From: Bifidobacterium commune
Lineage (GTDB): Bacteria; Actinomycetota; Actinomycetes; Actinomycetales; Bifidobacteriaceae
Assembly: GCF_900094885.1 (NCBI RefSeq)
Contig: NZ_FMBL01000001.1
Coordinates: 772,867-836,866, forward strand
DNA length: 64,000 nt
Direction of reading: 5' to 3'
Under the pieces are notes generated by a model that searched no databases, was not told the origin of the DNA, and saw nothing but the letters and a program-made list of their open reading frames with translations. Of the stretch, positions 1 through 64,000 are shown one piece after another. Every line of letters begins with the position of its first letter. Within the stretch, counting starts at the first letter, position 1. The position numbers were made by a program, and so were the translations under genes.

Positions 1-116
1 ACGGACCAGCGTTCCTGCAACACGTCTGTCACCATGAATCCCATGTTGTGTCGCGTTCCCTCATACTTTTTTCCCGGGTTGCCCAGTCCTACGATCAACC
101 AGAATTGTGATGACAT
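1..116 (-). CDS. pth: Peptidyl-tRNA hydrolase, N-terminal part (runs off window)
   Basis: Reverse translation from 116 gives a start [15 protein letters not shown] followed by [13 protein letters not shown], which holds the GLGNPG and Y-x-x-TRHN-x-G signatures of peptidyl-tRNA hydrolase. This enzyme frees peptides from tRNAs that drop off the ribosome. The RHN asparagine and the following residues belong to the active site in the family. Only about 38 codons lie in the window. A GGAAGGG stretch sits about 7 bases before the chosen ATG. The frame stays open upstream to another ATG at 164, preceded by AAGG, so a 16-residue longer start is possible but does not resemble the usual short N-terminus of the family. 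Confidence 0.88.
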
Positions 117-312
117 CCTTTGCCCTTCCACTTCTCCGTTCACTCGGCAAGCTGCCGTTTTCATACGTGCCTTGTCTTCAAAGTGCCGACATTCGGGCAT
201 GCCGAAATATACCGAACTGCGGCTACCTGCTTGTCCATCATATAGAAGTCAACAGACGCAAGACCGACCTACCAATATCAAGTTTTGCAAGAGTCTTACC
301 TGTTGACTTCCA
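117..312. other. Intergenic region upstream of pth
   Basis: About 200 bases lie between the acetyltransferase stop and pth. They should carry the pth promoter and leader. No RNA gene, repeat or convincing hairpin is seen. Confidence 0.4.
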
Positions 313-807
313 TCACAAATCGAGGTACCAGTATGAAACATCTGAAAAATTTCGTCCATCCCAGCAAGCCTGCGGAAAGACACCATAACACGTAAAGCCG
401 AAATGATTCACCAAAGCTACGGAACCGGAGTTCTTGGCAAAAATCACTGCGACGACCTTACGATTGCCAAGTTTTCTGGCTTTCGCAATTAGCGATGAAA
501 CCATTTCGGTTCCGCGCCCACGGTGCCTCTCGGAGGTGGTGATGTAATAGCTCAGTTCCACCACACCGTCATAACCGGCACGAGAATGAAAACGAGAAAG
601 AGAACCAAAACCAATTACTTTCCCATTTTCGTTTTCCATAACAACCACAGGGAAATCATGGCGCGGCTCATGCGCCTCGACCCATTTTCGACGTTGCTCA
701 AGAGTGCACGCAGTCAGATCGGCGGTCGACCCACCCGCGATCACAGCCTCGTTATAAATGTCAGTAATCGCCTGCAAATCAGCATCCAGCGCCACTCTGA
801 TCATCAC
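313..807 (-). CDS. GNAT-family N-acetyltransferase (phosphinothricin acetyltransferase-like)
   Basis: The 164-residue protein has the GNAT fold order. An N-terminal strand-helix (IRVALDADLQAITDIYNEAV) resembles the PAT/Bar group. A central strand (VELSYYITTSERHRGRG) ends in the acetyl-CoA pyrophosphate loop R-x-x-G-x-G. The C-terminal segment NSGSVALVNHFGF is typical of motif B. These enzymes move an acetyl group from acetyl-CoA to an amine. The real substrate cannot be told from sequence; related proteins act on phosphinothricin or methionine derivatives. Two tandem ATGs (807 and 804) could start it, preceded by GGGG. It lies between UPF0182 and pth, all on the minus strand, but a strong hairpin upstream makes it a separate unit. 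Confidence 0.8.
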   Translation of the reverse strand: MMIRVALDADLQAITDIYNEAVIAGGSTADLTACTLEQRRKWVEAHEPRHDFPVVVMENENGKVIGFGSLSRFHSRAGYDGVVELSYYITTSERHRGRGTEMVSSLIAKARKLGNRKVVAVIFAKNSGSVALVNHFGFTCYGVFPQACWDGRNFSDVSYWYLDL

Positions 808-857
808 TACCCCACCATCTTAAGAACGCTTTTACTGGACCCATTAAACGTGTTGCA

Positions 858-915
858 TAAAACGCAATGGCGTCATATGAGAGACACACAAATACCTCCG
901 ACACATGACGCCATT
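858..915 (-). terminator. Terminator after the UPF0182 gene
   Basis: AATGGCGTCAT (866-876) and ATGACGCCATT (905-915) form a perfect 11-bp inverted repeat. On the minus strand it is followed by GCGTTTT, just past the UPF0182 stop codon. Confidence 0.7.
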
Positions 916-937
916 ATCTTGCCATAACTTACTTTTG

Positions 938-3900
938 CTACCCCTCAAGCTGCAAGGCACGATTCAGCTGATCGTTAAGCTCCTGTTGCGCCTTACCGTA
1001 AGCGGACCAATCACCATTCTTCATGGCGGTATCAGAGTCCTTCATCGCCTGACTGGCCTTGTTCAATGCATCCTTCAAATCAGCGCCGCCGAGGCCATTT
1101 GCAGATTGACCGGCAGCCCCCTGCTTGTTGTTGTCCTTAGCTGAATCATTTGAGACCAAACCGTTGGAAGCGGCACCGTCCTTGTTTTCGGCATCACCGG
1201 CAGACGCACCAGAATCACCGCCGAAAACTTGATCAAGCGCCTCATCCAAAGTATCCGCAAAGCCTACCTGATCCCCAAAAGCAACGAGCACCTTCTTCAA
1301 CAGTGGGAAACTGGTGGCTCCACTGGATTTGACGTAGACCGGCTCAATATAGACTAAGCCGCCACCGAGCGGTAGCGTAAGCAAGTTTCCGCGCACCACC
1401 TTTGTTGAACCAGATTCAAGCAGATTGAGCTCTTTGGAGACATCAGCGTTGGAATTGAAATTGTTCTGCGCCTGGCCTGGTCCAGGAACATTGGCATCCT
1501 TGGGCAATTCCTGCAATCGCAACGTTCCATAGTTGGGGCCTATCTTGCCCTTGGTACTGCCGGCATCGGAATCCACGGACAGGAATCCGGTGAGGATCTC
1601 ACGCGTTGACTTCGAATTTCCAGCCGGAATGAAAGTCGAAGTCAACGAGAAGAGCGGCCGATCGGAACCTCCCGTTTTTAGCGTTAGGTAGTAGGGCGGT
1701 TGCAAAACATCTTTGTTTTGCGCGTCTGGGGACTCGGTCGGATCGACCGGCGTTTGCCAGAAGTCCTCGCCTGAGAAGAACTGACCTGCCCTGGTGACGT
1801 GATACTTGGTGAGCAACTGACGCTGTACTTTGAACAGGCTTTCCGGGTAACGCATGTGACTCATCAGCTGACCGGAAATATCCGAAATCGGATGATATTG
1901 CCCCGGGAAGATCTCCTGCCATGCTTTGATAATCGGATCGCCGGTGTCCCAAGTATAGAGATCCACCGAACCGTCGTAGGCATCGACCGTAGCCTTGACT
2001 GAATTACGAATGTAATTAGCCGGTTGAGAATTAAGTCCTTGAATGGTGTTCGAGGAGACAGTTGTCGAATCCTGAGTAGCCATGCCAAGATCAGTGGTTT
2101 GCGAATAAGGATACGCGGCGGAAGTCGTATAGCCGTCAACAATCCATTTCACACGTCCGTCGACCACCGCCGGATAAACTCGCCCATCAAGCGTAAGATA
2201 CGGGGCAACCTTGGCGACGCGTTCACGGGGACTGCGATCATAGAGAATCTGCGAATCGGACGTAACACGATCGGAGAAGAAGATCTGGTCGCTGCCGAAG
2301 CGAATCGCGTAAAGGAGACGGGTGAGCATATTGCCGATCTTGGGCCCGCCGTCGCCACTAAAGGTATTCGACGCCCCTGTGGAACCTTGAGGATAATCGA
2401 ACTCCCAAGGCGAGGTGCCTTTCGGAGAGCCTACAATCGAATATTCCGGGGAGTTGGGCGAGAAATAGATGCGGGGCTCATAATGCTGGGTATCGGTGAG
2501 CTTACCTTGCGTCGGGATGCCGGATTCAAAGAATTCCGGATTGCCATCGTTGGTCACCTTGTTGCCGTATGCAGCGACAACACCGTAACCATGTGTATAG
2601 ACCGTATGGTCGTTGACCCAATTTCGGTTGTCGTTGCCTTCCAGATTGAGCTCACGCGCCGCAATCACAGTATCCTGGCTTTGACCGTTGATTTCATACT
2701 TGTCTACGGCCAGAGAATCCGCGAAAGTGTAATACTGCTTGGATTGCTGCAGTTGCTTGAACGTTGGCGAGGTAATCAGTGGATCCAACAGACGAATCTG
2801 CGCAGTCGTCTCCGGATCATTGGCCAGAGCACCAGATTTACCTTCGGTTGTGGCGTTGTATTCGCCAGTCTTGACCTTATCAAGCCCATAAGCTTCCTGA
2901 GTGGCCTTGATGTTGCGGGAGATATAGTCCGATTCCATCTCCTGCTCGTTAGGGCTGACTTTGAACCGCTGCAACAGAATGGGCCATAACCCCCCAAGAA
3001 CGATGGCCACCACAATCACGGCAGCAGTCGAAACCATCGGCACACGCCACGCCCTGACTGCGGCGACCACACGAACACCTGGGGTTGCAGGGCCGTCAAA
3101 GGAGTGCGAGTTCATAAGCCAAATACCCAACAGAAGACCCAGAAGTGCGGTCAGTGCAGCAAGGATGATGGTCACAGGAACCTGAGCATGCACTGTTGTG
3201 TAGTCCGCTCCGGTGAAACGTCCGTTTCCCTCGGTCAGCGTGTTGAACACACCCATGATCTGTCGGGAGGACCATGCAAGCATGTTGAGGATAAACCAAA
3301 CGCTGATCTGACGACGTGCATATTTGGTCATGGTCATAATGCCACGGCCACGAACGGGCATGGTAATCCGGATGCCGCCCATGGCGAAATGGGTGACCAC
3401 ACTGAACAGCAGACCAAAACCGAGCAACATTCCCAAAGCCGAAAGCATCAGATTAACACCGGGGAGAATGAAAACATAAAAACCGTTGTCGATACCGAAC
3501 TGAGGATCACGCACTCCGAATGGCTGGGCATGCAGCATGAGCAAAATCTCCGACCAGTTCGAGTTGAACCGAAAACCGAAAACCAAGCCGACAACAAGAG
3601 AAATCACGACTGCAACGCGTCGAGCAGTCTTGGAGCTAACCGATTTGCCGACTTCAATGACGTCTCCCTTGACACGAATTGTTGAACCATCAGCCGAATC
3701 GGGACGCTTGCGTATGGCCATGGTTGCGGCAAGATAGCTTACCAACGCCATGAGAGCGGCAAAAGCCAACCATAGACCGATTTTGGCCCACAGTTGCGTC
3801 CAGACCACCGATTGAAATCCGAGCTGATCGAACCACATCAAATCAGTGACAAAACGGTCAAGGCCGAAAAGCAGCGCAAGGATAATAGCGGCCACTGCGG

Positions 3901-4159
3901 CCACACCCATAAAGATTTTTGTTCCTTTTGAAGTGCCCTTTGACGCCTGATGTGGCTGCCTGGTCAGGCGCGGGTTGGCACCAACCGATGAACGGAAGCC
4001 CCTGAAGCCGGAACGCGACGACGTCGAGCCCGTCTGATCATCGTCGCCATCCGTCTGCACATGCAAAATCGTCGGATCATCGTCATCGTCTGTTCGACCG
4101 AACGGATGGCCGTCATTATTCGGATCCGGAAACCCGCCAAAAAAATCAAAGATAGACAT
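938..4159 (-). CDS. UPF0182 family integral membrane protein
   Basis: A protein of about 1073 residues of the UPF0182 family, which is widespread in Actinobacteria and has no firmly assigned function. The N-terminus is acidic and hydrophilic (FGGFPDPNNDGHPFGRTDDDDD). About seven hydrophobic segments follow over roughly residues 85-420, then a large extracytoplasmic-looking domain with family stretches such as NDHTVYTHGYGVVAAYGN and YPESLFKVQRQLL. The C-terminal 110 residues are low-complexity and rich in Asp, Asn and Ala. The start at 4159 (MSIFDFFGGFPDP) was chosen over an in-frame ATG 19 codons upstream because no Shine-Dalgarno is present and a good promoter ends 6 bases before it, suggesting a leaderless message. 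It is divergent from brnQ. Confidence 0.88.
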   Translation of the reverse strand: MSIFDFFGGFPDPNNDGHPFGRTDDDDDPTILHVQTDGDDDQTGSTSSRSGFRGFRSSVGANPRLTRQPHQASKGTSKGTKIFMGVAAVAAIILALLFGLDRFVTDLMWFDQLGFQSVVWTQLWAKIGLWLAFAALMALVSYLAATMAIRKRPDSADGSTIRVKGDVIEVGKSVSSKTARRVAVVISLVVGLVFGFRFNSNWSEILLMLHAQPFGVRDPQFGIDNGFYVFILPGVNLMLSALGMLLGFGLLFSVVTHFAMGGIRITMPVRGRGIMTMTKYARRQISVWFILNMLAWSSRQIMGVFNTLTEGNGRFTGADYTTVHAQVPVTIILAALTALLGLLLGIWLMNSHSFDGPATPGVRVVAAVRAWRVPMVSTAAVIVVAIVLGGLWPILLQRFKVSPNEQEMESDYISRNIKATQEAYGLDKVKTGEYNATTEGKSGALANDPETTAQIRLLDPLITSPTFKQLQQSKQYYTFADSLAVDKYEINGQSQDTVIAARELNLEGNDNRNWVNDHTVYTHGYGVVAAYGNKVTNDGNPEFFESGIPTQGKLTDTQHYEPRIYFSPNSPEYSIVGSPKGTSPWEFDYPQGSTGASNTFSGDGGPKIGNMLTRLLYAIRFGSDQIFFSDRVTSDSQILYDRSPRERVAKVAPYLTLDGRVYPAVVDGRVKWIVDGYTTSAAYPYSQTTDLGMATQDSTTVSSNTIQGLNSQPANYIRNSVKATVDAYDGSVDLYTWDTGDPIIKAWQEIFPGQYHPISDISGQLMSHMRYPESLFKVQRQLLTKYHVTRAGQFFSGEDFWQTPVDPTESPDAQNKDVLQPPYYLTLKTGGSDRPLFSLTSTFIPAGNSKSTREILTGFLSVDSDAGSTKGKIGPNYGTLRLQELPKDANVPGPGQAQNNFNSNADVSKELNLLESGSTKVVRGNLLTLPLGGGLVYIEPVYVKSSGATSFPLLKKVLVAFGDQVGFADTLDEALDQVFGGDSGASAGDAENKDGAASNGLVSNDSAKDNNKQGAAGQSANGLGGADLKDALNKASQAMKDSDTAMKNGDWSAYGKAQQELNDQLNRALQLEG

Positions 4160-4165
4160 GTACCA

Positions 4166-4194
4166 ATTGTAGCGAATGGTGTCGTCCGCAACAA
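4166..4194 (-). promoter_or_regulatory. Promoter of UPF0182 gene, probably leaderless
   Basis: On the minus strand TTGTTG (4194-4189) is followed after exactly 17 bases by TACAAT (4171-4166). The ATG at 4159 begins 6 bases later, about where transcription should start. No Shine-Dalgarno fits in the gap. Confidence 0.6.
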
Positions 4195-4522
4195 TCTGAT
4201 GCACGACGTATGCCACAATATATTCCTCATATCACCGATACACCATCGTCGTACCTGCACCAAGCAAAGAAACTTGTCAATATAACCGTCAATAACGCAG
4301 CTCCACTACGAATAATAGGCAGTGCATTATGCATCCGAAGACAGCACAATAACCGATCTATGGGCTGTTACAAGCACAACACGCACCATAAAAACAGCTA
4401 GGGATCAAGCAATAAATTCATCAGGCAAAATAACAACCGTAGCCAAACCTCATTCTTGCTGTATAGTGGGCGTCGTCCGCATAAGTCACATGTGGTATCC
4501 AATGAGAAGTCCAGGAGCAGAT
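4195..4522. other. Intergenic region upstream of brnQ
   Basis: About 330 bases between divergent genes. A TATAGT hexamer at 4462-4467 could be the brnQ -10 box, but no good -35 is seen at the usual spacing. No structured RNA element was recognised. Confidence 0.35.
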
Positions 4523-5938
4523 ATGTCAGGAACCGCAGCCCCAGAAACCGAGCCGCAAGCAAGCATTGATTCGCAAAACACGGCGCAACAATCAAAATCG
4601 ATGAAACTTTCGGGTAAGTACCGACTGGCAACCGCCTTTACCTTTTTCTCGATGTTTTTCGGGGCAGGAAATCTCATTTTCCCGCCTCTTATGGGTGCAC
4701 AGGCACAATCCGCCGCACTGCCGGCCACCATCGGTTTTATCGTGTCGGCCGTCGGTCTGCCGATTCTCGGCGTCCTTGCTGTGGCATCGGCGGGTGGTTT
4801 CGAGCATCTCGCATCACGGGTCTCCCCCAAGTTCGCCACAATCTTGGCCTTTGTTATCATCATGGCCATTGGTCCATGTTTCGCCATCCCGCGTACAGCC
4901 ACGACCTCCTATGAAATGGCCATCACCCCGTTCATCGGCGAAAACAACCGTTTGGCATTGTTGATCTATTCCGTTGTGTTCTTTACACTCTCGTTTTTGC
5001 TAAGCCAACACCCGGAACAGCTTTCCAAGTCGCTGGGGCGCATCATGGGACCGTTGCTACTGGTACTCATCGTCGTCATGTTCGTGGCCTGCGTGTTCGT
5101 CAACCATGGGCCGCTGGGCAAACCAGTCGGCGATTACAGTCAAGGATCTCTGATCACAGGCTTTATCAACGGCTACCAAACGATGGATCTACTCGCTGCC
5201 TTGTACTTCGGCATCGTCATCTCCGCCAATGTTTCGAATTTCGGTGTCACTGAAACAAACGCTAACCGTCGCGAAACCGGCATCGCTGGAACCGGCGCGG
5301 GAATCCTGCTTATCCTGATTTACGCAGCCCTCTCCTTCATCGGAGCTGTCAGCGGAAGCATCAAGCCAGCCAACAGTAAGACAGACACAGGCGCTACTGT
5401 GTTGACCAACCTGACCACCACGGCATTCGGCTCAATCGGCACAGCGTTCGTCGGGCTGATTTTCGTACTTGCGTGTTTCAACGTGTGTACCGGTCTTATT
5501 TCGACTTGCGCCACCTATTTCGAAGAGCACTTCACCACGGTCTTCGACCATCCAGTCTCCTATCGCGAGTGGAGCATGGTCTTTTCGGTGTTCAGTTTCA
5601 TCGTTTCGAACGCCGGACTGAGTGCCATCATTACAGTTTCACTTCCGGTACTCGGGGCACTGTATCCAATCTCGATCGTGCTTATACTGCTCAGTCTTGT
5701 GCAAAAGTCGTTCTCTTCCAAATTCCCTAAGGTTTACTTCTGGACCGTTTTGCTGGTATCGGTTTTCTCCATTTTTGACTGCCTGGTTAAGCTCCTGGAC
5801 GTTTTCGGTCTTTCGCTGGCATCAATAAGCAATGCATTGGAGTCCCTGCCGCTTTACGGCGCCCAACTGACATGGCTTATCCCCGCTGTGATTGGCATCA
5901 TCATCGGCATTCTCGACAGCCTTATCCGTCGAAAGTGA
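4523..5938 (+). CDS. brnQ: Branched-chain amino acid carrier protein BrnQ
   Basis: A 471-residue carrier of the LIVCS family, which imports leucine, isoleucine and valine with sodium or protons. After a hydrophilic N-terminus of about 30 residues, the family signature FTFFSMFFGAGNLIFPP appears, followed by about 12 hydrophobic helices. Family stretches such as GPCFAIPRTATTSYEM and FVLACFNVCTGLISTCATYF are present. The open frame runs 67 codons further upstream, but the ATG at 4523 is preceded by AGGAG at 4513-4517 and gives a family-like length, so this start was chosen. It stands alone, divergent from UPF0182. A long hairpin follows 110 bases after its stop. Confidence 0.92.
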   Translation: MSGTAAPETEPQASIDSQNTAQQSKSMKLSGKYRLATAFTFFSMFFGAGNLIFPPLMGAQAQSAALPATIGFIVSAVGLPILGVLAVASAGGFEHLASRVSPKFATILAFVIIMAIGPCFAIPRTATTSYEMAITPFIGENNRLALLIYSVVFFTLSFLLSQHPEQLSKSLGRIMGPLLLVLIVVMFVACVFVNHGPLGKPVGDYSQGSLITGFINGYQTMDLLAALYFGIVISANVSNFGVTETNANRRETGIAGTGAGILLILIYAALSFIGAVSGSIKPANSKTDTGATVLTNLTTTAFGSIGTAFVGLIFVLACFNVCTGLISTCATYFEEHFTTVFDHPVSYREWSMVFSVFSFIVSNAGLSAIITVSLPVLGALYPISIVLILLSLVQKSFSSKFPKVYFWTVLLVSVFSIFDCLVKLLDVFGLSLASISNALESLPLYGAQLTWLIPAVIGIIIGILDSLIRRK

Positions 5939-6053
5939 CGAACAGACTCCACTAAGCACTACCAGGATCAACTTGCCCAAAGAATATGGCCTGTTTCACC
6001 AGCGGTCATACGATTCAATCGTTAATTCACTCTTCGAGAACATTGAATTTATC

Positions 6054-6093
6054 ATCATCGAGCGGTTCCACCAAGATGAAACCGCTCGATGAT
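6054..6093. terminator. Long hairpin downstream of brnQ
   Basis: ATCATCGAGCGGTT (6054-6067) pairs with AACCGCTCGATGAT (6080-6093) around a 12-base loop. There is no T run on either side, so it may be a terminator that works in both directions or only a transcript-end stabiliser. Confidence 0.5.
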
Positions 6094-6206
6094 TGATAAA
6101 CCAGGACACATTGCGGCCCAAGAGAGACAGGGTCACATTTCTGTGATGCGTTCACCAAATTCTCCCCAGTGCAAACTGAAACCTTCGTCATTCCGCACGC
6201 GTACGC

Positions 6207-6239
6207 AAAAGGGGCCGACCACGCAAACGGTCGACCCCT
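6207..6239 (-). terminator. Terminator of a lost ABC transporter operon
   Basis: AGGGGCCGACC (6210-6220) and GGTCGACCCCT (6229-6239) pair over 11 positions with one wobble. On the minus strand the stem is followed by TTTT. It lies about 20 bases past the stop of the permease fragment. Confidence 0.65.
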
Positions 6240-6257
6240 GAACACTTGCAAAACGAT

Positions 6258-6350
6258 TCATCCCTTAGCTGCACCGGAAGTTACGCCCTCCACCACATAA
6301 CGTTGCAGGATTGACGAACGGCGAGACCGCTTAACGAAACGTTTGCTTTG
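6258..6350 (-). pseudogene. 3' remnant of a sugar ABC transporter permease (MalG type)
   Basis: Reading the minus strand to the TGA at 6260-6258 gives ILQRYVVEGVTSGAAKG-stop. This matches the usual C-terminus of carbohydrate ABC inner-membrane permeases (pattern Q-[RK]-Y-[FV]-V-x-G-x-T-x-G-A-x-K-G). The residues before it (QSKRFVKRSRRSS) do not look like the last membrane helix of such a permease, so homology stops about 17 codons before the end. A palindrome of LacI-operator type (6333-6348) sits just upstream and a terminator just downstream. The simplest reading is that a deletion joined the regulatory region of a sugar operon to the last codons of its final gene. Confidence 0.6.
6333..6348. 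promoter_or_regulatory. LacI-family operator-like palindrome
   Basis: AACGAAACGTTTGCTT has the AAACGTTT core with central CG typical of LacI/GalR-family operators. A second, weaker GGAAACGATTCC lies at 6453-6464. No LacI-type regulator gene is present in the window. Confidence 0.4.
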
Positions 6351-6468
6351 CAGACGACATCACGCATTCCAATCATATTCAGCTTCCGCCCTTCCATCAC
6401 CACGATAGCGACATTGAAATTACATTCAATCGTGCAATGCTGCACACACTTTGGAAACGATTCCGAAA

Positions 6469-7161
6469 CTAGTTGCGATCGATACGAATATCAGAAACCG
6501 TGAGATCCTCTTCACATACAAGATTACGCACAATCACTTCGGCAAGGTCACCGGCCCGCATAAACGAATGCTGTTTTTCCAAAGAAACATAGTCGCGGCT
6601 TTCCTTATAGAAATCGGTATCGATACCGCCTGGATAGACACCCACTATCTTTACGCTGGATCCTTTATAAGCAGCTTTAAGACTTTCTGTATAGCCCTTT
6701 TCACCCCATTTAGCAGCACAATAGACAGATTCTTCGGCATTACCCCTTGTTGCTGCGGTGCTCATGACATTGGCTATCTTGATATCATCCTCGCCATCTT
6801 CCTTCAATGCAGCCACGCAACAAAGCACCATACCCTTCAAGCCTTTAAGGCACTTGTCGATATCCTCGCCATGATATGCAATCGGCGTTTTGAAGGAAGG
6901 CTGACCAGCATTATTGATAAGCAAATCAATATGACCCATCGCTGCGATGCATGCAAATGTTGCATTGATGAAATTCTCATCCGAGATGTCTCCGACATAG
7001 CCTCGATAAGAATCAGAATCAAACCGCTGGTTCAATTCATCCATGCGTTCGCCGTCGATATCGATCACATGAACCATCCACCCTTGAGCAATAAGGCGTT
7101 GAACCATTTCAAACCCGAGCCCAGCAGCTCCGCCGGTGACCACTGCGTTTTTCTTGTTCAT
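6469..7161 (-). CDS. Short-chain dehydrogenase/reductase
   Basis: A 230-residue classical SDR. The cofactor-binding motif is TGGAAGLG (TGxxxGxG) near residue 10. The NNAG motif is seen in LLINNAGQPSF, and the catalytic Y-x-x-x-K in SVYCAAKWGEKGY. These enzymes oxidise or reduce alcohol and ketone groups with NAD(P)H; the acidic VIDIDG at the end of the second strand suggests NAD(H) rather than NADP(H). The substrate is unknown. The start at 7161 follows AAGGGG at a 6-base gap, and the upstream seven codons of open frame are rejected. It is a single gene. Downstream lies the scar of a sugar operon. Confidence 0.85.
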   Translation of the reverse strand: MNKKNAVVTGGAAGLGFEMVQRLIAQGWMVHVIDIDGERMDELNQRFDSDSYRGYVGDISDENFINATFACIAAMGHIDLLINNAGQPSFKTPIAYHGEDIDKCLKGLKGMVLCCVAALKEDGEDDIKIANVMSTAATRGNAEESVYCAAKWGEKGYTESLKAAYKGSSVKIVGVYPGGIDTDFYKESRDYVSLEKQHSFMRAGDLAEVIVRNLVCEEDLTVSDIRIDRN

Positions 7162-7231
7162 CCTTGAACCCCTTATACACAACGGATTAGCCGTTCATCG
7201 ATAACTTCACTGAAAAAAACGCTTCGACTTT

Positions 7232-7247
7232 ATCAAACGTGTTCGAT
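7232..7247. promoter_or_regulatory. Palindrome upstream of the SDR gene
   Basis: ATCAAACGTGTTCGAT is an imperfect palindrome (ATC-n-AAC / GTT-n-GAT) about 70 bases upstream of the SDR start. It could be an operator for a regulator not in this window. Confidence 0.25.
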
Positions 7248-7421
7248 ATATGGAGCAGCTTGCAACATCGCTTTTATTCACATCGCGTATCACGATCAGC
7301 ACCAAGAGCCGGCCATACTTCCATACGAGCCCAGATGCATGGTGCCGGAGACGAAACATCGCCATCCGGCACTATCAGGCATTACCACTATGCAAAGGAG
7401 GCTATTTCAGCATCGCTACCT

Positions 7422-8711
7422 TCATCGCTCATCATTATCATCTTCAACAATGGCACCGGTGGCGCGGCCGATGGCGCGTAAACCGTGATACATCAGCAGC
7501 ACTGCGACGGTGCCAATAGCGATACCGTTGAACTTGACCCCGGAAACCGCGAAGCCGAAATCAGCGATGCCTATGATCATGGTAACGGCTGCGGTCATGT
7601 TGTTCAGAGGCTTGCCGAAATCGACATGATTGTCGACCCAGATGCGCACACCGACCATACCGATCATGCCGTAGAGCAGGGTGGTGACTCCACCGAGTAC
7701 GCCAGCGGGAATCGTATTGATGATGGCACCGAACTTCGGGCACAGGCTAAGGACCAGCGCGAAGCCCGCAGCACACCAGTAGGCAGCGGTCGAATAGACA
7801 CGGGTAGCGGCCATTACACCGATGTTCTCGCCATAGGTGGTCGTGCCGGAGCCGCCACCGAAACCTGCGATTGCGGTTCCCAGACCGTCAGCCAAGAGCG
7901 CATCACCGATATTGTCGTCATAGTTGCGGCCGGTCATCTGAGCGACGGACTTGACGTGGCCCACATTTTCGGCGATAAGCACCATGACCACCGGAATAAA
8001 CATCGGCAGCACTGAGAAATCGGCCTGTGGCAGGTGGAAGTGAGGGAAACCAATCCATGCTGCTTTGCCGACCGCGGCAAAATCAACCTGGCCGCGGAAG
8101 CAGGCGTAGGCATAACCGACAAGCACGCCGAGCAGAATGTTTAGTCGACCGAGCAATCCCTTGAACAGGACGGCAACAAGCAAAACGGCAAGCAGCGTAA
8201 CCGCTGCCGTGTCGGGAGCCTTCTGGAAGTTGTTCCACACCGACGGTGCAAGGTTGAAACCGATAATGGCGACAATAGCACCGTTGACCACCGGAGGCAT
8301 GATGATGTCAATCCACTTGGCACCGGCGAAATGGACCAGAAGACCGATCAAAGCCAAAAGCAGACCGGTGACCATGATGCCAAAGCTTGCCACAGCAAGA
8401 CCCTTGTTCGCGGTGGTAACCGCAACAATCGGCGCTATAAAACCAAATGAGCTACCTAAATAACTAGGTAGCTCATTCTTATTGATCAACAGGAACAACG
8501 CGGTAGACATCGCCGTGAAGAACAATGTCGTCGACGGATCGAAGCCTGTGAGGATCGGAACCAGGAAGGTCGCGCCGAACATCGCGACGACGTGCTGGGC
8601 GCCAATACCTGCTGTCCTTCCCCATGTCATGCGTTCATCCGGCTCGACGACTTCACCGGGACTCAGCGTTTTGCCGTCACCATGCATTTTCCAAGTGAAC
8701 ATATTGCCCAT
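7422..8711 (-). CDS. uraA: Uracil/xanthine permease (NCS2 family)
   Basis: A 429-residue nucleobase symporter of the NCS2 family, with about 14 hydrophobic segments. Hallmarks include QHVVAMFGATFLVPIL near residue 40, the NVGHVKSVAQMTGRNYDD stretch that follows the substrate-binding helix, and the glycine-rich GFGGGSGTTTYGENIGVMAATR. These features fit the UraA/PyrP uracil branch better than the purine branch, but the substrate is inferred. The ATG at 8711 is preceded by AAGGAG with a 6-base gap. It forms a minus-strand run with the histidine phosphatase upstream, about 125 bases away. No pyrimidine or purine riboswitch was recognised in that gap. Confidence 0.87.
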   Translation of the reverse strand: MGNMFTWKMHGDGKTLSPGEVVEPDERMTWGRTAGIGAQHVVAMFGATFLVPILTGFDPSTTLFFTAMSTALFLLINKNELPSYLGSSFGFIAPIVAVTTANKGLAVASFGIMVTGLLLALIGLLVHFAGAKWIDIIMPPVVNGAIVAIIGFNLAPSVWNNFQKAPDTAAVTLLAVLLVAVLFKGLLGRLNILLGVLVGYAYACFRGQVDFAAVGKAAWIGFPHFHLPQADFSVLPMFIPVVMVLIAENVGHVKSVAQMTGRNYDDNIGDALLADGLGTAIAGFGGGSGTTTYGENIGVMAATRVYSTAAYWCAAGFALVLSLCPKFGAIINTIPAGVLGGVTTLLYGMIGMVGVRIWVDNHVDFGKPLNNMTAAVTMIIGIADFGFAVSGVKFNGIAIGTVAVLLMYHGLRAIGRATGAIVEDDNDER

Positions 8712-8837
8712 CCTTGGCTCCTTTTTGGCATACTTCCGCCACGAATTGAGGAATAGAGGATTAACCGCGCAACTTTAATCCAGCCACGCGCCTTGGGACA
8801 TTTTAGCGACCATCTTGACAAACGGCGTGTCGTCTCT

Positions 8838-9650
8838 TTACAAATGAGGAGAAACCGATTGGACCACATCCACCAAGTCACCGTTGGAAAGAAGCGGGCG
8901 CTGAAACTCACGCCACGGGTCGACCTTTACCGTCCACCGGCCCGTATCGTTGTCATAGACAGGACGAGCGGTCTGCTCATAGCGGATGCGTTCGTCCGTG
9001 CGACCGGTATTGGGATCGCGACGCGAATAGTGCAGGCAAGTGCAATTGGTGATTTTCCAACTGTCGCTGTCAGCACGGCGCAAAAACTCCTCATCCGAAA
9101 GATCTTCGAGCGTGAGCATCAACGAAAGCATGAAATCCCCATGAGTCACCGCGATTACGGACTGGGCTTCCGCTTTTCGATTCAACGAAGTAAGCAGATT
9201 ATGAACGCGATTCTCCGAAACATCGGCAATGGATTCACCGGCCGGTGGACGCCAATACAGCGGGTCGGTTTTCTTGAACAACCAGTTGCGTTCGTAGTTG
9301 TTTCTAAAGACATCCTGCGTCACTGTGCTGATTTCGCCCCACGAACGCTCGCGAAGCACGCGTGTTTCCTCCCATTTGGCTTTGGGCAATGCCATCGTGG
9401 CGGCAGTCTCACGGGTGCGAACGTATGGAGAGACCAAGTAACGATCAAAAAGCTGCTGTTGCTCCACCAGCCAGCGACCGATACAATAGGCCTGCTTGCG
9501 CCCCGTAGCCGTAAGCCTCCACGAACGGTCGGGCACCGTGACATTGTCTTGCTTATACAGAGAATTGTCGCCGTGCTCCCCCGCCTTGACAATGACGTTT
9601 GCCTCCGATTCGCCGTGTCTGATCACATACAAATCCATTGGCATGCCCAT
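8838..9650 (-). CDS. Histidine phosphatase family protein (phosphoglycerate mutase-like)
   Basis: A 270-residue member of the histidine phosphatase superfamily. The catalytic motif is YVIRHGESEAN near residue 8 (phospho-accepting His in RHG). RTRETAATM carries the second arginine motif, and VTHGDFM the second catalytic histidine region. The family includes phosphoglycerate mutases and assorted phosphatases. The 270-residue length and divergent C-terminal half (RRDPNTGRTDERIRYEQT) argue against a housekeeping phosphoglycerate mutase, and the substrate is unknown. The start at 9650 is preceded by GAGG; an in-frame ATG four codons later is the alternative. Two LacI-operator-like palindromes lie in the 290 bases upstream. 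Confidence 0.83.
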   Translation of the reverse strand: MGMPMDLYVIRHGESEANVIVKAGEHGDNSLYKQDNVTVPDRSWRLTATGRKQAYCIGRWLVEQQQLFDRYLVSPYVRTRETAATMALPKAKWEETRVLRERSWGEISTVTQDVFRNNYERNWLFKKTDPLYWRPPAGESIADVSENRVHNLLTSLNRKAEAQSVIAVTHGDFMLSLMLTLEDLSDEEFLRRADSDSWKITNCTCLHYSRRDPNTGRTDERIRYEQTARPVYDNDTGRWTVKVDPWREFQRPLLSNGDLVDVVQSVSPHL

Positions 9651-9803
9651 AAGCCGACCTCGTTCTCCCTACTTCACTCGCCACATTCGTGGCTCTTGAA
9701 TCATTATCGCACAACAATGACTTGTATGGAACGACGAGTGTGGCAATGCGGATCAAAGCAGGTAAGAATGACGACCGGCGAAGCGGCACGACATGACCGA
9801 ACA

Positions 9804-9899
9804 ACGAAGCGCTTTGTCCACATAGGGCAACAAGCCGGCGCAACAAAAACGCCTCCCGTCTCCTGCGTGATACATCGGCAGGAAACAGGAAAGCGCTTT
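9804..9899. promoter_or_regulatory. Two operator-like palindromes upstream of the histidine phosphatase gene
   Basis: ACGAAGCGCTTTGT (9804-9817) and AAAGCGCTTT (9890-9899) share the AAGCGCTT core. Their centres are 84 bases apart, about eight helical turns. The rest of the 290-base gap between hsp20 and the phosphatase gene holds nothing recognised. Confidence 0.35.
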
Positions 9900-9941
9900 A
9901 GCGGTTCTCAAGTCTGTGCGAGCAATGAGTTGAACGAACCA

Positions 9942-10397
9942 TCAGTCTCCAATGGCAATCTGATGCTTGGCTTCGACCTTGGGCTGCGGCTGCACCTTCG
10001 CAATCTCAAGGCTCAGCGTGCCATCTTTGTAACCAGCATGCACATCGGATTCCTTGACCTGATCGCCGACATAGAAGCTGCGGGAGCAGGTACCGGCGTA
10101 GCGCTCGCGACGTAGCCAACGGCCTTCATCGTCCTTTTGATCGTGGTTCTCGTCGCGCTTGGCGGAAACAGTCAGATAGCCGTCATGCAATTCAAGGGAA
10201 ATATCGTCCTTCTTGAAACCGGGCATATCGATAGAAACGTCATAAGCACTGGCAGTCTCACGCACATCGGTCTTCATCATGTTGGATGAAACAATCGGGC
10301 TGCTCATGCGGCTGCCCGAATCGCCCCAACCTGCGAAGAACGGATCATCGAACATATCAGAGAACGCATCATGCATCAAAGCAGGAAACATAGCCAT
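9942..10397 (-). CDS. hsp20: Small heat-shock protein, Hsp20/alpha-crystallin family
   Basis: A 151-residue small heat-shock protein. These ATP-independent holdases form oligomers and keep unfolding proteins soluble. The alpha-crystallin domain covers about residues 45-140. It has the core strand ASAYDVSIDMPGFKKDDISLEL, the stretch GYLTVSAKRDEN, and the GTLSLEI element near the end, the bifidobacterial form of the conserved GxLxI/V motif. The N-terminus (MAMFPALMHDAFSDMF) is typical. The ATG at 10397 is preceded by AGGAG 8 bases upstream, so the 86 codons of open frame further upstream are not used. A HAIR-type inverted repeat about 170 bases upstream suggests control by the heat-shock repressor HspR. 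Confidence 0.92.
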   Translation of the reverse strand: MAMFPALMHDAFSDMFDDPFFAGWGDSGSRMSSPIVSSNMMKTDVRETASAYDVSIDMPGFKKDDISLELHDGYLTVSAKRDENHDQKDDEGRWLRRERYAGTCSRSFYVGDQVKESDVHAGYKDGTLSLEIAKVQPQPKVEAKHQIAIGD

Positions 10398-10560
10398 AAT
10401 CAATACTCCTCGTAATGAGGCAAGCCGTGACGTCCTCGGCTGACGGGTTAACCGGCCGGGCGGCGACAAGCTCCGGAACCTCTCGGCTCCAAGTCCTTTT
10501 CTTGTCACTTTGCTCAACCGGTATTCCCGCTTCGGCTTCCCGAATTTAACCCGTAGTGAA

Positions 10561-10591
10561 CAAAACTTGACCCAATGAGACTCAAGTTTTG
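10561..10591. promoter_or_regulatory. HAIR element (HspR operator) upstream of hsp20
   Basis: CTTGACC-N7-ACTCAAG at 10566-10586 matches the HspR-associated inverted repeat (CTTGAGT-N7-ACTCAAG) in 12 of 14 arm positions. The symmetry extends to CAAAACTTGA and TCAAGTTTTG. The remaining bases between hsp20 and this site hold only leader sequence. Confidence 0.65.
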
Positions 10592-10708
10592 GAATACATC
10601 TAATTGCATATCGGATCAATATGCCCCAACAAAGACAACAACGATCAATCTTCAACCGACCTAGACGAAAATTCCTCTAACGTTACCTATGCTTATCGTC
10701 CGAAAGCT

Positions 10709-11100
10709 TTACTCGCCTTCGTAAAGGTAGTCATAACGTCTTTGGGCCCGCAATTCATGAACCAGCCCCATCTTGTTCTGACGATTGAACCCCACAGCGG
10801 GAACATCGTCGAAATCTTAGGGCCTCTCACACCAACATCGTAAGCCACGCATGTCCAAAATAGGGTGATGGAAGGCCGTCTTTCTCTTCCACGGGCGTGA
10901 GTGAATTGGTGATCTTCCAAGTCAAGACGATTCGACGCTCAATCGCATCATCTATCCTACGATGAATCCTGTTGCGGTTTTCATAGATGCGACCATCGGT
11001 TTCCCCGTAGACGCAATCGGACGCAAATACCGCATCGGGCTTGTCGAAACCTCGCGTCATCCACACATTGAAGTACTGGGTAACGGCACACTCACGCTCC
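10709..11100 (-). pseudogene. Frameshifted SnoaL/NTF2-like protein
   Basis: Two minus-strand frames together read as one NTF2-like protein. The first part runs AVTQYFNVWMTRGFDKPDAVF, then ASDCVYGETDGRIYENRNRI, then HRRIDDAIERRIVLTWKIT. The second part, in another frame, ends FDDVPAVGFNRQNKMGLVHE followed by LRAQRRYDYLYEGE-stop (stop at 10711-10709). This matches the family layout of N-terminal helices, a W-x-[IV]-x strand and a final F-D-x-V-x-x-[IV]-x-F-x-x-x-x-K-[IM] strand pair. The frame is lost around 10830, after HAWLTMLV-stop. No start codon with a ribosome site is left upstream, and a TGA interrupts the frame near 11107. Such proteins are small-molecule-binding folds of varied function. 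Confidence 0.6.
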
Positions 11101-11225
11101 CGTGTTCACGGAATTGATAACGTCACTGTTGCCACAGCATTGTTACACCTTAGGCGAATGGCCGTCGGGATTGCCTCTCGACATTCAAGAAGACGTGAAC
11201 GAAAACCTAGCGGCAGGCTATGGAT

Positions 11226-11582
11226 TCATTCAATCTGCCGCACCAGATAATCGCGCAGTACAATCGCGTGATTATGCTCCTGATCCTTGGCGCCGTAAAG
11301 CAATGTGATCTTGGGATGCTCACGGCACATATTGGTCAGAGCTTCAACGGCTTCAACATTGGCATCCAATTCATCACGGTACCGTTCGGCGAATTCCTCG
11401 AATTTGGACGGGTCATGACCGAACCACTTGCGCAACGGTGTCGAAGGTGCAATGTCTTTGAGCCATAAATCTACTTTGCCGTCCGATTTGGCAACACCAC
11501 GCGGCCACAGCCTGTCAACCAGAACACGATATCCATCCCTGCCTTCAACCCCTTCATACACCCGTTTCAACGCAACCGTCAT
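11226..11582 (-). CDS. DUF488 family protein
   Basis: A 118-residue DUF488 protein. The family signature RVLVDRLWPRGV lies near residue 20, followed by WLKDIAPSTPLRKWFGHDP and the C-terminal LLYGAKDQEHNHAIVLRDYL. The biochemical function of the family is not established. The ATG at 11582 is preceded by AAGGAG with a 7-base gap. It is a single gene with the NTF2-like pseudogene immediately downstream. Confidence 0.88.
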   Translation of the reverse strand: MTVALKRVYEGVEGRDGYRVLVDRLWPRGVAKSDGKVDLWLKDIAPSTPLRKWFGHDPSKFEEFAERYRDELDANVEAVEALTNMCREHPKITLLYGAKDQEHNHAIVLRDYLVRQIE

Positions 11583-11748
11583 AGCTCCGCTCCTTGTCGT
11601 CTGTTTTCACACCATAAGACCACAATACGGCAAAAACCGATGGAAACGATGACAGGACGAAAATACGACTGTTAGAGCAAAAGCACCATCACACACAAGG
11701 TATGGCATGGCGCTTCCTGCTGTTTTACATTTGTTCAGGCGATGAGGC

Positions 11749-12084
11749 TCAGACAAGTACCTCGTCGATGAGGTTGTCCCCATCATAAAAGACGACCGTC
11801 TTACGCTTAGCCACTCCGGCTGTAATCACACGGGCGATGACCGCAGCCACGTTACCGTGCGAGGTGACACGCTGCTCGGGAGTCACCGGCTCGCCACTGT
11901 CGACGTTCGCATGTTCCATATCGAACACCACCGGGTTCGCGCCGGCCTCGCGTACATCATCGGCCTGTGAAGGGTTACGGATAACCGCATCAATCGCGAA
12001 CCCCGCTTTCTTCAACTTCGATTCGGTAAGCAAAGCAACCTTGCCGTGCCCACCCAGAATTACCACTCGTTGTCCATCAGCCAT
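11749..12084 (-). pseudogene. NAD(P)-binding NmrA/SDR-like protein with internal deletion
   Basis: A 111-residue open frame. The N-terminal half (VVILGGHGKVALLTESKLKK) is a Rossmann start with GGHGKVA, followed by IRNPSQADDVREAGANPVVF, as in atypical NAD(P)H-binding SDR proteins of 200-220 residues. The sequence then jumps from FDMEHANVDSGEP straight to a C-terminal segment (RVTSHGNVAAVIARVI, then KTVVFYDGDNLIDEVLV). That segment normally follows about 100 further residues containing the rest of the fold. The frame is kept, so this looks like an in-frame internal deletion. It is unlikely to be a working reductase, though a small protein could still be made. Start at 12084 has GAGG upstream; an extended -10 (TGGGATAAT) lies near 12140. 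Confidence 0.65.
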
Positions 12085-12141
12085 ATCGGCCTCTTCACAT
12101 TTCAAACCCCATAACCTCGTTCGACAGGGGATGCCTCCCAT

Positions 12142-12348
12142 TATCCCATCCGAAACGTCTTCGCCGTTGAATCAATGTGTTAATTGCGTCACCAACAACC
12201 AGCCTGTTGATAACGCACCAGAAAACCGCACCAACACTAAACATGACTGCACCCGCTCAGCCTCATACGCTTGTAACACTAGCCACAAAACCTGCCTGCC
12301 GCCACGTCCTCGAGAGTCACAATAAAAAACAACAACCACAGGACGAGG
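12142..12348. other. Intergenic region
   Basis: About 200 bases between two minus-strand genes. Apart from a possible extended -10 element for the downstream gene at 12140-12148, nothing was recognised. Confidence 0.3.
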
Positions 12349-12951
12349 CTAGATGACCTGCTGCTCGTCACCCTCCACTTCCAGCGCCTGCCCATCATTG
12401 AGCAGAAGGAGCGGATAGTCGTCACCGTACTTTTCGATGGTCTGCGAAATGATGTCAGCGGAATACGGCCCGGTACCTTGTGCATGCGGCACGATGTACT
12501 TGTCGATAAGCCCGAGCGCGGTGTAGTCATGAAGATCGGGGGCGAGATCCGGAGAATCCATCACACTGATGGGGTCTATACTCGGGCCAGTGACAACCGA
12601 GCCGGCGGACGAACTGACATACGGCATTCCTGCGCACACCTTGTCGACGATCAGCCGATCGGCTCCGGACGTTTTCAGCGCGTTGAGCAAGTCAAAGGTT
12701 TCACCGCTGGCCATATAGATGCTGTCCGCATGATCCAGAACGTCGACAATCTGCTCCTTGGGTGTCGTCGCAAGCATGAGATCAACCATCTCGAAACCAC
12801 ATTCTTCGACCTGCCGATGCTCCGATTGCGCATGTTCACGGAGTTTCGGACTTTCCAAAAGGATACGCGCCGCATCCTGGATATAGACGACTCTACCGGT
12901 CAGCACTTCACGCATCTTCGGATGAAGCATGGAAGTCAATAGCAGATGCAT
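12349..12951 (-). CDS. Peptidase E-like protein (S51 family / type 1 glutamine amidotransferase-like)
   Basis: A 200-residue protein with the fold of dipeptidase E (alpha-aspartyl dipeptidase). The nucleophile elbow is SSSAGSVVTGPSI around residue 112, matching G/S-x-S-A-G. A preceding strand-loop (ADSIYMASGETFDLLNAL) matches the conserved GGGNTxxLL region of the family, though the glycines are replaced by ASGET. That substitution makes the peptidase activity uncertain. The C-terminal part (GLIDKYIVPHAQG) carries the usual histidine. The ATG at 12951 follows AAGGAG with a 7-base gap. It is a single gene; a second family member lies at 16671-17306. Confidence 0.78.
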   Translation of the reverse strand: MHLLLTSMLHPKMREVLTGRVVYIQDAARILLESPKLREHAQSEHRQVEECGFEMVDLMLATTPKEQIVDVLDHADSIYMASGETFDLLNALKTSGADRLIVDKVCAGMPYVSSSAGSVVTGPSIDPISVMDSPDLAPDLHDYTALGLIDKYIVPHAQGTGPYSADIISQTIEKYGDDYPLLLLNDGQALEVEGDEQQVI

Positions 12952-12994
12952 AACAACACTCCTTATGTATAGATTCAACGGACCTTGCAACAAC

Positions 12995-13262
12995 GCAACA
13001 AACCGAGCTGAAAAGAAGCTGCGGTTCCATCCTATACGCGTATCACACTCGGTTCAACACCCTACCCACATGCCGATTGCCCACCAGATCCGGACGCGCA
13101 TAACGGTACAACATCGCTTCAAAACCACTATGAATCGTATGAAACCACTCCTCGTGTATTCAAGATGCCTGATATCAACGAATGTCTTTGATAAGTTTGC
13201 GCAATTCGCCGAATTTGGCTTCCGCGAAAACACGGCGGGCGTGCTATGAGGAGATGGTTATA
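12995..13262 (-). other. Gene-free stretch with possible coding debris
   Basis: One minus-strand frame reads HARRVFAEAKFGELRKLIKD IR-stop, then after another stop IHEEWFHTIHSGFEAMLYRY followed by ARPDLVGNRHVGRVLNRV-stop. This has protein-like composition but was not matched to a family. It may be the remains of a decayed gene or may be chance. No RNA gene is seen. Confidence 0.25.
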
Positions 13263-13274
13263 ATACGGAACCCC

Positions 13275-13517
13275 TCAACCCATCAAGAAATCAAGGATGT
13301 TCATGCCGGCACTGGTCTCAGCACGATACAGCTCGGTATAGCCGCATTGCGTGCAGCTGATGGTGATGAACTTCTTGTTCTGCACATTGAAAAGCTTCGC
13401 GAACTCACCACCGGTCGCCTGGAATTGGTCGGAAGTATAATGCTGGCAACCGCACTTGTCACATACGTACTGTTTCTGCTGCAACATCAAGCCCTTCTCT
13501 TCATCAGAAAACGACAT
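13275..13517 (-). CDS. Zinc-ribbon nucleic-acid-binding-like protein
   Basis: An 80-residue protein with two CxxC knuckles: CDKCGC near residues 19-24 and CTQCGY near residues 55-60. It resembles small zinc-ribbon proteins annotated as predicted nucleic-acid-binding (PF09855 type). The region between the knuckles (YTSDQFQATGGEFAKLFNVQ) is typical of that family. The function is unknown. No clear Shine-Dalgarno precedes the ATG at 13517. It lies downstream of ychF, but the ychF terminator separates them, so it probably has its own promoter. Confidence 0.75.
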   Translation of the reverse strand: MSFSDEEKGLMLQQKQYVCDKCGCQHYTSDQFQATGGEFAKLFNVQNKKFITISCTQCGYTELYRAETSAGMNILDFLMG

Positions 13518-13543
13518 CTACATCATCATTCAACCATCAAGGC

Positions 13544-13579
13544 AAAAAAACGGCCCGATGTTGATTCAATATCGAGCCG
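13544..13579 (-). terminator. Terminator of ychF
   Basis: On the minus strand CGGCTCGAT pairs with ATCGGGCCG (plus-strand 13551-13559 and 13571-13579, one wobble) and is followed by seven T residues (13550-13544). Confidence 0.8.
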
Positions 13580-13608
13580 CTCCTATCTAGTGTCGGCGGA
13601 AAACAAGG

Positions 13609-14703
13609 TCAGACGTTGAACTTGAATTCTACGATGTCACCGTCCTGCATCACATAGTCACGGCCTTCCTGGCGCAACTTGCCGGCTTCCTTGATCTCAT
13701 TCATGCTGCCCTTGGCGGCGACGAAATCATCGTATGAGACGATGTCGGCCTTGATGAAGCCACGCTCGAAATCACTGTGAATGGCACCGGCGGCCTGCGG
13801 CGCAGTCCAGCCCTGATGGATCTGCCAGGCACGCACTTCCTTGACACCGGCGGTCAGGAAGGTCTGCAGACCCAGCACATCGAAGCCGACGCGCGCCAGC
13901 TGGTCAAGACCAGATTCCTTCAGACCCGCCTCGGCAAGCATCTCGCGGGCATCATCCTCATCCAGCTCGGTGAGATCGGATTCGAACTGAGCGTTGAGGA
14001 AAATAGCCTGCGCCGGGGCAACGGAATCGGCGAGCTGCTTCTGGAAGTCCTTGTCGTCAAGCTCGGTGTCATCGACGTTGAACACGTAGATGAACGGCTT
14101 GGCGGTAAGCAGATGCAGATCGTAAATGTCGGCTTTGTCGATCTTACCGGCCGCTGCCGCATGATCGATCGTTTCGCCATCCTCAAGAATGGTTTTCGCA
14201 TTGTTGACCGCATCGACATATTCCTGCGTGACCTTCTTGCCCCGCAGCTCCTTCTCGAGCTTCGGCAGCGCATTCTCAATGGTCTGCAGGTCGGCGAGCA
14301 TAAGCTCGGTGTTGATCGTCTCGATGTCATCGGAAGGACCGACCTTGCCATTGACATGAACGATATCGTCATCCTTAAAGGCGCGGACAACTTCACAAAT
14401 CGCATCGGCTTCGCGAATATTGGCAAGGAACTTGTTGCCCAGACCTTCACCCTCGGACGCTCCCTTGACGATACCTGCTATATCAACAAAAGTTACGGTG
14501 GCCGGCACAACCTTTTCGGTGTGCACCAAGTCCGCCAACACGGCAAGGCGGTCGTCAGGAAGGGGCACGATGCCGGTATTAGGCTCGATGGTGGCGAACG
14601 GATAGTTCTCCGCGAGCACGTTGTTGCGGGTCAAAGCATTGAACATGGTCGACTTGCCGACATTGGGCAAACCGACAATTCCGATAGTTAAAGACATAGC
14701 CAC
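13609..14703 (-). CDS. ychF: Redox-regulated ATPase YchF (Obg/OLA1 family)
   Basis: A 364-residue translation-associated P-loop NTPase of the Obg family. YchF binds ribosomes and hydrolyses ATP rather than GTP. The G1 loop is GLPNVGKSTMF near residue 10. The G3 region is VDIAGIVKGASEGEGLGNKF. A coiled-coil helical domain follows at about residues 135-200. The C-terminal TGS-like domain (LRQEGRDYVMQDGDIVEFKF) ends the protein. Length and motif order are normal. It is divergent from the lysine permease and its riboswitch. It has its own terminator. Confidence 0.96.
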   Translation of the reverse strand: MAMSLTIGIVGLPNVGKSTMFNALTRNNVLAENYPFATIEPNTGIVPLPDDRLAVLADLVHTEKVVPATVTFVDIAGIVKGASEGEGLGNKFLANIREADAICEVVRAFKDDDIVHVNGKVGPSDDIETINTELMLADLQTIENALPKLEKELRGKKVTQEYVDAVNNAKTILEDGETIDHAAAAGKIDKADIYDLHLLTAKPFIYVFNVDDTELDDKDFQKQLADSVAPAQAIFLNAQFESDLTELDEDDAREMLAEAGLKESGLDQLARVGFDVLGLQTFLTAGVKEVRAWQIHQGWTAPQAAGAIHSDFERGFIKADIVSYDDFVAAKGSMNEIKEAGKLRQEGRDYVMQDGDIVEFKFNV

Positions 14704-14788
14704 AAGTCTACCGTCAAACCGGACGAAACGTTAAGACCTACCAAACAAAAAAATTGTCCCGAAAAGGTCCTATTGTTTCGCATATTGA

Positions 14789-14966
14789 TTATTCGTAGAA
14801 GAGGTCGCTGAACCTATCAGTAACCGTCGCGAGGCGAGATTGCGTCCATGACCGACGGCGAAAGGAGGTTTGGCCGAAATTCCTGAAGTCATTCTGCCTC
14901 AGGGGTTGGGCCCGGATCCAATAGATCCGGGACTGTCACGGGAAACCGTGGAGAGCTGTCGATGAA
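14789..14966 (+). promoter_or_regulatory. Lysine riboswitch (L-box)
   Basis: The stretch carries the conserved core of the lysine riboswitch in order. AGAGGTCGC (14799-14807) and ATCAGTAAC make the 5' part with its loop-E-like region. GGCGAAAGG and GGCCGAAA follow near 14870. Then come GGTTGGGC, GGGACTGTCA, a GGGAAACC-type hairpin loop and TGGAGAGCT, which closes the five-way junction. The outer stem pairs TTCGT with the ATGAA that follows. It lies in the leader of an amino acid permease, so it should turn the permease down when lysine is plentiful. Confidence 0.87.
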
Positions 14967-15048
14967 TGAGCTTGGTGGACTTCTCGCGATGATGCGTGAC
15001 CCTGCCGGCTCCACAAATCATGGCGAGCTCGCCCGATCATCGAACTTC

Positions 15049-15067
15049 TTCCTCATCAAGGGAGGAA
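15049..15067 (+). promoter_or_regulatory. Shine-Dalgarno-sequestering hairpin
   Basis: TTCCTC (15049-15054) is perfectly complementary to GAGGAA (15062-15067), which is the ribosome-binding site of the permease starting at 15071. This suggests that the riboswitch acts on translation start. Confidence 0.55.
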
Positions 15068-15070
15068 CCC

Positions 15071-16621
15071 ATGTCGGTGCAAACCGGCCATACAGGCAAA
15101 AACCAGAACAACAACATCGCGAGCACGCCTGGTAAGAAAACGGCGACACAACACAGTCCGTCTCAATCTGGCGGCGTGCAGCGCAACCTCAAAACACGTC
15201 ACGTCTCGATGATCGCCCTCGGCGGATGCATCGGCACCGGCCTGTTCATGACCTCAGGATCAACCATAGCCAAGGCAGGCCCAGGCGGCGGGCTCGTGGC
15301 CTATATCGCCATGGGCATCATGGTCTACTTCCTGATGACAAGTCTTGGTGAATTGGCCACCAACCAACCGGTTTCGGGCTCCTTCGCCACATATAACGCC
15401 AAATACGTTGACCCTGCCCTAGGATTTGCAATGGGTTGGAATTATTGGTTCAACTGGGCCATCACCGTTGCGGTCGACATCTCCACGGCCGCGCTCCTCA
15501 TCCAATACTGGCTACCTGACACTCCTGGGTGGGTCTGGAGCTTGGTCGTTTTGGGAATCATATTTCTCATCAATGCACTGACCGTGTCGGCGTTCGGCGA
15601 AACCGAATATTGGCTCTCCCTCATCAAGGTCATTACAGTTATCGTCTTCCTCGTTCTCGGATTCGCGATGATCGTCGGCATCATGTATCACCCTGCGATT
15701 GGTCTGGGCAACTTCACCTACAAGGATGCTCCCTTTGTCGGCGGATTTCCTGCCATTCTGAACGTATTTCTCATCGCCGGATTCTCGTTCCAGGGAACCG
15801 AGCTGATCGGCGTGACCGCGGGTGAATCCGAAGATCCCGAACATGCGGTGCCCAAAGCCATCCACAGCGTATTCTGGCGTCTGCTCATCTTCTATATGCT
15901 GTCGATTTTCGTCATCGCGGCCATTATCCCCTACACCAGCCCGAATCTGCTGTCGGCAGCAGACGGCAACATCGCCATGTCGCCGTTTACTTTGGTATTC
16001 CGCCGAGCTGGGCTCGCAGCGGCGGCAAGCGTGATGAACGCCATCGTCTTGACCGCAGTGCTCTCCTCCGCAAACTCAGGCATGTACGCATCGACACGGA
16101 TGCTGTATTCGCTGGCCGAAGAAGGGTATGCGCCAAAGTACTTCGCTCGCACCACCAAACATGGCATTCCGTTGGCCTCCCTACTGGTCACCACAATCAT
16201 CTCGTTGGCGACCTTCGGCTCCTCGATCTTTGGCGAGAAAATATACATGTGGCTTGTCGCAGCCTCGGGTCTGACCGGGTTCATTGCTTGGGTTGGCATC
16301 GCCATCAGCCACTTCCGTTTCCGTCGCGCGTTCATCAGGCAAGGTCACAAGCTTTCCGAGCTCAAGTACCATGCCAAGCTTTTCCCGCTCGGCCCAATCA
16401 TTGCTCTCATCCTGTGCATCATTGTGATCGGCGGTCAAAATATCGACGCCTTCATCAATTGGGATTGGCAGCAGATCGGCATCACCTACATCGGTCTGCC
16501 TCTGGTGCTCATCCTGTATTTCGGATACAAAATCAAGAACCACACTCACATCATCCCCTTGGATGAAGTGGATGTCTCCCCCTCAAAAATTGCAACCGAC
16601 GACAATACTGCGTCGGCATAA
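15071..16621 (+). CDS. lysP: Amino acid permease of the APC family, probably lysine-specific
   Basis: A 516-residue APC-family permease with about 12 hydrophobic helices after a hydrophilic N-terminus of about 45 residues. The first helix carries the family motif IALGGCIGTGLFMTSG, and the substrate-binding loop PVSGSFATYNAKYVDPALGF is typical. SFQGTELIGVTAGESEDP is the conserved helix 6 region. The LysP/lysine-permease branch is suggested by these motifs and strongly supported by the lysine riboswitch upstream. The ATG at 15071 follows GGGAGGA with a 4-base gap; the 25 codons upstream overlap the leader and are rejected. It is a single gene ending at a large hairpin. Confidence 0.88.
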   Translation: MSVQTGHTGKNQNNNIASTPGKKTATQHSPSQSGGVQRNLKTRHVSMIALGGCIGTGLFMTSGSTIAKAGPGGGLVAYIAMGIMVYFLMTSLGELATNQPVSGSFATYNAKYVDPALGFAMGWNYWFNWAITVAVDISTAALLIQYWLPDTPGWVWSLVVLGIIFLINALTVSAFGETEYWLSLIKVITVIVFLVLGFAMIVGIMYHPAIGLGNFTYKDAPFVGGFPAILNVFLIAGFSFQGTELIGVTAGESEDPEHAVPKAIHSVFWRLLIFYMLSIFVIAAIIPYTSPNLLSAADGNIAMSPFTLVFRRAGLAAAASVMNAIVLTAVLSSANSGMYASTRMLYSLAEEGYAPKYFARTTKHGIPLASLLVTTIISLATFGSSIFGEKIYMWLVAASGLTGFIAWVGIAISHFRFRRAFIRQGHKLSELKYHAKLFPLGPIIALILCIIVIGGQNIDAFINWDWQQIGITYIGLPLVLILYFGYKIKNHTHIIPLDEVDVSPSKIATDDNTASA

Positions 16622-16633
16622 ACAGAGCGAAGC

Positions 16634-16673
16634 TGAAGCTGGGTTGTCTGGATACGGATGCCACCCAGCTTCA
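16634..16673. terminator. Hairpin between convergent genes
   Basis: TGAAGCTGGGT (16634-16644) pairs perfectly with ACCCAGCTTCA (16663-16673). The right arm overlaps the stop codon of the converging S51-like gene. No T run is seen. Confidence 0.55.
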
Positions 16674-17306
16674 GACCATATGACGCAAAATACGGGGCTT
16701 GTGTTCTTTGACGATAACGGTCCATGCATCGGCCAGAGCATGAATCAGATGACCCTCCCGACGCTCCGCCGCGGCGATGGCCCTAGCCGCCCTGCCCATA
16801 ATAGGATTGTCAAGATGCGGAACCACACGGAAATCCACAAGATGCAAACCGCTGACATCATTCGATGCGGGAACCACCCCCCGTCTGTCCATCTGGCCGA
16901 TATACCCGATATCGGGTCCTGCAACAACGGCACCTGCCGAAACACCGACATAGGTCACCCCGCCTGTCACTTGTTGCACAATAAGGTCGGCTGCACCGGA
17001 ACGACGCAGTTCATGAAGCAGGAAGAAGCTGTTGCCGCCACCTACCCAAATAATGTCGCAAGTGGTGAGAATATAGCGAATTTCCCTAATATCAGCCCTT
17101 GCAACATCTAGCTCATGCACGCGAAACCCTGTGGAACGCAGCATACGCCGCACCGCAGGCCGCATACAACGGCTGGGTTGACCGACATCGGCAGTAGGTA
17201 TATAGGCGATGCGCAAACCGGCGTACAAGCCGCCATGCTCCCGCAAGGATTTCAGCAACAAACGCCAGGCAGGAAGCGGGCGCGACGCCAAAATAACCCT
17301 GCCCAT
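16671..17306 (-). CDS. Peptidase E-like protein (S51 family)
   Basis: A 211-residue protein of the dipeptidase E fold. The strand-loop IIWVGGGNSFFLLHEL matches the family GGGNT-x-x-LL motif. The nucleophile elbow is YVGVSAGAVVAGPDIGYIG (G-x-S-A-G), and the VDFRVVPHLDN histidine is present. The key motifs are therefore better kept than in the relative at 12349-12951. Family members cleave N-terminal aspartyl dipeptides or cyanophycin; the substrate here is unknown. An alternative name is type 1 glutamine amidotransferase-like protein. GAGGGG and AAAGG precede the ATG at 17306. Confidence 0.82.
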   Translation of the reverse strand: MGRVILASRPLPAWRLLLKSLREHGGLYAGLRIAYIPTADVGQPSRCMRPAVRRMLRSTGFRVHELDVARADIREIRYILTTCDIIWVGGGNSFFLLHELRRSGAADLIVQQVTGGVTYVGVSAGAVVAGPDIGYIGQMDRRGVVPASNDVSGLHLVDFRVVPHLDNPIMGRAARAIAAAERREGHLIHALADAWTVIVKEHKPRILRHMV

Positions 17307-17554
17307 AACCTTTCACCCCTCGATTCATACGATGACTTGCGGCCCCACAACAAGTTGGTCGATGAAACTTCATCATAACGCAGAAAAACGCAATGCAATC
17401 CAGTGTTCAATCCCCGCGTACACGCCATATGCGAATCCGAATGGTCAATCCACCAGCGCTCTTACCAATTCCGTTTAAACAAGCTATATCTTATCGTCGT
17501 AATCATCATCACAGCTCAAGCAAAGAGACAGCCCGGATACCGCTTGCCGTGTAT
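17307..17554. other. Intergenic region
   Basis: About 250 bases between proC and the S51-like gene, both on the minus strand. No RNA gene or repeat was recognised; a weak tRNA-like stretch was considered and rejected. Confidence 0.3.
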
Positions 17555-18352
17555 TCAGCCGTTTTGAATCGCATCGACCCCCGAAATTACCGCGCCTCGG
17601 AAACCTTGCTTTTCCAGCTCAGTAACACCTTTGATGGTGGTACCCCCCGGCGAACACACCGCATCCTTCATAGCCCCCGGATTGGTGCCGGTTGCCATAT
17701 AGAGGGCACCGACCCCCTCGGTCATCTTCGCCGCCAGCCGATAAGCGTTCTCGCGTTTGAGCCCGTACTTCACACCGGCATCAGCCAATGCCTCTATGTA
17801 CATGGCGGTAAATGCAGGCGCGCATCCTGCCACGGATGAGCCTATACCCATCAACCCCGTATCCACACGTTCAATCAGAGCTATTGGCGAGAACAATTCA
17901 TTGAAAACGTCTTGCTGGGCATCGGTGAGGCTATTGGCGTTTTCGGTAACCAGAATGCCCTGCCCAACCTCGATCGGCGTATTGGGAACGACACACTGCA
18001 CATGTGCAACATCACCAAGAAGATCTTGATAGAAGTCAAGATTGCGACCTGCGGCAACGGAAACGACGAACTTGTCATCCTGCCTAAGATCTTCCAGCAC
18101 ATCGGCGAGCGCCGTTTCGATCTGCCATGGCTTAACCGCCACAACCACCACGTCGGCGGCGGCAACCGTTTCCTTGGCGCTGTGTGTCGCATGCGCCCCG
18201 ATTGCCGCCGCTGCACGCTCGACTTTCTCGAAATGACCGGAGTTGGCAACGATATGCGAACCGTCCAGCACTCCCCTGTTTACCAAGCCCTTGGCAATAC
18301 CCTGCGCCATATTGCCGAAGCCAATGAATCCGACCGTCACATTCCCCACCAT
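17555..18352 (-). CDS. proC: Pyrroline-5-carboxylate reductase
   Basis: A 265-residue enzyme making the last step of proline synthesis, reducing pyrroline-5-carboxylate with NAD(P)H. The N-terminal dinucleotide motif is VGFIGFGNMAQG. The middle has VVVAVKPWQIETAL and VQCVVPNTPIEVGQG, typical of ProC. The C-terminal signature segment is NPGAMKDAVCSPGGTTIKGV. The start at 18352 follows AAGGAG with a 6-base gap; eight upstream codons of open frame are rejected. It is a single gene, divergent from the histidine kinase. Confidence 0.95.
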   Translation of the reverse strand: MVGNVTVGFIGFGNMAQGIAKGLVNRGVLDGSHIVANSGHFEKVERAAAAIGAHATHSAKETVAAADVVVVAVKPWQIETALADVLEDLRQDDKFVVSVAAGRNLDFYQDLLGDVAHVQCVVPNTPIEVGQGILVTENANSLTDAQQDVFNELFSPIALIERVDTGLMGIGSSVAGCAPAFTAMYIEALADAGVKYGLKRENAYRLAAKMTEGVGALYMATGTNPGAMKDAVCSPGGTTIKGVTELEKQGFRGAVISGVDAIQNG

Positions 18353-18580
18353 AGGAAACTCCTTATCACGAAACATACCTTGTACGTTAATCCTAAATCA
18401 TCGAACGTACCTGCCGGCAGCAAGACCCACGTCATCGCAAATCATGGCAAGCGTCGTCAGCCATGCAAATATCCGCCATCGTCGCGAGATCTGACGCATT
18501 CGTCGAATTACCGGACATACGCAAGACCCCAAATAAGGACACGATGCCATACCGCCTTGCGCTCACGGTATTCTAGAGAG

Positions 18581-21115
18581 ATGAACACCATTCGACGGTT
18601 CGTGAAATGGACTGCCCACAACACTGTGATAGAAGACTGTCTACGGGCGCTCGTCCTGCTGTTCCTTGCATACGACAGCGTGACGAAACACGAACCAGGA
18701 TTATGGTCCGATTTCAATGAAAACTGGCAAATAACTTGGTCATGCGCACTGCTTATTCCCGTCATCCTTCGTCGCAGATATTCCGAAAAGGCAACATACT
18801 CATTCATCGGACTTGTCATTGCTCAATTGTTAGCCGGCCCAAGCTTCGTTTTTGCTGATTTACTTGCACCGGTAATGCTCTATTCCGTCATCGTCCATGG
18901 CAATCAAAAACAAAGCAAAACTTTCATCCTATTGGCGGTCATCCTCGGCTCGGCAGCGGCAGTGCTCATTCCATGGAGCGAGGAAATCGGTCCAATCTTC
19001 GGTACGGGACAGGCAAACGATACCCATAGTCAGGTTTACCTGTCCTGCCACACGTCCGGCAACATGACCCTCAACAGCTCTTGCGCAAACAGTATTCTCC
19101 AGTACATCGCTATCCTTCTCATCATCATCATGCTCATGCTTACGGCAGCCTGCTTCATGGCTTATTGGACACGCAGCAGGAGAATGACCACACAACTGTT
19201 GAGAGAACGGAACGCCGCCCTTGCCGCACGAGAAGAAGCGGAATTGAACATTGCGCGCACTGCCGAACGCGCGCGAATCGCCCGCGATATGCATGATGTG
19301 GTGGCGCATACTCTCTCCACCATCATCATCCAGTCCGACGCAGGCCGCTATGCAGAATCCAACGACCCCGCTGCCGCACGAACCATCATGAAAACCATCG
19401 CCAACGAGTCCCTCAGGGCACAGCATGACATGGAAGGTTTACTCGGTACTTTCGGCGGCGCGCCTCACAACGGCTATGAACAAATCAGCGGACTTGTCGC
19501 CCAGGCGAATGCCACAGCACAGGCCACCAACGGAAGCGTAAAGCGAATAATCCACGGACACCCCCAACCCCGACGATTAACGGACAACGCCCAGTCCACC
19601 ATCTTTCATACGGTTCAGGAAGCACTGACGAACGCTCGTAAATATGCCGGCAAAGGCGCTGAAATCACCGTCACGGAAACATGGGAGGCATCAGCACTGC
19701 GCTTGTCCATCCATGACAACGGCAACGGATCGGCAGCCGTGTCGGACGGACACCATCCGGGATTCGGACTTGTCGGCATGCGCGAGCGCATACAAGCCGT
19801 TGGAGGCAACGTACAGGCCGGTCCAGCCCTACACGGCGGTTTCGATGTTGATGCGACAATACCTTTTGATTTCGATAAGAACGGATCAACGAAACTTGCG
19901 AACACCCAAGGAAACGATGACTATCATGCAGATAGAGTCGTGAACGATTTGAATCATCCGAATTCAGCATTGACGAACACCGAAAACCCAACGGGCATTG
20001 CCACAGCACCCCACCGTTCTTTCATTCCTGAAATCGCGGAATCCCGGAGCCGCGCAAAGGACGGCACCAAAGCGCATCCACGACTTCTCTCACAGGCAGT
20101 GAGAATGGGGAAAAAGCACTCGACGCAGAGCATCGATGCCCCAAAACTCAACTGGGTGGAACGCATTTCTCGGTTCTTCGCATCACACTATGTACTTTCG
20201 GATACGCTCACCGCCACATGTCTCATGATGCTCATCATCCCATGGAATCACTTGTCCTCCAAATACGATTCGGAGACGAGAACCATGCTGTTCAACACCA
20301 CTGATCCAATACCATCAACGGGTTCAGCCGTCGCCGTCATCATATTGTCCGTGGTCGCCTTCGTTTCACTTGCCTTGCGCCGCCGTTTCCCCCAATCCGC
20401 AGCTCTGATGATGCTGTCATCGGCCGTTATATCCCTGATGTTCTGTCCGGATATACCAATCGTCGTATTCATGGCCCCAATATCATTGCACTCAGTCTGC
20501 TTGTATGGGACAGGACATTCACGACGATGGTCCAGCTATGCCGCTCTGATCGGATGCATCCTGTTCGCCCTTCGTTTTACCGAATCGCCAGCCGGCTACC
20601 CGACATTATTTGATATGATTTTGGGCCATCGATACCAATTGCACGCAGAAATGACCGCAACAGACTATCTCATTTCAGCATCCGCTCTATCCGTGATCTC
20701 GATCACGACGTGCCTCGTAGCAATCGGCTCAGCGCTTTGGACACGGACCAGAGGTACCAACGCTATCGTTCTCGAATCGCGCCGTCAGGCAATGGAAGAA
20801 GAATTCGCAAAACAGCAAATTACGGCCGCCAACAACGAACGTGAACGTATCAGCGCGGAGATCAGAGGAACCATAAATGAGACGTTGGCTGGTGTGATCG
20901 ACCAAGCGAACAACGGTTTGGCTTTGCTTGACAGCGATGTCAAGGCAGGCAACACCCCATCCCCGCAGACCATCAACGAAGCGTTCAAACAAATCGGCGA
21001 GGAGGGACGATCGGCCCTGGCCGACATGCGACAACTCTTGCGGATGCTGCGCGAAACAGGCGGTAGTGACAACAACGCCGCCATGTCTGCGGCACCGTTG
21101 CACCCCGTACAGTAA
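18581..21115 (+). CDS. Double-module histidine kinase (NarL/DesK type) with degenerate second module
   Basis: An 844-residue protein that reads as two kinase subunits fused. Module one (about 1-430) has five or six membrane segments. Its dimerisation box is ERARIARDMHDVVAHTLS with phospho-accepting His238, and a HATPase follows (VQEALTNARKYA for the N box, GFGLVGMRERI for the G box). A polar linker of about 100 residues follows. Module two has four to six more membrane segments and a second dimerisation helix, ERERISAEIRGTINETLAGV, where the histidine is replaced by Arg762, and no HATPase domain remains. The protein should phosphorylate the response regulator encoded next. Module two may act as a sensor or dimerisation partner. 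The start at 18581 was chosen by domain content; its Shine-Dalgarno is weak. Confidence 0.83.
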   Translation: MNTIRRFVKWTAHNTVIEDCLRALVLLFLAYDSVTKHEPGLWSDFNENWQITWSCALLIPVILRRRYSEKATYSFIGLVIAQLLAGPSFVFADLLAPVMLYSVIVHGNQKQSKTFILLAVILGSAAAVLIPWSEEIGPIFGTGQANDTHSQVYLSCHTSGNMTLNSSCANSILQYIAILLIIIMLMLTAACFMAYWTRSRRMTTQLLRERNAALAAREEAELNIARTAERARIARDMHDVVAHTLSTIIIQSDAGRYAESNDPAAARTIMKTIANESLRAQHDMEGLLGTFGGAPHNGYEQISGLVAQANATAQATNGSVKRIIHGHPQPRRLTDNAQSTIFHTVQEALTNARKYAGKGAEITVTETWEASALRLSIHDNGNGSAAVSDGHHPGFGLVGMRERIQAVGGNVQAGPALHGGFDVDATIPFDFDKNGSTKLANTQGNDDYHADRVVNDLNHPNSALTNTENPTGIATAPHRSFIPEIAESRSRAKDGTKAHPRLLSQAVRMGKKHSTQSIDAPKLNWVERISRFFASHYVLSDTLTATCLMMLIIPWNHLSSKYDSETRTMLFNTTDPIPSTGSAVAVIILSVVAFVSLALRRRFPQSAALMMLSSAVISLMFCPDIPIVVFMAPISLHSVCLYGTGHSRRWSSYAALIGCILFALRFTESPAGYPTLFDMILGHRYQLHAEMTATDYLISASALSVISITTCLVAIGSALWTRTRGTNAIVLESRRQAMEEEFAKQQITAANNERERISAEIRGTINETLAGVIDQANNGLALLDSDVKAGNTPSPQTINEAFKQIGEEGRSALADMRQLLRMLRETGGSDNNAAMSAAPLHPVQ

Positions 21116-21211
21116 CGTCAGCGAGCAAAATCCGTGTAGTGACATCATTTTACAATCCGCTTCACCCTACCGGCCATGACATTGCCTTCGCATGTTGGTA
21201 GCGTTGATGGC

Positions 21212-22078
21212 ATGAATGAAACGAGACCCATTCGCGTTCTTATCGCCGATGATCAGGAGCTGGTACGGGCAGGCTTTGCCATGGTCATCGATTCCCAAGA
21301 CGATATGGAAGTCGTCGGACAGGCTTCGAGCGGCGATGAGGCGGTCGCACTGAGCCTCCGACTGAAACCAGATACGGTACTCATGGATGTGCGCATGCCC
21401 GGAACCGACGGAATCCAAGCCACCAAGCTCATCGTCGACGCCGAAGACAGCTCAGAAGACGAGGGCATACGAACCCGTGTCATTATTCTGACCACCTTCG
21501 ATCTCGACGAATATGTGATGAACGGCATCGACGCCGGAGCCTCCGGATTCCTTTTGAAGGACACGGAACCGGAAATACTGCTCTCTTCGATTCGAACGGT
21601 ATATCAAGGCAACGCCATCATCGCCCCAAGCGCCACCAAACGACTTATTGAAAAGATGGTCGAAGGCAAACTCGAGACAGCGCGTGTACCAGCAAACAAT
21701 GCATCCACCGACGGCAACATTGCCAGTGGAGCAAACACCGGCAACACCGATACGGGCAGCACTTCCGGCAATGGGCACAACAATGCAGCCACAGGACACA
21801 ACACCATCTGTTCGGCTGCAAATGCGCAGCCGAGCGCGAATACCTCAGCACCTGCCTACCGAGACCCAGCAGTCGATACATTAACCGAACGCGAACGCGA
21901 AGTACTGACCGAGATCGCACACGGCCTGTCCAATCAGGAAATTGCGGACAAGCTGCGCATCAGCCTACCGACGGTCAAGACACATGTGGCGCATATTCTG
22001 CAGAAAACCTACTCACGGGACCGTGTACAGGCAGTCGTTTTCGCTTACGACAACCAATTGGTGCAACCCGGCGAATAG
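21212..22078 (+). CDS. LuxR/NarL-family response regulator
   Basis: A 288-residue response regulator, about 70 residues longer than usual. The receiver domain (about 1-125) has the acidic pair in VLIADDQELV, phospho-accepting Asp59 in VLMDVRMPGTDG, and the lysine in GFLLKDTEPE. The DNA-binding domain near the end has LTEREREVLTEIAHGLSNQE and the recognition helix LRISLPTVKTHVAHIL. Between them lies a linker of about 70 residues (roughly 155-225) rich in Asn, Thr, Gly, Ala and Ser. It lies 96 bases after the kinase and is surely its partner. The convergent ABC transporter is a plausible but unproved target. An ATG 12 codons upstream is an alternative start. Confidence 0.9.
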   Translation: MNETRPIRVLIADDQELVRAGFAMVIDSQDDMEVVGQASSGDEAVALSLRLKPDTVLMDVRMPGTDGIQATKLIVDAEDSSEDEGIRTRVIILTTFDLDEYVMNGIDAGASGFLLKDTEPEILLSSIRTVYQGNAIIAPSATKRLIEKMVEGKLETARVPANNASTDGNIASGANTGNTDTGSTSGNGHNNAATGHNTICSAANAQPSANTSAPAYRDPAVDTLTEREREVLTEIAHGLSNQEIADKLRISLPTVKTHVAHILQKTYSRDRVQAVVFAYDNQLVQPGE

Positions 22079-22196
22079 CATCAACAACGCTCGCAACAGA
22101 ACTTCACACGCGCTTCGACCGATAACACACTACCGCACACGATTAGAAACCGGCACCCTCGCCATTAGCACACCCTCGAAACCCTCAAAACGACAG

Positions 22197-22232
22197 CAAT
22201 CCGCCCGTCTCAAGCAAGAGACAAGCGGATTG
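22197..22232. terminator. Hairpin between convergent regulator and ABC genes
   Basis: CAATCCGC and GCGGATTG form the outer arms, and GTCTC and GAGAC an inner stem. No T run is visible, so this is a possible bidirectional terminator. Confidence 0.45.
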
Positions 22233-22273
22233 TCGTCACACCGTGTTTAACGGTTCCTCGCCGCACACCGAGT

Positions 22274-24964
22274 CTAGGCTTCGGCCAGCGCCTCCACAGG
22301 AGGAGTCTTTACCGCACGGCGGGCCGGAATCACACTGGAAGCCCACGCCGCGAGCGCCGCGATGAGCAGCACCGCACCGTTGAACTTCCAATCGAAGATA
22401 TACACCACATCGCCAAAGAGACTGAACACCATATAGGAGCCAAACCAGCCAAACACCGTGCCCAGCACAACACCAATCAAGCCGGAAACCAGTGCAATCA
22501 GCAACGCCTCGCACGCCAGGGAGCGTTTGAGCTGTCCACGCGTCATACCGATGGCCCGCAAGGTGGCCGATTCACGGGTGCGCTCAATCACCGACAAACT
22601 CAGTGTGTTGACAACACCAATCAGCGCAATAAGCACGGATACGGCCAGCAGAGCAATCACCATCTTCATAATGACGTCGATGATCATGTTGTAAACCACA
22701 CGTTGCGCGCCAGGCCCCGTGATATTGATATCGTCCCCGGTGTCCAAAACATTCTCGACACCTTCGAAGACGTCATTCAGACTCTCAGGGTTGTCATCAA
22801 ATTTCATGAAAAGAACATGACCGTTGGCGGTGATGTTGTTGGCGGCCAACGTCGACTCATCGACGAAAGCAACCATGGAATACGCAGTGGTGAGATTGCG
22901 ATAATCGACCTGAGTTGTCTTCATTGCAGGCAACTCAACACCACCGTTCGCACCGATGCCGGAGAAACTGACGATGTTGTTGGCAAAACTGAGCTTATGG
23001 CCACTGCGCTCGTCATAGCGTGGAATCAGTACCGTGTCCGGAGCAATGGTACCTGAGGAGATATCGGCACGCATAACCTTTTGCACGGAATCCTTGTTCT
23101 TGACGCCAACCAACAGTACAGGCAGGTCATTCTTACCGTTGTTCTGTTTGATATGAGCCGTTACGGTCGGCAGATAAAGCGTATCTGAAATACCGCTGAC
23201 CTTGGAGACCCTTTCCGCCTTGCTCCGGGAAAGGCCGCGGCCTTCGGCAAGCATGTCAATGCCATAATGCGAATCGAGTGCAGTATCTATCGTTTTCTTG
23301 CCACAGGCAGCACCAGTGGCAATGGTCGAAACCAGGGTGACACCGATCATCAACGCAACACCTGTAGAGGCAATGCGCCGCGGATTCTTTTGGATATTCG
23401 CATTGGCGATTTTAGCTGATGGACCAACGAGAGCCGTCAACGCGCCGATACCATGCATCAGCAGAGGAAGCCAAAATGCGGCGGTTACGGTTAAGCCAAT
23501 GAAGATCAGCGCACAACCAGCCATTGCTGAAAGCAAGGCCGGATAATACGAACTCTCGCTTCCAGCGCTCGCCTTATCTGCAACAATCGAAGGGATACGA
23601 CTGGCACCGAATCCACAGCAGACGACACCGAAAACAATCATCAACACACCAAGTACCGCACGTATTGTGCCAGCTTTACGAGTTTGCGTAATCTCCAACG
23701 GACGTAGCGCTTCAAGAGGAGTGACAGCCGTCGCGCTGCGAGCGGAGCCGAGCGAAGCGAGCACCGTCATCACGACACCGAAGACAAGCGGAATCACCAC
23801 AACCTGCCAAGTGACAATGAGTTTCATCGGAGGACCCGCGTACCCCAATGCGGGACCAAACTGGCTGAATGCACCCATCAAACCTGAAGCCACTAAGATG
23901 CCGAGGGACGAAGCGATAAGCCCCAACACACCCGCTTCGAAGAGAACAGAGCAGTAGAGCTGCCCCTTCTTTGCGCCGATGGTGCGCAACAGGGCAAGCG
24001 TACGACGCCGCTGGGCGATCATGACTCGGAACGTATTGGCAATAACCAAAGCGGCGACAAACAGAGAGAGGACACCGAAGACCATAAGGAACGTCTTGAC
24101 CGGCGAACTGTCGGTACCGGCCATGTCCTTCAATTTCTTCTCAGCGATTTGGTCACGCCTTTCAACATTCATGTCCTTGCCCAGAATCGCCTTGACCTGT
24201 TTTACAGCCTCTTCGTCCTTGTTGGAATCAACGTCGAACAGCAACCCGCTGATCGGGATATCCGCGAACGAGGGCGCCCCACAGAGTTTCGTATACACTT
24301 GCGGAGCAACCAAGGTCACGCCCCCGTACATGGAGTACTCGCCGTAAGCATCACTGGTCAGGCCCACCACTTTCACCCCGTGCTCATCCGTGTCGCCCGA
24401 ACCGGACATATCCAAGCCGAGCGTGACGGTGTCCCCAATCTGCAAGTGAAGCCTGTCGGCCATTTTCATCGGAACCGCAACCTCGTTATCATTCAGAGGC
24501 GAATGCCCTTTTGAGATTTGAACAGCCTGCAGCTTTTTATCCGATGAACCCAACCCAAAAACGGTTCTTGCCGAATCGTCATTTCTTTTAACGGTTCCGT
24601 TTCCATCAATCATCACCTGTGTTGCGCTTACGCCATCCACTCTGCTGACTTGATCGAATTTGAAATGTCTTACATCGGACGGGTTTTCCTCAACTTTGGA
24701 AGCGTCGTCGCCGTTCGATGACACAGTGACGCTTTCATCGCCGGACGAGCTGGACAACGTACTGCTTTTGTCCGCATCTTTCGGCATTACGACATAATCC
24801 GCTTGCATCAATGTTGCAGTCACTTGAGAACGCAATGCATTATCAATCGAATTGCCGAACAGGAAGGTGGCTGCGATGAATGCGGTGCCAATGAGAATGG
24901 CGATACCTGCGGGGATGAGTATTTTCCCACTCTTTTTCACAAGTTTGAGTGTTACCGAGAACAT
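22274..24964 (-). CDS. ABC transporter permease with two FtsX domains
   Basis: An 896-residue MacB/FtsX-type permease. The N-terminal helix (GIAILIGTAFIAATFLFG) is followed by a large periplasmic-side domain at about residues 40-285, partly Ser/Asp-rich. Three helices with the FtsX core (FRVMIAQRRRTLALLRTIGA) follow. The second half repeats this plan, with a core at LSLSVIERTRESATLRAIGM and the C-terminal NGAVLLIAALAAWASSVIPA. Such permeases do not channel solute classically. They use ATP to move lipoproteins, peptides or antimicrobials at the envelope. The gene ends convergent to the two-component system and follows its ATPase gene by 34 bases, so the pair is an operon. Confidence 0.9.
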   Translation of the reverse strand: MFSVTLKLVKKSGKILIPAGIAILIGTAFIAATFLFGNSIDNALRSQVTATLMQADYVVMPKDADKSSTLSSSSGDESVTVSSNGDDASKVEENPSDVRHFKFDQVSRVDGVSATQVMIDGNGTVKRNDDSARTVFGLGSSDKKLQAVQISKGHSPLNDNEVAVPMKMADRLHLQIGDTVTLGLDMSGSGDTDEHGVKVVGLTSDAYGEYSMYGGVTLVAPQVYTKLCGAPSFADIPISGLLFDVDSNKDEEAVKQVKAILGKDMNVERRDQIAEKKLKDMAGTDSSPVKTFLMVFGVLSLFVAALVIANTFRVMIAQRRRTLALLRTIGAKKGQLYCSVLFEAGVLGLIASSLGILVASGLMGAFSQFGPALGYAGPPMKLIVTWQVVVIPLVFGVVMTVLASLGSARSATAVTPLEALRPLEITQTRKAGTIRAVLGVLMIVFGVVCCGFGASRIPSIVADKASAGSESSYYPALLSAMAGCALIFIGLTVTAAFWLPLLMHGIGALTALVGPSAKIANANIQKNPRRIASTGVALMIGVTLVSTIATGAACGKKTIDTALDSHYGIDMLAEGRGLSRSKAERVSKVSGISDTLYLPTVTAHIKQNNGKNDLPVLLVGVKNKDSVQKVMRADISSGTIAPDTVLIPRYDERSGHKLSFANNIVSFSGIGANGGVELPAMKTTQVDYRNLTTAYSMVAFVDESTLAANNITANGHVLFMKFDDNPESLNDVFEGVENVLDTGDDINITGPGAQRVVYNMIIDVIMKMVIALLAVSVLIALIGVVNTLSLSVIERTRESATLRAIGMTRGQLKRSLACEALLIALVSGLIGVVLGTVFGWFGSYMVFSLFGDVVYIFDWKFNGAVLLIAALAAWASSVIPARRAVKTPPVEALAEA

Positions 24965-24998
24965 CTTTGGTTCCTTTTGATCGAAGTTTCACGACGGG

Positions 24999-25889
24999 TC
25001 AACGTGCGTCTTGCCCGGTTCCGGCCATGCCGTCCATGAGTTGGCTCATCGTGGGAATCACGCCTTGCCGAGCGGCACGTTCGCTTTCTTTCATCAGCAA
25101 ATCGCTCATTCGTTCGGCAGTGGGATGCTGTTCGTCAGCCACGATGCGGCCGTCCGCAAAAACGATGGCACGGTCGGCATAGGAAGCAGCCACGGCATCA
25201 TGCGTGACCATGACAACGCTTTGCCCGAACTCACGGACGGAACGCTGGAGGAAACCGAGAACCTCGGCACTGGAAACAGAATCGAGATTACCGGTCGGCT
25301 CATCGGCGAAAACCACTTGGGGTTTGGCAATCAGCGCACGGGCAATGGCCACACGCTGCTGCTGCCCACCGGAAAGTTCGTTAGGACGATGCTTCAGTCG
25401 ATTGGTAAGACCCAGAATTTCAGTCAACGTATCGAACCACTTCTTATCGACCTTGCCACCGGCAAGCGTCAACGGCATGAGAATGTTTTGTTCGGCCGTG
25501 AACATCGGTAAGAGGTTGAAGCTTTGGAAGACAAAACCGACCTCCTTACGACGCAGCATTGTCAGCTGATTGTCATTCATCTTGGTCAGATCCTGCCAGC
25601 CCATGACCACGCGCCCGCTGGTGACGGAATCAAGACCGGCGAGCGTATGCATCATGGTGGATTTGCCGGAACCGGAAGGACCCATGATCGCAGTGAACTT
25701 ACCTCGCTCGAAGCCCACATTGACACCACGCAACGCATGAACAACGTTTTCGCCCTTTCCGTAGTCCTTGACCAGATCGATGGCTTCAACGGCGAATTTC
25801 CTTTGCCGTGTTGCCGTACCGCTCGCATCTGCAGAGATAGGATTGCCATTGCCCAGCTCATTGGCTTCATTGGTGTTGCCGAGGTTCAT
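24999..25889 (-). CDS. ABC transporter ATP-binding protein (MacB/LolD type)
   Basis: A 296-residue ATPase. After about 30 polar residues the ABC domain begins. Walker A is GPSGSGKSTMMHTLAGLD, the Q loop lies in EVGFVFQSFNLLPMFTAEQN, the signature is LSGGQQQRVAIARALI, and Walker B is VVFADEPTGNLDS. The H loop is VMVTHD. The PTGNLDS form is typical of the LolD/MacB group that partners FtsX-type permeases, as found directly downstream. The C-terminus extends about 40 residues past the core. AAAGGAG precedes the ATG at 25889 with a 5-base gap. Confidence 0.94.
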   Translation of the reverse strand: MNLGNTNEANELGNGNPISADASGTATRQRKFAVEAIDLVKDYGKGENVVHALRGVNVGFERGKFTAIMGPSGSGKSTMMHTLAGLDSVTSGRVVMGWQDLTKMNDNQLTMLRRKEVGFVFQSFNLLPMFTAEQNILMPLTLAGGKVDKKWFDTLTEILGLTNRLKHRPNELSGGQQQRVAIARALIAKPQVVFADEPTGNLDSVSSAEVLGFLQRSVREFGQSVVMVTHDAVAASYADRAIVFADGRIVADEQHPTAERMSDLLMKESERAARQGVIPTMSQLMDGMAGTGQDAR

Positions 25890-26148
25890 AAGAGCTCCTT
25901 TACCTTCGTCTCATGGCGTACTAATGGGACAAATTCTAAAGAATCTCGGCATTCGATCCCATCGTGCCGAAGAATGAATTCTTCCTGAATCCAACCAAAC
26001 ACAAGAAACCCATCCCTCATCCTTGAGGATGATGCACCAACGCAGCACGGACGCAGAGATGCAGCAATTGGTTGTGTTCCCGTTTCTCGTCGACTTCGCA
26101 TGTCGAGACGGCTATTGCCAAGCGAAAACCGTTCGCCACAATACAGAA

Positions 26149-26191
26149 AGGCTGTTGCATAACCATGATTCGCATAGTTATGCAACAGCCT
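26149..26191 (-). terminator. Terminator of metY
   Basis: AGGCTGTTGCATAAC (26149-26163) pairs perfectly over 15 bp with GTTATGCAACAGCCT (26177-26191). On the minus strand the stem is followed by TTCTG, a weak T tract. Confidence 0.7.
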
Positions 26192-26212
26192 CAGAACCTG
26201 ATGAAACCGCCC

Positions 26213-27535
26213 TTACTGCGCCAAACCTGAAGCGCGCACGGCTTCGAATCCATGCTCAAGATCGGCAAGAATATCATCGATGAATTCGGTACCTATCGAC
26301 AGACGGATGGTGCCAGGGTGAATGCCTTGGCTATCCAATTCCTCAGCGGTTTCCTGAGAGTGAGTAGTGGATGCAGGATGCACCACCAGGCTTTTCACAT
26401 CCGCAACGTTGGCGAGCAGGCTGAACAGTTGCAAATTATCGACGAACACTCGTGCAGCATCCTTGCCACCCTTGATTTCGAAGGTGAAAATCGAACCGGC
26501 GCCGTTAGGGAAATACCGCCCGTAGAGGCCATGATCAGGTCGGCTCGGGATCGAAGGATGCGAGACGGACTCAACCTCAGGCACGGTTTGCAGATATTCG
26601 ACTACCTTCAACGCATTCTGGACATGACGCTCGACGCGCAGTGACAGCGTCTCGGTTCCCTGCAGCAGCAGCCAGGCCGCGAAAGGACTGATGCAGGCGC
26701 CGGTATCACGCAGCAGGATGGCACGTGCACGGGTGACGAAAGCGGTGCCGCCAAGGGCCTCGTAAAAATTCATACCGTGGTAGGAGGGATCCGGCTCGGT
26801 TAAGGTCGGGAATTTGCCCGGTACCGCAGCCCAGTCAAAGTTACCGCCTTCCACAACGACACCACCAAGCGTTGTTCCGTGCCCACCGATGAACTTGGTT
26901 GCGGACTCGATCACGATATCGGCACCATGCTCGAGGGGACGGAACAGATACGGGGTGGCGAAGGTGTTGTCCACGAAAACCGGCAGGTTATGGGCATGAG
27001 CAAGCTCGGCAATGGCCTCAAAATCGACAAGGTCCGCATTAGGATTACCGAAGGTTTCAAAATAAATGAGCTTTGTGTTTTCTTGGATGGCGTCTTCGAA
27101 GTTTTCCGGATCAGCAGGATCGACGAAAGTGGTGGTGACACCGTCACGAGGGAAGGTGTGGCGCAACAGGTTGAAAGTACCACCATAGATATGCGAAGAA
27201 GAAACGATGTGATCTCCAGTCTGCGTGATATTTCGCAAAGCCGCTTCGACAGCTGCTGCGCCACTTGCCAAAGCGAGCGCCGCAGTGCCTCCTTCCAGTG
27301 CAGCGATACGTCTTTCGAATACATCCTCTGTGGAGTTGGTCAGACGCCCGTAAATATTACCCGGATCGTTGAGAGAGAAGCGCGCTTCGGCATGATCGAA
27401 ATCATGGAAAACATAACTGGTGGTCGCATAAATCGGCACGGCCCTGGCATCGGTGGCAGGATCTGCTTCCTCCTGCCCCACATGCAGCTGCAAGGTTTCA
27501 AAATGATAGTTTTTCGCTGTGTCTTCAACGCTCAT
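26213..27535 (-). CDS. metY: O-acetylhomoserine (thiol)-lyase
   Basis: A 440-residue PLP enzyme of the Cys/Met metabolism family, of the MetY kind. It makes homocysteine from O-acetylhomoserine and sulfide. The N-terminal [20 protein letters not shown], the stretch [20 protein letters not shown], and the PLP-lysine region [18 protein letters not shown] are diagnostic. The C-terminus [13 protein letters not shown] is also typical of MetY. The start at 27535 follows AAGGAG with a 5-base gap; ten upstream codons are rejected. It stands alone, divergent from the pyridoxal kinase. No SAM riboswitch was recognised upstream. Confidence 0.93.
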
Positions 27536-27956
27536 GGCATCTCCTTCATGGATGGAATGTTGCATACGCTACTGCTTGATTTCGAGCGTAAACCAGAGCA
27601 ATGGCTTCCAGCAAGGGCAACGCTATCCCAGAAATCTATAGCTGGTTGAAGGACTCAATTTTCTCGACATTTTCACGGCGGAACATTTGGTTTCAGACAG
27701 CGGTCGTTCAAGAACAAAACAACACCCCCAATTCGAAGGACGCCAAGCACGGATGAAATCGATCAAAAGCAACAGGTTCACACACCGAGGATGCGCAAAG
27801 CAATAAGCCCCCGTCAAGCAGTAATTCCCACTAATCCGCGGACGAATTGATGCATGTTTCCGCCGCCGGGTCTAGAGTCGATGGGAGCGACGCGACGGAC
27901 AACCTGCCCGCCGACGGACGCCAATATTATTCATAGACTTTCTGAAAGGTCATGAA
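27536..27956. other. Divergent intergenic region between metY and the pyridoxal kinase gene
   Basis: About 420 bases that should hold two promoters. No riboswitch, RNA gene or repeat was recognised. Confidence 0.3.
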
Positions 27957-28832
27957 ATGCAAGAAAATACAACGCTCTACCAGCGTGATCCCAACTATAT
28001 TCCGCGCGTTGCAGCAGTGCACGACATGTGCGGCTACGGCAAATGTTCGTTGAGTGCGGCAATTCCGATTCTTTCGGCGTGCGGCTGCGATGTGTGCCCG
28101 GTGCCCACGGCACTGTTCAGCGCACACACGAAGTTCCCCGAATACACGTTCCACGACACGACGAATATGCTTTCCGGATATCTCGATGCATGGCAGAGCA
28201 TCGGGGTGGATTTGGATGGCATATACTCCGGCTTCCTTGGATCGGCCGAGCAGGTCGACACCATCAAACGCATGTATCGCGAATATCCGAAGGCCCTGCG
28301 GCTCGTCGACCCCGTGATGGGCGACGGTGGGGAGATGTACCCCACATATTCGCAGGAAATGTGTGATGCGGTCAAAACCCTGGCCAAGGATGCCGACATA
28401 CTGATGCCCAATCTCACCGAAGCCGCCATCCTTACCGAACGAGACTACCCCGGACAGAACCTGAGCGATGACGAGGTGACCGAATGGATCGAGGCGCTGC
28501 TTGATTTGGGCGCGAAAAACGTCGTACTCAAGGGCATTGATCGCAATGACGAAAAGTTGCGCAACTACGTAGGCAGCGCCGCAGCGGGAGCTTCGGCCCG
28601 AGTTGAGCTGGCGCACAGCAAGCTTCCTTATATGATTCACGGTACCGGTGATGCCTTTGCCTCGGCACTATGCGGCGCGGTAATGACCGGCAAAACGCTG
28701 GCAGAATCAGCTCAAGTGGCCGGTGAATTTGTTCGTCATTCTATGGAGTCAACATGCAACCAGCCCGATTTCAAGCGCCGTGGAGTCAGTTTTGAACTTA
28801 ATCTCGATGAGTTGACCGGACTCGTGGGCTGA
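27957..28832 (+). CDS. pdxY: Pyridoxal/pyridoxamine kinase
   Basis: A 291-residue kinase of the ribokinase superfamily, phosphorylating B6 vitamers. The N-terminal VAAVHDMCGYGKCSLSAAIP is the B6-binding start of this family. VLVDPVMGDGGEMYP-like sequence (LRLVDPVMGDGGEMYPTYS) follows at about residue 120. The ATP and anion-hole motif HGTGDAFASALCGAV contains the catalytic aspartate. The gene symbol is a best guess between pdxK and pdxY. GAAAGG precedes the ATG at 27957. It is a single gene followed by a large nested hairpin. Confidence 0.88.
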   Translation: MQENTTLYQRDPNYIPRVAAVHDMCGYGKCSLSAAIPILSACGCDVCPVPTALFSAHTKFPEYTFHDTTNMLSGYLDAWQSIGVDLDGIYSGFLGSAEQVDTIKRMYREYPKALRLVDPVMGDGGEMYPTYSQEMCDAVKTLAKDADILMPNLTEAAILTERDYPGQNLSDDEVTEWIEALLDLGAKNVVLKGIDRNDEKLRNYVGSAAAGASARVELAHSKLPYMIHGTGDAFASALCGAVMTGKTLAESAQVAGEFVRHSMESTCNQPDFKRRGVSFELNLDELTGLVG

Positions 28833-28851
28833 TATTTCCAAGTGTCATCAT

Positions 28852-28966
28852 CTTCGATATGCCGCCGTCCAGCATAAGCTGGATACAATAAGCAGTTGCA
28901 CGACAAAACCCTGTCAATTAGCACCGTGCAACGGCAACTTATGCTGCACTCAGCGGCATATCGAAG
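28852..28966. repeat. Large nested inverted repeat
   Basis: The outer arms pair in two blocks: CTTCGATATGCCGC (28852-28865) with GCGGCATATCGAAG (28953-28966), and CAGCATAAG (28870-28878) with CTTATGCTG (28938-28946). Inside, GTTGCACG pairs with CGTGCAAC. The whole 115 bases can fold into one long hairpin. It follows the kinase stop by 20 bases and could be a terminator, a small RNA or a miniature mobile element. The remaining bases to 29247 hold only the yraN leader. Confidence 0.65.
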
Positions 28967-29247
28967 CGCGATAAACGCTCCGCATCTGCCGCTACACGCC
29001 AGAACGTTTCTTTCACACGGCTCCCCTCCCAAAAAGACCCTTCCGTTCCACTTCGGTATCTGATGTAACAAAACACACTTGCCGCACACCGCAAGAGTTC
29101 GACTTATGAACCTCGGTGAGGAACAATGCACCACCTCATCCACAATTCCAGTAAGCTGTGACCAAGTTATCCCCAAAATGACAAGCGTTCGACCACAGCA
29201 CCGGTTTTTGTCACGCTGAAAACATGAATCATGATTGACTCGGGTTC

Positions 29248-29736
29248 ATGGATAACAACATTGCATCAGTACAACAACTCACAAAGCACTACAACACCAA
29301 GGCCAGCGTGGAACCAAGTGAAGATACCGAGGAAAACTCACTTGCACAGCTTGAACAGAAGCTCACCGCACCAGCCCTGTCAAACAAGCAGCTCGGAGCA
29401 GTCGGTGAGCAATATGCCGCCGCTTGGCTCGGAAAACTAGGATGGCAAGTTCTGGCGAGGAACTGGAAAACACGGTTCGGCGAGCTAGACATCATCATGA
29501 TCACCGACGAACATATTGTCGTGTTCGTCGAGGTCAAGACACGGCGAGCACGGCGCTTCGGAACCCCACAGGAGGCCATCACTTCCCATAAGCAGGCTCA
29601 TCTGCGTCATGCCGCAACCTTATGGCTTGCAGGGCCAGGAAAATCCGTTTATCGAACCGGCATTCGTTTCGATGCCATGTCCATTCACCTTGAAGGAAAT
29701 ACGCCAAAGGTCCAGCACATACCGGGGGCGTTCTGA
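29248..29736 (+). CDS. yraN: YraN family protein (UPF0102, endonuclease-like)
   Basis: A 162-residue protein of UPF0102. The core is LGAVGEQYAAAWLGKLGWQV, then NWKTRFGELDIIM and IVVFVEVKTRRARRFGTPQE. The GE-x-D-I and E-V-K residues match the restriction-endonuclease-like (Holliday resolvase) fold. Its role is unproved. The N-terminus has about 45 extra polar residues before the conserved core. It overlaps comM by one base, and together with dprA forms the yraN-comM-dprA cluster seen in many bacteria. This start is the first ATG of the open frame; a later start nearer the core is possible. Confidence 0.88.
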   Translation: MDNNIASVQQLTKHYNTKASVEPSEDTEENSLAQLEQKLTAPALSNKQLGAVGEQYAAAWLGKLGWQVLARNWKTRFGELDIIMITDEHIVVFVEVKTRRARRFGTPQEAITSHKQAHLRHAATLWLAGPGKSVYRTGIRFDAMSIHLEGNTPKVQHIPGAF

Positions 29737-31265
29737 TGCCCATCGGAACGGCGATGTCTGTGGGCCTAGTCGGCCTGAAAGCGAACGCAATCCAAATGCA
29801 GGCCTTTATCTCGCCAGGGCTGCCGTATTTTTCTATCATCGGACTGCCGGACGCCTCATTAAGCGAGGCGCGCGAGCGCGTCAAATCGGCATGTCAAGCC
29901 AGTGGATTCAGTTGGCCAGAGACGAGAGTAACCGTCAACCTCTCCCCTGCATCCCTTCCCAAGCGCGGATCATCGCACGATACCGCCATCGCTGTGTCCG
30001 TGTTGAGTGCGGCCAACGTCATTACGCATAATTGCCTTGAAAATACCGTGGTGCTCGGCGAGCTTAATCTGGACGGTTCAGTGCTGCCCGTAACCGGCGT
30101 GCTTCCCATAGCGCTCTATGCACGCAAACACGGCATTGAGCGCACCATCGTGCCGCAGCAAAATCTGGAGGAAGCTCAGCTGGTTGAAGGACTCAATGTT
30201 ACAGGAATACGACACCTCGGTGAGCTCATCGAACTGATGGGCGGCGACGCCAAATATCGAATCAATCGATCCGGTCTCGTCTCCGGTCAAACAGCCGACG
30301 ATAAAGCCGGTCTTGCACCGACGTTGGGTGACATGGCCGAGGTCATTGGTCAGGAACGCACCAAATGGGCACTCGAAGTGGCCGCCGCAGGCGGTCATCA
30401 CTTGTTGATGACCGGACCACCGGGATCCGGCAAGACAATGCTTGCCTCACGCATGCCCGGCATCATGTCCCCACTCGACGAGCAGGAGCAGCTTGAAGTG
30501 GCTTCTATCCGCTCGCTATGCGGAACACTGCCAAATTATGGCATCACCGACATTCCGCCATTCGAAGCACCGCATCACACCTCCTCCACCGCTGCACTGG
30601 TGGGAGGAGGGTCAGGCATTGCCGTCCCAGGAGCCATTACACGAGCACATCGCGGTGTCCTGTTCATGGACGAGGCACCCGAATTCTCGCCACGTACACT
30701 GCAAACATTGCGAGAACCGCTGGAATCAGGGTATGTGGCACTGTCGCGTTCAAAAGGAACGACATATTATCCGGCCAATTTCCAGCTCATCATGGCGGCA
30801 AATCCCTGCCCCTGCGGTTTTGGCTATGGCGACGGTTCACGTTGCACATGCAAGGAGAAGGATCGCATACGTTATTTTTCAAGACTTTCCGGACCTATTC
30901 TCGATCGCATCGACATCCAGGTGGAGGTACCGCCGGTGGAACGTCTCACGGTTCAGAATTCCGAAAAACAGATTACAAGCGCGCAGATGCGAAAAACAGT
31001 AGAAACCGCTAGACGTACGGCGCAAGAGCGTTTCACTGAGAGTCACTGGACTTGCAACGCGCAAGCTTCAGGAACCTGGCTACGGGCAAACACCTCCAAA
31101 GCCGCACTTGCTCTCATCGATCAAGCCCTCGAACATGGACGTCTGAGTCTGCGTGGAGCAGACAGAACACTGCGATTGGCATGGACATTGGCAGATCTAA
31201 GCGGCAAGACCTCACCTGGCCGTGGCGAAATGATGCAGGGAATCGCCTTACGAACAAGGGAATAG
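29736..31265 (+). CDS. comM: ComM/YifB family Mg-chelatase-like AAA ATPase
   Basis: A 509-residue protein with an N-terminal Lon-substrate-binding-like domain (ALVGLKANAIQMQAFIS-type start, LSPASLPKRGSSHD, VVLGELNLDGSVLPVTG). An AAA+ Mg-chelatase domain follows, with Walker A GPPGSGKTMLASRMPGI and Walker B GVLFMDEAPEF. A zinc-knuckle-like NPCPCGFGYGDGSRCTC is characteristic of the family. ComM is a hexameric helicase that helps branch migration when transformed DNA is joined to the chromosome. The ATG overlaps the yraN stop in ATGA fashion, so the two are co-translated. Confidence 0.95.
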   Translation: MPIGTAMSVGLVGLKANAIQMQAFISPGLPYFSIIGLPDASLSEARERVKSACQASGFSWPETRVTVNLSPASLPKRGSSHDTAIAVSVLSAANVITHNCLENTVVLGELNLDGSVLPVTGVLPIALYARKHGIERTIVPQQNLEEAQLVEGLNVTGIRHLGELIELMGGDAKYRINRSGLVSGQTADDKAGLAPTLGDMAEVIGQERTKWALEVAAAGGHHLLMTGPPGSGKTMLASRMPGIMSPLDEQEQLEVASIRSLCGTLPNYGITDIPPFEAPHHTSSTAALVGGGSGIAVPGAITRAHRGVLFMDEAPEFSPRTLQTLREPLESGYVALSRSKGTTYYPANFQLIMAANPCPCGFGYGDGSRCTCKEKDRIRYFSRLSGPILDRIDIQVEVPPVERLTVQNSEKQITSAQMRKTVETARRTAQERFTESHWTCNAQASGTWLRANTSKAALALIDQALEHGRLSLRGADRTLRLAWTLADLSGKTSPGRGEMMQGIALRTRE

Positions 31266-31267
31266 AC

Positions 31268-32857
31268 ATGAAGGAAGAGATATCAATAGATACATTGTCC
31301 CATTGCCCAACGAATATTGGGACACACATCCAGGCATCCACCTCTTCTCAAAACGCATCGTCTCTGATCGAGTCGCATCAAACAGTATCATCGCAGCAGC
31401 AGTCCGTTGCTGCACCAACTCAGGAGCAGAAAACCCCAACGACAATCGACGATGAAACGCTCGCACGAGCCGTGCTTACCTTCTGTATCGACAACGCAGA
31501 CGCACTGCTATTCGCCACAATCAAGGGAGCAGGCGATGCCGCTACCGCATTGCACCTCATCGCGCAATCTCCATCGAGCGCGAGCAATCGTCGGCTCGAT
31601 GAAGCTTTCGCCACCGGAACGGCACGATGGGGACGCAAAGTTGATTCGCGTGGTATGAATTCGTTTCACCTCAGACTGCAACACTGGCGGAAACGACTCA
31701 GCCAGCTGCCGTCAAACGATGCAGATGCACTCAGAAGATGGCTTAGTGCGGATGGTACACAATGGATCATTGGACCCTTTAGCCCCTACTGGCCCACTCA
31801 CCTTAATGATCTCTCCATTAGAAAAGACTGGGCCACACCATTGTGTCTGTGGGGTATTGGCGACGCGTCCGCGTTGGTGAGCTGCTCCGAACCACTTGCG
31901 ATTGTTGGATCACGAGGCGCCAGCGATTATGGCCGCTACGTTGCCAAAACATTGTCCAAAAAAGCAGCCGAACAAGGGCATCTTGTGGTTTCGGGTGGCG
32001 CATTCGGCATCGATGCCGCAGTTCACGCAGGTGCATTGGAAGCAATGGATAACATTGGTGAATCCGAAAGCGGCAGGACAATAGCGGTATTCGCCGGAGG
32101 TCTGAATCATATCGGCCCAGAACGCAACCGTTCCCTGTTCAATAGAATCATCTCAGGCAAGGGGGCGCTGATCAGCGAACTGTGTCCAGATACCATTCCT
32201 GAAGCCAGAAGGTTTCTACTGCGCAACCGCATCATCGCGGCCATCGCTTCAACCGTCGTTGTGGCCCAAGCACGCAGCAGATCCGGTGCCCTGAACACCG
32301 CCAATTGGGGAGCTGAACTAGGCCGTGAAATTTATGCCGCTCCCGGAGACATCAACATTCCCAGCAACACGGGATGCAACCGGCTTATCCGTGACCATCG
32401 GGCCGGCATTCTCACATCCGCACACAACATCGAAGAAATCTGCCATCAAGGGCATTCCCCCCAGTGCGCATCTATTGGCACGAATCCGACTGAACGACAT
32501 GACGAACCCTCAATTCCTGCGACTAGACCAACCAGCTCGCAAAAGGAAATACTTACTGCGATACGCAGCTGCAGCAAAAAAGGCGTCACCGCCACACATG
32601 AAGCCATTCTCGCCACACTCAACACACCTCATCAAACCGGCAACAAGCAAGCATCCAAGGCTTGCAACACCGACAGAACACCTCCCGAACCATGGGATGT
32701 CGTCAGACTGGAAAGCGAATTGGGCGAGATGGAGCTGCTTGGATTCATAGAACCCAAATACGGCACGATCCGCATCACAGCGGCAACCTGTCACAGAAAA
32801 CACCGACAGGGAAATACTAACGAAATGAGATCTGAGCCCAAAGATTGCCACATTTAA
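31268..32857 (+). CDS. dprA: DNA processing protein DprA with N-terminal extension
   Basis: A 529-residue DprA, clearly longer than the usual 300-400. The Rossmann core is at about 215-395: AIVGSRGASDYGRYVAKTLS, VVSGGAFGIDAAVHAGALE, and RFLLRNRIIAAIASTVVVAQ with the terminal ARSRSGALNTANWGAELGRE. DprA loads RecA on incoming single-stranded DNA in transformation. The first about 60 residues are Ser/Thr/Gln-rich. A C-terminal winged-helix-like part (DVVRLESELGEMELLGFIEP) is preceded by another polar stretch. The ATG at 31268 follows the comM stop by two bases, with AAGGGA as ribosome site. Confidence 0.93.
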   Translation: MKEEISIDTLSHCPTNIGTHIQASTSSQNASSLIESHQTVSSQQQSVAAPTQEQKTPTTIDDETLARAVLTFCIDNADALLFATIKGAGDAATALHLIAQSPSSASNRRLDEAFATGTARWGRKVDSRGMNSFHLRLQHWRKRLSQLPSNDADALRRWLSADGTQWIIGPFSPYWPTHLNDLSIRKDWATPLCLWGIGDASALVSCSEPLAIVGSRGASDYGRYVAKTLSKKAAEQGHLVVSGGAFGIDAAVHAGALEAMDNIGESESGRTIAVFAGGLNHIGPERNRSLFNRIISGKGALISELCPDTIPEARRFLLRNRIIAAIASTVVVAQARSRSGALNTANWGAELGREIYAAPGDINIPSNTGCNRLIRDHRAGILTSAHNIEEICHQGHSPQCASIGTNPTERHDEPSIPATRPTSSQKEILTAIRSCSKKGVTATHEAILATLNTPHQTGNKQASKACNTDRTPPEPWDVVRLESELGEMELLGFIEPKYGTIRITAATCHRKHRQGNTNEMRSEPKDCHI

Positions 32858-32942
32858 CGGCGATGAACATGAAACCCATCAATGACAAGGCATAATAAAA
32901 ATGCATCAGGCAGCACCGAAAATGCACCCATTCCCGACTGTT

Positions 32943-33287
32943 TCACTCCTGCCATTGGCAACGCTGCAAATCTACCAGCCATCCCTCAGATCCGGTGTTC
33001 TCTCGATCAGCGGCGGGAGGTACAAATGACACACCTTCATCCTCAAGCAGAGCCCGCTGACGATCAGGTCCACCGAATGCAAATCCCGGAGCCAATGACC
33101 CATCACGGAAAACGACACGATGACAAGGAATCACCCCGGGCTCGGGATTCGAATGCAAAGCATAACCGACGAACCGTGCATTGCGTGGGTTGCCCGCGAG
33201 CGCCGCCACTTGACCGTATGTTGCCACTTTGCCTTTTGGTATGCGCCTGACTACCTCATACACCCGTGTGTTGAATACTCCAGCCAT
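32943..33287 (-). CDS. Single-domain O6-alkylguanine-DNA alkyltransferase-like protein
   Basis: A 114-residue protein made only of the DNA-binding alkyltransferase domain. The recognition part is RIPKGKVATYGQVAALAGNP, and the active site is GVIPCHRVVF with acceptor Cys55 intact. Related ATL proteins have PWHR instead and cannot transfer alkyl groups. This one therefore could still be a suicide alkyl acceptor, though it lacks the N-terminal domain of Ada/Ogt. The start at 33287 has AAAGG only one base upstream; a TACCAT element seven bases before it suggests a leaderless message. It is divergent from sdhA. Confidence 0.86.
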   Translation of the reverse strand: MAGVFNTRVYEVVRRIPKGKVATYGQVAALAGNPRNARFVGYALHSNPEPGVIPCHRVVFRDGSLAPGFAFGGPDRQRALLEDEGVSFVPPAADRENTGSEGWLVDLQRCQWQE

Positions 33288-33367
33288 GCCTTTAATGGTA
33301 CTCGACACTCTGCGCAGACGACAAGAGCGACAACCATCTCCTGCATCTACTCTTGCCGACCTTGTGA

Positions 33368-33373
33368 CATAAT
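33368..33373 (+). promoter_or_regulatory. Extended -10 promoter element of sdhA
   Basis: CATAAT (33368-33373) preceded by TG-A makes an extended -10. The ATG begins 8 bases after its last base, so transcription should start at or next to the start codon. Confidence 0.45.
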
Positions 33374-33380
33374 CGGGAGT

Positions 33381-35390
33381 ATGAGTCCAGAGCATGTTGA
33401 AAAGATGTATGACGCCGTAATCATCGGTGCCGGTGCCGCCGGATTATCTGCTGCATTAGGGATATTGCAGTCCGATGAAGCCAAAGAGATGAAAGCTTCT
33501 GGCAACAATCCCAAGCTGCTGGTCATCTCGAAGCTACAGGCGTTGCGCTCGCACACCGGTTCCGCAGAGGGCGGCATCGCGGCAAGTCTGGGCAACATTG
33601 AGCCGGACAATTGGCGCTGGCATTATTTCGACACTGTCAAGGGCGGCGACTGGCTATCCGATCAGGACGCCGCCGCAATACTTGCCCAATACGCTCCGCA
33701 GACCGTCGTCAATCTGGAACGTCGAGGCGTCGCATTCTCACGCACTCAGGACGGCCATATCGCCCAGCGCAAGTTTGGCGGACATACCAAGGATTACGGC
33801 AAAGGTCCGGTGAAGCGAACAGCATATGCAGCCGACCGCATCGGGCATCAGATTCTTTACACACTATGGCAGCAATGCATCGGTGCCAGAGTGCAGTTCG
33901 CCGAAGAATGGTATGTCACCGATTTGGTGCTTGACGACAAGAAAGAAACAGCTTGCGGCGTTGTCGCCTTCGATACCCACACTGGGAAAACCCATGGGAT
34001 TGCCGCGCGAAATGTTCTTCTGGCCACCGGTGGCGCCGGACGCCTGTTCCGCACAACTTCGAACTCATGGGATCTGACCGGTGACGGCATGGCATTGGGA
34101 CTTAAGGCCGGACTCCAACTTGAAGACTGTGAATTCGTGCAATTCCACCCCACAGGCCTGGCACACACCGGCATCCTGCTCTCCGAGGCATCAAGAGGCG
34201 AGGGCGGAATTCTGCGCAACGCAGACGGCGAGGCATTCATGGAACGTTATGCGCCAGAACACAAAGATCTGGCGGCACGTGATGTGGTCAGCCGCTCAAT
34301 CATGGCCGAAGTCGATGCAGGACACGGAATAGCGGACCCTAAGGATCCGGACGGCCCCAAGGATTGCGTGTGGTTGGACATGACAGGCATCGATCAGGAT
34401 CACATGCAGGAAGTGCTGCCTCAAGTGGTGGAGACCATACGCGATTACGCTGGCCTTGACCCCAGCAAGGATTGGATACCCATCAAACCCACAGCGCACT
34501 ACACCATGGGCGGCTTGCCCATTACGACAGAAGGTGAAGTTTACCGTTGGATCGACACAGAACGCCATGTCATCAACGGTCTTTATGCCGCCGGAGAATG
34601 CTCCTGCGTGAGTGTTCACGGTGCAAATCGATTGGGAGGCAACAGCCTGCTTGATGCGTGCCTGTTCGGTACAAGGGCGGGCGAGGCAATTGCGCGGCAT
34701 CTGAACCCGGACGACTCCTCAGAAGACCTGATGCCGGACACCGCCACCGTCGAGGAAACACAAGCATACAACCCCTTGGAAGTGAAGGTGAATGAACGCA
34801 AGCGTCACATCCAGCTGTTGCTGCAACAATCCTCACACACACACAACGCAGCAGAACAAGCAAACAACATCAGTCTCGACAAAAATCAGACCGACGCTAC
34901 CGACAGCACGACCTCACCCACTCATCAGGCCGCAACCAAGCAGAAAACTACCCCAAGGTCACCGGTCAATACCACTCAATCAGAAAACAGTAACGACGAC
35001 AACCCCTATCATCTGTTGGCCGATCTCGGCATAACGATAGAACGTGCAGTTGCGGTGCGGTGCGACGCCGAAACGATCGCCAACGCACAACAAACCATTG
35101 TTAATGAACTGGTACCTCGTGTTCAAGCACTGCACAGTCACTCCGAGGCTCCGACTTTCAATCAAGAGCTGACCGCGATATTCGAAGCCGAAAACCTCAT
35201 CGAACTGGCCCAGGCGGTACTCAAAGCCTCAGCTGCAAGACACGAATCGCGCGGCGCATTCACCCGTACCGACTTCCCCCAGCGCGACGACCAACACTTC
35301 CTGAGCCATTCTATGACCGACGAAACAGCAGACGTGACATGGCAACCCGTCCATATCATCGATATGCCGCCGCAGTCACGCGCATACTGA
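33381..35390 (+). CDS. sdhA: Succinate dehydrogenase/fumarate reductase flavoprotein subunit
   Basis: A 669-residue FAD protein. The dinucleotide motif is AVIIGAGAAGLSAALG near residue 11. The flavin-linked region is LRSHTGSAEGGIAASLGN. Active-site parts are EFVQFHPTGL, LLSEASRGEGG, and KPTAHYTMGGLP, followed by HGANRLGGNSLLDAC. RKFGGHTKDYGKGPVKRTAY is the SdhA/FrdA pattern rather than that of L-aspartate oxidase, and the partner sdhB follows at once. A polar insertion of about 65 residues (around 480-546) splits the C-terminal domain. No membrane-anchor subunits are encoded here, so the substrate electron partner is unclear. L-aspartate oxidase is the main alternative name. Confidence 0.85.
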   Translation: MSPEHVEKMYDAVIIGAGAAGLSAALGILQSDEAKEMKASGNNPKLLVISKLQALRSHTGSAEGGIAASLGNIEPDNWRWHYFDTVKGGDWLSDQDAAAILAQYAPQTVVNLERRGVAFSRTQDGHIAQRKFGGHTKDYGKGPVKRTAYAADRIGHQILYTLWQQCIGARVQFAEEWYVTDLVLDDKKETACGVVAFDTHTGKTHGIAARNVLLATGGAGRLFRTTSNSWDLTGDGMALGLKAGLQLEDCEFVQFHPTGLAHTGILLSEASRGEGGILRNADGEAFMERYAPEHKDLAARDVVSRSIMAEVDAGHGIADPKDPDGPKDCVWLDMTGIDQDHMQEVLPQVVETIRDYAGLDPSKDWIPIKPTAHYTMGGLPITTEGEVYRWIDTERHVINGLYAAGECSCVSVHGANRLGGNSLLDACLFGTRAGEAIARHLNPDDSSEDLMPDTATVEETQAYNPLEVKVNERKRHIQLLLQQSSHTHNAAEQANNISLDKNQTDATDSTTSPTHQAATKQKTTPRSPVNTTQSENSNDDNPYHLLADLGITIERAVAVRCDAETIANAQQTIVNELVPRVQALHSHSEAPTFNQELTAIFEAENLIELAQAVLKASAARHESRGAFTRTDFPQRDDQHFLSHSMTDETADVTWQPVHIIDMPPQSRAY

Positions 35391-35475
35391 TAGAACTTTA
35401 GGCGGTGAACAATTAACCCAACTGGGCACGGTTTATGGCAGACTTGCAACAACACAAGCAATGAGGGCAACGACG

Positions 35476-36477
35476 ATGAGCGATGATATAGCACAGGACA
35501 CAACGGTAATTCTACGAATCCACCGGTTTACTCCTAAACCGGAAACGAAACGAACCCGTCGTCGTCCATCAAGCCCGTTCGGGAACAAATCCCGAAACAG
35601 CAATCCGTTCGCTTCTTCACACCCGCAGCGCGGCATCAAAGGTAATCGTTTCACCCAGGACTACACTATCCAGCCACGCTCCGGACAGACCGTGCTTGAT
35701 TGCCTGCTCTCCATCAAACGCGACTACGACCCCACACTGGCTTTCCGGTATTCGTGCGGCCATGGCGTTTGCGGATCAGATGCTGTGTCGATCAACGGAA
35801 CCCCCACGCTGCTGTGCACCGCCAAAGTCGAGGACTACGCAAAGTCCCAGGTTCAACCCAGCAATGCCGGAAACGTAGACGAAGGTTTCCGACATACAGG
35901 CAATATCACCGGCACTGCGATTTCAGACAACTCAAGCGCATCCCAAGTCGGCAACACCGAACAAGCAGGCGATGTAAACCGAATCGAGTCGCACTTACCC
36001 ACCATCATCGAAGTTGCCCCACTGCCCGGATTCCCCGTACTGCGCGACCTTATCGTGGACATCGACCGAATGATGGAACAAATCGCCAGACTCCAGCCCC
36101 ACCTAGAAGCCGACGGCAAACTGGCCAAAACCAGCGATGGCAAAATCGACATGTTCGAATACCTACAGCACCCCGAAGAGCTTAAACGCTACGAGCTTCT
36201 GAGCAACTGCATATCCTGTGGCATATGCGAGGGGAGCTGCCCTGTCTATGCCGGAGGCGAGGCATTCGTTGGTCCTGCCGCATTGGTTGCAACATCGCGT
36301 TTCGTCAACGACTCACGTGACCGGCTCACCGGGGAACGACTTGAAGCAATCGCCACCGACGATGGAATCATCGCCTGCCAATCCGTTCGTGCCTGCAGTC
36401 GTAAATGCCCCCGCGGCATCGATGTCGGCGAGGAGATGTGGCAGCTCACGGAACAGGTCAAAAGTCATCAGGTCTAG
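35476..36477 (+). CDS. sdhB: Succinate dehydrogenase/fumarate reductase iron-sulfur subunit
   Basis: A 333-residue protein, longer than the usual 230-260. The [2Fe-2S] ligands are Cys94, Cys99, Asp102 (CGHGVCGSDAV) and Cys114. An Asp as third ligand also occurs in E. coli SdhB. The [4Fe-4S] motif is CISCGICEGSCP. The third cluster uses CQSVRACSRKCPRGI. Extra sequence is found in a polar N-terminal stretch (about 25-60) and an insertion at about 124-175. It follows sdhA by 85 bases. GAGG lies 9 bases before the ATG at 35476. Neither SdhC/FrdC nor SdhD/FrdD follows. Confidence 0.9.
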   Translation: MSDDIAQDTTVILRIHRFTPKPETKRTRRRPSSPFGNKSRNSNPFASSHPQRGIKGNRFTQDYTIQPRSGQTVLDCLLSIKRDYDPTLAFRYSCGHGVCGSDAVSINGTPTLLCTAKVEDYAKSQVQPSNAGNVDEGFRHTGNITGTAISDNSSASQVGNTEQAGDVNRIESHLPTIIEVAPLPGFPVLRDLIVDIDRMMEQIARLQPHLEADGKLAKTSDGKIDMFEYLQHPEELKRYELLSNCISCGICEGSCPVYAGGEAFVGPAALVATSRFVNDSRDRLTGERLEAIATDDGIIACQSVRACSRKCPRGIDVGEEMWQLTEQVKSHQV

Positions 36478-36613
36478 CCCATAACGACAAATTCTTCAGC
36501 TCATCGCTGTCGTATGCGATACAGTGACTCCCTCATTGGGTTTTGGCAATTGTTGCCGTATTATAAAGACCAGTAACCGGCAGCATCCGTACAACAAATT
36601 GTGGAGCGAAATC

Positions 36614-37258
36614 ATGGACAAACCATCATACACAAACATGGCTAAGGTGTGGCAATACGCCGAAGCCCATGCTTCGGAGCTTGAAAGCGAAACCTTGCGC
36701 AAAGCACGCACGGACGCCGAGGAAGCCGGACTGCCGCAAGGTTCCGCGGCTCAGGCTCAACTCCTGAACTTTATTACCCACACTTTGAACGCCACATCGA
36801 TTATCAACGTGGGCACAGGTGCACTTATCGACACGATGCAACTGGTCGAAGGCCTGCACGGCGCAGGACAACTGACAGCTGTCGATTCATCGGCGCGAGG
36901 GATCACCATGATACGCAACTTCTTTGCCGAAATCTCAGACACAGCGGACAACAAAACTACCCTGCGTGCCGTCAACACCTCCCCCGCGGTTTTTCTGCCC
37001 CGTCTGAACGCAGGCACCTATGACCTGATCGTCGTCTCAGGAGTCACGTCCAACTATGCACCATCGTTCGAACAGGCTGCAAATCTGCTGAAGACCGGCG
37101 GACGCATCATCTTCACCGACATGTTAGGAGTGGCATCTCAAGATTCTGACAAGCCCAACGCCATGAACACACTACTGACGGACGTTGAGGAAGATGAGCG
37201 TTTTGAGCAGGTGCTGACACCGACCGGAACAGGCATGCTTATAGCAGCCAAACGCTGA
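36614..37258 (+). CDS. O-methyltransferase family 3-like protein
   Basis: A 214-residue protein resembling the caffeoyl-CoA O-methyltransferase/TrmR group. The SAM-binding start is SIINVGTGALIDTMQLVEGL, then LTAVDSSARGITMIRNFF for the ribose-binding acid. YDLIVVSGVTSNYAPSFEQAANLL leads to the LLKTGGRIIFTDML segment. The glycine-rich loop is VGTGALID instead of the common GxGxGY, so activity is likely but the substrate is unknown. GGAG precedes the ATG at 36614 by about 7 bases. It is a single gene between sdhB and the convergent LOG-family gene. Confidence 0.77.
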   Translation: MDKPSYTNMAKVWQYAEAHASELESETLRKARTDAEEAGLPQGSAAQAQLLNFITHTLNATSIINVGTGALIDTMQLVEGLHGAGQLTAVDSSARGITMIRNFFAEISDTADNKTTLRAVNTSPAVFLPRLNAGTYDLIVVSGVTSNYAPSFEQAANLLKTGGRIIFTDMLGVASQDSDKPNAMNTLLTDVEEDERFEQVLTPTGTGMLIAAKR

Positions 37259-37361
37259 TTGTCGTTCTGGCTTCTCTGCGCAACAAGTCACTCCAGTGAC
37301 GGGTATTGTGCTGTTTAGGCAGACAACGATACATTCCTGCAGAACAACACCCTTGCCGACT

Positions 37362-38309
37362 TCATCGATTCATCCCGTCGATTGCAAACCGCACCGCTTC
37401 CTCGGGGTCATCGGTAAAATGCACCTTTTTCAGGTCATTCTCATCTATTAGACCTCGCTCAAGCATGGGTCCACGAGCCCAGTCAAACAGCCCCTTCCAG
37501 TAGACGGTATCGAATAAGACCACTGGTTTGGGCGATGTTTTGCCAGTCTGCACAAGAGTAAGAATCTCGAACATCTCGTCAAGCGTGCCGAAACCGCCCG
37601 GACAAACAATAAGAGCCGACGAATATTTGACAAACATCATCTTACGCACAAAGAAGTAACGGAAATTCATTCCGAGATTGACCCACTGATTCAACCCGTC
37701 CTCGTGCGGCAATTCAATGCCCAAGCCCACCGAAACACCGCCAGCCTCGGCAGCCCCACGGTTTGCGGCCTCCATGATGCCAGGTCCGCCACCTGTGATG
37801 ACAGTGACGCCGTTCTGTGCCGCCAATTGACCCATCCGCATCGCCTGACGATATTCAGGCTTGTCCTGTTTTATCCGAGCCGAGCCAAACACACACAACG
37901 AAGCCCCCAAATCCGCAAGCGCATCAAATCCTTCTACAAACTCCGACTGAATACGCAGCACCCGCCAAGGGTCACTATGACGCCAATCCTTGACGTCGCG
38001 CACCGATATGGGATGGTCGGCGTCTCTCGAACCATAAGAACTTTGAACGGCTTCCTGATTCTCACCGTTCATGCGAGCGGTGCTTGTCGCAAGTATACGG
38101 CAACTGGCATCAGCAGCGGAAAGCAAGGCATGGTCCGGCGTCTGCTCGGGAATCATCGACCCACGCATCAGCACAGATCCACTTCGATGCGTCTCCCACT
38201 GACTTGTATCTGCAGCACAATCATTCACATCCGTCGAGCGATTCGAATCAACCAACTCGTTACCACTTGCTCCGGCCTGATACTGATGAGCTTCCTTATT
38301 GACCACCAT
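37362..38309 (-). CDS. LOG-family protein (TIGR00730, lysine decarboxylase-like fold)
   Basis: A 315-residue protein. The core at about 115-310 has VFGSARIKQDKPEYRQAMRM, VITGGGPGIMEAANRGAAEA and the signature CPGGFGTLDEMFEILTLVQT. Members cleave the N-glycosidic bond of nucleoside monophosphates (cytokinin-activating type), although older names call them lysine decarboxylase. The first about 110 residues are polar and extra compared with the 190-residue basic family form. The start at 38309 follows AGGAGG with a 4-base gap. It is convergent with the methyltransferase and sits just downstream of tRNA-Arg. Confidence 0.88.
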   Translation of the reverse strand: MVVNKEAHQYQAGASGNELVDSNRSTDVNDCAADTSQWETHRSGSVLMRGSMIPEQTPDHALLSAADASCRILATSTARMNGENQEAVQSSYGSRDADHPISVRDVKDWRHSDPWRVLRIQSEFVEGFDALADLGASLCVFGSARIKQDKPEYRQAMRMGQLAAQNGVTVITGGGPGIMEAANRGAAEAGGVSVGLGIELPHEDGLNQWVNLGMNFRYFFVRKMMFVKYSSALIVCPGGFGTLDEMFEILTLVQTGKTSPKPVVLFDTVYWKGLFDWARGPMLERGLIDENDLKKVHFTDDPEEAVRFAIDGMNR

Positions 38310-38403
38310 TGCGCCTCCTGTCTGCATCACTGGGGATGCTCCTCCCCGCATGACAAGCAAAAACAAAAAATCCGCGGAGTACTATCTACCGCGGATGCAT
38401 TCT

Positions 38404-38480
38404 GTGCGCGCGACAGGATTCGAACCTGCAACCTGCTGATCCGTAGTCAGCTGCTCTAATCCATTGGGCTACGCGCGCAG
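38404..38480. repeat. 77-bp direct repeat containing tRNA-Arg, left copy
   Basis: Identical to 41205-41281. The repeat covers the whole tRNA gene with one base before and two after it; the flanks then diverge. The two copies bracket a decayed surface-protein gene. Confidence 0.9.
38405..38478 (-). tRNA. tRNA-Arg(ACG)
   Basis: The minus strand has acceptor arm GCGCGCG/CGCGCGC, a D arm TAGCCCAATGGATTAGAGC, an anticodon arm GCTGA-CTACGGA-TCAGC with anticodon ACG, and a T loop TTCGAAT. The 3' CCA is not encoded. An identical copy lies at 41206-41279. Confidence 0.96.
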
Positions 38481-38796
38481 CATTGTCAAAACAATTTTGG
38501 CAACGTGACTAGGATACACGACGTCACGCGATTGCGCCACTCCAGCGAGTCTTCACCGACAGCGAACTTTCCGACACCATAACTAGTACATGTTTCAGTA
38601 TCTTCGATCCGTCGTCGTCTTCCATGCCAACCCCTCCAAAGTAGGTGTCGCATTTCATTGCTTCCCCAAACCGTTTACTGCCTGACATGTAAATGCATTA
38701 CATTTTGTGCGGTGGCTACGTTATTCTTACCATGTAATACATTTGCTCGCGATGGCCCAATTGCCGGAGTTCACGCGGAGATCCAAGGGAGTGGCC
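38481..38796. other. Gene-free left part of the tRNA-bracketed segment
   Basis: About 315 bases between the left tRNA repeat and the start of the surface-protein pseudogene. A Shine-Dalgarno AAGGGAG lies at 38785-38791. No integrase, transposase or other gene was recognised. Confidence 0.4.
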
Positions 38797-40877
38797 ATGA
38801 AAGGGACACGCCACAGGACCATCACATACAAAGCTATGATGCTACCATTTTATTCTGCGCATTCGCACCCTCTGCCCTTGCAGAGACTGACGGTAGTCCA
38901 GTGAGTCCCACCATCCAAGATTCCCCTTCCCAAGATTCGCCCTCCGAAGGCAGCGATTCACGTAACGGCACGAATGACATTGGCCCCAGATAGCCACTCG
39001 CGGAGACCCCGGTACACACACGGGATACGGTCCTTACGGAGGCTCACTCGTGTGGAACGAGCATGTAGACGGCGACGACTGTGTCCTCGAACTCGTCTCA
39101 GGCACCATACCCAACCACGGCACAGGCCCATACGACTGGATGAATGCCCCATGGTACCAGAATAGCGACAGCATAACGAAGTTGGTGGTGGACGACAACC
39201 CCGCCGATCCCGTCACCCTCGACACCAACAGCAGCTACGGCCTATTCTGCCGCATGTCCAATCTACGTTCAGCGGACGTGCGCAACCTCGATACCCACAA
39301 TGCCACAAGCCTTCTCTGGATGTTCACCGGTTGCGTGAATCTTACGCAATTGGACGTGACCCCGAGGGACAACAAACGGAACACCAGCAACGTCACTAAC
39401 ACGCAAGACCTGTTCAGCGTCTGTACCTCGCTGAAATCAATCATCGGTATCGAACAGTGGAACACCGGCAAGTTCAGCACGACGCTTTCCATGTTCCAAC
39501 AGGACCGGAGTTTGGAGTTCTTGGACATCAGCGGAAACGGATGGACCACCAGACAAGTAACCGACATGCGAAGCATGTTGGAAGGATGTCCCATACTTCA
39601 AAAAATCAAAATCAACCCAAATACCATCAACCTACATCAGGCATTCACAAGCTGGGTTAACAACTCTTCACTATCGGCGCCAGCATACTCGGACACAACC
39701 GGAACACAGAAGATAATCGGAGCTACCTCATCCACCATCACCACGACCACACCCACATGGTTGTATTCGAACCAGAACGTCCGTTACGACGCCGGAGGCG
39801 GTACCCTTGGCACCACAATGTCGGACCGGAACTGTGTCCGGCCAACCCGTATGCACGGATACCACCAAACCAGGCTATCGCCACACCACAGCAAACGGCA
39901 CCGGCACCACCTACCCACTGACCAGCAACGTACCATTTGTGCCATTCACTACACAGAATAACGGAATCATCTGGTACGCTATCCCCTACGTGCGTGTAGC
40001 GGACAACAATATCGTCCTCTACCCAGTGTGGGAACCAGTGACTCGCGTCATCAGCAAGATCACGCCCAAAACCGACGGCAGCGTGGAAATCAAAGGTACC
40101 ATGCCCGGAGGTACCGCGCTCGGAGACACTTTCACCACGACCCCCTACACGGTACAAGCCGGAGGAACCCCCGGTACCACCAGTACGAACGGAGCACCCG
40201 ATAGCGTTCCTACCGCCCCGTGGACCGGCAGCTGGACCAGCAGTACCAACCCATACACCAGCCTTCATGGCCGTACCATCAACGCCGACCAAAGTGTAAG
40301 CCTGTGGCTGACCAGCAGACTCAACAACGGACTCAACCAAAGCGCTGAGTCCACACGCGCACGATTCACCATCGACACCATCGCCCCCGCTGCACCCGGA
40401 CTGCATCTCGGCGGACGCACCGCGTTCAGCGGCACGGGTGTCAGACAGACCATACAGGGAACCGTACGCGCCTACGATAGTGTCAGCGCACCCGCCGGAG
40501 GCCGGAGACAAGATCACCGTCACATGGTCTGACGGCACCACCACGACCATCACCAGCGGCACTGGCGGCTCTTCATCGTCGATGCACCTGCAGGCATCAT
40601 ACTGGACGGCAGCCAGAACGCCACCGTAATCATATGGGACCAAGCAGACGGAGATGGAGCCGACGGACACCACCCCGCCTGATACAACAACACAGCCAAC
40701 CAAAGCCAAGCCTTTAACGTGCAACTCCTACCGGCGATGGTCAACCTACCCGAGACCGGAAATTCCAGCCAACGAACATGGGCAATCGCACTTGGCACCA
40801 CAGCCGCACTGGCCCTTGTCACCGAAGTCCCCCTCCAATACTACGCACGACGCAAGCACACCATCCGTCGAGACTGA
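38797..40877 (+). pseudogene. Decayed LPXTG-anchored surface protein with BspA-like (DUF285) repeats
   Basis: The pieces lie in order on one strand but in changing frames. The start is at 38797 after a strong AAGGGAG. A signal peptide end (LFCAFAPSALAETDG) lies one frame off. A DUF285 region runs at 39012-39800 (LLWMFTGCVNLTQLDV, TSNVTNTQDLFSVCTSLKS, DMRSMLEGCPILQKI). Stalk domains at 39807-40490 include APAAPGLHLGG, then EAGDKITVTWSDG. The sortase signal is at 40746-40760 (LPETG), with a hydrophobic stretch and RRKHTIRRD-stop after it. Frame changes occur near 38845, 39000, 39805, 40495 and 40570, and a TGA interrupts at 40680. The gene once encoded a cell-wall adhesin-like protein and cannot now be read through. 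Confidence 0.85.
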
Positions 40878-41204
40878 ACCCATAAACAAATCGCAAGATT
40901 CCCTCGCAGACCAATATTCCCTCATCAAAAGCCCCGAGAACCGCGACATGAAACTTGGAGGCAATCGGGTATCGACCGGGACGAATTCCCGCACCCATAC
41001 CAGAGCAACCATGCGCCAAGACCATCGGACACACATTCGTGGCCAGTATCTTTTGTTTTAACCTGTACCGTGAAGATCGGAACCGTTAGACATGATTTTG
41101 GCCGATGTCACAAATCTATACGGTAAGTTCCATACGACAAGAAACGCACGTGTGATTTGTTTGAAGTAACAAAACCCCTCAGGAGCTAAATTCCCAAGGG
41201 TGAA

Positions 41205-41281
41205 GTGCGCGCGACAGGATTCGAACCTGCAACCTGCTGATCCGTAGTCAGCTGCTCTAATCCATTGGGCTACGCGCGCAG
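41205..41281. repeat. 77-bp direct repeat containing tRNA-Arg, right copy
   Basis: Identical to 38404-38480. Bases 40878-41204 before it hold no recognised gene. Confidence 0.9.
41206..41279 (-). tRNA. tRNA-Arg(ACG), second identical copy
   Basis: Same sequence and structure as the copy at 38405-38478, including anticodon ACG in the loop CTACGGA. Confidence 0.96.
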
Positions 41282-41383
41282 TGTTAAAATCTTTGTTTTT
41301 AGCAACTCATCCACTATAGCCCATCTCATCAATTCACGCAAACATGCCGTGTCGCACATGAATATTCCCGACAACGAGCCATC

Positions 41384-42808
41384 TCATCCCCGTTGTTCAA
41401 TTGCACGCTTTTCGATTCGACGAGATGAACGGGACGACATAGCAGTCGAAACCACCATCTTCGGAACGCCTTCGCCATTAACGGCTGAGGCATCAACGAT
41501 AACCTGTCGAACATCACTCATTTCCGGCAGTTGGAACATGGTTTCTTCCAACGTCTTTTCGATGATTGAGCGCAACCCGCGCGCACCGATTCCCTCGTTG
41601 ATGGCCTTCGCGGCGATAGCCTCGACAGCCTCTTCGGTGAAGGAAAGTTTGACCCCATCGACGGCAAACAACTTACAATATTGCTTAATGAGCGCATTGG
41701 CGGGCCGTACAAGAATGTCTCTTAAATCCTGCTCAGTGAGCTCATCGAGCACGCTGACCACAGGAAGTCGACCAATGAATTCCGGCAAAAGGCCAAAATC
41801 AGCGAGATCGTCGGCAGCTACCTTGCGCAGCAGCTCGGCAACGGGCTGATCGTGTGCCCGCAACGTTGCGGTAAAACCGCTTTCCTGCGCACCAAGACGC
41901 TTGCGCACAATGGATTCAAGACCGACGAACGCCCCACCACAAATGAATAGAATGTCTCTCGTATCCATCTTAACGGTGTTCTGGTCACGATGTTTGCGTG
42001 TCCCCTCGCCTTCGAGCGGCACAGAAGCGATGGTGCCTTCAAGAATCTTCAATAGGGCTTGCTGGACGCCCTCACCACTCACATCGCGGGTGATCGAGGT
42101 GCTTTCCCCGCTTTTGCGAGCTATCTTATCGATTTCATCGATATAGACGATGCCATGCTGGGCACGATCCACATCCCCATCAGCGGCCTGCAGCAAACGC
42201 TGCAACACACTTTCAACATCATCGCCGATATATCCGGCTTCAGTCAACGTGGTTGCATCAACGATAACGAATGGTACGTTCATCACACGGGCCAGCGTTT
42301 GAGCAAGATAGGTTTTCCCGACACCTGTCGGCCCAAGCAACAGAATATTGGATTTGGCCACCTGGACGTCAGCCAACGGGTCCTTGCCCCCCGTTGCAGA
42401 AGGGCCCCCACTGCGCTTACCGTTGCCGGCAACAGATTTGTGTGCCGTTTCGGACGTCGCTGCCGCTTTACCCATTCCGGCCCCAGTAACGCGCCCGCCT
42501 CCGTCTCGCTCCATGTTGACGCGCTTGTAATGGTTGTAAACGGCCACGGAAAGAGTACGCTTGGCCTGCGGCTGCCCCACCACGTATTGGTTCAGATAAG
42601 CGTAAATCTCAGAGGGTTTAGGCAGGTTCAGCGCATCGATTTTCACATCTTCGTCGTTTTCATCATTAATCAGGTCGACGCATTGGGCAATGCATTCGTC
42701 GCATATTGCTGCACCCTGACCGGTAACCAGTTTGCGGACCTGGCGTTCACTTTTCCCGCAGAATCCGCAGCGTGGAGAGGAATCGTTATAATCCACCACG
42801 TCGCCCAT
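41384..42808 (-). CDS. clpX: ATP-dependent Clp protease ATP-binding subunit ClpX
   Basis: A 474-residue AAA+ unfoldase that feeds proteins to ClpP. The N-terminal zinc domain has Cys14, Cys17, Cys36 and Cys39. Walker A is [14 protein letters not shown], Walker B is [12 protein letters not shown], and the sensor region [15 protein letters not shown] is normal. The RKH loop (KHRDQNT in [11 protein letters not shown]) that contacts substrate tags is present. Compared with the usual 420 residues, a Gly/Ala/Ser-rich stretch of about 40 residues is inserted before Walker A (about 110-150). AAGGAG precedes the ATG by 5 bases. A hairpin between clpP2 and clpX suggests partly separate transcription. 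Confidence 0.97.
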
Positions 42809-42892
42809 GCCTTCTCCTTACCGCTTCGAGCACATTACATCCCGACCCGGTTCGGGTTTCCCCGCCAGGTTCATGTTCATCCCAAGTACGAC

Positions 42893-42924
42893 GATACCCC
42901 TTACGCGCGAACGCAAGGGGTATC
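42893..42924 (-). terminator. Hairpin between clpP2 and clpX
   Basis: GATACCCCTT (42893-42902) pairs perfectly with AAGGGGTATC (42915-42924) around 12 bases. There is no clear T run, so termination may be partial. A second small stem ACCCG/CGGGT lies at 42845-42857. Confidence 0.55.
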
Positions 42925-42964
42925 TCGCCTGTTGCCGGACTATCAGAGTACGACGGCCGCATGT

Positions 42965-43636
42965 TTACTTGCGGTTGGCGAGCACCTCGTCAACCATGCC
43001 ATAATCCTTGGATTCTTGAGCCGTCAGGAAGGTATCGACCTCAATATCCTTACGAACACGCTCCTCCGGCTGGCCGGTATGCTTGGAAAGCGTTTCTTCG
43101 AGCCATTCGCGCATACGCAGCATTTCCTTGGCCTGAATCTCGATTTCGGTTGCTTTACCGAAGCCTTGGTCGATGGCAGGCTGGTGGATGAGCACACGAG
43201 CGTTAGGGAGCATCAGACGCTTGCCCTTCGTACCGGCAGCAAGAATGACTGCCGCAGCTGAAGCTGCCTGGCCGAGACAGACGGTCTGTACATCGGGCTT
43301 GATGTATTGCATCGTGTCATAGATGGCAGTCATGGCGGTCATTGATCCACCGGGAGAGTTGATGTACATCATTACGTCGCGGTTCGGGTCCTGGCTCTCC
43401 AGTACGAGAAGCTGAGCCATGATGTCGTCGGCGGAGGTATCGTCCACCTGCACGCCCATGAAGATGATCCTGTCCTCAAACAGGCGGCTGTATGCATCCT
43501 GCGTCTTCATGCCATACGGTGTCTTCTCGCTGAACTGGGGCATGACATACCGATTCTGCGGCACAAATCCGGCTACACCTCGTGCACCGGCGAGACGCTC
43601 GGCTCGTGCTACAAACTTCGCTTCTTCACTTGCCAT
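42965..43636 (-). CDS. clpP2: ATP-dependent Clp protease proteolytic subunit ClpP2
   Basis: A 223-residue serine peptidase subunit. The catalytic Ser is in LGQAASAAAVILAAG, the His in VLIHQPAIDQGFG and the Asp in [34 protein letters not shown] is the oxyanion strand region. Actinobacteria often build a mixed ClpP1-ClpP2 barrel, and the tandem genes fit that. The start at 43636 follows GGGGAG with a 5-base gap. It begins two bases after the clpP1 stop, so the pair is co-transcribed. Confidence 0.96.
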   Translation of the reverse strand: MASEEAKFVARAERLAGARGVAGFVPQNRYVMPQFSEKTPYGMKTQDAYSRLFEDRIIFMGVQVDDTSADDIMAQLLVLESQDPNRDVMMYINSPGGSMTAMTAIYDTMQYIKPDVQTVCLGQAASAAAVILAAGTKGKRLMLPNARVLIHQPAIDQGFGKATEIEIQAKEMLRMREWLEETLSKHTGQPEERVRKDIEVDTFLTAQESKDYGMVDEVLANRK

Positions 43637-43638
43637 GT

Positions 43639-44268
43639 TCACTCCCCGTCCTTCGTTGCACTCATGGTGCCCGGCGTGGTCACGATCTTGTCGAAGAAAC
43701 CATACTCCAGCGCCTGCTGCGCCGTGAACCAATGATCGTACTCATTGTCACGATAGATCTCTTCAACGGTGTGACCGGTCTGCTCGGCGGTCAGTTGCGA
43801 AAGGGTCTTCTTCATATCCATGATCAGCTCGGCATTGATACGCACGTCAGTGGCAGTGCCGCCAATGCCACCGGAAGGCTGGTGCATCAAAATTCGGGCA
43901 TGGGAAGTGGCAAACCGCTTGCCCTTTGTGCCACTGGAAAGCAGGAACTGGCCCATGGAGGCCGCCATGCCCACAGCAACCGTGGCGACATCAGGTTCAA
44001 TCAGCTGCATGGTATCGTAAATGGCCATACCCGCGGTGATGGAACCACCAGGCGAATTGATATACAGCCAGATATCTTTCTTTGGATCTTGGGCTGCAAG
44101 CATCAACATCTGGGCGCAAATGACGTTGGCGTTCTGGTCCTTGACCTCATCGCCAAGCCAGATGATACGTTCTTTAAGCAATCTATTGAAAATCGGATCC
44201 GTCATGGAGGGGACAGAATCCTCCCCTTCATCCATCGACGGCGTAGATGTCAGTAATCCTGCCACCAT
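43639..44268 (-). CDS. clpP1: ATP-dependent Clp protease proteolytic subunit ClpP1
   Basis: A 209-residue ClpP. The catalytic Ser lies in [15 protein letters not shown], the His in [13 protein letters not shown] and the Asp in [32 protein letters not shown] is the conserved strand. AAGGAG lies only two bases before the ATG at 44268, so the true start may be a later codon such as the Met of [10 protein letters not shown]. It lies 50 bases after the ClC channel gene and two bases before clpP2. Confidence 0.96.
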
Positions 44269-44318
44269 ATCTCCTTGATATTCACGTTTTATTATCGTTT
44301 AAGACATAGTACCGCGAC

Positions 44319-45659
44319 TTATACGACAGCGCTTTCTTTTTTGCGCTCAGAACGAGAAAGAAACCCGCCAAACCCCTTGGAAATTAACGTCGACACGGCT
44401 ACGCCAACAGCGACCGGAACAAAGAACTCCATTGGAGCCCTCGTCAGTTCCATGACCAGGCACATCGCCATGAGCGGAGCCTGCTGCGATGCCGCTAGCA
44501 ACGCGGAAGCACCTACGAGCGCGCATGATGCAATCGTGTCACTGGGACTACAAACAAGCCACAGGATGCCAAGCAGCGCACCCAGTACGGCACCTATGGC
44601 AATACCGGGCTGCAAAACACCACCGGATGCACCGGAGCGGATGGTAGCCAGCGTGAGCACAGCTTTGGACACCAATAGGGCCAACAGCATCGGCACCACG
44701 GCCGCAGCCTGTTCTGAAGTGACCGAAAAGGCGTACTGTGCCATGGAACGTCCATTGCCCATAACCTGGGGCAGCCAAATCGCCACGATGCCAGTCACCA
44801 AAGCGGTCAACGGCATCATCCACAGAATGCCGGCTTTCTTGGGTTTGCTGCTCTCTGCCCATTGCGAGCCTTTGCGAAACAGCAGTCCTGCGATGCCGCA
44901 GGTCACGCCAACAATAACAGCGAACACCATTAAAGTCCAAGAGGGCGTTACAGATCCACCCATGGCTTCCATGCCATAAAACGTACCATGCTCACGAATA
45001 GAGGAAGCAACATAAGCCGATACCGACGACGTGCCGAGCGCCAGAATGACGGTTTCGACACTGATATCACAAAGCAGAATTTCAAGCGCAAAAAAAGTAC
45101 CGGCGAGTGGCGCATTGTAAACGCCAGCGAGACCTGCGGCAGCCGATACCGCCACAACAGTGGTACGTTGCTTTTCATCAATCGCATGAACGAATTGCGA
45201 AAACCGCTGGCCCAACATCGCACCAAACTCACGAGGCGCCACTTCACGACCAATGGATGAACCAGAACCAACGATAATGATCTGAAGCAGAACGTGGGCA
45301 GCGGTCTGCCATAGCGGCATTTGCTCTCCCGATACCGCCTGCTTAACCGAGGGGACTTTGGTGGTTTTGGTGCGCAGCAGCCACCATACCAATGCTGCGA
45401 ACACAGATCCTCCGACCACCGAGACAATCCTGCGCCATGACGCAACCTGATAGGGACCGGGATTTGCAGGACCCTCAACATAGCCCAGCATCAACTTCTC
45501 GACACCGCCGAGCATCAGACCCAGTAAACCGGAGCTTATGCCGACGACACCGCCCAGCAGGAATATGATTGCCACATTCACACCCAACTGCTTCAGCGTG
45601 TCATTGTTTTCCTGTTTCACCAGCAACTCCGACTCTCTACCACAACCTGCATGGAACAT
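44319..45659 (-). CDS. ClC-family chloride channel or transporter
   Basis: A 446-residue protein with about 10-12 hydrophobic helices of the ClC fold. The gating region is GSGSSIGREVAPREFGAMLG, where GRE carries the external gate glutamate. AAAGLAGVYNAPLAGTFFALE and GASGGVLQPGIAIGAVLG are conserved ClC stretches. It may be a chloride channel or a chloride/proton antiporter. The proton-path glutamate was not assigned. The ATG at 45659 has no good ribosome site, while a GTG at 45620 (VKQENNDTLK) follows GGAG with a 6-base gap and may be the real start. It lies between tig and clpP1. Confidence 0.9.
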   Translation of the reverse strand: MFHAGCGRESELLVKQENNDTLKQLGVNVAIIFLLGGVVGISSGLLGLMLGGVEKLMLGYVEGPANPGPYQVASWRRIVSVVGGSVFAALVWWLLRTKTTKVPSVKQAVSGEQMPLWQTAAHVLLQIIIVGSGSSIGREVAPREFGAMLGQRFSQFVHAIDEKQRTTVVAVSAAAGLAGVYNAPLAGTFFALEILLCDISVETVILALGTSSVSAYVASSIREHGTFYGMEAMGGSVTPSWTLMVFAVIVGVTCGIAGLLFRKGSQWAESSKPKKAGILWMMPLTALVTGIVAIWLPQVMGNGRSMAQYAFSVTSEQAAAVVPMLLALLVSKAVLTLATIRSGASGGVLQPGIAIGAVLGALLGILWLVCSPSDTIASCALVGASALLAASQQAPLMAMCLVMELTRAPMEFFVPVAVGVAVSTLISKGFGGFLSRSERKKESAVV

Positions 45660-45840
45660 CTCTCATCTCTGACTTTAATCTCCATGACCGATATCGCGGA
45701 TGATCGAACCGGCAGGCACCGCACGGACGGACTCCTGAATACCCCTAGGTCAACATACCCAAAGTCAATGTGCATCGCAAAACGAGAGGTCCCGCTTTTA
45801 CTTCCAAGCGTGCAAGATCATTGAAAACACCACGCCAACG

Positions 45841-45871
45841 AAAAAGGGAGCCGAGGCTTGCCCCGGCTCCC
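45841..45871 (-). terminator. Terminator of tig
   Basis: On the minus strand GGGAGCCGGGGC and GCCTCGGCTCCC form a GC-rich stem followed by TTTTT (plus-strand 45845-45841). Confidence 0.85.
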
Positions 45872-45923
45872 TAAATGACCTTCTATCGAAAATCAGTCCC
45901 CGACAGAAATCGTCATCCGCAAA

Positions 45924-47303
45924 TCACTCGGCTTTGTCCTTACCGGAAAGCTCGTCAGCAACTGCAGCAGCAGCGGAAGCTGCCTCGATGCTTTCGCTCT
46001 CTTCGGCATCCTCAAGAGCTTCATCCTCACCCAGGAACGGGGTCAGATCAAGGTCCTTGCCTTCACAAGTAAACTTGACGGCACGCATACCGGCAAGAAG
46101 ACCCTTCGAACGTCCCACTTCCTGAACAGCGCTGCCAAGCTGACCGTTCTGGACAATGGCATTGATGAAGGCGCTTGGATCCATGCCGTACTGTTGGGCG
46201 ATGGAAGTGAGGAAGTTGGTAACGTCCATCTGCGAAACCTTGACATCAAGCTGTTCAGCCAAGGTATCAAGTACGATCTGGTCCTCAAGTTCCTTATCTG
46301 TAGCCTCTTCGGCTTCCTTCTTCTGCTCGTCGGTAGCCTTGTCGGGATCAGCGGTGAGCTGCTTGAGACGATCCTCAATCATGCTCTTACGCACACCGGA
46401 AGGCAACGGAATCTCGATGTCCTTCTTCAGAGCTTCGATAAACACATCGCGCGCTTCGTTGGCCTGGCGACCTTCGCTGTCACGCTCGCAAGCCTTGCGG
46501 ATATCCGCCTTGAGCTCATCAAGGGTATCGAACTCGGAAGCTTCCTGAGCAAAGTCGTCGTCAAGCTTCGGCAGTTCCTCGGTTTTTACGCTGTTGACCT
46601 TGACCTTGATCTGAGCTTTCTCACCCTCGTGCTCGCCGCTTTCCAGCATGCCTTCGAAGGTGGTCTCTTCACCTGCGGACAGACCTTCAAGCGCTTCATC
46701 GATACCGTCGAGCAGCTTGCCGCTGCCGAGCTCGTAGCTCACACCTTCCTGGGAATCGACGGACTCGCCGTCAATCTGCGCGTCGAGGTCGATATTGGCA
46801 AAATCACCCTTCTTGGCTGGGCGATCAACACCAACGAGGGTGCCGAAACGCTGGCGAAGGTTGTCGAGACGCTTGTCGACGTCTTCATCGCTGACCTCGG
46901 TCTTGGCGACCTCCAAGGTCATTCCCTCGATCTTCGGAAGCTCGATTTCCGGACGACGCTCAACAGTGGCAATGAACTTGACCTTGGTATCGTCGCTAGC
47001 GCTGGTCGGCAGTTCCTTGACATCCAATTCAGGCTGAGCCATCGGGCGGATCTTCTTCTGCTCAAGAGCCTTGGAGTAGAGCTCCGGAACGGCAGTGTTT
47101 ACGGCTTCGCCGGCAACAGCGCCGAAACCGACGCGCTGGTCGACGATCTTGCCGGGGACGTGACCCTTGCGGAAGCCCGGAATGGTGATCTGCTTAGCAA
47201 TCTCCTTGCGAGCCTGATCAAGATAGGGGTCGAACTCTTCCGGGTCGACGGTGACGGTGAGCTTCACCTTGGTGGGCTCGAGATTCCTCACGCTGATTTT
47301 CAC
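45924..47303 (-). CDS. tig: Trigger factor
   Basis: A 459-residue ribosome-bound chaperone. The N-terminal ribosome-binding signature is IPGFRKGHVPGKIV (GFRKGKVP-like). The peptidyl-prolyl isomerase domain lies at about 150-235 (KGDFANIDLDAQIDGE, YELGSGKLLDGIDEAL). A long helical C-terminal domain follows, and an acidic Ala/Glu-rich tail of about 35 residues ends the protein. The start is a GTG at 47303, preceded by AGGAG with a 7-base gap. The nearby Clp genes fit a conserved protein-quality-control neighbourhood. Confidence 0.96.
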   Translation of the reverse strand: MKISVRNLEPTKVKLTVTVDPEEFDPYLDQARKEIAKQITIPGFRKGHVPGKIVDQRVGFGAVAGEAVNTAVPELYSKALEQKKIRPMAQPELDVKELPTSASDDTKVKFIATVERRPEIELPKIEGMTLEVAKTEVSDEDVDKRLDNLRQRFGTLVGVDRPAKKGDFANIDLDAQIDGESVDSQEGVSYELGSGKLLDGIDEALEGLSAGEETTFEGMLESGEHEGEKAQIKVKVNSVKTEELPKLDDDFAQEASEFDTLDELKADIRKACERDSEGRQANEARDVFIEALKKDIEIPLPSGVRKSMIEDRLKQLTADPDKATDEQKKEAEEATDKELEDQIVLDTLAEQLDVKVSQMDVTNFLTSIAQQYGMDPSAFINAIVQNGQLGSAVQEVGRSKGLLAGMRAVKFTCEGKDLDLTPFLGEDEALEDAEESESIEAASAAAAVADELSGKDKAE

Positions 47304-47352
47304 GCTAGTGCTCCTGACGATTATTCCAACTACTTCTGCCCTTAGGCAACCC

Positions 47353-48633
47353 TTATATGATAACCCGACTTACGGACTCTGCAACCAACTTAATCTGCCA
47401 TTCTCGTGCACCTTGCTCACGCAGAAATGCGGGAATGTCAAGCTCGGTCGCATCGTCTTGCCAACACAGGTTACGAATGATCTGAGGTTTAATTATCACA
47501 TCCGGCGGAGTGTGCGTATCGTGACCGATTCGGACAATAACGTCGCGCACTTGACCAAGCCGATCAAACCTGTCGGGATGATGACTCGCCCAGTATTTCA
47601 TGGAACGCGGCGCGTTGGTCTGAGACTCGGCACATGGAGCGGCCGGCTCCGGCCATTGATCGGGCTTTAATTCCAAGGCTTTCTGGATGGTGTTTTTCCA
47701 AACGTTTGACTTAACAGAACGCTGAATCGGTGCATAACGCTCAAACATCTTGTCGCGTTCATTGCCCATTCGGATACGCACACGCTCGTTGAGAATCCGG
47801 ATGGCGCGAAACTCTCGAGCATTATGAGGCTTTTTCTGGGCCGCCTCAATAATGGCGGCGTCGCTGAGTAGGAGTGTCGGCGCGATATCGTATTTACGAG
47901 CCAGTTCGTCACGTTTCTCCCACAATGCCTTGGCAACCGCCTGCCCCTGCCTATCGTGACCGAGAACCGTGAAATGCGAGATGCGCATCCACGGCACCGG
48001 ATGCTCCCGCCGCGGGGCGGTTCCTTGAGCAAGGACATATGCGAACTCCTCTTCAGCCCATTCGCTTTTTCCGGCTCGGTCAAGATCATTGCGCATCTTG
48101 TCTTCAAGCTCAATCAACAATTCGACATCAAGCGCCGCATAATTACGCCAATCGCGAGGCAACGGACGATAGGACCAGTCTACGGCGGAATGCTCTTTGG
48201 CCAGCGTGATACCGAGATAATGCTCGGTAACTGCCGCCAAACCGAAACGTTTCAGCCCCAACAGCCTAGCAGCTACTTCGGTATCGAAAAGCCGGCTAAC
48301 CGTCATGCCCAAATCGATGAATCCCGGAAGGTCCTGCAGAGAATCGTGGATAATCCAAGTTGCATCGCTAACAGCACGGCTAAATTCTCCCCAATCGGCA
48401 CCGGCGGCATTCAAAGCCATGGGGTCAAGAAGAACGATACCGGAACCTGTGCGCTTGAACTGCACCAACCAATCCTCATGCCCGTATCGATAACCCGACG
48501 CACGCTCCGCGTCAGCCGCTAGCGACCCCTTGCCGGCAGCAAGCCTGCCACAAGCCTCATGGAACCCATCAAGCGTGTCGATGACCCCAGGAACGCCTTC
48601 ACGCGGCTCCGCCTGCAATCGTGGCTCGCTCAA
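47353..48633 (-). CDS. rnd: Ribonuclease D-like 3'-5' exonuclease
   Basis: A 426-residue DEDD exonuclease with HRDC domain. The first acidic pair is in SLAADAERASGYRY, the second Asp in WIIHDSLQDLPGF, and the third in WRNYAALDVELLIELED with the Tyr of the DEDDy class. The HRDC domain follows at about 230-300 (LWEKRDELARKYDIAPTLLL). The enzyme trims tRNA and other RNA 3' ends. The start is a TTG at 48633 with AGGAG six bases upstream. The 295 bases upstream hold no recognised gene. Confidence 0.9.
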   Translation of the reverse strand: MSEPRLQAEPREGVPGVIDTLDGFHEACGRLAAGKGSLAADAERASGYRYGHEDWLVQFKRTGSGIVLLDPMALNAAGADWGEFSRAVSDATWIIHDSLQDLPGFIDLGMTVSRLFDTEVAARLLGLKRFGLAAVTEHYLGITLAKEHSAVDWSYRPLPRDWRNYAALDVELLIELEDKMRNDLDRAGKSEWAEEEFAYVLAQGTAPRREHPVPWMRISHFTVLGHDRQGQAVAKALWEKRDELARKYDIAPTLLLSDAAIIEAAQKKPHNAREFRAIRILNERVRIRMGNERDKMFERYAPIQRSVKSNVWKNTIQKALELKPDQWPEPAAPCAESQTNAPRSMKYWASHHPDRFDRLGQVRDVIVRIGHDTHTPPDVIIKPQIIRNLCWQDDATELDIPAFLREQGAREWQIKLVAESVSRVII

Positions 48634-48928
48634 ACCGGACTCCTACTTCCATCCACCAACGCAATGCACAACCATGTCCGCACCACAAAGCCTTGCAAAC
48701 CAGCCTTGCAGTAAACATAGTCATACCTCAATCCGGCGTCCACCATAGCGCAAGGCTTGGGCAGCGCCGCCAGTGTTGCGCATTAACTGTCAAGAACAGC
48801 GCAATGGCCGACAGCAAGGACGAATCAAACCAGCTGCTTAAGCCGATGGCTTTGCATAGGAATCGCCCAACTTGGCACAATTCGTAAGAACCGACAGCAC
48901 GAACAGCGTGATTCACTACGTCTCATCG
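48634..48928. other. Intergenic region upstream of rnd
   Basis: About 295 bases between recQ and rnd, both on the minus strand. A TTGACA hexamer occurs on the minus strand near 48785, but no good -10 was found at the right spacing. No RNA gene is seen. Confidence 0.3.
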
Positions 48929-50968
48929 CTATTGATTCGAACGCACCACTTCCATGAAACGCGGTCCGTAAAGATGCAGCTTGTTCTCCCCCACACCGTT
49001 GACCGCAAGAAACTGAGCATCTGTCACTGGCTTGATGCGGGCCATGTCATGCAAGGTCTTGTCGGAAAACACGATATAGGGCGGCTTACCGATTTCTTGC
49101 GCTATGGTGCGTCGCAACTCGCGGAACTTTTGGAACAGCGCCTCGTCGTCCTCGTTGAATTCAACCTCATCACGGGACGCTTTTCCTGTGTGTGAAACCG
49201 AACCATTTTCAGCATCAACGTCATAGGAACCGGACGATTGCTCAACCGATGTTTTGCGTTGAACACGCTTGATTTCATAATGAAAATCAGGCTGAACCGT
49301 CTGCGCAGCACGCGGACCAAATCCGACAACCGGTAGCCTTCCTTCCGAAACGGTAAGATAGCCGTCCGTGACCATCTGGTTGATGACATCACGAATGCGA
49401 GCGTCCGGTACGTCATGAAGCGCCGCGTAACTAGGAACCCGATCAAACCCTCGGGCAAGGAGGTCTTGTGCCTTGGAACCTCGGAGCACCGATACTATCT
49501 TGCCCATGCCGAAACTTTGATGGATGTCATGGACGCAACGGCTGACGGCCCTTGCCACATCGGAAACATCAATGGTCTCGAAAGTGCTTTCGCAATTGAA
49601 GCAGTTACCACAATTCTCCTTATGTTTGCAGTCCGAGAAAGTCCCGTCTGCCTTTTTAGCGGCTACGCCTCCATCATCAGTGCCATCGACGCCGACACTG
49701 TCCGGATCAGCAAAATATCTGACGATGTAATGATGGAGGCAATCGGTGGTACGACAATATCCGATTATTGCATTCAGCAGACGGCGGTGACTGTGTCGGA
49801 CGATGTCCCGTTCTTCCGAGGTCAACCACTCGTTTTCTGAACCCATATCCAACAACCGGCGACGCGTTACAATATCGAATTCATTCCACAGCAGGGTGCA
49901 ACGCCCCGGCTCTCCGTCTCGTCCGGCTCGACCAGCCTCCTGGTAGTACGCCTCGATGCTTTCAGGCATATTGTGGTGAATGACATACCGAACGTTTGAC
50001 TTGTCAATACCCATACCGAAGGCGTTCGTCGCCACCACCAACGGCACCCGATCGGTGACGAAATCACGTTGCGCACCGTCTCGCGCATCCGCCGACATGC
50101 CACCGTGGTAGGCAACAGCACGAAGGCCACGTCGATTGAGCTCATCGGCCAGCGTCTCCGTCTCTTTGCGAGTGGCGCAATAGACGACACCTGATTCATC
50201 CGAATGTTTGGCCGCATACTCACAGATCCATGCATTCTTACGCTTGGTGGGCATGTTGATGATATCGAAATACAGATTCGCGCGATCAAAACCAGTGACG
50301 GTAATCTCGGGTGTCTTTAACCCTAGCAATCGAACGATATCACGACGCACCTTTTCGGTGGCCGTTGCAGTAAACGCGGCAACGGTCGGACGTGTAGGCA
50401 AACTGGCAATAAACTCACCGATTCCCAAATAAGACGAACGGAAATCCTGACCCCATTGAGAAACGCAGTGAGCCTCATCGACGGTAATCAGCGAGATGTT
50501 CATATGAGCCGCAAAGTCACGGAAACGATCTGTCTCTAGGCGTTCCGGAGCTACATAAAGCATCTTTACATCACCGCGCCGGGCTTGAGCAAAGACCATT
50601 CCCTGCTCATCGATCCCCTGCGTCGTGTTGATGAATGCCGCTTTGATTCCCACGTCGTTCAAAGCATCCACCTGATCGCGCATCAACGAAATCAACGGAG
50701 AAATAACGATGGTCAACCCGTGAAGCATGGTTGCAGGCACCTGGTAACAAATCGATTTGCCGGCACCGGTGGGCATAACACCCAGCACATCATGCCCGGC
50801 AAGAATCGCATTGACCAAGCCAGACTGACCTTCACGGAAGGAGTCATAACCAAAGTACTGTTTTAACACTTCCAGCGAACCCTGAGCGGGCGCTGACGAT
50901 GAGGATTGCTTTTCATACAAGGACGACACAGGCTCCATCCCACTTGACAACAAGGACGATGCCGACAT
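48929..50968 (-). CDS. recQ: ATP-dependent DNA helicase RecQ
   Basis: A 679-residue superfamily 2 helicase that unwinds DNA 3' to 5' in repair. Motif I is VMPTGAGKSICYQVPA, motif II TVDEAHCVSQWGQDFR, motif III VAAFTATATEKVRRDI, and motif VI YYQEAGRAGRDG. The zinc-binding RQC region has CKHKENCGNCFNCE, though about 30 residues are inserted before it. The C-terminal HRDC domain contains PPYIVFSDKTLHDMARIKP. Its ATG overlaps the pncA stop (TGATG), so the two are translationally coupled. Confidence 0.95.
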   Translation of the reverse strand: MSASSLLSSGMEPVSSLYEKQSSSSAPAQGSLEVLKQYFGYDSFREGQSGLVNAILAGHDVLGVMPTGAGKSICYQVPATMLHGLTIVISPLISLMRDQVDALNDVGIKAAFINTTQGIDEQGMVFAQARRGDVKMLYVAPERLETDRFRDFAAHMNISLITVDEAHCVSQWGQDFRSSYLGIGEFIASLPTRPTVAAFTATATEKVRRDIVRLLGLKTPEITVTGFDRANLYFDIINMPTKRKNAWICEYAAKHSDESGVVYCATRKETETLADELNRRGLRAVAYHGGMSADARDGAQRDFVTDRVPLVVATNAFGMGIDKSNVRYVIHHNMPESIEAYYQEAGRAGRDGEPGRCTLLWNEFDIVTRRRLLDMGSENEWLTSEERDIVRHSHRRLLNAIIGYCRTTDCLHHYIVRYFADPDSVGVDGTDDGGVAAKKADGTFSDCKHKENCGNCFNCESTFETIDVSDVARAVSRCVHDIHQSFGMGKIVSVLRGSKAQDLLARGFDRVPSYAALHDVPDARIRDVINQMVTDGYLTVSEGRLPVVGFGPRAAQTVQPDFHYEIKRVQRKTSVEQSSGSYDVDAENGSVSHTGKASRDEVEFNEDDEALFQKFRELRRTIAQEIGKPPYIVFSDKTLHDMARIKPVTDAQFLAVNGVGENKLHLYGPRFMEVVRSNQ

Positions 50969-51591
50969 CAGTCACCAATCCCTTTCTTTAGTTCTATACC
51001 AGCTTCACTCATTTCATTGCGCGCATCAATGCCCTGACTTTCACTGACCGGTTCGGTCATATCCTCAAAAACCGTCACAGCATAGCCAAGCTTCATGGCA
51101 TCAAGTGCGGTCTTCTTGACACAATGTGATTCCGCCAGGCCTACGACATCGACATGGTCCACACCTGCATCCTGCAAGCTCCGGGCCAACGTCCGACCTT
51201 CTCGTTGCATCGCCACGAATTCCTCACGTGTTTGTATGTTGGCAGTGTTGTCTTCAATGCCTTCGAAACCCGAATACGCCGATGCGTACTGCCCTTTCTT
51301 GAAATGATGACTTAGGCCGAGAGCGGCGATTTGTGGCATCAACTCTGCGTTCACAGTGCCGGCCACACCGTGTTTCGGCCACGAATCAACAAAATCAGGT
51401 CGTTCAGAGAAATGCGAGCCGGGCTCGATGTGCCAATCCTGCGTGGTGGCGATATAGACATAATCATCGCCGCGAGTATTCACATATTGCGCAATGCGGT
51501 CAGCTACGGCCGATCCACCATCCACCCCAAGTTCCCCGCCTTCACAGAACGTTGGCTGCACATCCACGATAATCAACGCCTTGCTTGCCAT
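50968..51591 (-). CDS. pncA: Nicotinamidase/isochorismatase family hydrolase
   Basis: A 207-residue cysteine hydrolase. The catalytic triad is seen as Asp in ALIIVDVQPTFCEGG, Lys in LSHHFKKGQYAS and Cys in VGLAESHCVKKTALDA. Length, the WHIEPGSHFSERPDFVDSWP metal and substrate loop, and VDVVGLAESHCVK favour nicotinamidase, which recycles nicotinamide to nicotinate for NAD. The start at 51591 follows GGGAG with a 5-base gap. It overlaps recQ downstream. Confidence 0.9.
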   Translation of the reverse strand: MASKALIIVDVQPTFCEGGELGVDGGSAVADRIAQYVNTRGDDYVYIATTQDWHIEPGSHFSERPDFVDSWPKHGVAGTVNAELMPQIAALGLSHHFKKGQYASAYSGFEGIEDNTANIQTREEFVAMQREGRTLARSLQDAGVDHVDVVGLAESHCVKKTALDAMKLGYAVTVFEDMTEPVSESQGIDARNEMSEAGIELKKGIGD

Positions 51592-51703
51592 CGGTGCTCC
51601 CATCCTTTACAAATCCAAACGCCTTCCGACACCCATCAACAATGCTGAAAAACCACTCTACAAGAACACAACACTTGCGTGCCACCGCATCAAGGAATGA
51701 CCT

Positions 51704-52498
51704 CTACAACGACGCGGCCGCAATCAGTTCACGGGTATAGACAGCTTTCGGCCGGTTCAACACGTCATTGGCACTGCCACTTTCCACGACCTTACCCTCG
51801 TGGAGGACGACGATTCGGTCCGCAATGCGCTGAACAACACCCAAATCATGAGAAATCACAATAACCGAGGTTTCCGGCCTAGCCTGGCGGATCGCTGCAA
51901 GAGCCTCAAGTATCTGCAACCGCGCCACCACATCAACGGCACTCATCGGCTCATCAGCAACAATAAGCTTGGGGTCGGTCATCAATGCCCTAGCGACGGC
52001 AACACGCTGGGCCTGTCCACCTGAAAGATCGGCAGGATACCGCTCCAAAAATTCCGCAGGATCAAGACCGACCAGAGACAGGGACTCGCGGGTTTTCCGA
52101 TCAATATCGAGACTATTCTTTCTCGAATGCCGTCCAAGTCGGATATTCAGCGGTTCCGCCATTGACCGAAAAACCGTCCAACGCGGGTCGAGTGAGGTGA
52201 ACGGATTCTGAAACACAAGGCTTGAATCTCGTCGCAATGCCTGATATCCAGCCGACCTCCGGCCTTCCACCAACTCACCATCAAAGGTCACCACACCACT
52301 TGTTGGTTTATCAAGGCCCAGCAGAATCCGCATCAATGTGGACTTTCCCGACCCCGAACCGCCAATCAGTGCTAGGCATTGCCCCGAATGAACCTCAATG
52401 TTGACTTCATCGACCGCAATCTGACGCCCTCTGCCTTTCCCAAAAACCTGCTGTATCCCTCTGCCGGTTAGCAATATTTGTCCCTCAGTCATTGCCAT
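51704..52498 (-). CDS. Peptide ABC transporter ATP-binding protein (OppF/DppF type)
   Basis: A 264-residue ATPase. Walker A is GGSGSGKSTLMRILLG, the Q loop is in LVFQNPFTSLDPRWTV, the signature is LSGGQAQRVAVARALM, and Walker B is LIVADEPMSAVD. The QNPFTSLDPR form is typical of OppF/DppF. The C-terminal zinc-like extension of many OppF proteins is short here. It is the last gene of a five-gene minus-strand operon and starts one base after the OppD-type stop. Confidence 0.92.
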   Translation of the reverse strand: MAMTEGQILLTGRGIQQVFGKGRGRQIAVDEVNIEVHSGQCLALIGGSGSGKSTLMRILLGLDKPTSGVVTFDGELVEGRRSAGYQALRRDSSLVFQNPFTSLDPRWTVFRSMAEPLNIRLGRHSRKNSLDIDRKTRESLSLVGLDPAEFLERYPADLSGGQAQRVAVARALMTDPKLIVADEPMSAVDVVARLQILEALAAIRQARPETSVIVISHDLGVVQRIADRIVVLHEGKVVESGSANDVLNRPKAVYTRELIAAASL

Positions 52499-52499
52499 C

Positions 52500-53273
52500 C
52501 TACTTCCTCTGCAATGTCAATTCATGTGCCGCATCGACGAGTTTCCGTGTTGAATTGGCCTGTGGATCTGCGAGTAGAGCCGCGGTTTGTCCGGAGTCGG
52601 CAATCTGTCCGCACTCAAGTACATAGCATCGCGTCGTGGCACATGAGAGTACCGAAAAATCGTGGGTAATGAACAGCATCGAGGCCCCGGCCTTGTCAAC
52701 CAATTCAACCAACAGATCGACGATGCGACGTTGCGTGATGGAATCAAGCGCCGTCGTGGGCTCGTCGGCAATAATCAGACGAGGCGACGTAATGAGCGCT
52801 GTAGCTATGCCTACGCGTTGCTGTTGTCCACCGGACAGTTCGCTCGGATATTTCTTCGCTATCGTTGCGTCAAGACCGACCTTTTCAAGCATCCTAGCCA
52901 CACGCGCCTGCCGGTCAACCTTGTCCAAATCGTAATGAAGCTTGAGAGGCAATTCGATTTGCTTACCCACCGAAAGAACAGGATTCAGCGATGAAGCCGG
53001 GTTTTGAAACACCGTACCAACGTAACGACCGCGCAGACTGGCCAGTACGGGTTCGCTTGCCTCAACAACTTGTATACCGCCCACCATTGCGGAACCGGAA
53101 ACCTGCGCATTGGTCGGTAACAACCCAAGCAGCGCCTTGGATATCATTGATTTGCCCGATCCCGATGAACCGATAAGGCCGACGCGTTCACCATCGCTAA
53201 TATGCAAATCGATATCCCGCACAATCGGCTTGCCGTTTATACAAACGCCGAGCCGCTTAACATCAACCGACAT
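52500..53273 (-). CDS. Peptide ABC transporter ATP-binding protein (OppD/DppD type)
   Basis: A 257-residue ATPase. Walker A is GSSGSGKSMISKALLGLL, the Q loop is VFQNPASSLNPVLSVG, the signature is LSGGQQQRVGIATALI, and Walker B is LIIADEPTTALDSITQRRI, a hallmark of OppD/DppD. It lacks the C-terminal oligopeptide-specific extension of about 70 residues. It follows the OppC-type gene by one base, so the genes are tightly coupled. Confidence 0.92.
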   Translation of the reverse strand: MSVDVKRLGVCINGKPIVRDIDLHISDGERVGLIGSSGSGKSMISKALLGLLPTNAQVSGSAMVGGIQVVEASEPVLASLRGRYVGTVFQNPASSLNPVLSVGKQIELPLKLHYDLDKVDRQARVARMLEKVGLDATIAKKYPSELSGGQQQRVGIATALITSPRLIIADEPTTALDSITQRRIVDLLVELVDKAGASMLFITHDFSVLSCATTRCYVLECGQIADSGQTAALLADPQANSTRKLVDAAHELTLQRK

Positions 53274-53274
53274 C

Positions 53275-54282
53275 TCAGGACCTCCTCAATTCCGGATTCG
53301 AGGACGGATCGGTGGTATCGCGCAGCACATCGCCGAAGATATTGAGCGCAACCGCCACGATGGTGACGATAAGCCCCGGCCAGAGCGCGCTCAGCGGGTA
53401 GACGTCGATAAGCTTCACCGAGGTTGCCAACGAATGACCCCAGCTTGGCACACCGCTTGGCACACCGATTCCCAGGTAGGTCAGTCCTGATTCGGCAAGC
53501 ACCGCCGTACCAGCGGACAAGGAAAGCTGGACCATGACGGTCGGCATAACATTGGGCAGGATATGATGCAGCATCACCGAAAAACCGGAAGCCCCGTACG
53601 AAAGCGCCGATCCAACATAGTCCGAGTTCGCCGCCAGCAACGCCTCCGGCCGTGCGACACGAGCCAGATTAAGACCATAACCGATTCCGCAGGCAAGAAC
53701 GACAACCATAACGGAAGCACCCATCGGAACCGCAAGGATCAAGGCAATCAGGATGGTGGGGATCGAAATCAATGCATCCACCGCCACCACCGACCCGTTC
53801 GACAGCGCAGAATTGCGTGAAACCATAATGCTTATCAGCAATACGCCCAATATACCGGCGAATATCACAGAAGCAACGGCAATAAACAGATCGGTGCGTG
53901 CACCAGCCATAAGCCAACTGAATACGTCGGCACCAATGCCGTCAGTTCCCAGCCACTGCGTTGCTGAAGGCTTGGCCCACACCTGATAACCGTCCGTTTT
54001 CCACAGCGACTGCGGCGTCCAAAACAGCGAAATCAAGGAAATCGCAACCCATGAGGTCATTACGGTCAGAGCAAACTTACCTTCGCCTCGTTTCCATATC
54101 AATCGCAGCACAACCGCAAATCCCCTACCCAAAGCTACGTTTTCCCTATCTTTCGCAGCCCTTTTCGACGGCTGATTTGCCGAACGTTCGACAGATGAGA
54201 CAGCACCCTGTCGCATGTCTGACAAGTCCGTACCGGTCTGATATTCCTCTGCTCTGTTGTGCGAATCGTTCCGCATCATCAT
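53275..54282 (-). CDS. Peptide ABC transporter permease (OppC/DppC type)
   Basis: A 335-residue permease. About 75 polar and basic residues precede the first helix (FALTVMTSWVAISLISLFW). LGTDGIGADVFSWLMAGART is the OppC/DppC signature. The EAA loop is seen as GLNLARVARPEALLAANSDY, and the C-terminal helices contain LAESGLTYLGIGVPSGVPSW. The gene overlaps the OppB-type stop by four bases (ATGA). Confidence 0.92.
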   Translation of the reverse strand: MMMRNDSHNRAEEYQTGTDLSDMRQGAVSSVERSANQPSKRAAKDRENVALGRGFAVVLRLIWKRGEGKFALTVMTSWVAISLISLFWTPQSLWKTDGYQVWAKPSATQWLGTDGIGADVFSWLMAGARTDLFIAVASVIFAGILGVLLISIMVSRNSALSNGSVVAVDALISIPTILIALILAVPMGASVMVVVLACGIGYGLNLARVARPEALLAANSDYVGSALSYGASGFSVMLHHILPNVMPTVMVQLSLSAGTAVLAESGLTYLGIGVPSGVPSWGHSLATSVKLIDVYPLSALWPGLIVTIVAVALNIFGDVLRDTTDPSSNPELRRS

Positions 54283-55247
54283 GCTCTCTCCTGTACGGCG
54301 TACCTGAGACGCGGATCAAGAAAACGATGCAACAAATCTACCAGAAAACCAATGAACAGGAAGAACGCGGCCAACATGAACAATTCGCTTTGCACAGCAA
54401 TAAGGTCACGGTTGCCCAAATCAGTCACCAACCCAGTGCCTATGCCCGGAAGTGCAAAAAGATTTTCTACAACCATAACGCCGGTGATCATACTGGCGAA
54501 CATCAACCCGACCACGCTCACCAACTGGGGCATCGTCAATCGCAAGCCTACCTTCAATGCAGCCGCACGGCGCGTATAACCGCAAGCCATCGCCTGGTCA
54601 ATATAGCCGCTGTGCATGATGTCACCCAAAGCCGAACGCGTATAGCGCATAAGGCTTGCTCCGCTAATCACGCCTACAGTCAACGCCGGCAACACCAGCG
54701 ACGCGAAGGCCGTACGGAAACTGTCCCATCCGGTTTCGGGGAAGCCTTGGGACGGCAGAACACCCAGCAATCCCGTTCCTCGGCCGAACAACAAAATCAA
54801 CAGAAGACCTCCCCACAACGCAGGAATCGCACCTCCGATCAGCCCAAGTAAATGAAAACCGGAACGTAATGCAGGACGCGTGGTTAAAACAGCCATCACG
54901 CCAAATGTAAGACCGATTGCGATGGCCACAATCAGCCCCAGAACGATAAGGGGAAACGTGACCGAGCACCGGGCTGCAACCATCGAGCCAATCGGGCGAC
55001 CAGTGAGCAGCGATATGCCAAAGTCGCCATGCAACAGGCCATCTATCCAACTAGAATATTGCACTGCGAGCGGCCGATCAAGACCCATTTGCGAGCGCAA
55101 CATAGCAACCCGTTCCGGCGGCGCGTTCAACCCTGCCATCACACTGGGGGCATCTCCAGGCAAAATGCGCAGTGCCGCAAAAATCACCACCGAAATAACG
55201 AACAATGCCGCTACAAACAGCAGGAAGCGCCGAACGATGAATCGCAT
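54279..55247 (-). CDS. Peptide ABC transporter permease (OppB/DppB type)
   Basis: A 322-residue permease with six hydrophobic segments. The N-terminal RRFLLFVAALFVISVVIFAA begins the first helix, and LRILPGDAP follows as in OppB/DppB. The EAA-like loop is LMRYTRSALGDIMHSGYIDQ, and ENLFALPGIGTGLV is the conserved C-terminal motif. The start at 55247 follows AAGGGG with a 6-base gap. It lies 38 bases after the binding-protein gene. Confidence 0.92.
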   Translation of the reverse strand: MRFIVRRFLLFVAALFVISVVIFAALRILPGDAPSVMAGLNAPPERVAMLRSQMGLDRPLAVQYSSWIDGLLHGDFGISLLTGRPIGSMVAARCSVTFPLIVLGLIVAIAIGLTFGVMAVLTTRPALRSGFHLLGLIGGAIPALWGGLLLILLFGRGTGLLGVLPSQGFPETGWDSFRTAFASLVLPALTVGVISGASLMRYTRSALGDIMHSGYIDQAMACGYTRRAAALKVGLRLTMPQLVSVVGLMFASMITGVMVVENLFALPGIGTGLVTDLGNRDLIAVQSELFMLAAFFLFIGFLVDLLHRFLDPRLRYAVQERA

Positions 55248-55285
55248 CTCACACCCCTTACTCACGTGAACTCAATCATTGCCCA

Positions 55286-57025
55286 CTACCGCTGTGCCGG
55301 AACATAGGTCACATCACGAAGCGGCAACAGGGTCTGGTTCAGATTAAGCGGAAAACCAGTCACACCAGTTTTCATCGCTGTGGTGATGCGGTAGTTGAAG
55401 AGCCAGTCGGCCGGCGCATCTTCACTGACCTGACGAGCGGCTTTGGACAGTAAAGCATCGCGTTGGGAATCATCGGAAGCTGCCATCGCCTGCCTGTAAT
55501 AGTTCTTGACCTTCTCGTTGCTGTAGTTGTAGTAGTACTGGTCGTCCGTCCACTGCGAGAAGTCATGACTTTCATTGTGGTCAACCAGCGACAAATCGTA
55601 ATCCTTGTTTTTCAGCACGTCCTGCAACCATGTGGAGAACTCGACCATGTTCACCTTAAGGTTGATACCGATGGGTTTGAGCTGACTGCGGAGCTGATCA
55701 CCCAGTTCAGTGCCGTATGTGTTGGCATAAGTCAGCCGCAGCTCCAGCGGGTTCTCGGTTGTATAGCCGGCTTCTTTCATCAGTTCTCTGGCCTCGTCGA
55801 CATCGTGCGGATAGAGGCCCGTCAAATCTTCGTACCCAGGATCAAGCGAGGCAATCGGTCCACCCAGCGGCTTATCGGCACCACCGCGGGAGGCAATAAG
55901 CTGCTTGTGGTCGATGGCATGGCGAATGGCACGGCGAACCCTTATGTCCGAAGTCGCGGCACCTTTGGAGTTCATCGCCAGAACGAACTTGTCGGTACCG
56001 TCTCCGGCAGCAACGCGGTAATGCTCGTTGTCTTTTTCGAACGGCCCGGCAAGATTTTCGCTAACAGGGGCCAGCACCTGAACATCTCCGGATTTCAACG
56101 CGTTGACAGCCGCATTGTCATCTGCGAAATAACGCAGCACAACGGTCTGCGTTATAGCCTTGCCACCCCCCCAATAGTGCGGATTGGCCTTGAGCGTTAT
56201 CGAATCATTCGGCACGAACTTGGCAACGGTGTACGGACCAGAACCAACTGCTTGAGTCTTTATGTCATACTCGGCGTTCCTGTCGAGCACAAGACCTGGC
56301 CGGCACGCAAGCACCCACAACAGGTCGGAGTATGGTGCGGTCAGCTCGATCTTAACAGTATCGGTATCCGCGGCAATGGCTGACTTGAAATTCATCAGCA
56401 ACTCCGAACTGTGATAATGGTTGACCATCAATTCGTTGATGGACCATGCCACGTCTTCAGCATCAAGTTTGTCACCATTCGAGAAGGTCATGTTGTCGTT
56501 CAAATGGAACGTGTAGATAGTGCCGTCGGCACTCTTTTCCCAGCTTTTGGCCAGTCCTGGCACGACATTGTTATGCGAGTCACGGGCGACGATGCCCTCA
56601 TAGACATTGCCGACGAGCACCTGATCGAGCGATGTACCGGATTGGTTGCGAATATCAAGATTCGTGGGGGCAAGTTTGAGACCAATGCTCACAGAATCAG
56701 CTTGATGAGCTCTGTCGGTGACGATTTCGGCTTTCTGTCGAATAACCAGAAAAACAGAGATAAGCGCCACTACCACAACCATGGCTGCAATTGCCCAAAT
56801 CCAGCCTTTCTTCGTAAGGCCGTTCGCCGCTCTCTTGCCTCCAACAGCACGTTTTTTGACATGTGCGTTAAGCGTCTCGTCAGTGCTGGCTGCGTTCTGC
56901 GCATCAGGAACATCCCTTGAGCCGTTAGCAGTAGGCGACGTGACTACATGTCCAATTCCGTCTGCCGGATCCGCTGTTTGACGGGTTGCGTCGTTTTCAT
57001 CGTACGCACCTGAATTGGTAGGCAT
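55286..57025 (-). CDS. Peptide ABC transporter substrate-binding protein, membrane-anchored
   Basis: A 579-residue family 5 binding protein (OppA/DppA type). Motifs include YEGIVARDSHNNVVPGLAKS, the DAEDVAWSINELM stretch, and AVGSGPYTVAKF with KANPHYWGGGK. Unlike most Gram-positive relatives it has no lipobox. About 75 polar residues precede one hydrophobic helix (GWIWAIAAMVVVVALISVFL, about 76-97), so the protein seems held by an uncleaved anchor with its N-terminus in the cytoplasm. It heads the operon and probably delivers peptides to the four downstream subunits. Confidence 0.9.
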   Translation of the reverse strand: MPTNSGAYDENDATRQTADPADGIGHVVTSPTANGSRDVPDAQNAASTDETLNAHVKKRAVGGKRAANGLTKKGWIWAIAAMVVVVALISVFLVIRQKAEIVTDRAHQADSVSIGLKLAPTNLDIRNQSGTSLDQVLVGNVYEGIVARDSHNNVVPGLAKSWEKSADGTIYTFHLNDNMTFSNGDKLDAEDVAWSINELMVNHYHSSELLMNFKSAIAADTDTVKIELTAPYSDLLWVLACRPGLVLDRNAEYDIKTQAVGSGPYTVAKFVPNDSITLKANPHYWGGGKAITQTVVLRYFADDNAAVNALKSGDVQVLAPVSENLAGPFEKDNEHYRVAAGDGTDKFVLAMNSKGAATSDIRVRRAIRHAIDHKQLIASRGGADKPLGGPIASLDPGYEDLTGLYPHDVDEARELMKEAGYTTENPLELRLTYANTYGTELGDQLRSQLKPIGINLKVNMVEFSTWLQDVLKNKDYDLSLVDHNESHDFSQWTDDQYYYNYSNEKVKNYYRQAMAASDDSQRDALLSKAARQVSEDAPADWLFNYRITTAMKTGVTGFPLNLNQTLLPLRDVTYVPAQR

Positions 57026-57202
57026 ACATTCCTCTTTGATGTGATAGTAATCAAGTAAATATTGCTAGCCGCCCAAAGGGTCGCCCGCACCTCTATCATA
57101 GGAATACGGATAGATTTGCACCGCCGACGGCGTATTATGGAAGCGGATTATCGACGGAACACAGGCGCCGCATCTTGCGACGACAGCCGGAAAGCAGACA
57201 GA

Positions 57203-57976
57203 ATGCTACTCGCGATTGACATCGGCAATACCAACATCAATATTGGCGTCGTGGACGGTTCTCCGATTGCCACCGTCGGCGAAAGCTGGCGAATTACCAC
57301 TAAAACCGCACGAACAAGCGACGAATATGGTCTGTTGCTGGTTCAGTTTCTCAGGTCGGCCGGATATGGCCCCCATGACGTGGAAGATGTGATCATCGCA
57401 TCTGTGGTTCCTCAAATTATGCATTCATTCCGTTCCAGCATCATCAAATTCCTTGAAATCGACCCGATGGTCGTCGGCCCGGGAATTAAATCCGGTCTCT
57501 CAATTCGTTTGGATGACCCTAAATCTTTGGGTGCCGACTGCTTGGCCGATTGCGTCGGAGCGTACGGCGTATACGGCGGCCCCGTGCTTGTAGCGGATTT
57601 CGGCACCGCGACTACATTCAATTACATCGACGCAGACAAAGCCATTATTTCCGGGTTAATCAGCCCTGGACTACAGACTTCGGTCAGCTCGCTCGTTTCC
57701 GGCACGGCTCAGCTGCCTGAAGTGGAAATCACCCGACCCGATTCCATCCTGGCCAAAGGCACGAAAACCGCCATGCAGGCCGGTCTTTACTACAACTTCC
57801 TCGGCGGTATCGAACGAACAGTCAAACAATTCCGACATGAAATCGGTCAAGACTTCAAGGTCATCGCCACCGGTGGCCTCGGTTCCCTTTTCAAGAATGA
57901 TACAGACGTCATCGATATCTACGACCCTGAACTTATCTTCAAAGGTATGGCGATCATCTATCGTCTTAACGCCTAG
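57203..57976 (+). CDS. coaX: Type III pantothenate kinase
   Basis: A 257-residue kinase of the ASKHA fold, making 4'-phosphopantothenate for coenzyme A. The phosphate-1 motif is LLAIDIGNTNINIGV. VVGPGIKSGLSIRLDDPKSLGADCLAD contains the family G-x-x-[ST]-G and D-x-x-[RS]-[LV]-G-x-D motifs. VADFGTATTFNYID is the catalytic aspartate region, and VIATGGLGSL the second phosphate motif. The ATG at 57203 was preferred to the longer open frame because it gives the family length. No strong ribosome site is seen. It is divergent from the peptide operon. Confidence 0.95.
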   Translation: MLLAIDIGNTNINIGVVDGSPIATVGESWRITTKTARTSDEYGLLLVQFLRSAGYGPHDVEDVIIASVVPQIMHSFRSSIIKFLEIDPMVVGPGIKSGLSIRLDDPKSLGADCLADCVGAYGVYGGPVLVADFGTATTFNYIDADKAIISGLISPGLQTSVSSLVSGTAQLPEVEITRPDSILAKGTKTAMQAGLYYNFLGGIERTVKQFRHEIGQDFKVIATGGLGSLFKNDTDVIDIYDPELIFKGMAIIYRLNA

Positions 57977-58029
57977 ATCCGGCCTAACTTTGAGATGCAT
58001 ATACACGGCCAATACACACCTGGGCAAGT

Positions 58030-59439
58030 TTACGATTGTAATGCGAAACCTTGATTGGTGCCGTATTCTTTGATGTCTTTCTGCCATAATCTGATGCCCG
58101 CCATCAAACTAATTTTAGGACCTGGATCTTGAGGGAGCGACAGAGGACTTCCATCAGCATTCCTCTGCCCCAAGTCAATTCGTGTTTGAACTTTTTGCCG
58201 ATCACGGGCAGCGTTCGACCATTTATATGATTGCCCAACCGTTGCACGGAAATCTCCTCGCGAATACACCTCAAATGGCAAGTATTGATAATCAACCCTC
58301 ACATTTTCAGCCGCATCGGCGAGTACTCGATTGAACTGCTGTCCACCGAAATACTCGACATCGATTCCACGCGAATCGCGTATCGTTGTCTTATTCAAAA
58401 ACTGTTCGCTGTTTAATGCCGACTTGTCTGCGGGAAAAGCACCACCGTCGACTCTTTTGGACACACCTTCGCGATCAAGGCAAACGTATCGGATAAAACG
58501 CATAGCAGCCTCTGGCTTGCGACTCAGATTGAGCACGGAAAGCGCCGAACCGCCATTTTCCGAATTGACGGATAAACCATCAGCGGTCGGCATGGGAGCC
58601 ACCCTCCAAAGCCCAGCGCTTCCCGGAACGTCTGAAACCAAGAGCGAAGGCATCCATGCACCGGTAAACACCGAGGCAACCGATCCCGTAGCCAACGCAT
58701 TTTTCCACCCATCAGACCAAGTGTTCAGACGAGTGTCGATCAAGTCCTCGTCAATCATTTTCTGCCAGAAATCAGTGAAACCTTTTGTACCGGCATCATC
58801 GTCAAGATTGACCGTGACTGTTTTACCATCGCCCGAGGTACGGAACGGACGTCCTCCGTTAAGCCAGATCATAGCGTTGTAAAAACTCGCATCACCCGAA
58901 TCCGCCGCAATATAAACCCCTATTGACTTAAGTTTTTTGGCAGCTTCGTAGTAATCGTTCCAAGTATGCAGCTGTGAAGCATCGACACCAGCCTGTCGAA
59001 AAACATCATCGTTGTAAAAGAAAGCCATTGGGCCAGAATCCATCGGCACTCCGTAAACACGCCCGTTGAGATGCACACTAGCCCATGTACCTGGCGTGTA
59101 GTTATCGCCGTAATCCTGCGTCCGATCGGTAATATCGCGAAGCTGTCCGCTGACCGCATATTGCGGCAGTGCAAAATATTCAAGCTGTACCACATCAGGC
59201 ATGCTATAGCCATCCTGGATAGCAGAATTGAGGTTATCGTAACCGCTGGTGGTTTTCACATCCACACGAATATCTGGATTAGCTTTTTCGAAGTCACGGG
59301 CTTCAGCCCGCATGCTCGGTTCCCATGACCACACGGTTACCACAGTGCGATTGTCTTGTTGCCCGCATGCAGCCGTGGCGACAAGTACGAGCATCGAACA
59401 CAGCGCAGCAAGTAGTCTTATGCACCGACGCGCTTTCAT
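58030..59439 (-). CDS. Orphan sugar ABC transporter substrate-binding lipoprotein
   Basis: A 469-residue family 1 solute-binding protein. The signal peptide (ALCSMLVLVATAAC) ends in a lipobox cysteine at about residue 26. VTVWSWEPSMRAEARDFEKA and LNGRVYGVPMDSGPMAFFYN are typical of carbohydrate-binding members. No ABC permease or ATPase gene lies next to it: the neighbours are coaX and an MFS gene. It may serve a distant transporter or be left from a broken operon. The start at 59439 gives a proper signal peptide and has GGGAG nine bases upstream. Confidence 0.87.
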   Translation of the reverse strand: MKARRCIRLLAALCSMLVLVATAACGQQDNRTVVTVWSWEPSMRAEARDFEKANPDIRVDVKTTSGYDNLNSAIQDGYSMPDVVQLEYFALPQYAVSGQLRDITDRTQDYGDNYTPGTWASVHLNGRVYGVPMDSGPMAFFYNDDVFRQAGVDASQLHTWNDYYEAAKKLKSIGVYIAADSGDASFYNAMIWLNGGRPFRTSGDGKTVTVNLDDDAGTKGFTDFWQKMIDEDLIDTRLNTWSDGWKNALATGSVASVFTGAWMPSLLVSDVPGSAGLWRVAPMPTADGLSVNSENGGSALSVLNLSRKPEAAMRFIRYVCLDREGVSKRVDGGAFPADKSALNSEQFLNKTTIRDSRGIDVEYFGGQQFNRVLADAAENVRVDYQYLPFEVYSRGDFRATVGQSYKWSNAARDRQKVQTRIDLGQRNADGSPLSLPQDPGPKISLMAGIRLWQKDIKEYGTNQGFALQS

Positions 59440-59681
59440 ATTGGCCCGCTCCCAGATCACTCATTCATTTACACACGACATTACGCCATGGCCAAAACCG
59501 TTGAAAGCCCGAAATTCATGGAATATATTTTCCCACAGAAATGACGCTGCAGCGGCACGCAGAAATTTTCTCCGAGTGATGGATTAAATGCGATCCGAAT
59601 CTCATAACGCACATATGTTTTGAGGAATGTCGCTCAATCCTCTCGATTGGTTAAGATATATCCGAACATGCCCTACCCAGC

Positions 59682-59695
59682 CTAAAGCGCTTCCA
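59682..59695. promoter_or_regulatory. LacI-operator-like palindrome before the MFS gene
   Basis: CTAAAGCGCTTCCA has the AAGCGCTT core seen at 9804-9899 as well. It lies about 60 bases upstream of the MFS start and 240 bases upstream of the sugar-binding protein gene. The rest of this 310-base divergent gap holds nothing recognised. Confidence 0.35.
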
Positions 59696-59753
59696 AGTCC
59701 CATGACTGGTCCACGGCACCGGCGGAAAAACGAAGTCAACGCGCGAAGGAACC

Positions 59754-60971
59754 ATGACCATGAAACGATCCGTTCTTAACAATAAGACAGTCGGCATTCT
59801 GGTTGGCATCATGTTTCTTGCCATCATTTCACGGTTTGATTCGATCATTTCCCCTTCTGTTGCACAAATCCAGAAGGCGTTCCCCTTAGAAAATCCGTCA
59901 AAAGTTGAATCCATCGTTTCCATAGGAGCTTCTGCCGCGATAGTTTCAGCTATCATCTTCGGTAAAATACTGGAAAAACTTTCCTTCAAAGCAGTCGGAA
60001 TAACGGCGTGCCTGTTTGTTGCGTTCGGTGGATTAACGCCGCTGTTCCTGCACAGGAGCGTCAATGAGCTGCTGGTTTGCGCCGTTATCGCCGGTTTTGG
60101 AACCGGTATTATCACCACCATGCTACCCAGTCTTGCCGCACATTTCTTCCACGGAGAACAACTCTCCAGTCTGATGGGCAAGATTATGGCAATGCAGGAT
60201 GGGTCTTCAATGATGATCATGTATCTCGGCGGTTTGTTCGCAATGTCTGGATGGGTACACAACTACTGGCTTTACGCCATCAGTCTCGTTGCGCTTACTT
60301 TCGTCATCATCTTCGTTCCAAGCGATTCCGTAGCCGATACCGTCAAGGAGAACGAGAATGAAACACAACCCAAAGAATGTGCAAAACAAAGCACTCCAGC
60401 GATTATCGCTTGTGAAATCTTAGGATTCTTTAGTATTTTCCTAGTTGCCGTTCTCTATAACAAACTTTCCATCTATGTCGACGCATATCATCTGGGAGCC
60501 TCGGATGCGGCAGGCATCGCACTGATGTTCAACACAGGCTCATCGGTGGTGATCGGCCTGTTAATCAACCGCATTCAGGCGCTCCTCAAGACATTTACTA
60601 TCCCGTTCGCCTTTTCTCTGATGGCGGCCGGCGCGGTACTGTTCATCTTCACCCGTTCCTTTCCTGTAGTGTGTCTTGCCGCGTTTCTTGTCGGTTCAGG
60701 AAGCGCGATCATCATGACAAGGACACCGTATCTGCTTTCCAACATTACGGAGAAAAAGCATTATCCCTTCGTCATGGGCATTTTTTCTGCAATCAGCAGC
60801 CTCGGTTTCACCATCTCCACGTGGTTCTTCAAGCTTGTTTCGCAGATTTTCAACCTTGACCCACTGATCGGAACGTTCTGGTGCATGCTGATTATTTCCG
60901 TGGTCATGGCCGTTACCCTGATTGTTTTGTGTTTCCAAAAGAAAATCGAGGCCCACTACATATACAAATAA
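59754..60971 (+). CDS. Major facilitator superfamily transporter
   Basis: A 405-residue transporter with 12 hydrophobic segments in two halves. The first loop and helix (GIMFLAIISRFDSIISPSVA) and the loop KILEKLSFKAVG between helices 2 and 3 fit the MFS plan. A charged central loop (ADTVKENENETQPKECAKQS) joins the halves. It is not close enough to a known subgroup to name a substrate. AAGGAACC precedes the ATG at 59754. It is divergent from the sugar-binding protein gene, which might point to a sugar or glycoside but is not evidence of it. Confidence 0.85.
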   Translation: MTMKRSVLNNKTVGILVGIMFLAIISRFDSIISPSVAQIQKAFPLENPSKVESIVSIGASAAIVSAIIFGKILEKLSFKAVGITACLFVAFGGLTPLFLHRSVNELLVCAVIAGFGTGIITTMLPSLAAHFFHGEQLSSLMGKIMAMQDGSSMMIMYLGGLFAMSGWVHNYWLYAISLVALTFVIIFVPSDSVADTVKENENETQPKECAKQSTPAIIACEILGFFSIFLVAVLYNKLSIYVDAYHLGASDAAGIALMFNTGSSVVIGLLINRIQALLKTFTIPFAFSLMAAGAVLFIFTRSFPVVCLAAFLVGSGSAIIMTRTPYLLSNITEKKHYPFVMGIFSAISSLGFTISTWFFKLVSQIFNLDPLIGTFWCMLIISVVMAVTLIVLCFQKKIEAHYIYK

Positions 60972-61086
60972 TTAGACCTATATCAGCTGTTGATTAACCG
61001 TGACAAGCAAACGATTGTCGCCATCAACGCAGGCGCGCCACAGCATTCATCACACCGTTGCCCATGCTCCACAATAACAACATCAT

Positions 61087-61821
61087 TCAGACAAGAATTT
61101 CCGACTTAAACAGCATCAACCGGTGACTTACCGGGTCAACAAATCGTACCGACCGCGCTACCAGTTGAAGCGGATTGGAAAAATCGGTGTAATCCGGCTC
61201 AATGATTCGTGGGTACAAATCATCTCCTGCAATCGGTAAACCCAGTGAGTTCATATGCACCCGCAACTGATGGGTCTTGCCTGTTTTAGGATGCAGCACA
61301 TAACGACGATAACCCGGAACAACAACGCTCCCCTGCGCTGACGCCAGTTCAATCATCGTCTCGGCGTTGACCTCTCCGGGTACCTCATATGCCTGCAACC
61401 GCCCACGATCCTTGAGAATTCGCGAACGCCTTATCAACGGAAATACGGATGGAGCGGCAAGCTCCTTAACGGTTCCTGTTCGAGGCACTGCCACAGGTCG
61501 GCAAGGGGCCAAACATTCATATGTTTTCTCAACCTGTCGATGTTGAAACAGCATCTGATAGTCTCTGCGTACCGTCGGATTGCGCACGAACAGCACTATC
61601 CCCGCAGTCATACGATCAAGACGATGTGCTGGAGTTATCTGAGGGTCATCAAAATACTCACGCAACCTGATAAGCGCCGTTTGCCGATACCACATACCCC
61701 GTGGTGTCGTCGCCAGAAAATGCGGCTTATCCACCACGATGATGTTGTCATCCTCATAAAGAACCGTCAGTTCAAACGGCACTTCCGGTTCATCAACGAC
61801 AAAACGATGGCTTGTTCGCAA
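61087..61821 (-). CDS. RluA-family RNA pseudouridine synthase
   Basis: A 244-residue pseudouridine synthase. The motif I region is LYEDDNIIVVDKPHFLATTP. The catalytic Asp is in ITPAHRLDRMTAGIVLFVRN, and motif III is VEKTYECLAP. The C-terminal stretch HPKTGKTHQLRVHMNSLGLP is typical. No S4 domain precedes the core, which resembles the RluA or TruC type more than RluD. The RNA target is unknown. It begins six bases after the glmS stop, so it is probably the second gene of that unit. Confidence 0.9.
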   Translation of the reverse strand: MRTSHRFVVDEPEVPFELTVLYEDDNIIVVDKPHFLATTPRGMWYRQTALIRLREYFDDPQITPAHRLDRMTAGIVLFVRNPTVRRDYQMLFQHRQVEKTYECLAPCRPVAVPRTGTVKELAAPSVFPLIRRSRILKDRGRLQAYEVPGEVNAETMIELASAQGSVVVPGYRRYVLHPKTGKTHQLRVHMNSLGLPIAGDDLYPRIIEPDYTDFSNPLQLVARSVRFVDPVSHRLMLFKSEILV

Positions 61822-61827
61822 GAAGCT

Positions 61828-63717
61828 TTACTCCACCGTTACCGACTTAGCAAGATTTCGCGGTTTGTCAACATCATATCCCTTGAGTTCTGCCATGTCC
61901 AAGGCCAGCAGCTGCAAGGGCACCACATCGACCAAAGGGCTGAGCAACGTCGGGCACTCGGGGCGCCAAAAAACAATATCCGCATACTTCTCGGCATCCG
62001 GATCACCGACTTCGGCCACTGCGATGGTGAACGCACCTCGAGCCTTAACCTCCTCGATGGCGGAAATAACCTTGTTATGCAACACATTGCGGCCACGCGA
62101 CGAAGGAACGATGACAACAACCGGCTCCCCTTCTTCGACAAGCGCGATAGGACCATGCTTGAGTTCCCCAGCGGCAAAGCCCTCGGTAAAGGTATATGCA
62201 ATCTCTTTAAGTTTCAGTGCACCTTCCATTGCCACGGGATACCCCACATGACGCCCAAGGAAGAGGAACGACTTGGCATTGATCATCTTGCTTGCCGCAT
62301 CATTGATACTCTCGGCCTCATGATCGAGCACCCATTGGATCTTTTCGGGCATTTGCTTGAGTTGATCAAGAATCTGATGGATTTCATCGCGGTAAAGCGT
62401 GCACTTGACCTGGGCAAGATAAAGGCCGAGCAAGTAAGCCGCGACGATTTGGGCGACAAATGCTTTGGTAGAGGCCACGGCGATTTCTGGACCAGCATGA
62501 GTGTAGAGCACCGCATCAGATTCTCGTGGAATCGTAGATCCCTGCGTATTGCAGATGGCAAGCACGCGAGAACCCTGCTCACGGGCATGGCGCAAAGCCA
62601 TGAGCGTATCCATGGTCTCACCTGATTGCGAGATGGCAACAACAAGCGTACGCGGGGTGAGGATTGGGTCACGATAACGGAATTCGTGTGCAAGTTCGAT
62701 CTCGACGGGAATACGAACCCAATGCTCAATGGCATACTTGGCAACCATGCCGGCATAACTAGCTGTTCCGCAGGCAACCACAATGATTTTATCAATCTGG
62801 CGGAACGCCTCTGCATCAATGTGCACTTCATCTAGCTTGATTTCGCCGTCTTCATCAAAACGACCAATCAATGTATTGCGCACAGCTGAAGGATCCTCAT
62901 GGATTTCCTTGTCCATGAAAGAATCCCAACCGCCTTTATCGGACGCGCTCGCATCCCAATCAATGGTGAATCGCTTGGGATTGTTGACCAAATTGCCATC
63001 GAAATCGGTAACAGTTACGCTATCTCCGGAAATGCAGACAGCCTTATCCTGATCGACTTCCATTGCCTCTTTGGTATACGCGACAAACGCCGCGACGTCT
63101 GAACCAAGGAAGTTTTCGCCATCTCCGAGACCTACGACAAGCGGCGAGTCATGACGCACGCCAACCACTATATCGGGTTGCCGAGCATCGACGGCGAGAA
63201 TGGTGAATGCACCTGTCAACATACGGGCCATGCGGCGCAAAGCCTCGAACAAATCCGGCTTACCGGTCTCGTCAATGACAATATTGGCAATCTTGCCCAG
63301 AAGTTTTGCAGCTACTTCAGTATCAGTCGCGGAAAGGAATGTATAACCTTCCGCTTGTAGATCGAGACGTAGGGTCCCAGCATTCTCGATGATGCCGTTA
63401 TGGATAATGGCAATCTTGCCATCTTCGCTGGTGTGCGGATGCGAGTTTATATCACTCGGTGCGCCATTGGTAGCCCAACGAGTATGACCGATGCCCACGG
63501 TCGCATCTGGCACGGGGATCCGTTTGATATCGGCCGCCAGATTGGACAGACGTCCGGATTTCTTACGTACGGCTACCCTCTGCATGCCCGGAGCCGCCAA
63601 CGCGACACCAGCAGAGTCATACCCTCTATATTCGAGGCGTTTCAGCCCCTGCATGCATACTTCCAGCGGTTTTCCGCAAGCTGTCTTGTTTCCCGCATAT
63701 CCAACAATTCCACACAT
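61828..63717 (-). CDS. glmS: Glutamine-fructose-6-phosphate aminotransferase
   Basis: A 629-residue enzyme making glucosamine-6-phosphate for peptidoglycan. The N-terminal nucleophile is Cys2 in MCGIVGYAG, and GIGHTRWATNGAPSDINSHP is the glutaminase pocket. Two SIS domains follow: IIVVACGTASYAGMVAKY with AISQSGETMDTLMAL, and FLFLGRHVGYPVAMEGALKL. The C-terminus LAKSVTVE is the family end. Just upstream, CATAAAC and GTTTATG (63715-63733) form an inverted repeat overlapping the start codon. No glmS ribozyme was seen. Confidence 0.97.
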   Translation of the reverse strand: MCGIVGYAGNKTACGKPLEVCMQGLKRLEYRGYDSAGVALAAPGMQRVAVRKKSGRLSNLAADIKRIPVPDATVGIGHTRWATNGAPSDINSHPHTSEDGKIAIIHNGIIENAGTLRLDLQAEGYTFLSATDTEVAAKLLGKIANIVIDETGKPDLFEALRRMARMLTGAFTILAVDARQPDIVVGVRHDSPLVVGLGDGENFLGSDVAAFVAYTKEAMEVDQDKAVCISGDSVTVTDFDGNLVNNPKRFTIDWDASASDKGGWDSFMDKEIHEDPSAVRNTLIGRFDEDGEIKLDEVHIDAEAFRQIDKIIVVACGTASYAGMVAKYAIEHWVRIPVEIELAHEFRYRDPILTPRTLVVAISQSGETMDTLMALRHAREQGSRVLAICNTQGSTIPRESDAVLYTHAGPEIAVASTKAFVAQIVAAYLLGLYLAQVKCTLYRDEIHQILDQLKQMPEKIQWVLDHEAESINDAASKMINAKSFLFLGRHVGYPVAMEGALKLKEIAYTFTEGFAAGELKHGPIALVEEGEPVVVIVPSSRGRNVLHNKVISAIEEVKARGAFTIAVAEVGDPDAEKYADIVFWRPECPTLLSPLVDVVPLQLLALDMAELKGYDVDKPRNLAKSVTVE

Positions 63718-63792
63718 AAACTATGAGTTTATGCGAAACCCCGCCCAGCCCACAACAACCTGACAAAAGTTTCGCTAACTGCCCACATACCA

Positions 63793-64000
63793 CTACAGCA
63801 CGTGGCTCAGGAAGTCTTGGAAACGAGGTTCCTGCGGATGTTCGATGATTTCGGCACCGCCGTGCTCAACAACGACTCCGCCGTCCATAAAGACGATCTG
63901 ATCAGCCACTTCACGGGCGAACCCAATCTCATGGGTCACTACAATCATCGTCATGCCGGCATCTGCCAGCGAGCGCATGACAGCAAGCACTTCCCCCACC
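63793..64000 (-). CDS. Polar amino acid ABC transporter ATP-binding protein, C-terminal part
   Basis: The last 69 codons of an ATPase running off the right end. [20 protein letters not shown] contains the H loop histidine, and [20 protein letters not shown], then [20 protein letters not shown], is the typical end of GlnQ/GluA-type proteins for glutamate or glutamine uptake. Walker motifs are outside the window. Confidence 0.88.

Follow-up and report, generated by a model that had tools for sequence, protein, structure and literature searches.

A lysine riboswitch was found upstream of a gene for a LysP-type amino acid permease in Bifidobacterium commune, in the window of 64,000 nucleotides analysed here (contig NZ_FMBL01000001.1, positions 772,867 to 836,866). 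We consider it probable that this riboswitch represses the permease at high intracellular lysine, mainly by acting on translation initiation. Computation established the membership of the aptamer in its class, the identity of the gene, two alternative pairings in the leader, and a lineage-specific match between a pyrimidine box next to the ribosome site and one arm of the aptamer.

The aptamer and the permease gene

The two elements of the locus are the following.

14791-14966, plus strand: lysine riboswitch aptamer (RF00168), matched by cmscan over model positions 1-182 of 182
15071-16621 including the stop codon, plus strand: LysP-type amino acid permease of 516 aa (NF008094, PF00324, PDB 9eyd)

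The initial annotation had recognized a lysine riboswitch by five conserved sequence blocks, all of which are present in the order claimed. The Rfam covariance scan of the window agreed with that call, giving a full-length RF00168 match of 114.7 bits (E 6.9e-30), far above the gathering score of 30. Judged by its sequence, the aptamer is a genuine member of the lysine riboswitch class and is predicted to bind lysine. P1 can be drawn beyond the six columns of the Rfam model, with 14791-14801 pairing to 14956-14967 through ten standard pairs, one bulge, and one mismatch. The aptamer ends 104 nt before the permease start codon, and the match is the only one to RF00168 in the B. commune genome, which is about 95% complete. 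The sole other Rfam matches in the window were two tRNA genes, a tRNA-Arg(ACG) pair on the minus strand (38405-38478 and 41206-41279) that lie about 2.7 kb apart and have identical Rfam scores and alignments.

The permease scored 661.5 bits against NF008094 (PRK10836), which we take to be the LysP model. This was the top match among 29 NCBIfam families; since the score lies under the curated cut-off of 735, the protein is termed LysP-type rather than formally LysP. The permease also matched the Pfam family AA_permease (PF00324) with 456.5 bits, and its best match among solved structures was PDB 9eyd_A, 'Lysine-specific permease' (575 bits, residues 38-505 of 516). These protein matches together with the riboswitch upstream make lysine the likely substrate, lysine transport being a prediction from sequence. 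The same substrate had been proposed earlier from the riboswitch, and the Rfam, NF008094/PRK10836 and 9eyd matches all favour it; the riboswitch thus adds to the support that comes from protein similarity. The gene is flanked on the minus strand by a YchF-type ATPase gene upstream and by genes for a peptidase S51 protein and proC downstream. A permease paralogue, 69% identical, lies at a separate locus of the same genome (G000:C3:146095-147561), and no RF00168 match was found before it at E 0.1.

Distribution of the riboswitch

RF00168 was detected in 49 of 189 Bifidobacteriaceae genomes, belonging to 3 of 16 genera, with scores of 91-117 bits. A LysP-type gene lies downstream in 47 of these 49 family loci, the exceptions being L039 (described below with the terminators) and L045 (G122:C44:13193-13370). 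The aptamer of L045 is cut in its 3' part and followed by C-terminal LysP sequence, which reflects either a deletion or an assembly fault. Among the riboswitch-bearing g5 genomes, 19 of 21 carry another LysP-like permease gene directly 3' of the riboswitch-controlled one (e.g. G138:C1:1687795-1691009); its product shares 71-74% identity with the window's permease.

Outside the family, a phylum sample of 396 genomes yielded 19 with a match, namely B. commune and 18 related to it at the level of the phylum only. B. commune was the only match from its own order and class in this sample, to which stricter filters applied and for which the number of genomes of that order or class is partly given. 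We also collected named rows, i.e. the best matches to the B. commune permease in named genomes. Among the matches listed, 76 of 80 LysP relatives have RF00168 upstream and four (L085, L101, L119, and L137) do not, the upstream sequence of L137 comprising only 158 nt.

A further conserved element precedes the aptamer.

14754-14776, plus strand: shared upstream block and possible promoter, with a -10-like TATTGT at 14771-14776, recognized by eye

On comparing by eye the upstream sequences of 15 family loci, a block like TTGTCNCGAAAANNCCTATAGT was seen to be shared before the aptamer, most clearly in the subclade of the window; it ends in a TATAGT-like hexamer among related loci. From its sequence it is a possible promoter, and transcription is expected to start near 14782; a simple scan detected no sigma-70 promoter in the leader region. 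Its TTGTC stands too near the hexamer to be a usual -35 element and may be a regulator site. We also considered a leader peptide, a 57-codon frame starting at ATG 14962 after GGAGAG in the 3' part of the aptamer. This candidate was dropped because the frame is not kept in L025, where the corresponding ATG, read by eye, meets a stop after nine codons.

Two mutually exclusive predicted pairings of a pyrimidine box

The leader elements that are predicted to take part in switching are listed in order of position.

14785-14789, plus strand: UUGAU, a possible extension of the ON helix through AUCAA at 15055-15059 (enforced fold)
14798-14805, plus strand: GAAGAGGU, 5' strand of P1 and core, a candidate alternative partner of box 15044-15051 (8-bp complementarity; arm-swap test)
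14959-14965, plus strand: UCGAUGA, 3' strand of P1, a candidate alternative partner of UCAUCGA at 15037-15043 (enforced fold; significant in the segment scan)
15037-15043, plus strand: UCAUCGA stretch of the platform, a potential trap for the 3' strand of P1 (enforced fold)
15044-15053, plus strand: two-faced pyrimidine box, of which 15044-15051 would pair with the aptamer arm (ON) and 15046-15053 with the ribosome site (OFF)
15060-15067, plus strand: ribosome-binding site GGGAGGAA, recognized from the sequence (GGAGG with a 5-nt spacer to the ATG) and from its predicted accessibility

The ON pairing joins GAAGAGGU (14798-14805) to ACUUCUUC (15044-15051) over 8 bp. The OFF hairpin, in its favoured register, joins UUCUUCCU (15046-15053) to GGGAGGAA (15060-15067), also over 8 bp, and includes two G-U pairs, at positions 15049 and 15053. 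Six bases of the box are common to both, so the two pairings exclude each other. The initial annotation had described a shorter 6-bp hairpin between TTCCTC and GAGGAA and had placed GAGGAA four bases before the ATG. This register (UUCCUC 15049-15054 with GAGGAA 15062-15067) can form, but its pair probability is only 0.02-0.03 and the 8-bp hairpin is preferred; the spacing between GAGGAA and the ATG at 15071 is in fact three bases (CCC). The broader proposal of a translation-blocking platform fared well in the models, which predict a mostly paired ribosome site when the aptamer is enforced and also when the platform is folded alone.

Constrained folding of the leader separated the two states. 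With aptamer helices P1-P5 enforced, the ensemble energy was -117.1 kcal/mol and the probability of being unpaired was 0.00-0.08 at 15060-15066 and 0.30 at 15067. Enforcing P2-P5 alone gave -121.2 kcal/mol and left the site hidden (0.00-0.08, and 0.34 at 15067). Enforcing the helix between arm and box, which is an anti-P1 helix, gave -122.2 kcal/mol and raised the unpaired probability to 0.99-1.00 at 15063-15067, while 15060-15062 remained paired (0.01-0.04). Accessibility was unchanged when this helix was combined with P2-P5 (-120.2 kcal/mol), and UCGAUGA (14959-14965) paired with UCAUCGA (15037-15043) in the resulting fold. Because the latter pairing sits directly beside the box, both strands of P1 are captured together. 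The unconstrained fold had an energy of -124.2 kcal/mol and a hidden ribosome site (0.00-0.10 at 15060-15066), and the anti-P1 helix was not formed in the unconstrained minimum-energy fold of the window leader. The ON state must therefore depend on co-transcriptional folding, on ribosomes, or on energies outside the model.

These alternatives suggest how the switch may operate. Lysine binding would hold P1 (14791-14801 with 14956-14967) closed, leaving the box at 15044-15053 free to pair with 15060-15067 and to hide the ribosome site. When lysine is scarce, the stretch 15037-15051 would capture both strands of P1, UCGAUGA by UCAUCGA and GAAGAGGU by ACUUCUUC; the box could then no longer pair with the ribosome site, which would permit translation of the permease. 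Lysine binding by the aptamer, the direction of regulation, and translation as the principal output, in preference to mRNA decay or Rho, are inferred.

Arm, box, and ribosome site among relatives

Grouping by common 7-mers placed 47 family loci (without L039 and L045) into 13 platform clusters. Across these clusters, and with kinship ignored, the arm fitted the 26 nt before the ribosome site better than it fitted shuffled sequence (Fisher p 4e-6) and better than it fitted other platform windows (p 3e-5). For the cluster of the window by itself the p values were 0.10 and 0.075, and the arm-to-box match in this lineage is only suggestive. When the whole platform was shuffled, the arm fit was not significant in the window's lineage (p 0.37), and values below 0.05 were obtained in just four of the 13 lineages (L009, L019, L024, and L049); the region adjoining the ribosome site was more informative for arm fit than the platform as a whole. 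The same kind of arm test in Lactobacillaceae gave p 2e-6 on the medians of 12 groups (56 loci, kinship ignored), one of which has no genus name; seven Lactiplantibacillus loci were dropped as they were missed by the arm pattern. Lentilactobacillus was negative in this test, with a median of 0.40.

Arms were then exchanged among 39 representatives, this time including Lactiplantibacillus. On average an arm fitted its own box better than did the arms of others (p 5e-5), and the median p was 5e-4 with one representative per genus or lineage (26 groups), both values being floors of the permutation counts with kinship ignored. For nine of the 39 boxes, that of the window among them, no other arm beat the box's own arm; half or more of the other arms fitted better for nine of 39. 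In a scan with 13-nt segments, only the two P1 strands stood out strongly (p 3e-4, which is the floor, and 0.002 at an overlapping position), and five further positions reached p 0.02-0.05, again with kinship ignored. The invariant AGAGG of the aptamer resembles a ribosome site, and a box directed against the ribosome site therefore fits AGAGG in part by nature. By the same token, one such box can serve both partners, and this likeness may explain an easy origin of such platforms.

Hiding of the ribosome site varied among relatives. With the platform folded alone, a measure without shuffled control, 10 of the 13 clusters had a hidden site (P free at most 0.12); the remaining ones were L005 (0.25), L049 (0.31), and L010 (0.68). 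The site was not hidden in the largest platform cluster, which comprises 13 loci of the B. asteroides type (P free 0.68). Blocking the box freed the ribosome site more in 12 of the 13 clusters, with L010 as the exception. A shuffle-controlled measure was applied to the 13 named Bifidobacteriaceae rows. Six rows of the B. asteroides type hardly differed from their shuffles (0.64-0.67 vs 0.63-0.76), and the site was partly hidden in L084 (0.35 vs 0.63) and L071 (0.41 vs 0.66). These two are the same loci as L002 and L031, which had given 0.01 and 0.03 in the platform-alone fold; counts of hidden sites shift in this way because the stretch and the motif scored differ. Among lactobacilli, the site was more hidden than in shuffles in 15 of 15 Levilactobacillus rows (0.05-0.27 vs 0.32-0.53), in 3 of 3 Bombilactobacillus rows (0.00-0.04 vs 0.34-0.47), and in Ligilactobacillus hayakitensis (0.00 vs 0.25), and often not more hidden in Lentilactobacillus, Lactiplantibacillus, and part of Secundilactobacillus. 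Start codons of relatives were assigned by an automatic rule, and a few doubtful picks (e.g. L113 and L145) were kept in. The platform alignment of the window's subclade (A2) was too gappy upstream of the box, and its rows too unequal in extent, for base pairs to be counted on it.

The box/arm match bears on a different coupling, in which the ribosome-site hairpin would act through mRNA decay or through Rho termination in an untranslated leader instead of an anti-P1 switch. Since free folding does not yield the anti-P1 helix, there is room for such a coupling, and the E. coli lysC riboswitch is described, in the part of PMC5584792 considered here, as acting both on ribosome access and on RNase E cleavage. 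A lineage-specific match between box and arm is nevertheless hard to explain without direct pairing of the two, and we regard decay or Rho coupling as unlikely, though it is the strongest competitor of the two-way box.

Terminator-like sites in lactobacilli and bifidobacteria

We scored as terminator-like any hairpin of -8 kcal/mol or better that had a U run behind it and lay no more than 90 nt from the aptamer. Among the matches listed, 58 of 60 lactobacillar leaders have such a site, compared with 3 of 60 after shuffling. None was found by this test in the 13 named Bifidobacteriaceae leaders, and one of three Bombilactobacillus leaders passed, through the ribosome-site hairpin of L075. A stricter test for an ungapped stem was passed by 38 of 60 lactobacillar, 0 of 3 Bombilactobacillus, and 0 of 13 named Bifidobacteriaceae leaders among the matches listed. 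Three of the 49 family loci, which overlap in part with the 13 named rows, passed the -8 kcal/mol test (L005, L023, and L039), and only L039 has a full U run; relaxing the threshold to -6 kcal/mol raised the number to 8 of 49. The leader of L039 (G186:C1, about 1050979-1051154, minus strand, a g15 genome) has a clean terminator with a stem of 9 bp and a U run (-15.8 kcal/mol) and is the one clear transcriptional case in the 49 family loci. Its riboswitch precedes lysA (TIGR01048, 457.6 bits, cut-off 297.9).

For the window, no terminator was predicted between 14650 and the permease start, the sole predicted site being at 16291, inside the gene; the window's locus (L001) is also absent from the rows listed by the -8 kcal/mol test. 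A transcriptional switch, in which lysine would let an intrinsic terminator form before the permease, could appeal to the near-universal terminators of the lactobacillar relatives listed and to L039 within the family itself. Against it speak the lack of any terminator-like site in the window leader and the counts for the named and family leaders, where L005 and L023 have no proper U run, and we judge it very improbable for B. commune. High G+C content makes U runs rare, so that the absence of terminators is weaker evidence here than it would be in lactobacilli. With no convincing terminator, the bifidobacterial lysP leaders look translation-only, and a fair reading is that some lactobacilli use two outputs and bifidobacteria use translation alone. 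Such a contrast provides a testable case of how the same aptamer may act on transcription in some hosts and on translation in others. Loss of the lysine response in a degenerate riboswitch is hardly credible for a full-length, high-scoring aptamer with its conserved blocks and with 49 family matches of 91-117 bits, there being nothing specific in its favour beyond the cut aptamer of G122 (L045) as a sign that decay may occur in the family.

Descent of LysP

A careful tree was built from 49 LysP rows, comprising the window, 14 of the 47 LysP-bearing family loci, and 34 of the 80 named rows, and was rooted at the midpoint. Under this root, 15 bifidobacterial rows, including that of the window, grouped with three Bombilactobacillus rows (support 100/100). 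Many of the named hosts in this group presumably come from bees. Four other Bifidobacteriaceae rows (two g1 and two g15) grouped with Ligilactobacillus hayakitensis (100/98). The remaining Lactobacillaceae formed one side of a branch in 0 of 200 bootstrap trees; it follows that Bifidobacteriaceae plus Bombilactobacillus never formed one side either. The same two groups appeared in a quick tree of 91 rows, four of 95 having been left out. The Bombilactobacillus proteins (L074, L075, and L082) are 82-84% identical to the window's LysP over the best segment, despite belonging to another phylum. Bombilactobacillus and the bifidobacterial rows meet at an open fork, and the tree gives no direction of transfer.

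The two groups suggest, from protein sequence, at least two entries of LysP into Bifidobacteriaceae. We propose, tentatively and at somewhat less than even likelihood, that a cassette of the lysine riboswitch and its lysP gene passed between lactobacilli and Bifidobacteriaceae on two or more occasions, and that each bifidobacterial cassette came to lack the terminator found in nearly all sampled lactobacillar versions and relies on the two-faced box, a second module present in some lactobacilli as well. If this is true, a dual switch acting on both transcription and translation was simplified in parallel, in bifidobacterial hosts, to one acting on translation alone. Reduction of the platform after transfer is plausible.

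Comparison with known systems

The initial annotation had called an actinobacterial lysine riboswitch less familiar. For the class in general the remark is fair, but such cases were reported in 2017 and 49 of 189 family genomes carry the riboswitch. The 2017 survey, in the part considered here, names B. asteroides PRL2011 and G. vaginalis ATCC 14019 as the only actinobacterial species with a lysP/gabP lysine riboswitch, notes one before another transporter in Mobiluncus curtisii, and argues that the lysP riboswitch was transferred from lactobacilli (PMC5584792). The B. asteroides and G. vaginalis cases agree with B. commune in aptamer class, permease type, and family; the same part of the survey describes no platform for them, and B. 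commune is another member of this set (PMC5584792). Among the open-access papers listed, judged by titles and abstract openings, none deals with the platform of the lysP riboswitch in bifidobacteria.

The lysP riboswitches of Lactobacillaceae (e.g. Levilactobacillus, among L083-L109) have the same aptamer class and a homologous permease, and the one from Lactobacillus plantarum has been put to use, according to the portion of PMC10974012 consulted. In several of these genera the box before the ribosome site fits the aptamer arm, as in the window; they differ in the terminator-like hairpin found in 58 of 60 of the matches listed, which the window leader lacks. The E. coli lysC riboswitch resembles the proposed switch in controlling access to the ribosome site (PMC5584792, in the part considered), but it serves a biosynthetic gene and involves RNase E cleavage. 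The riboswitch-lysP arrangement is thus already known in Bifidobacteriaceae, and the B. commune locus is an ordinary further case of it; what is added here, from structure modelling and the arm/box comparisons, is a likely two-way box switch as a model for the platform.
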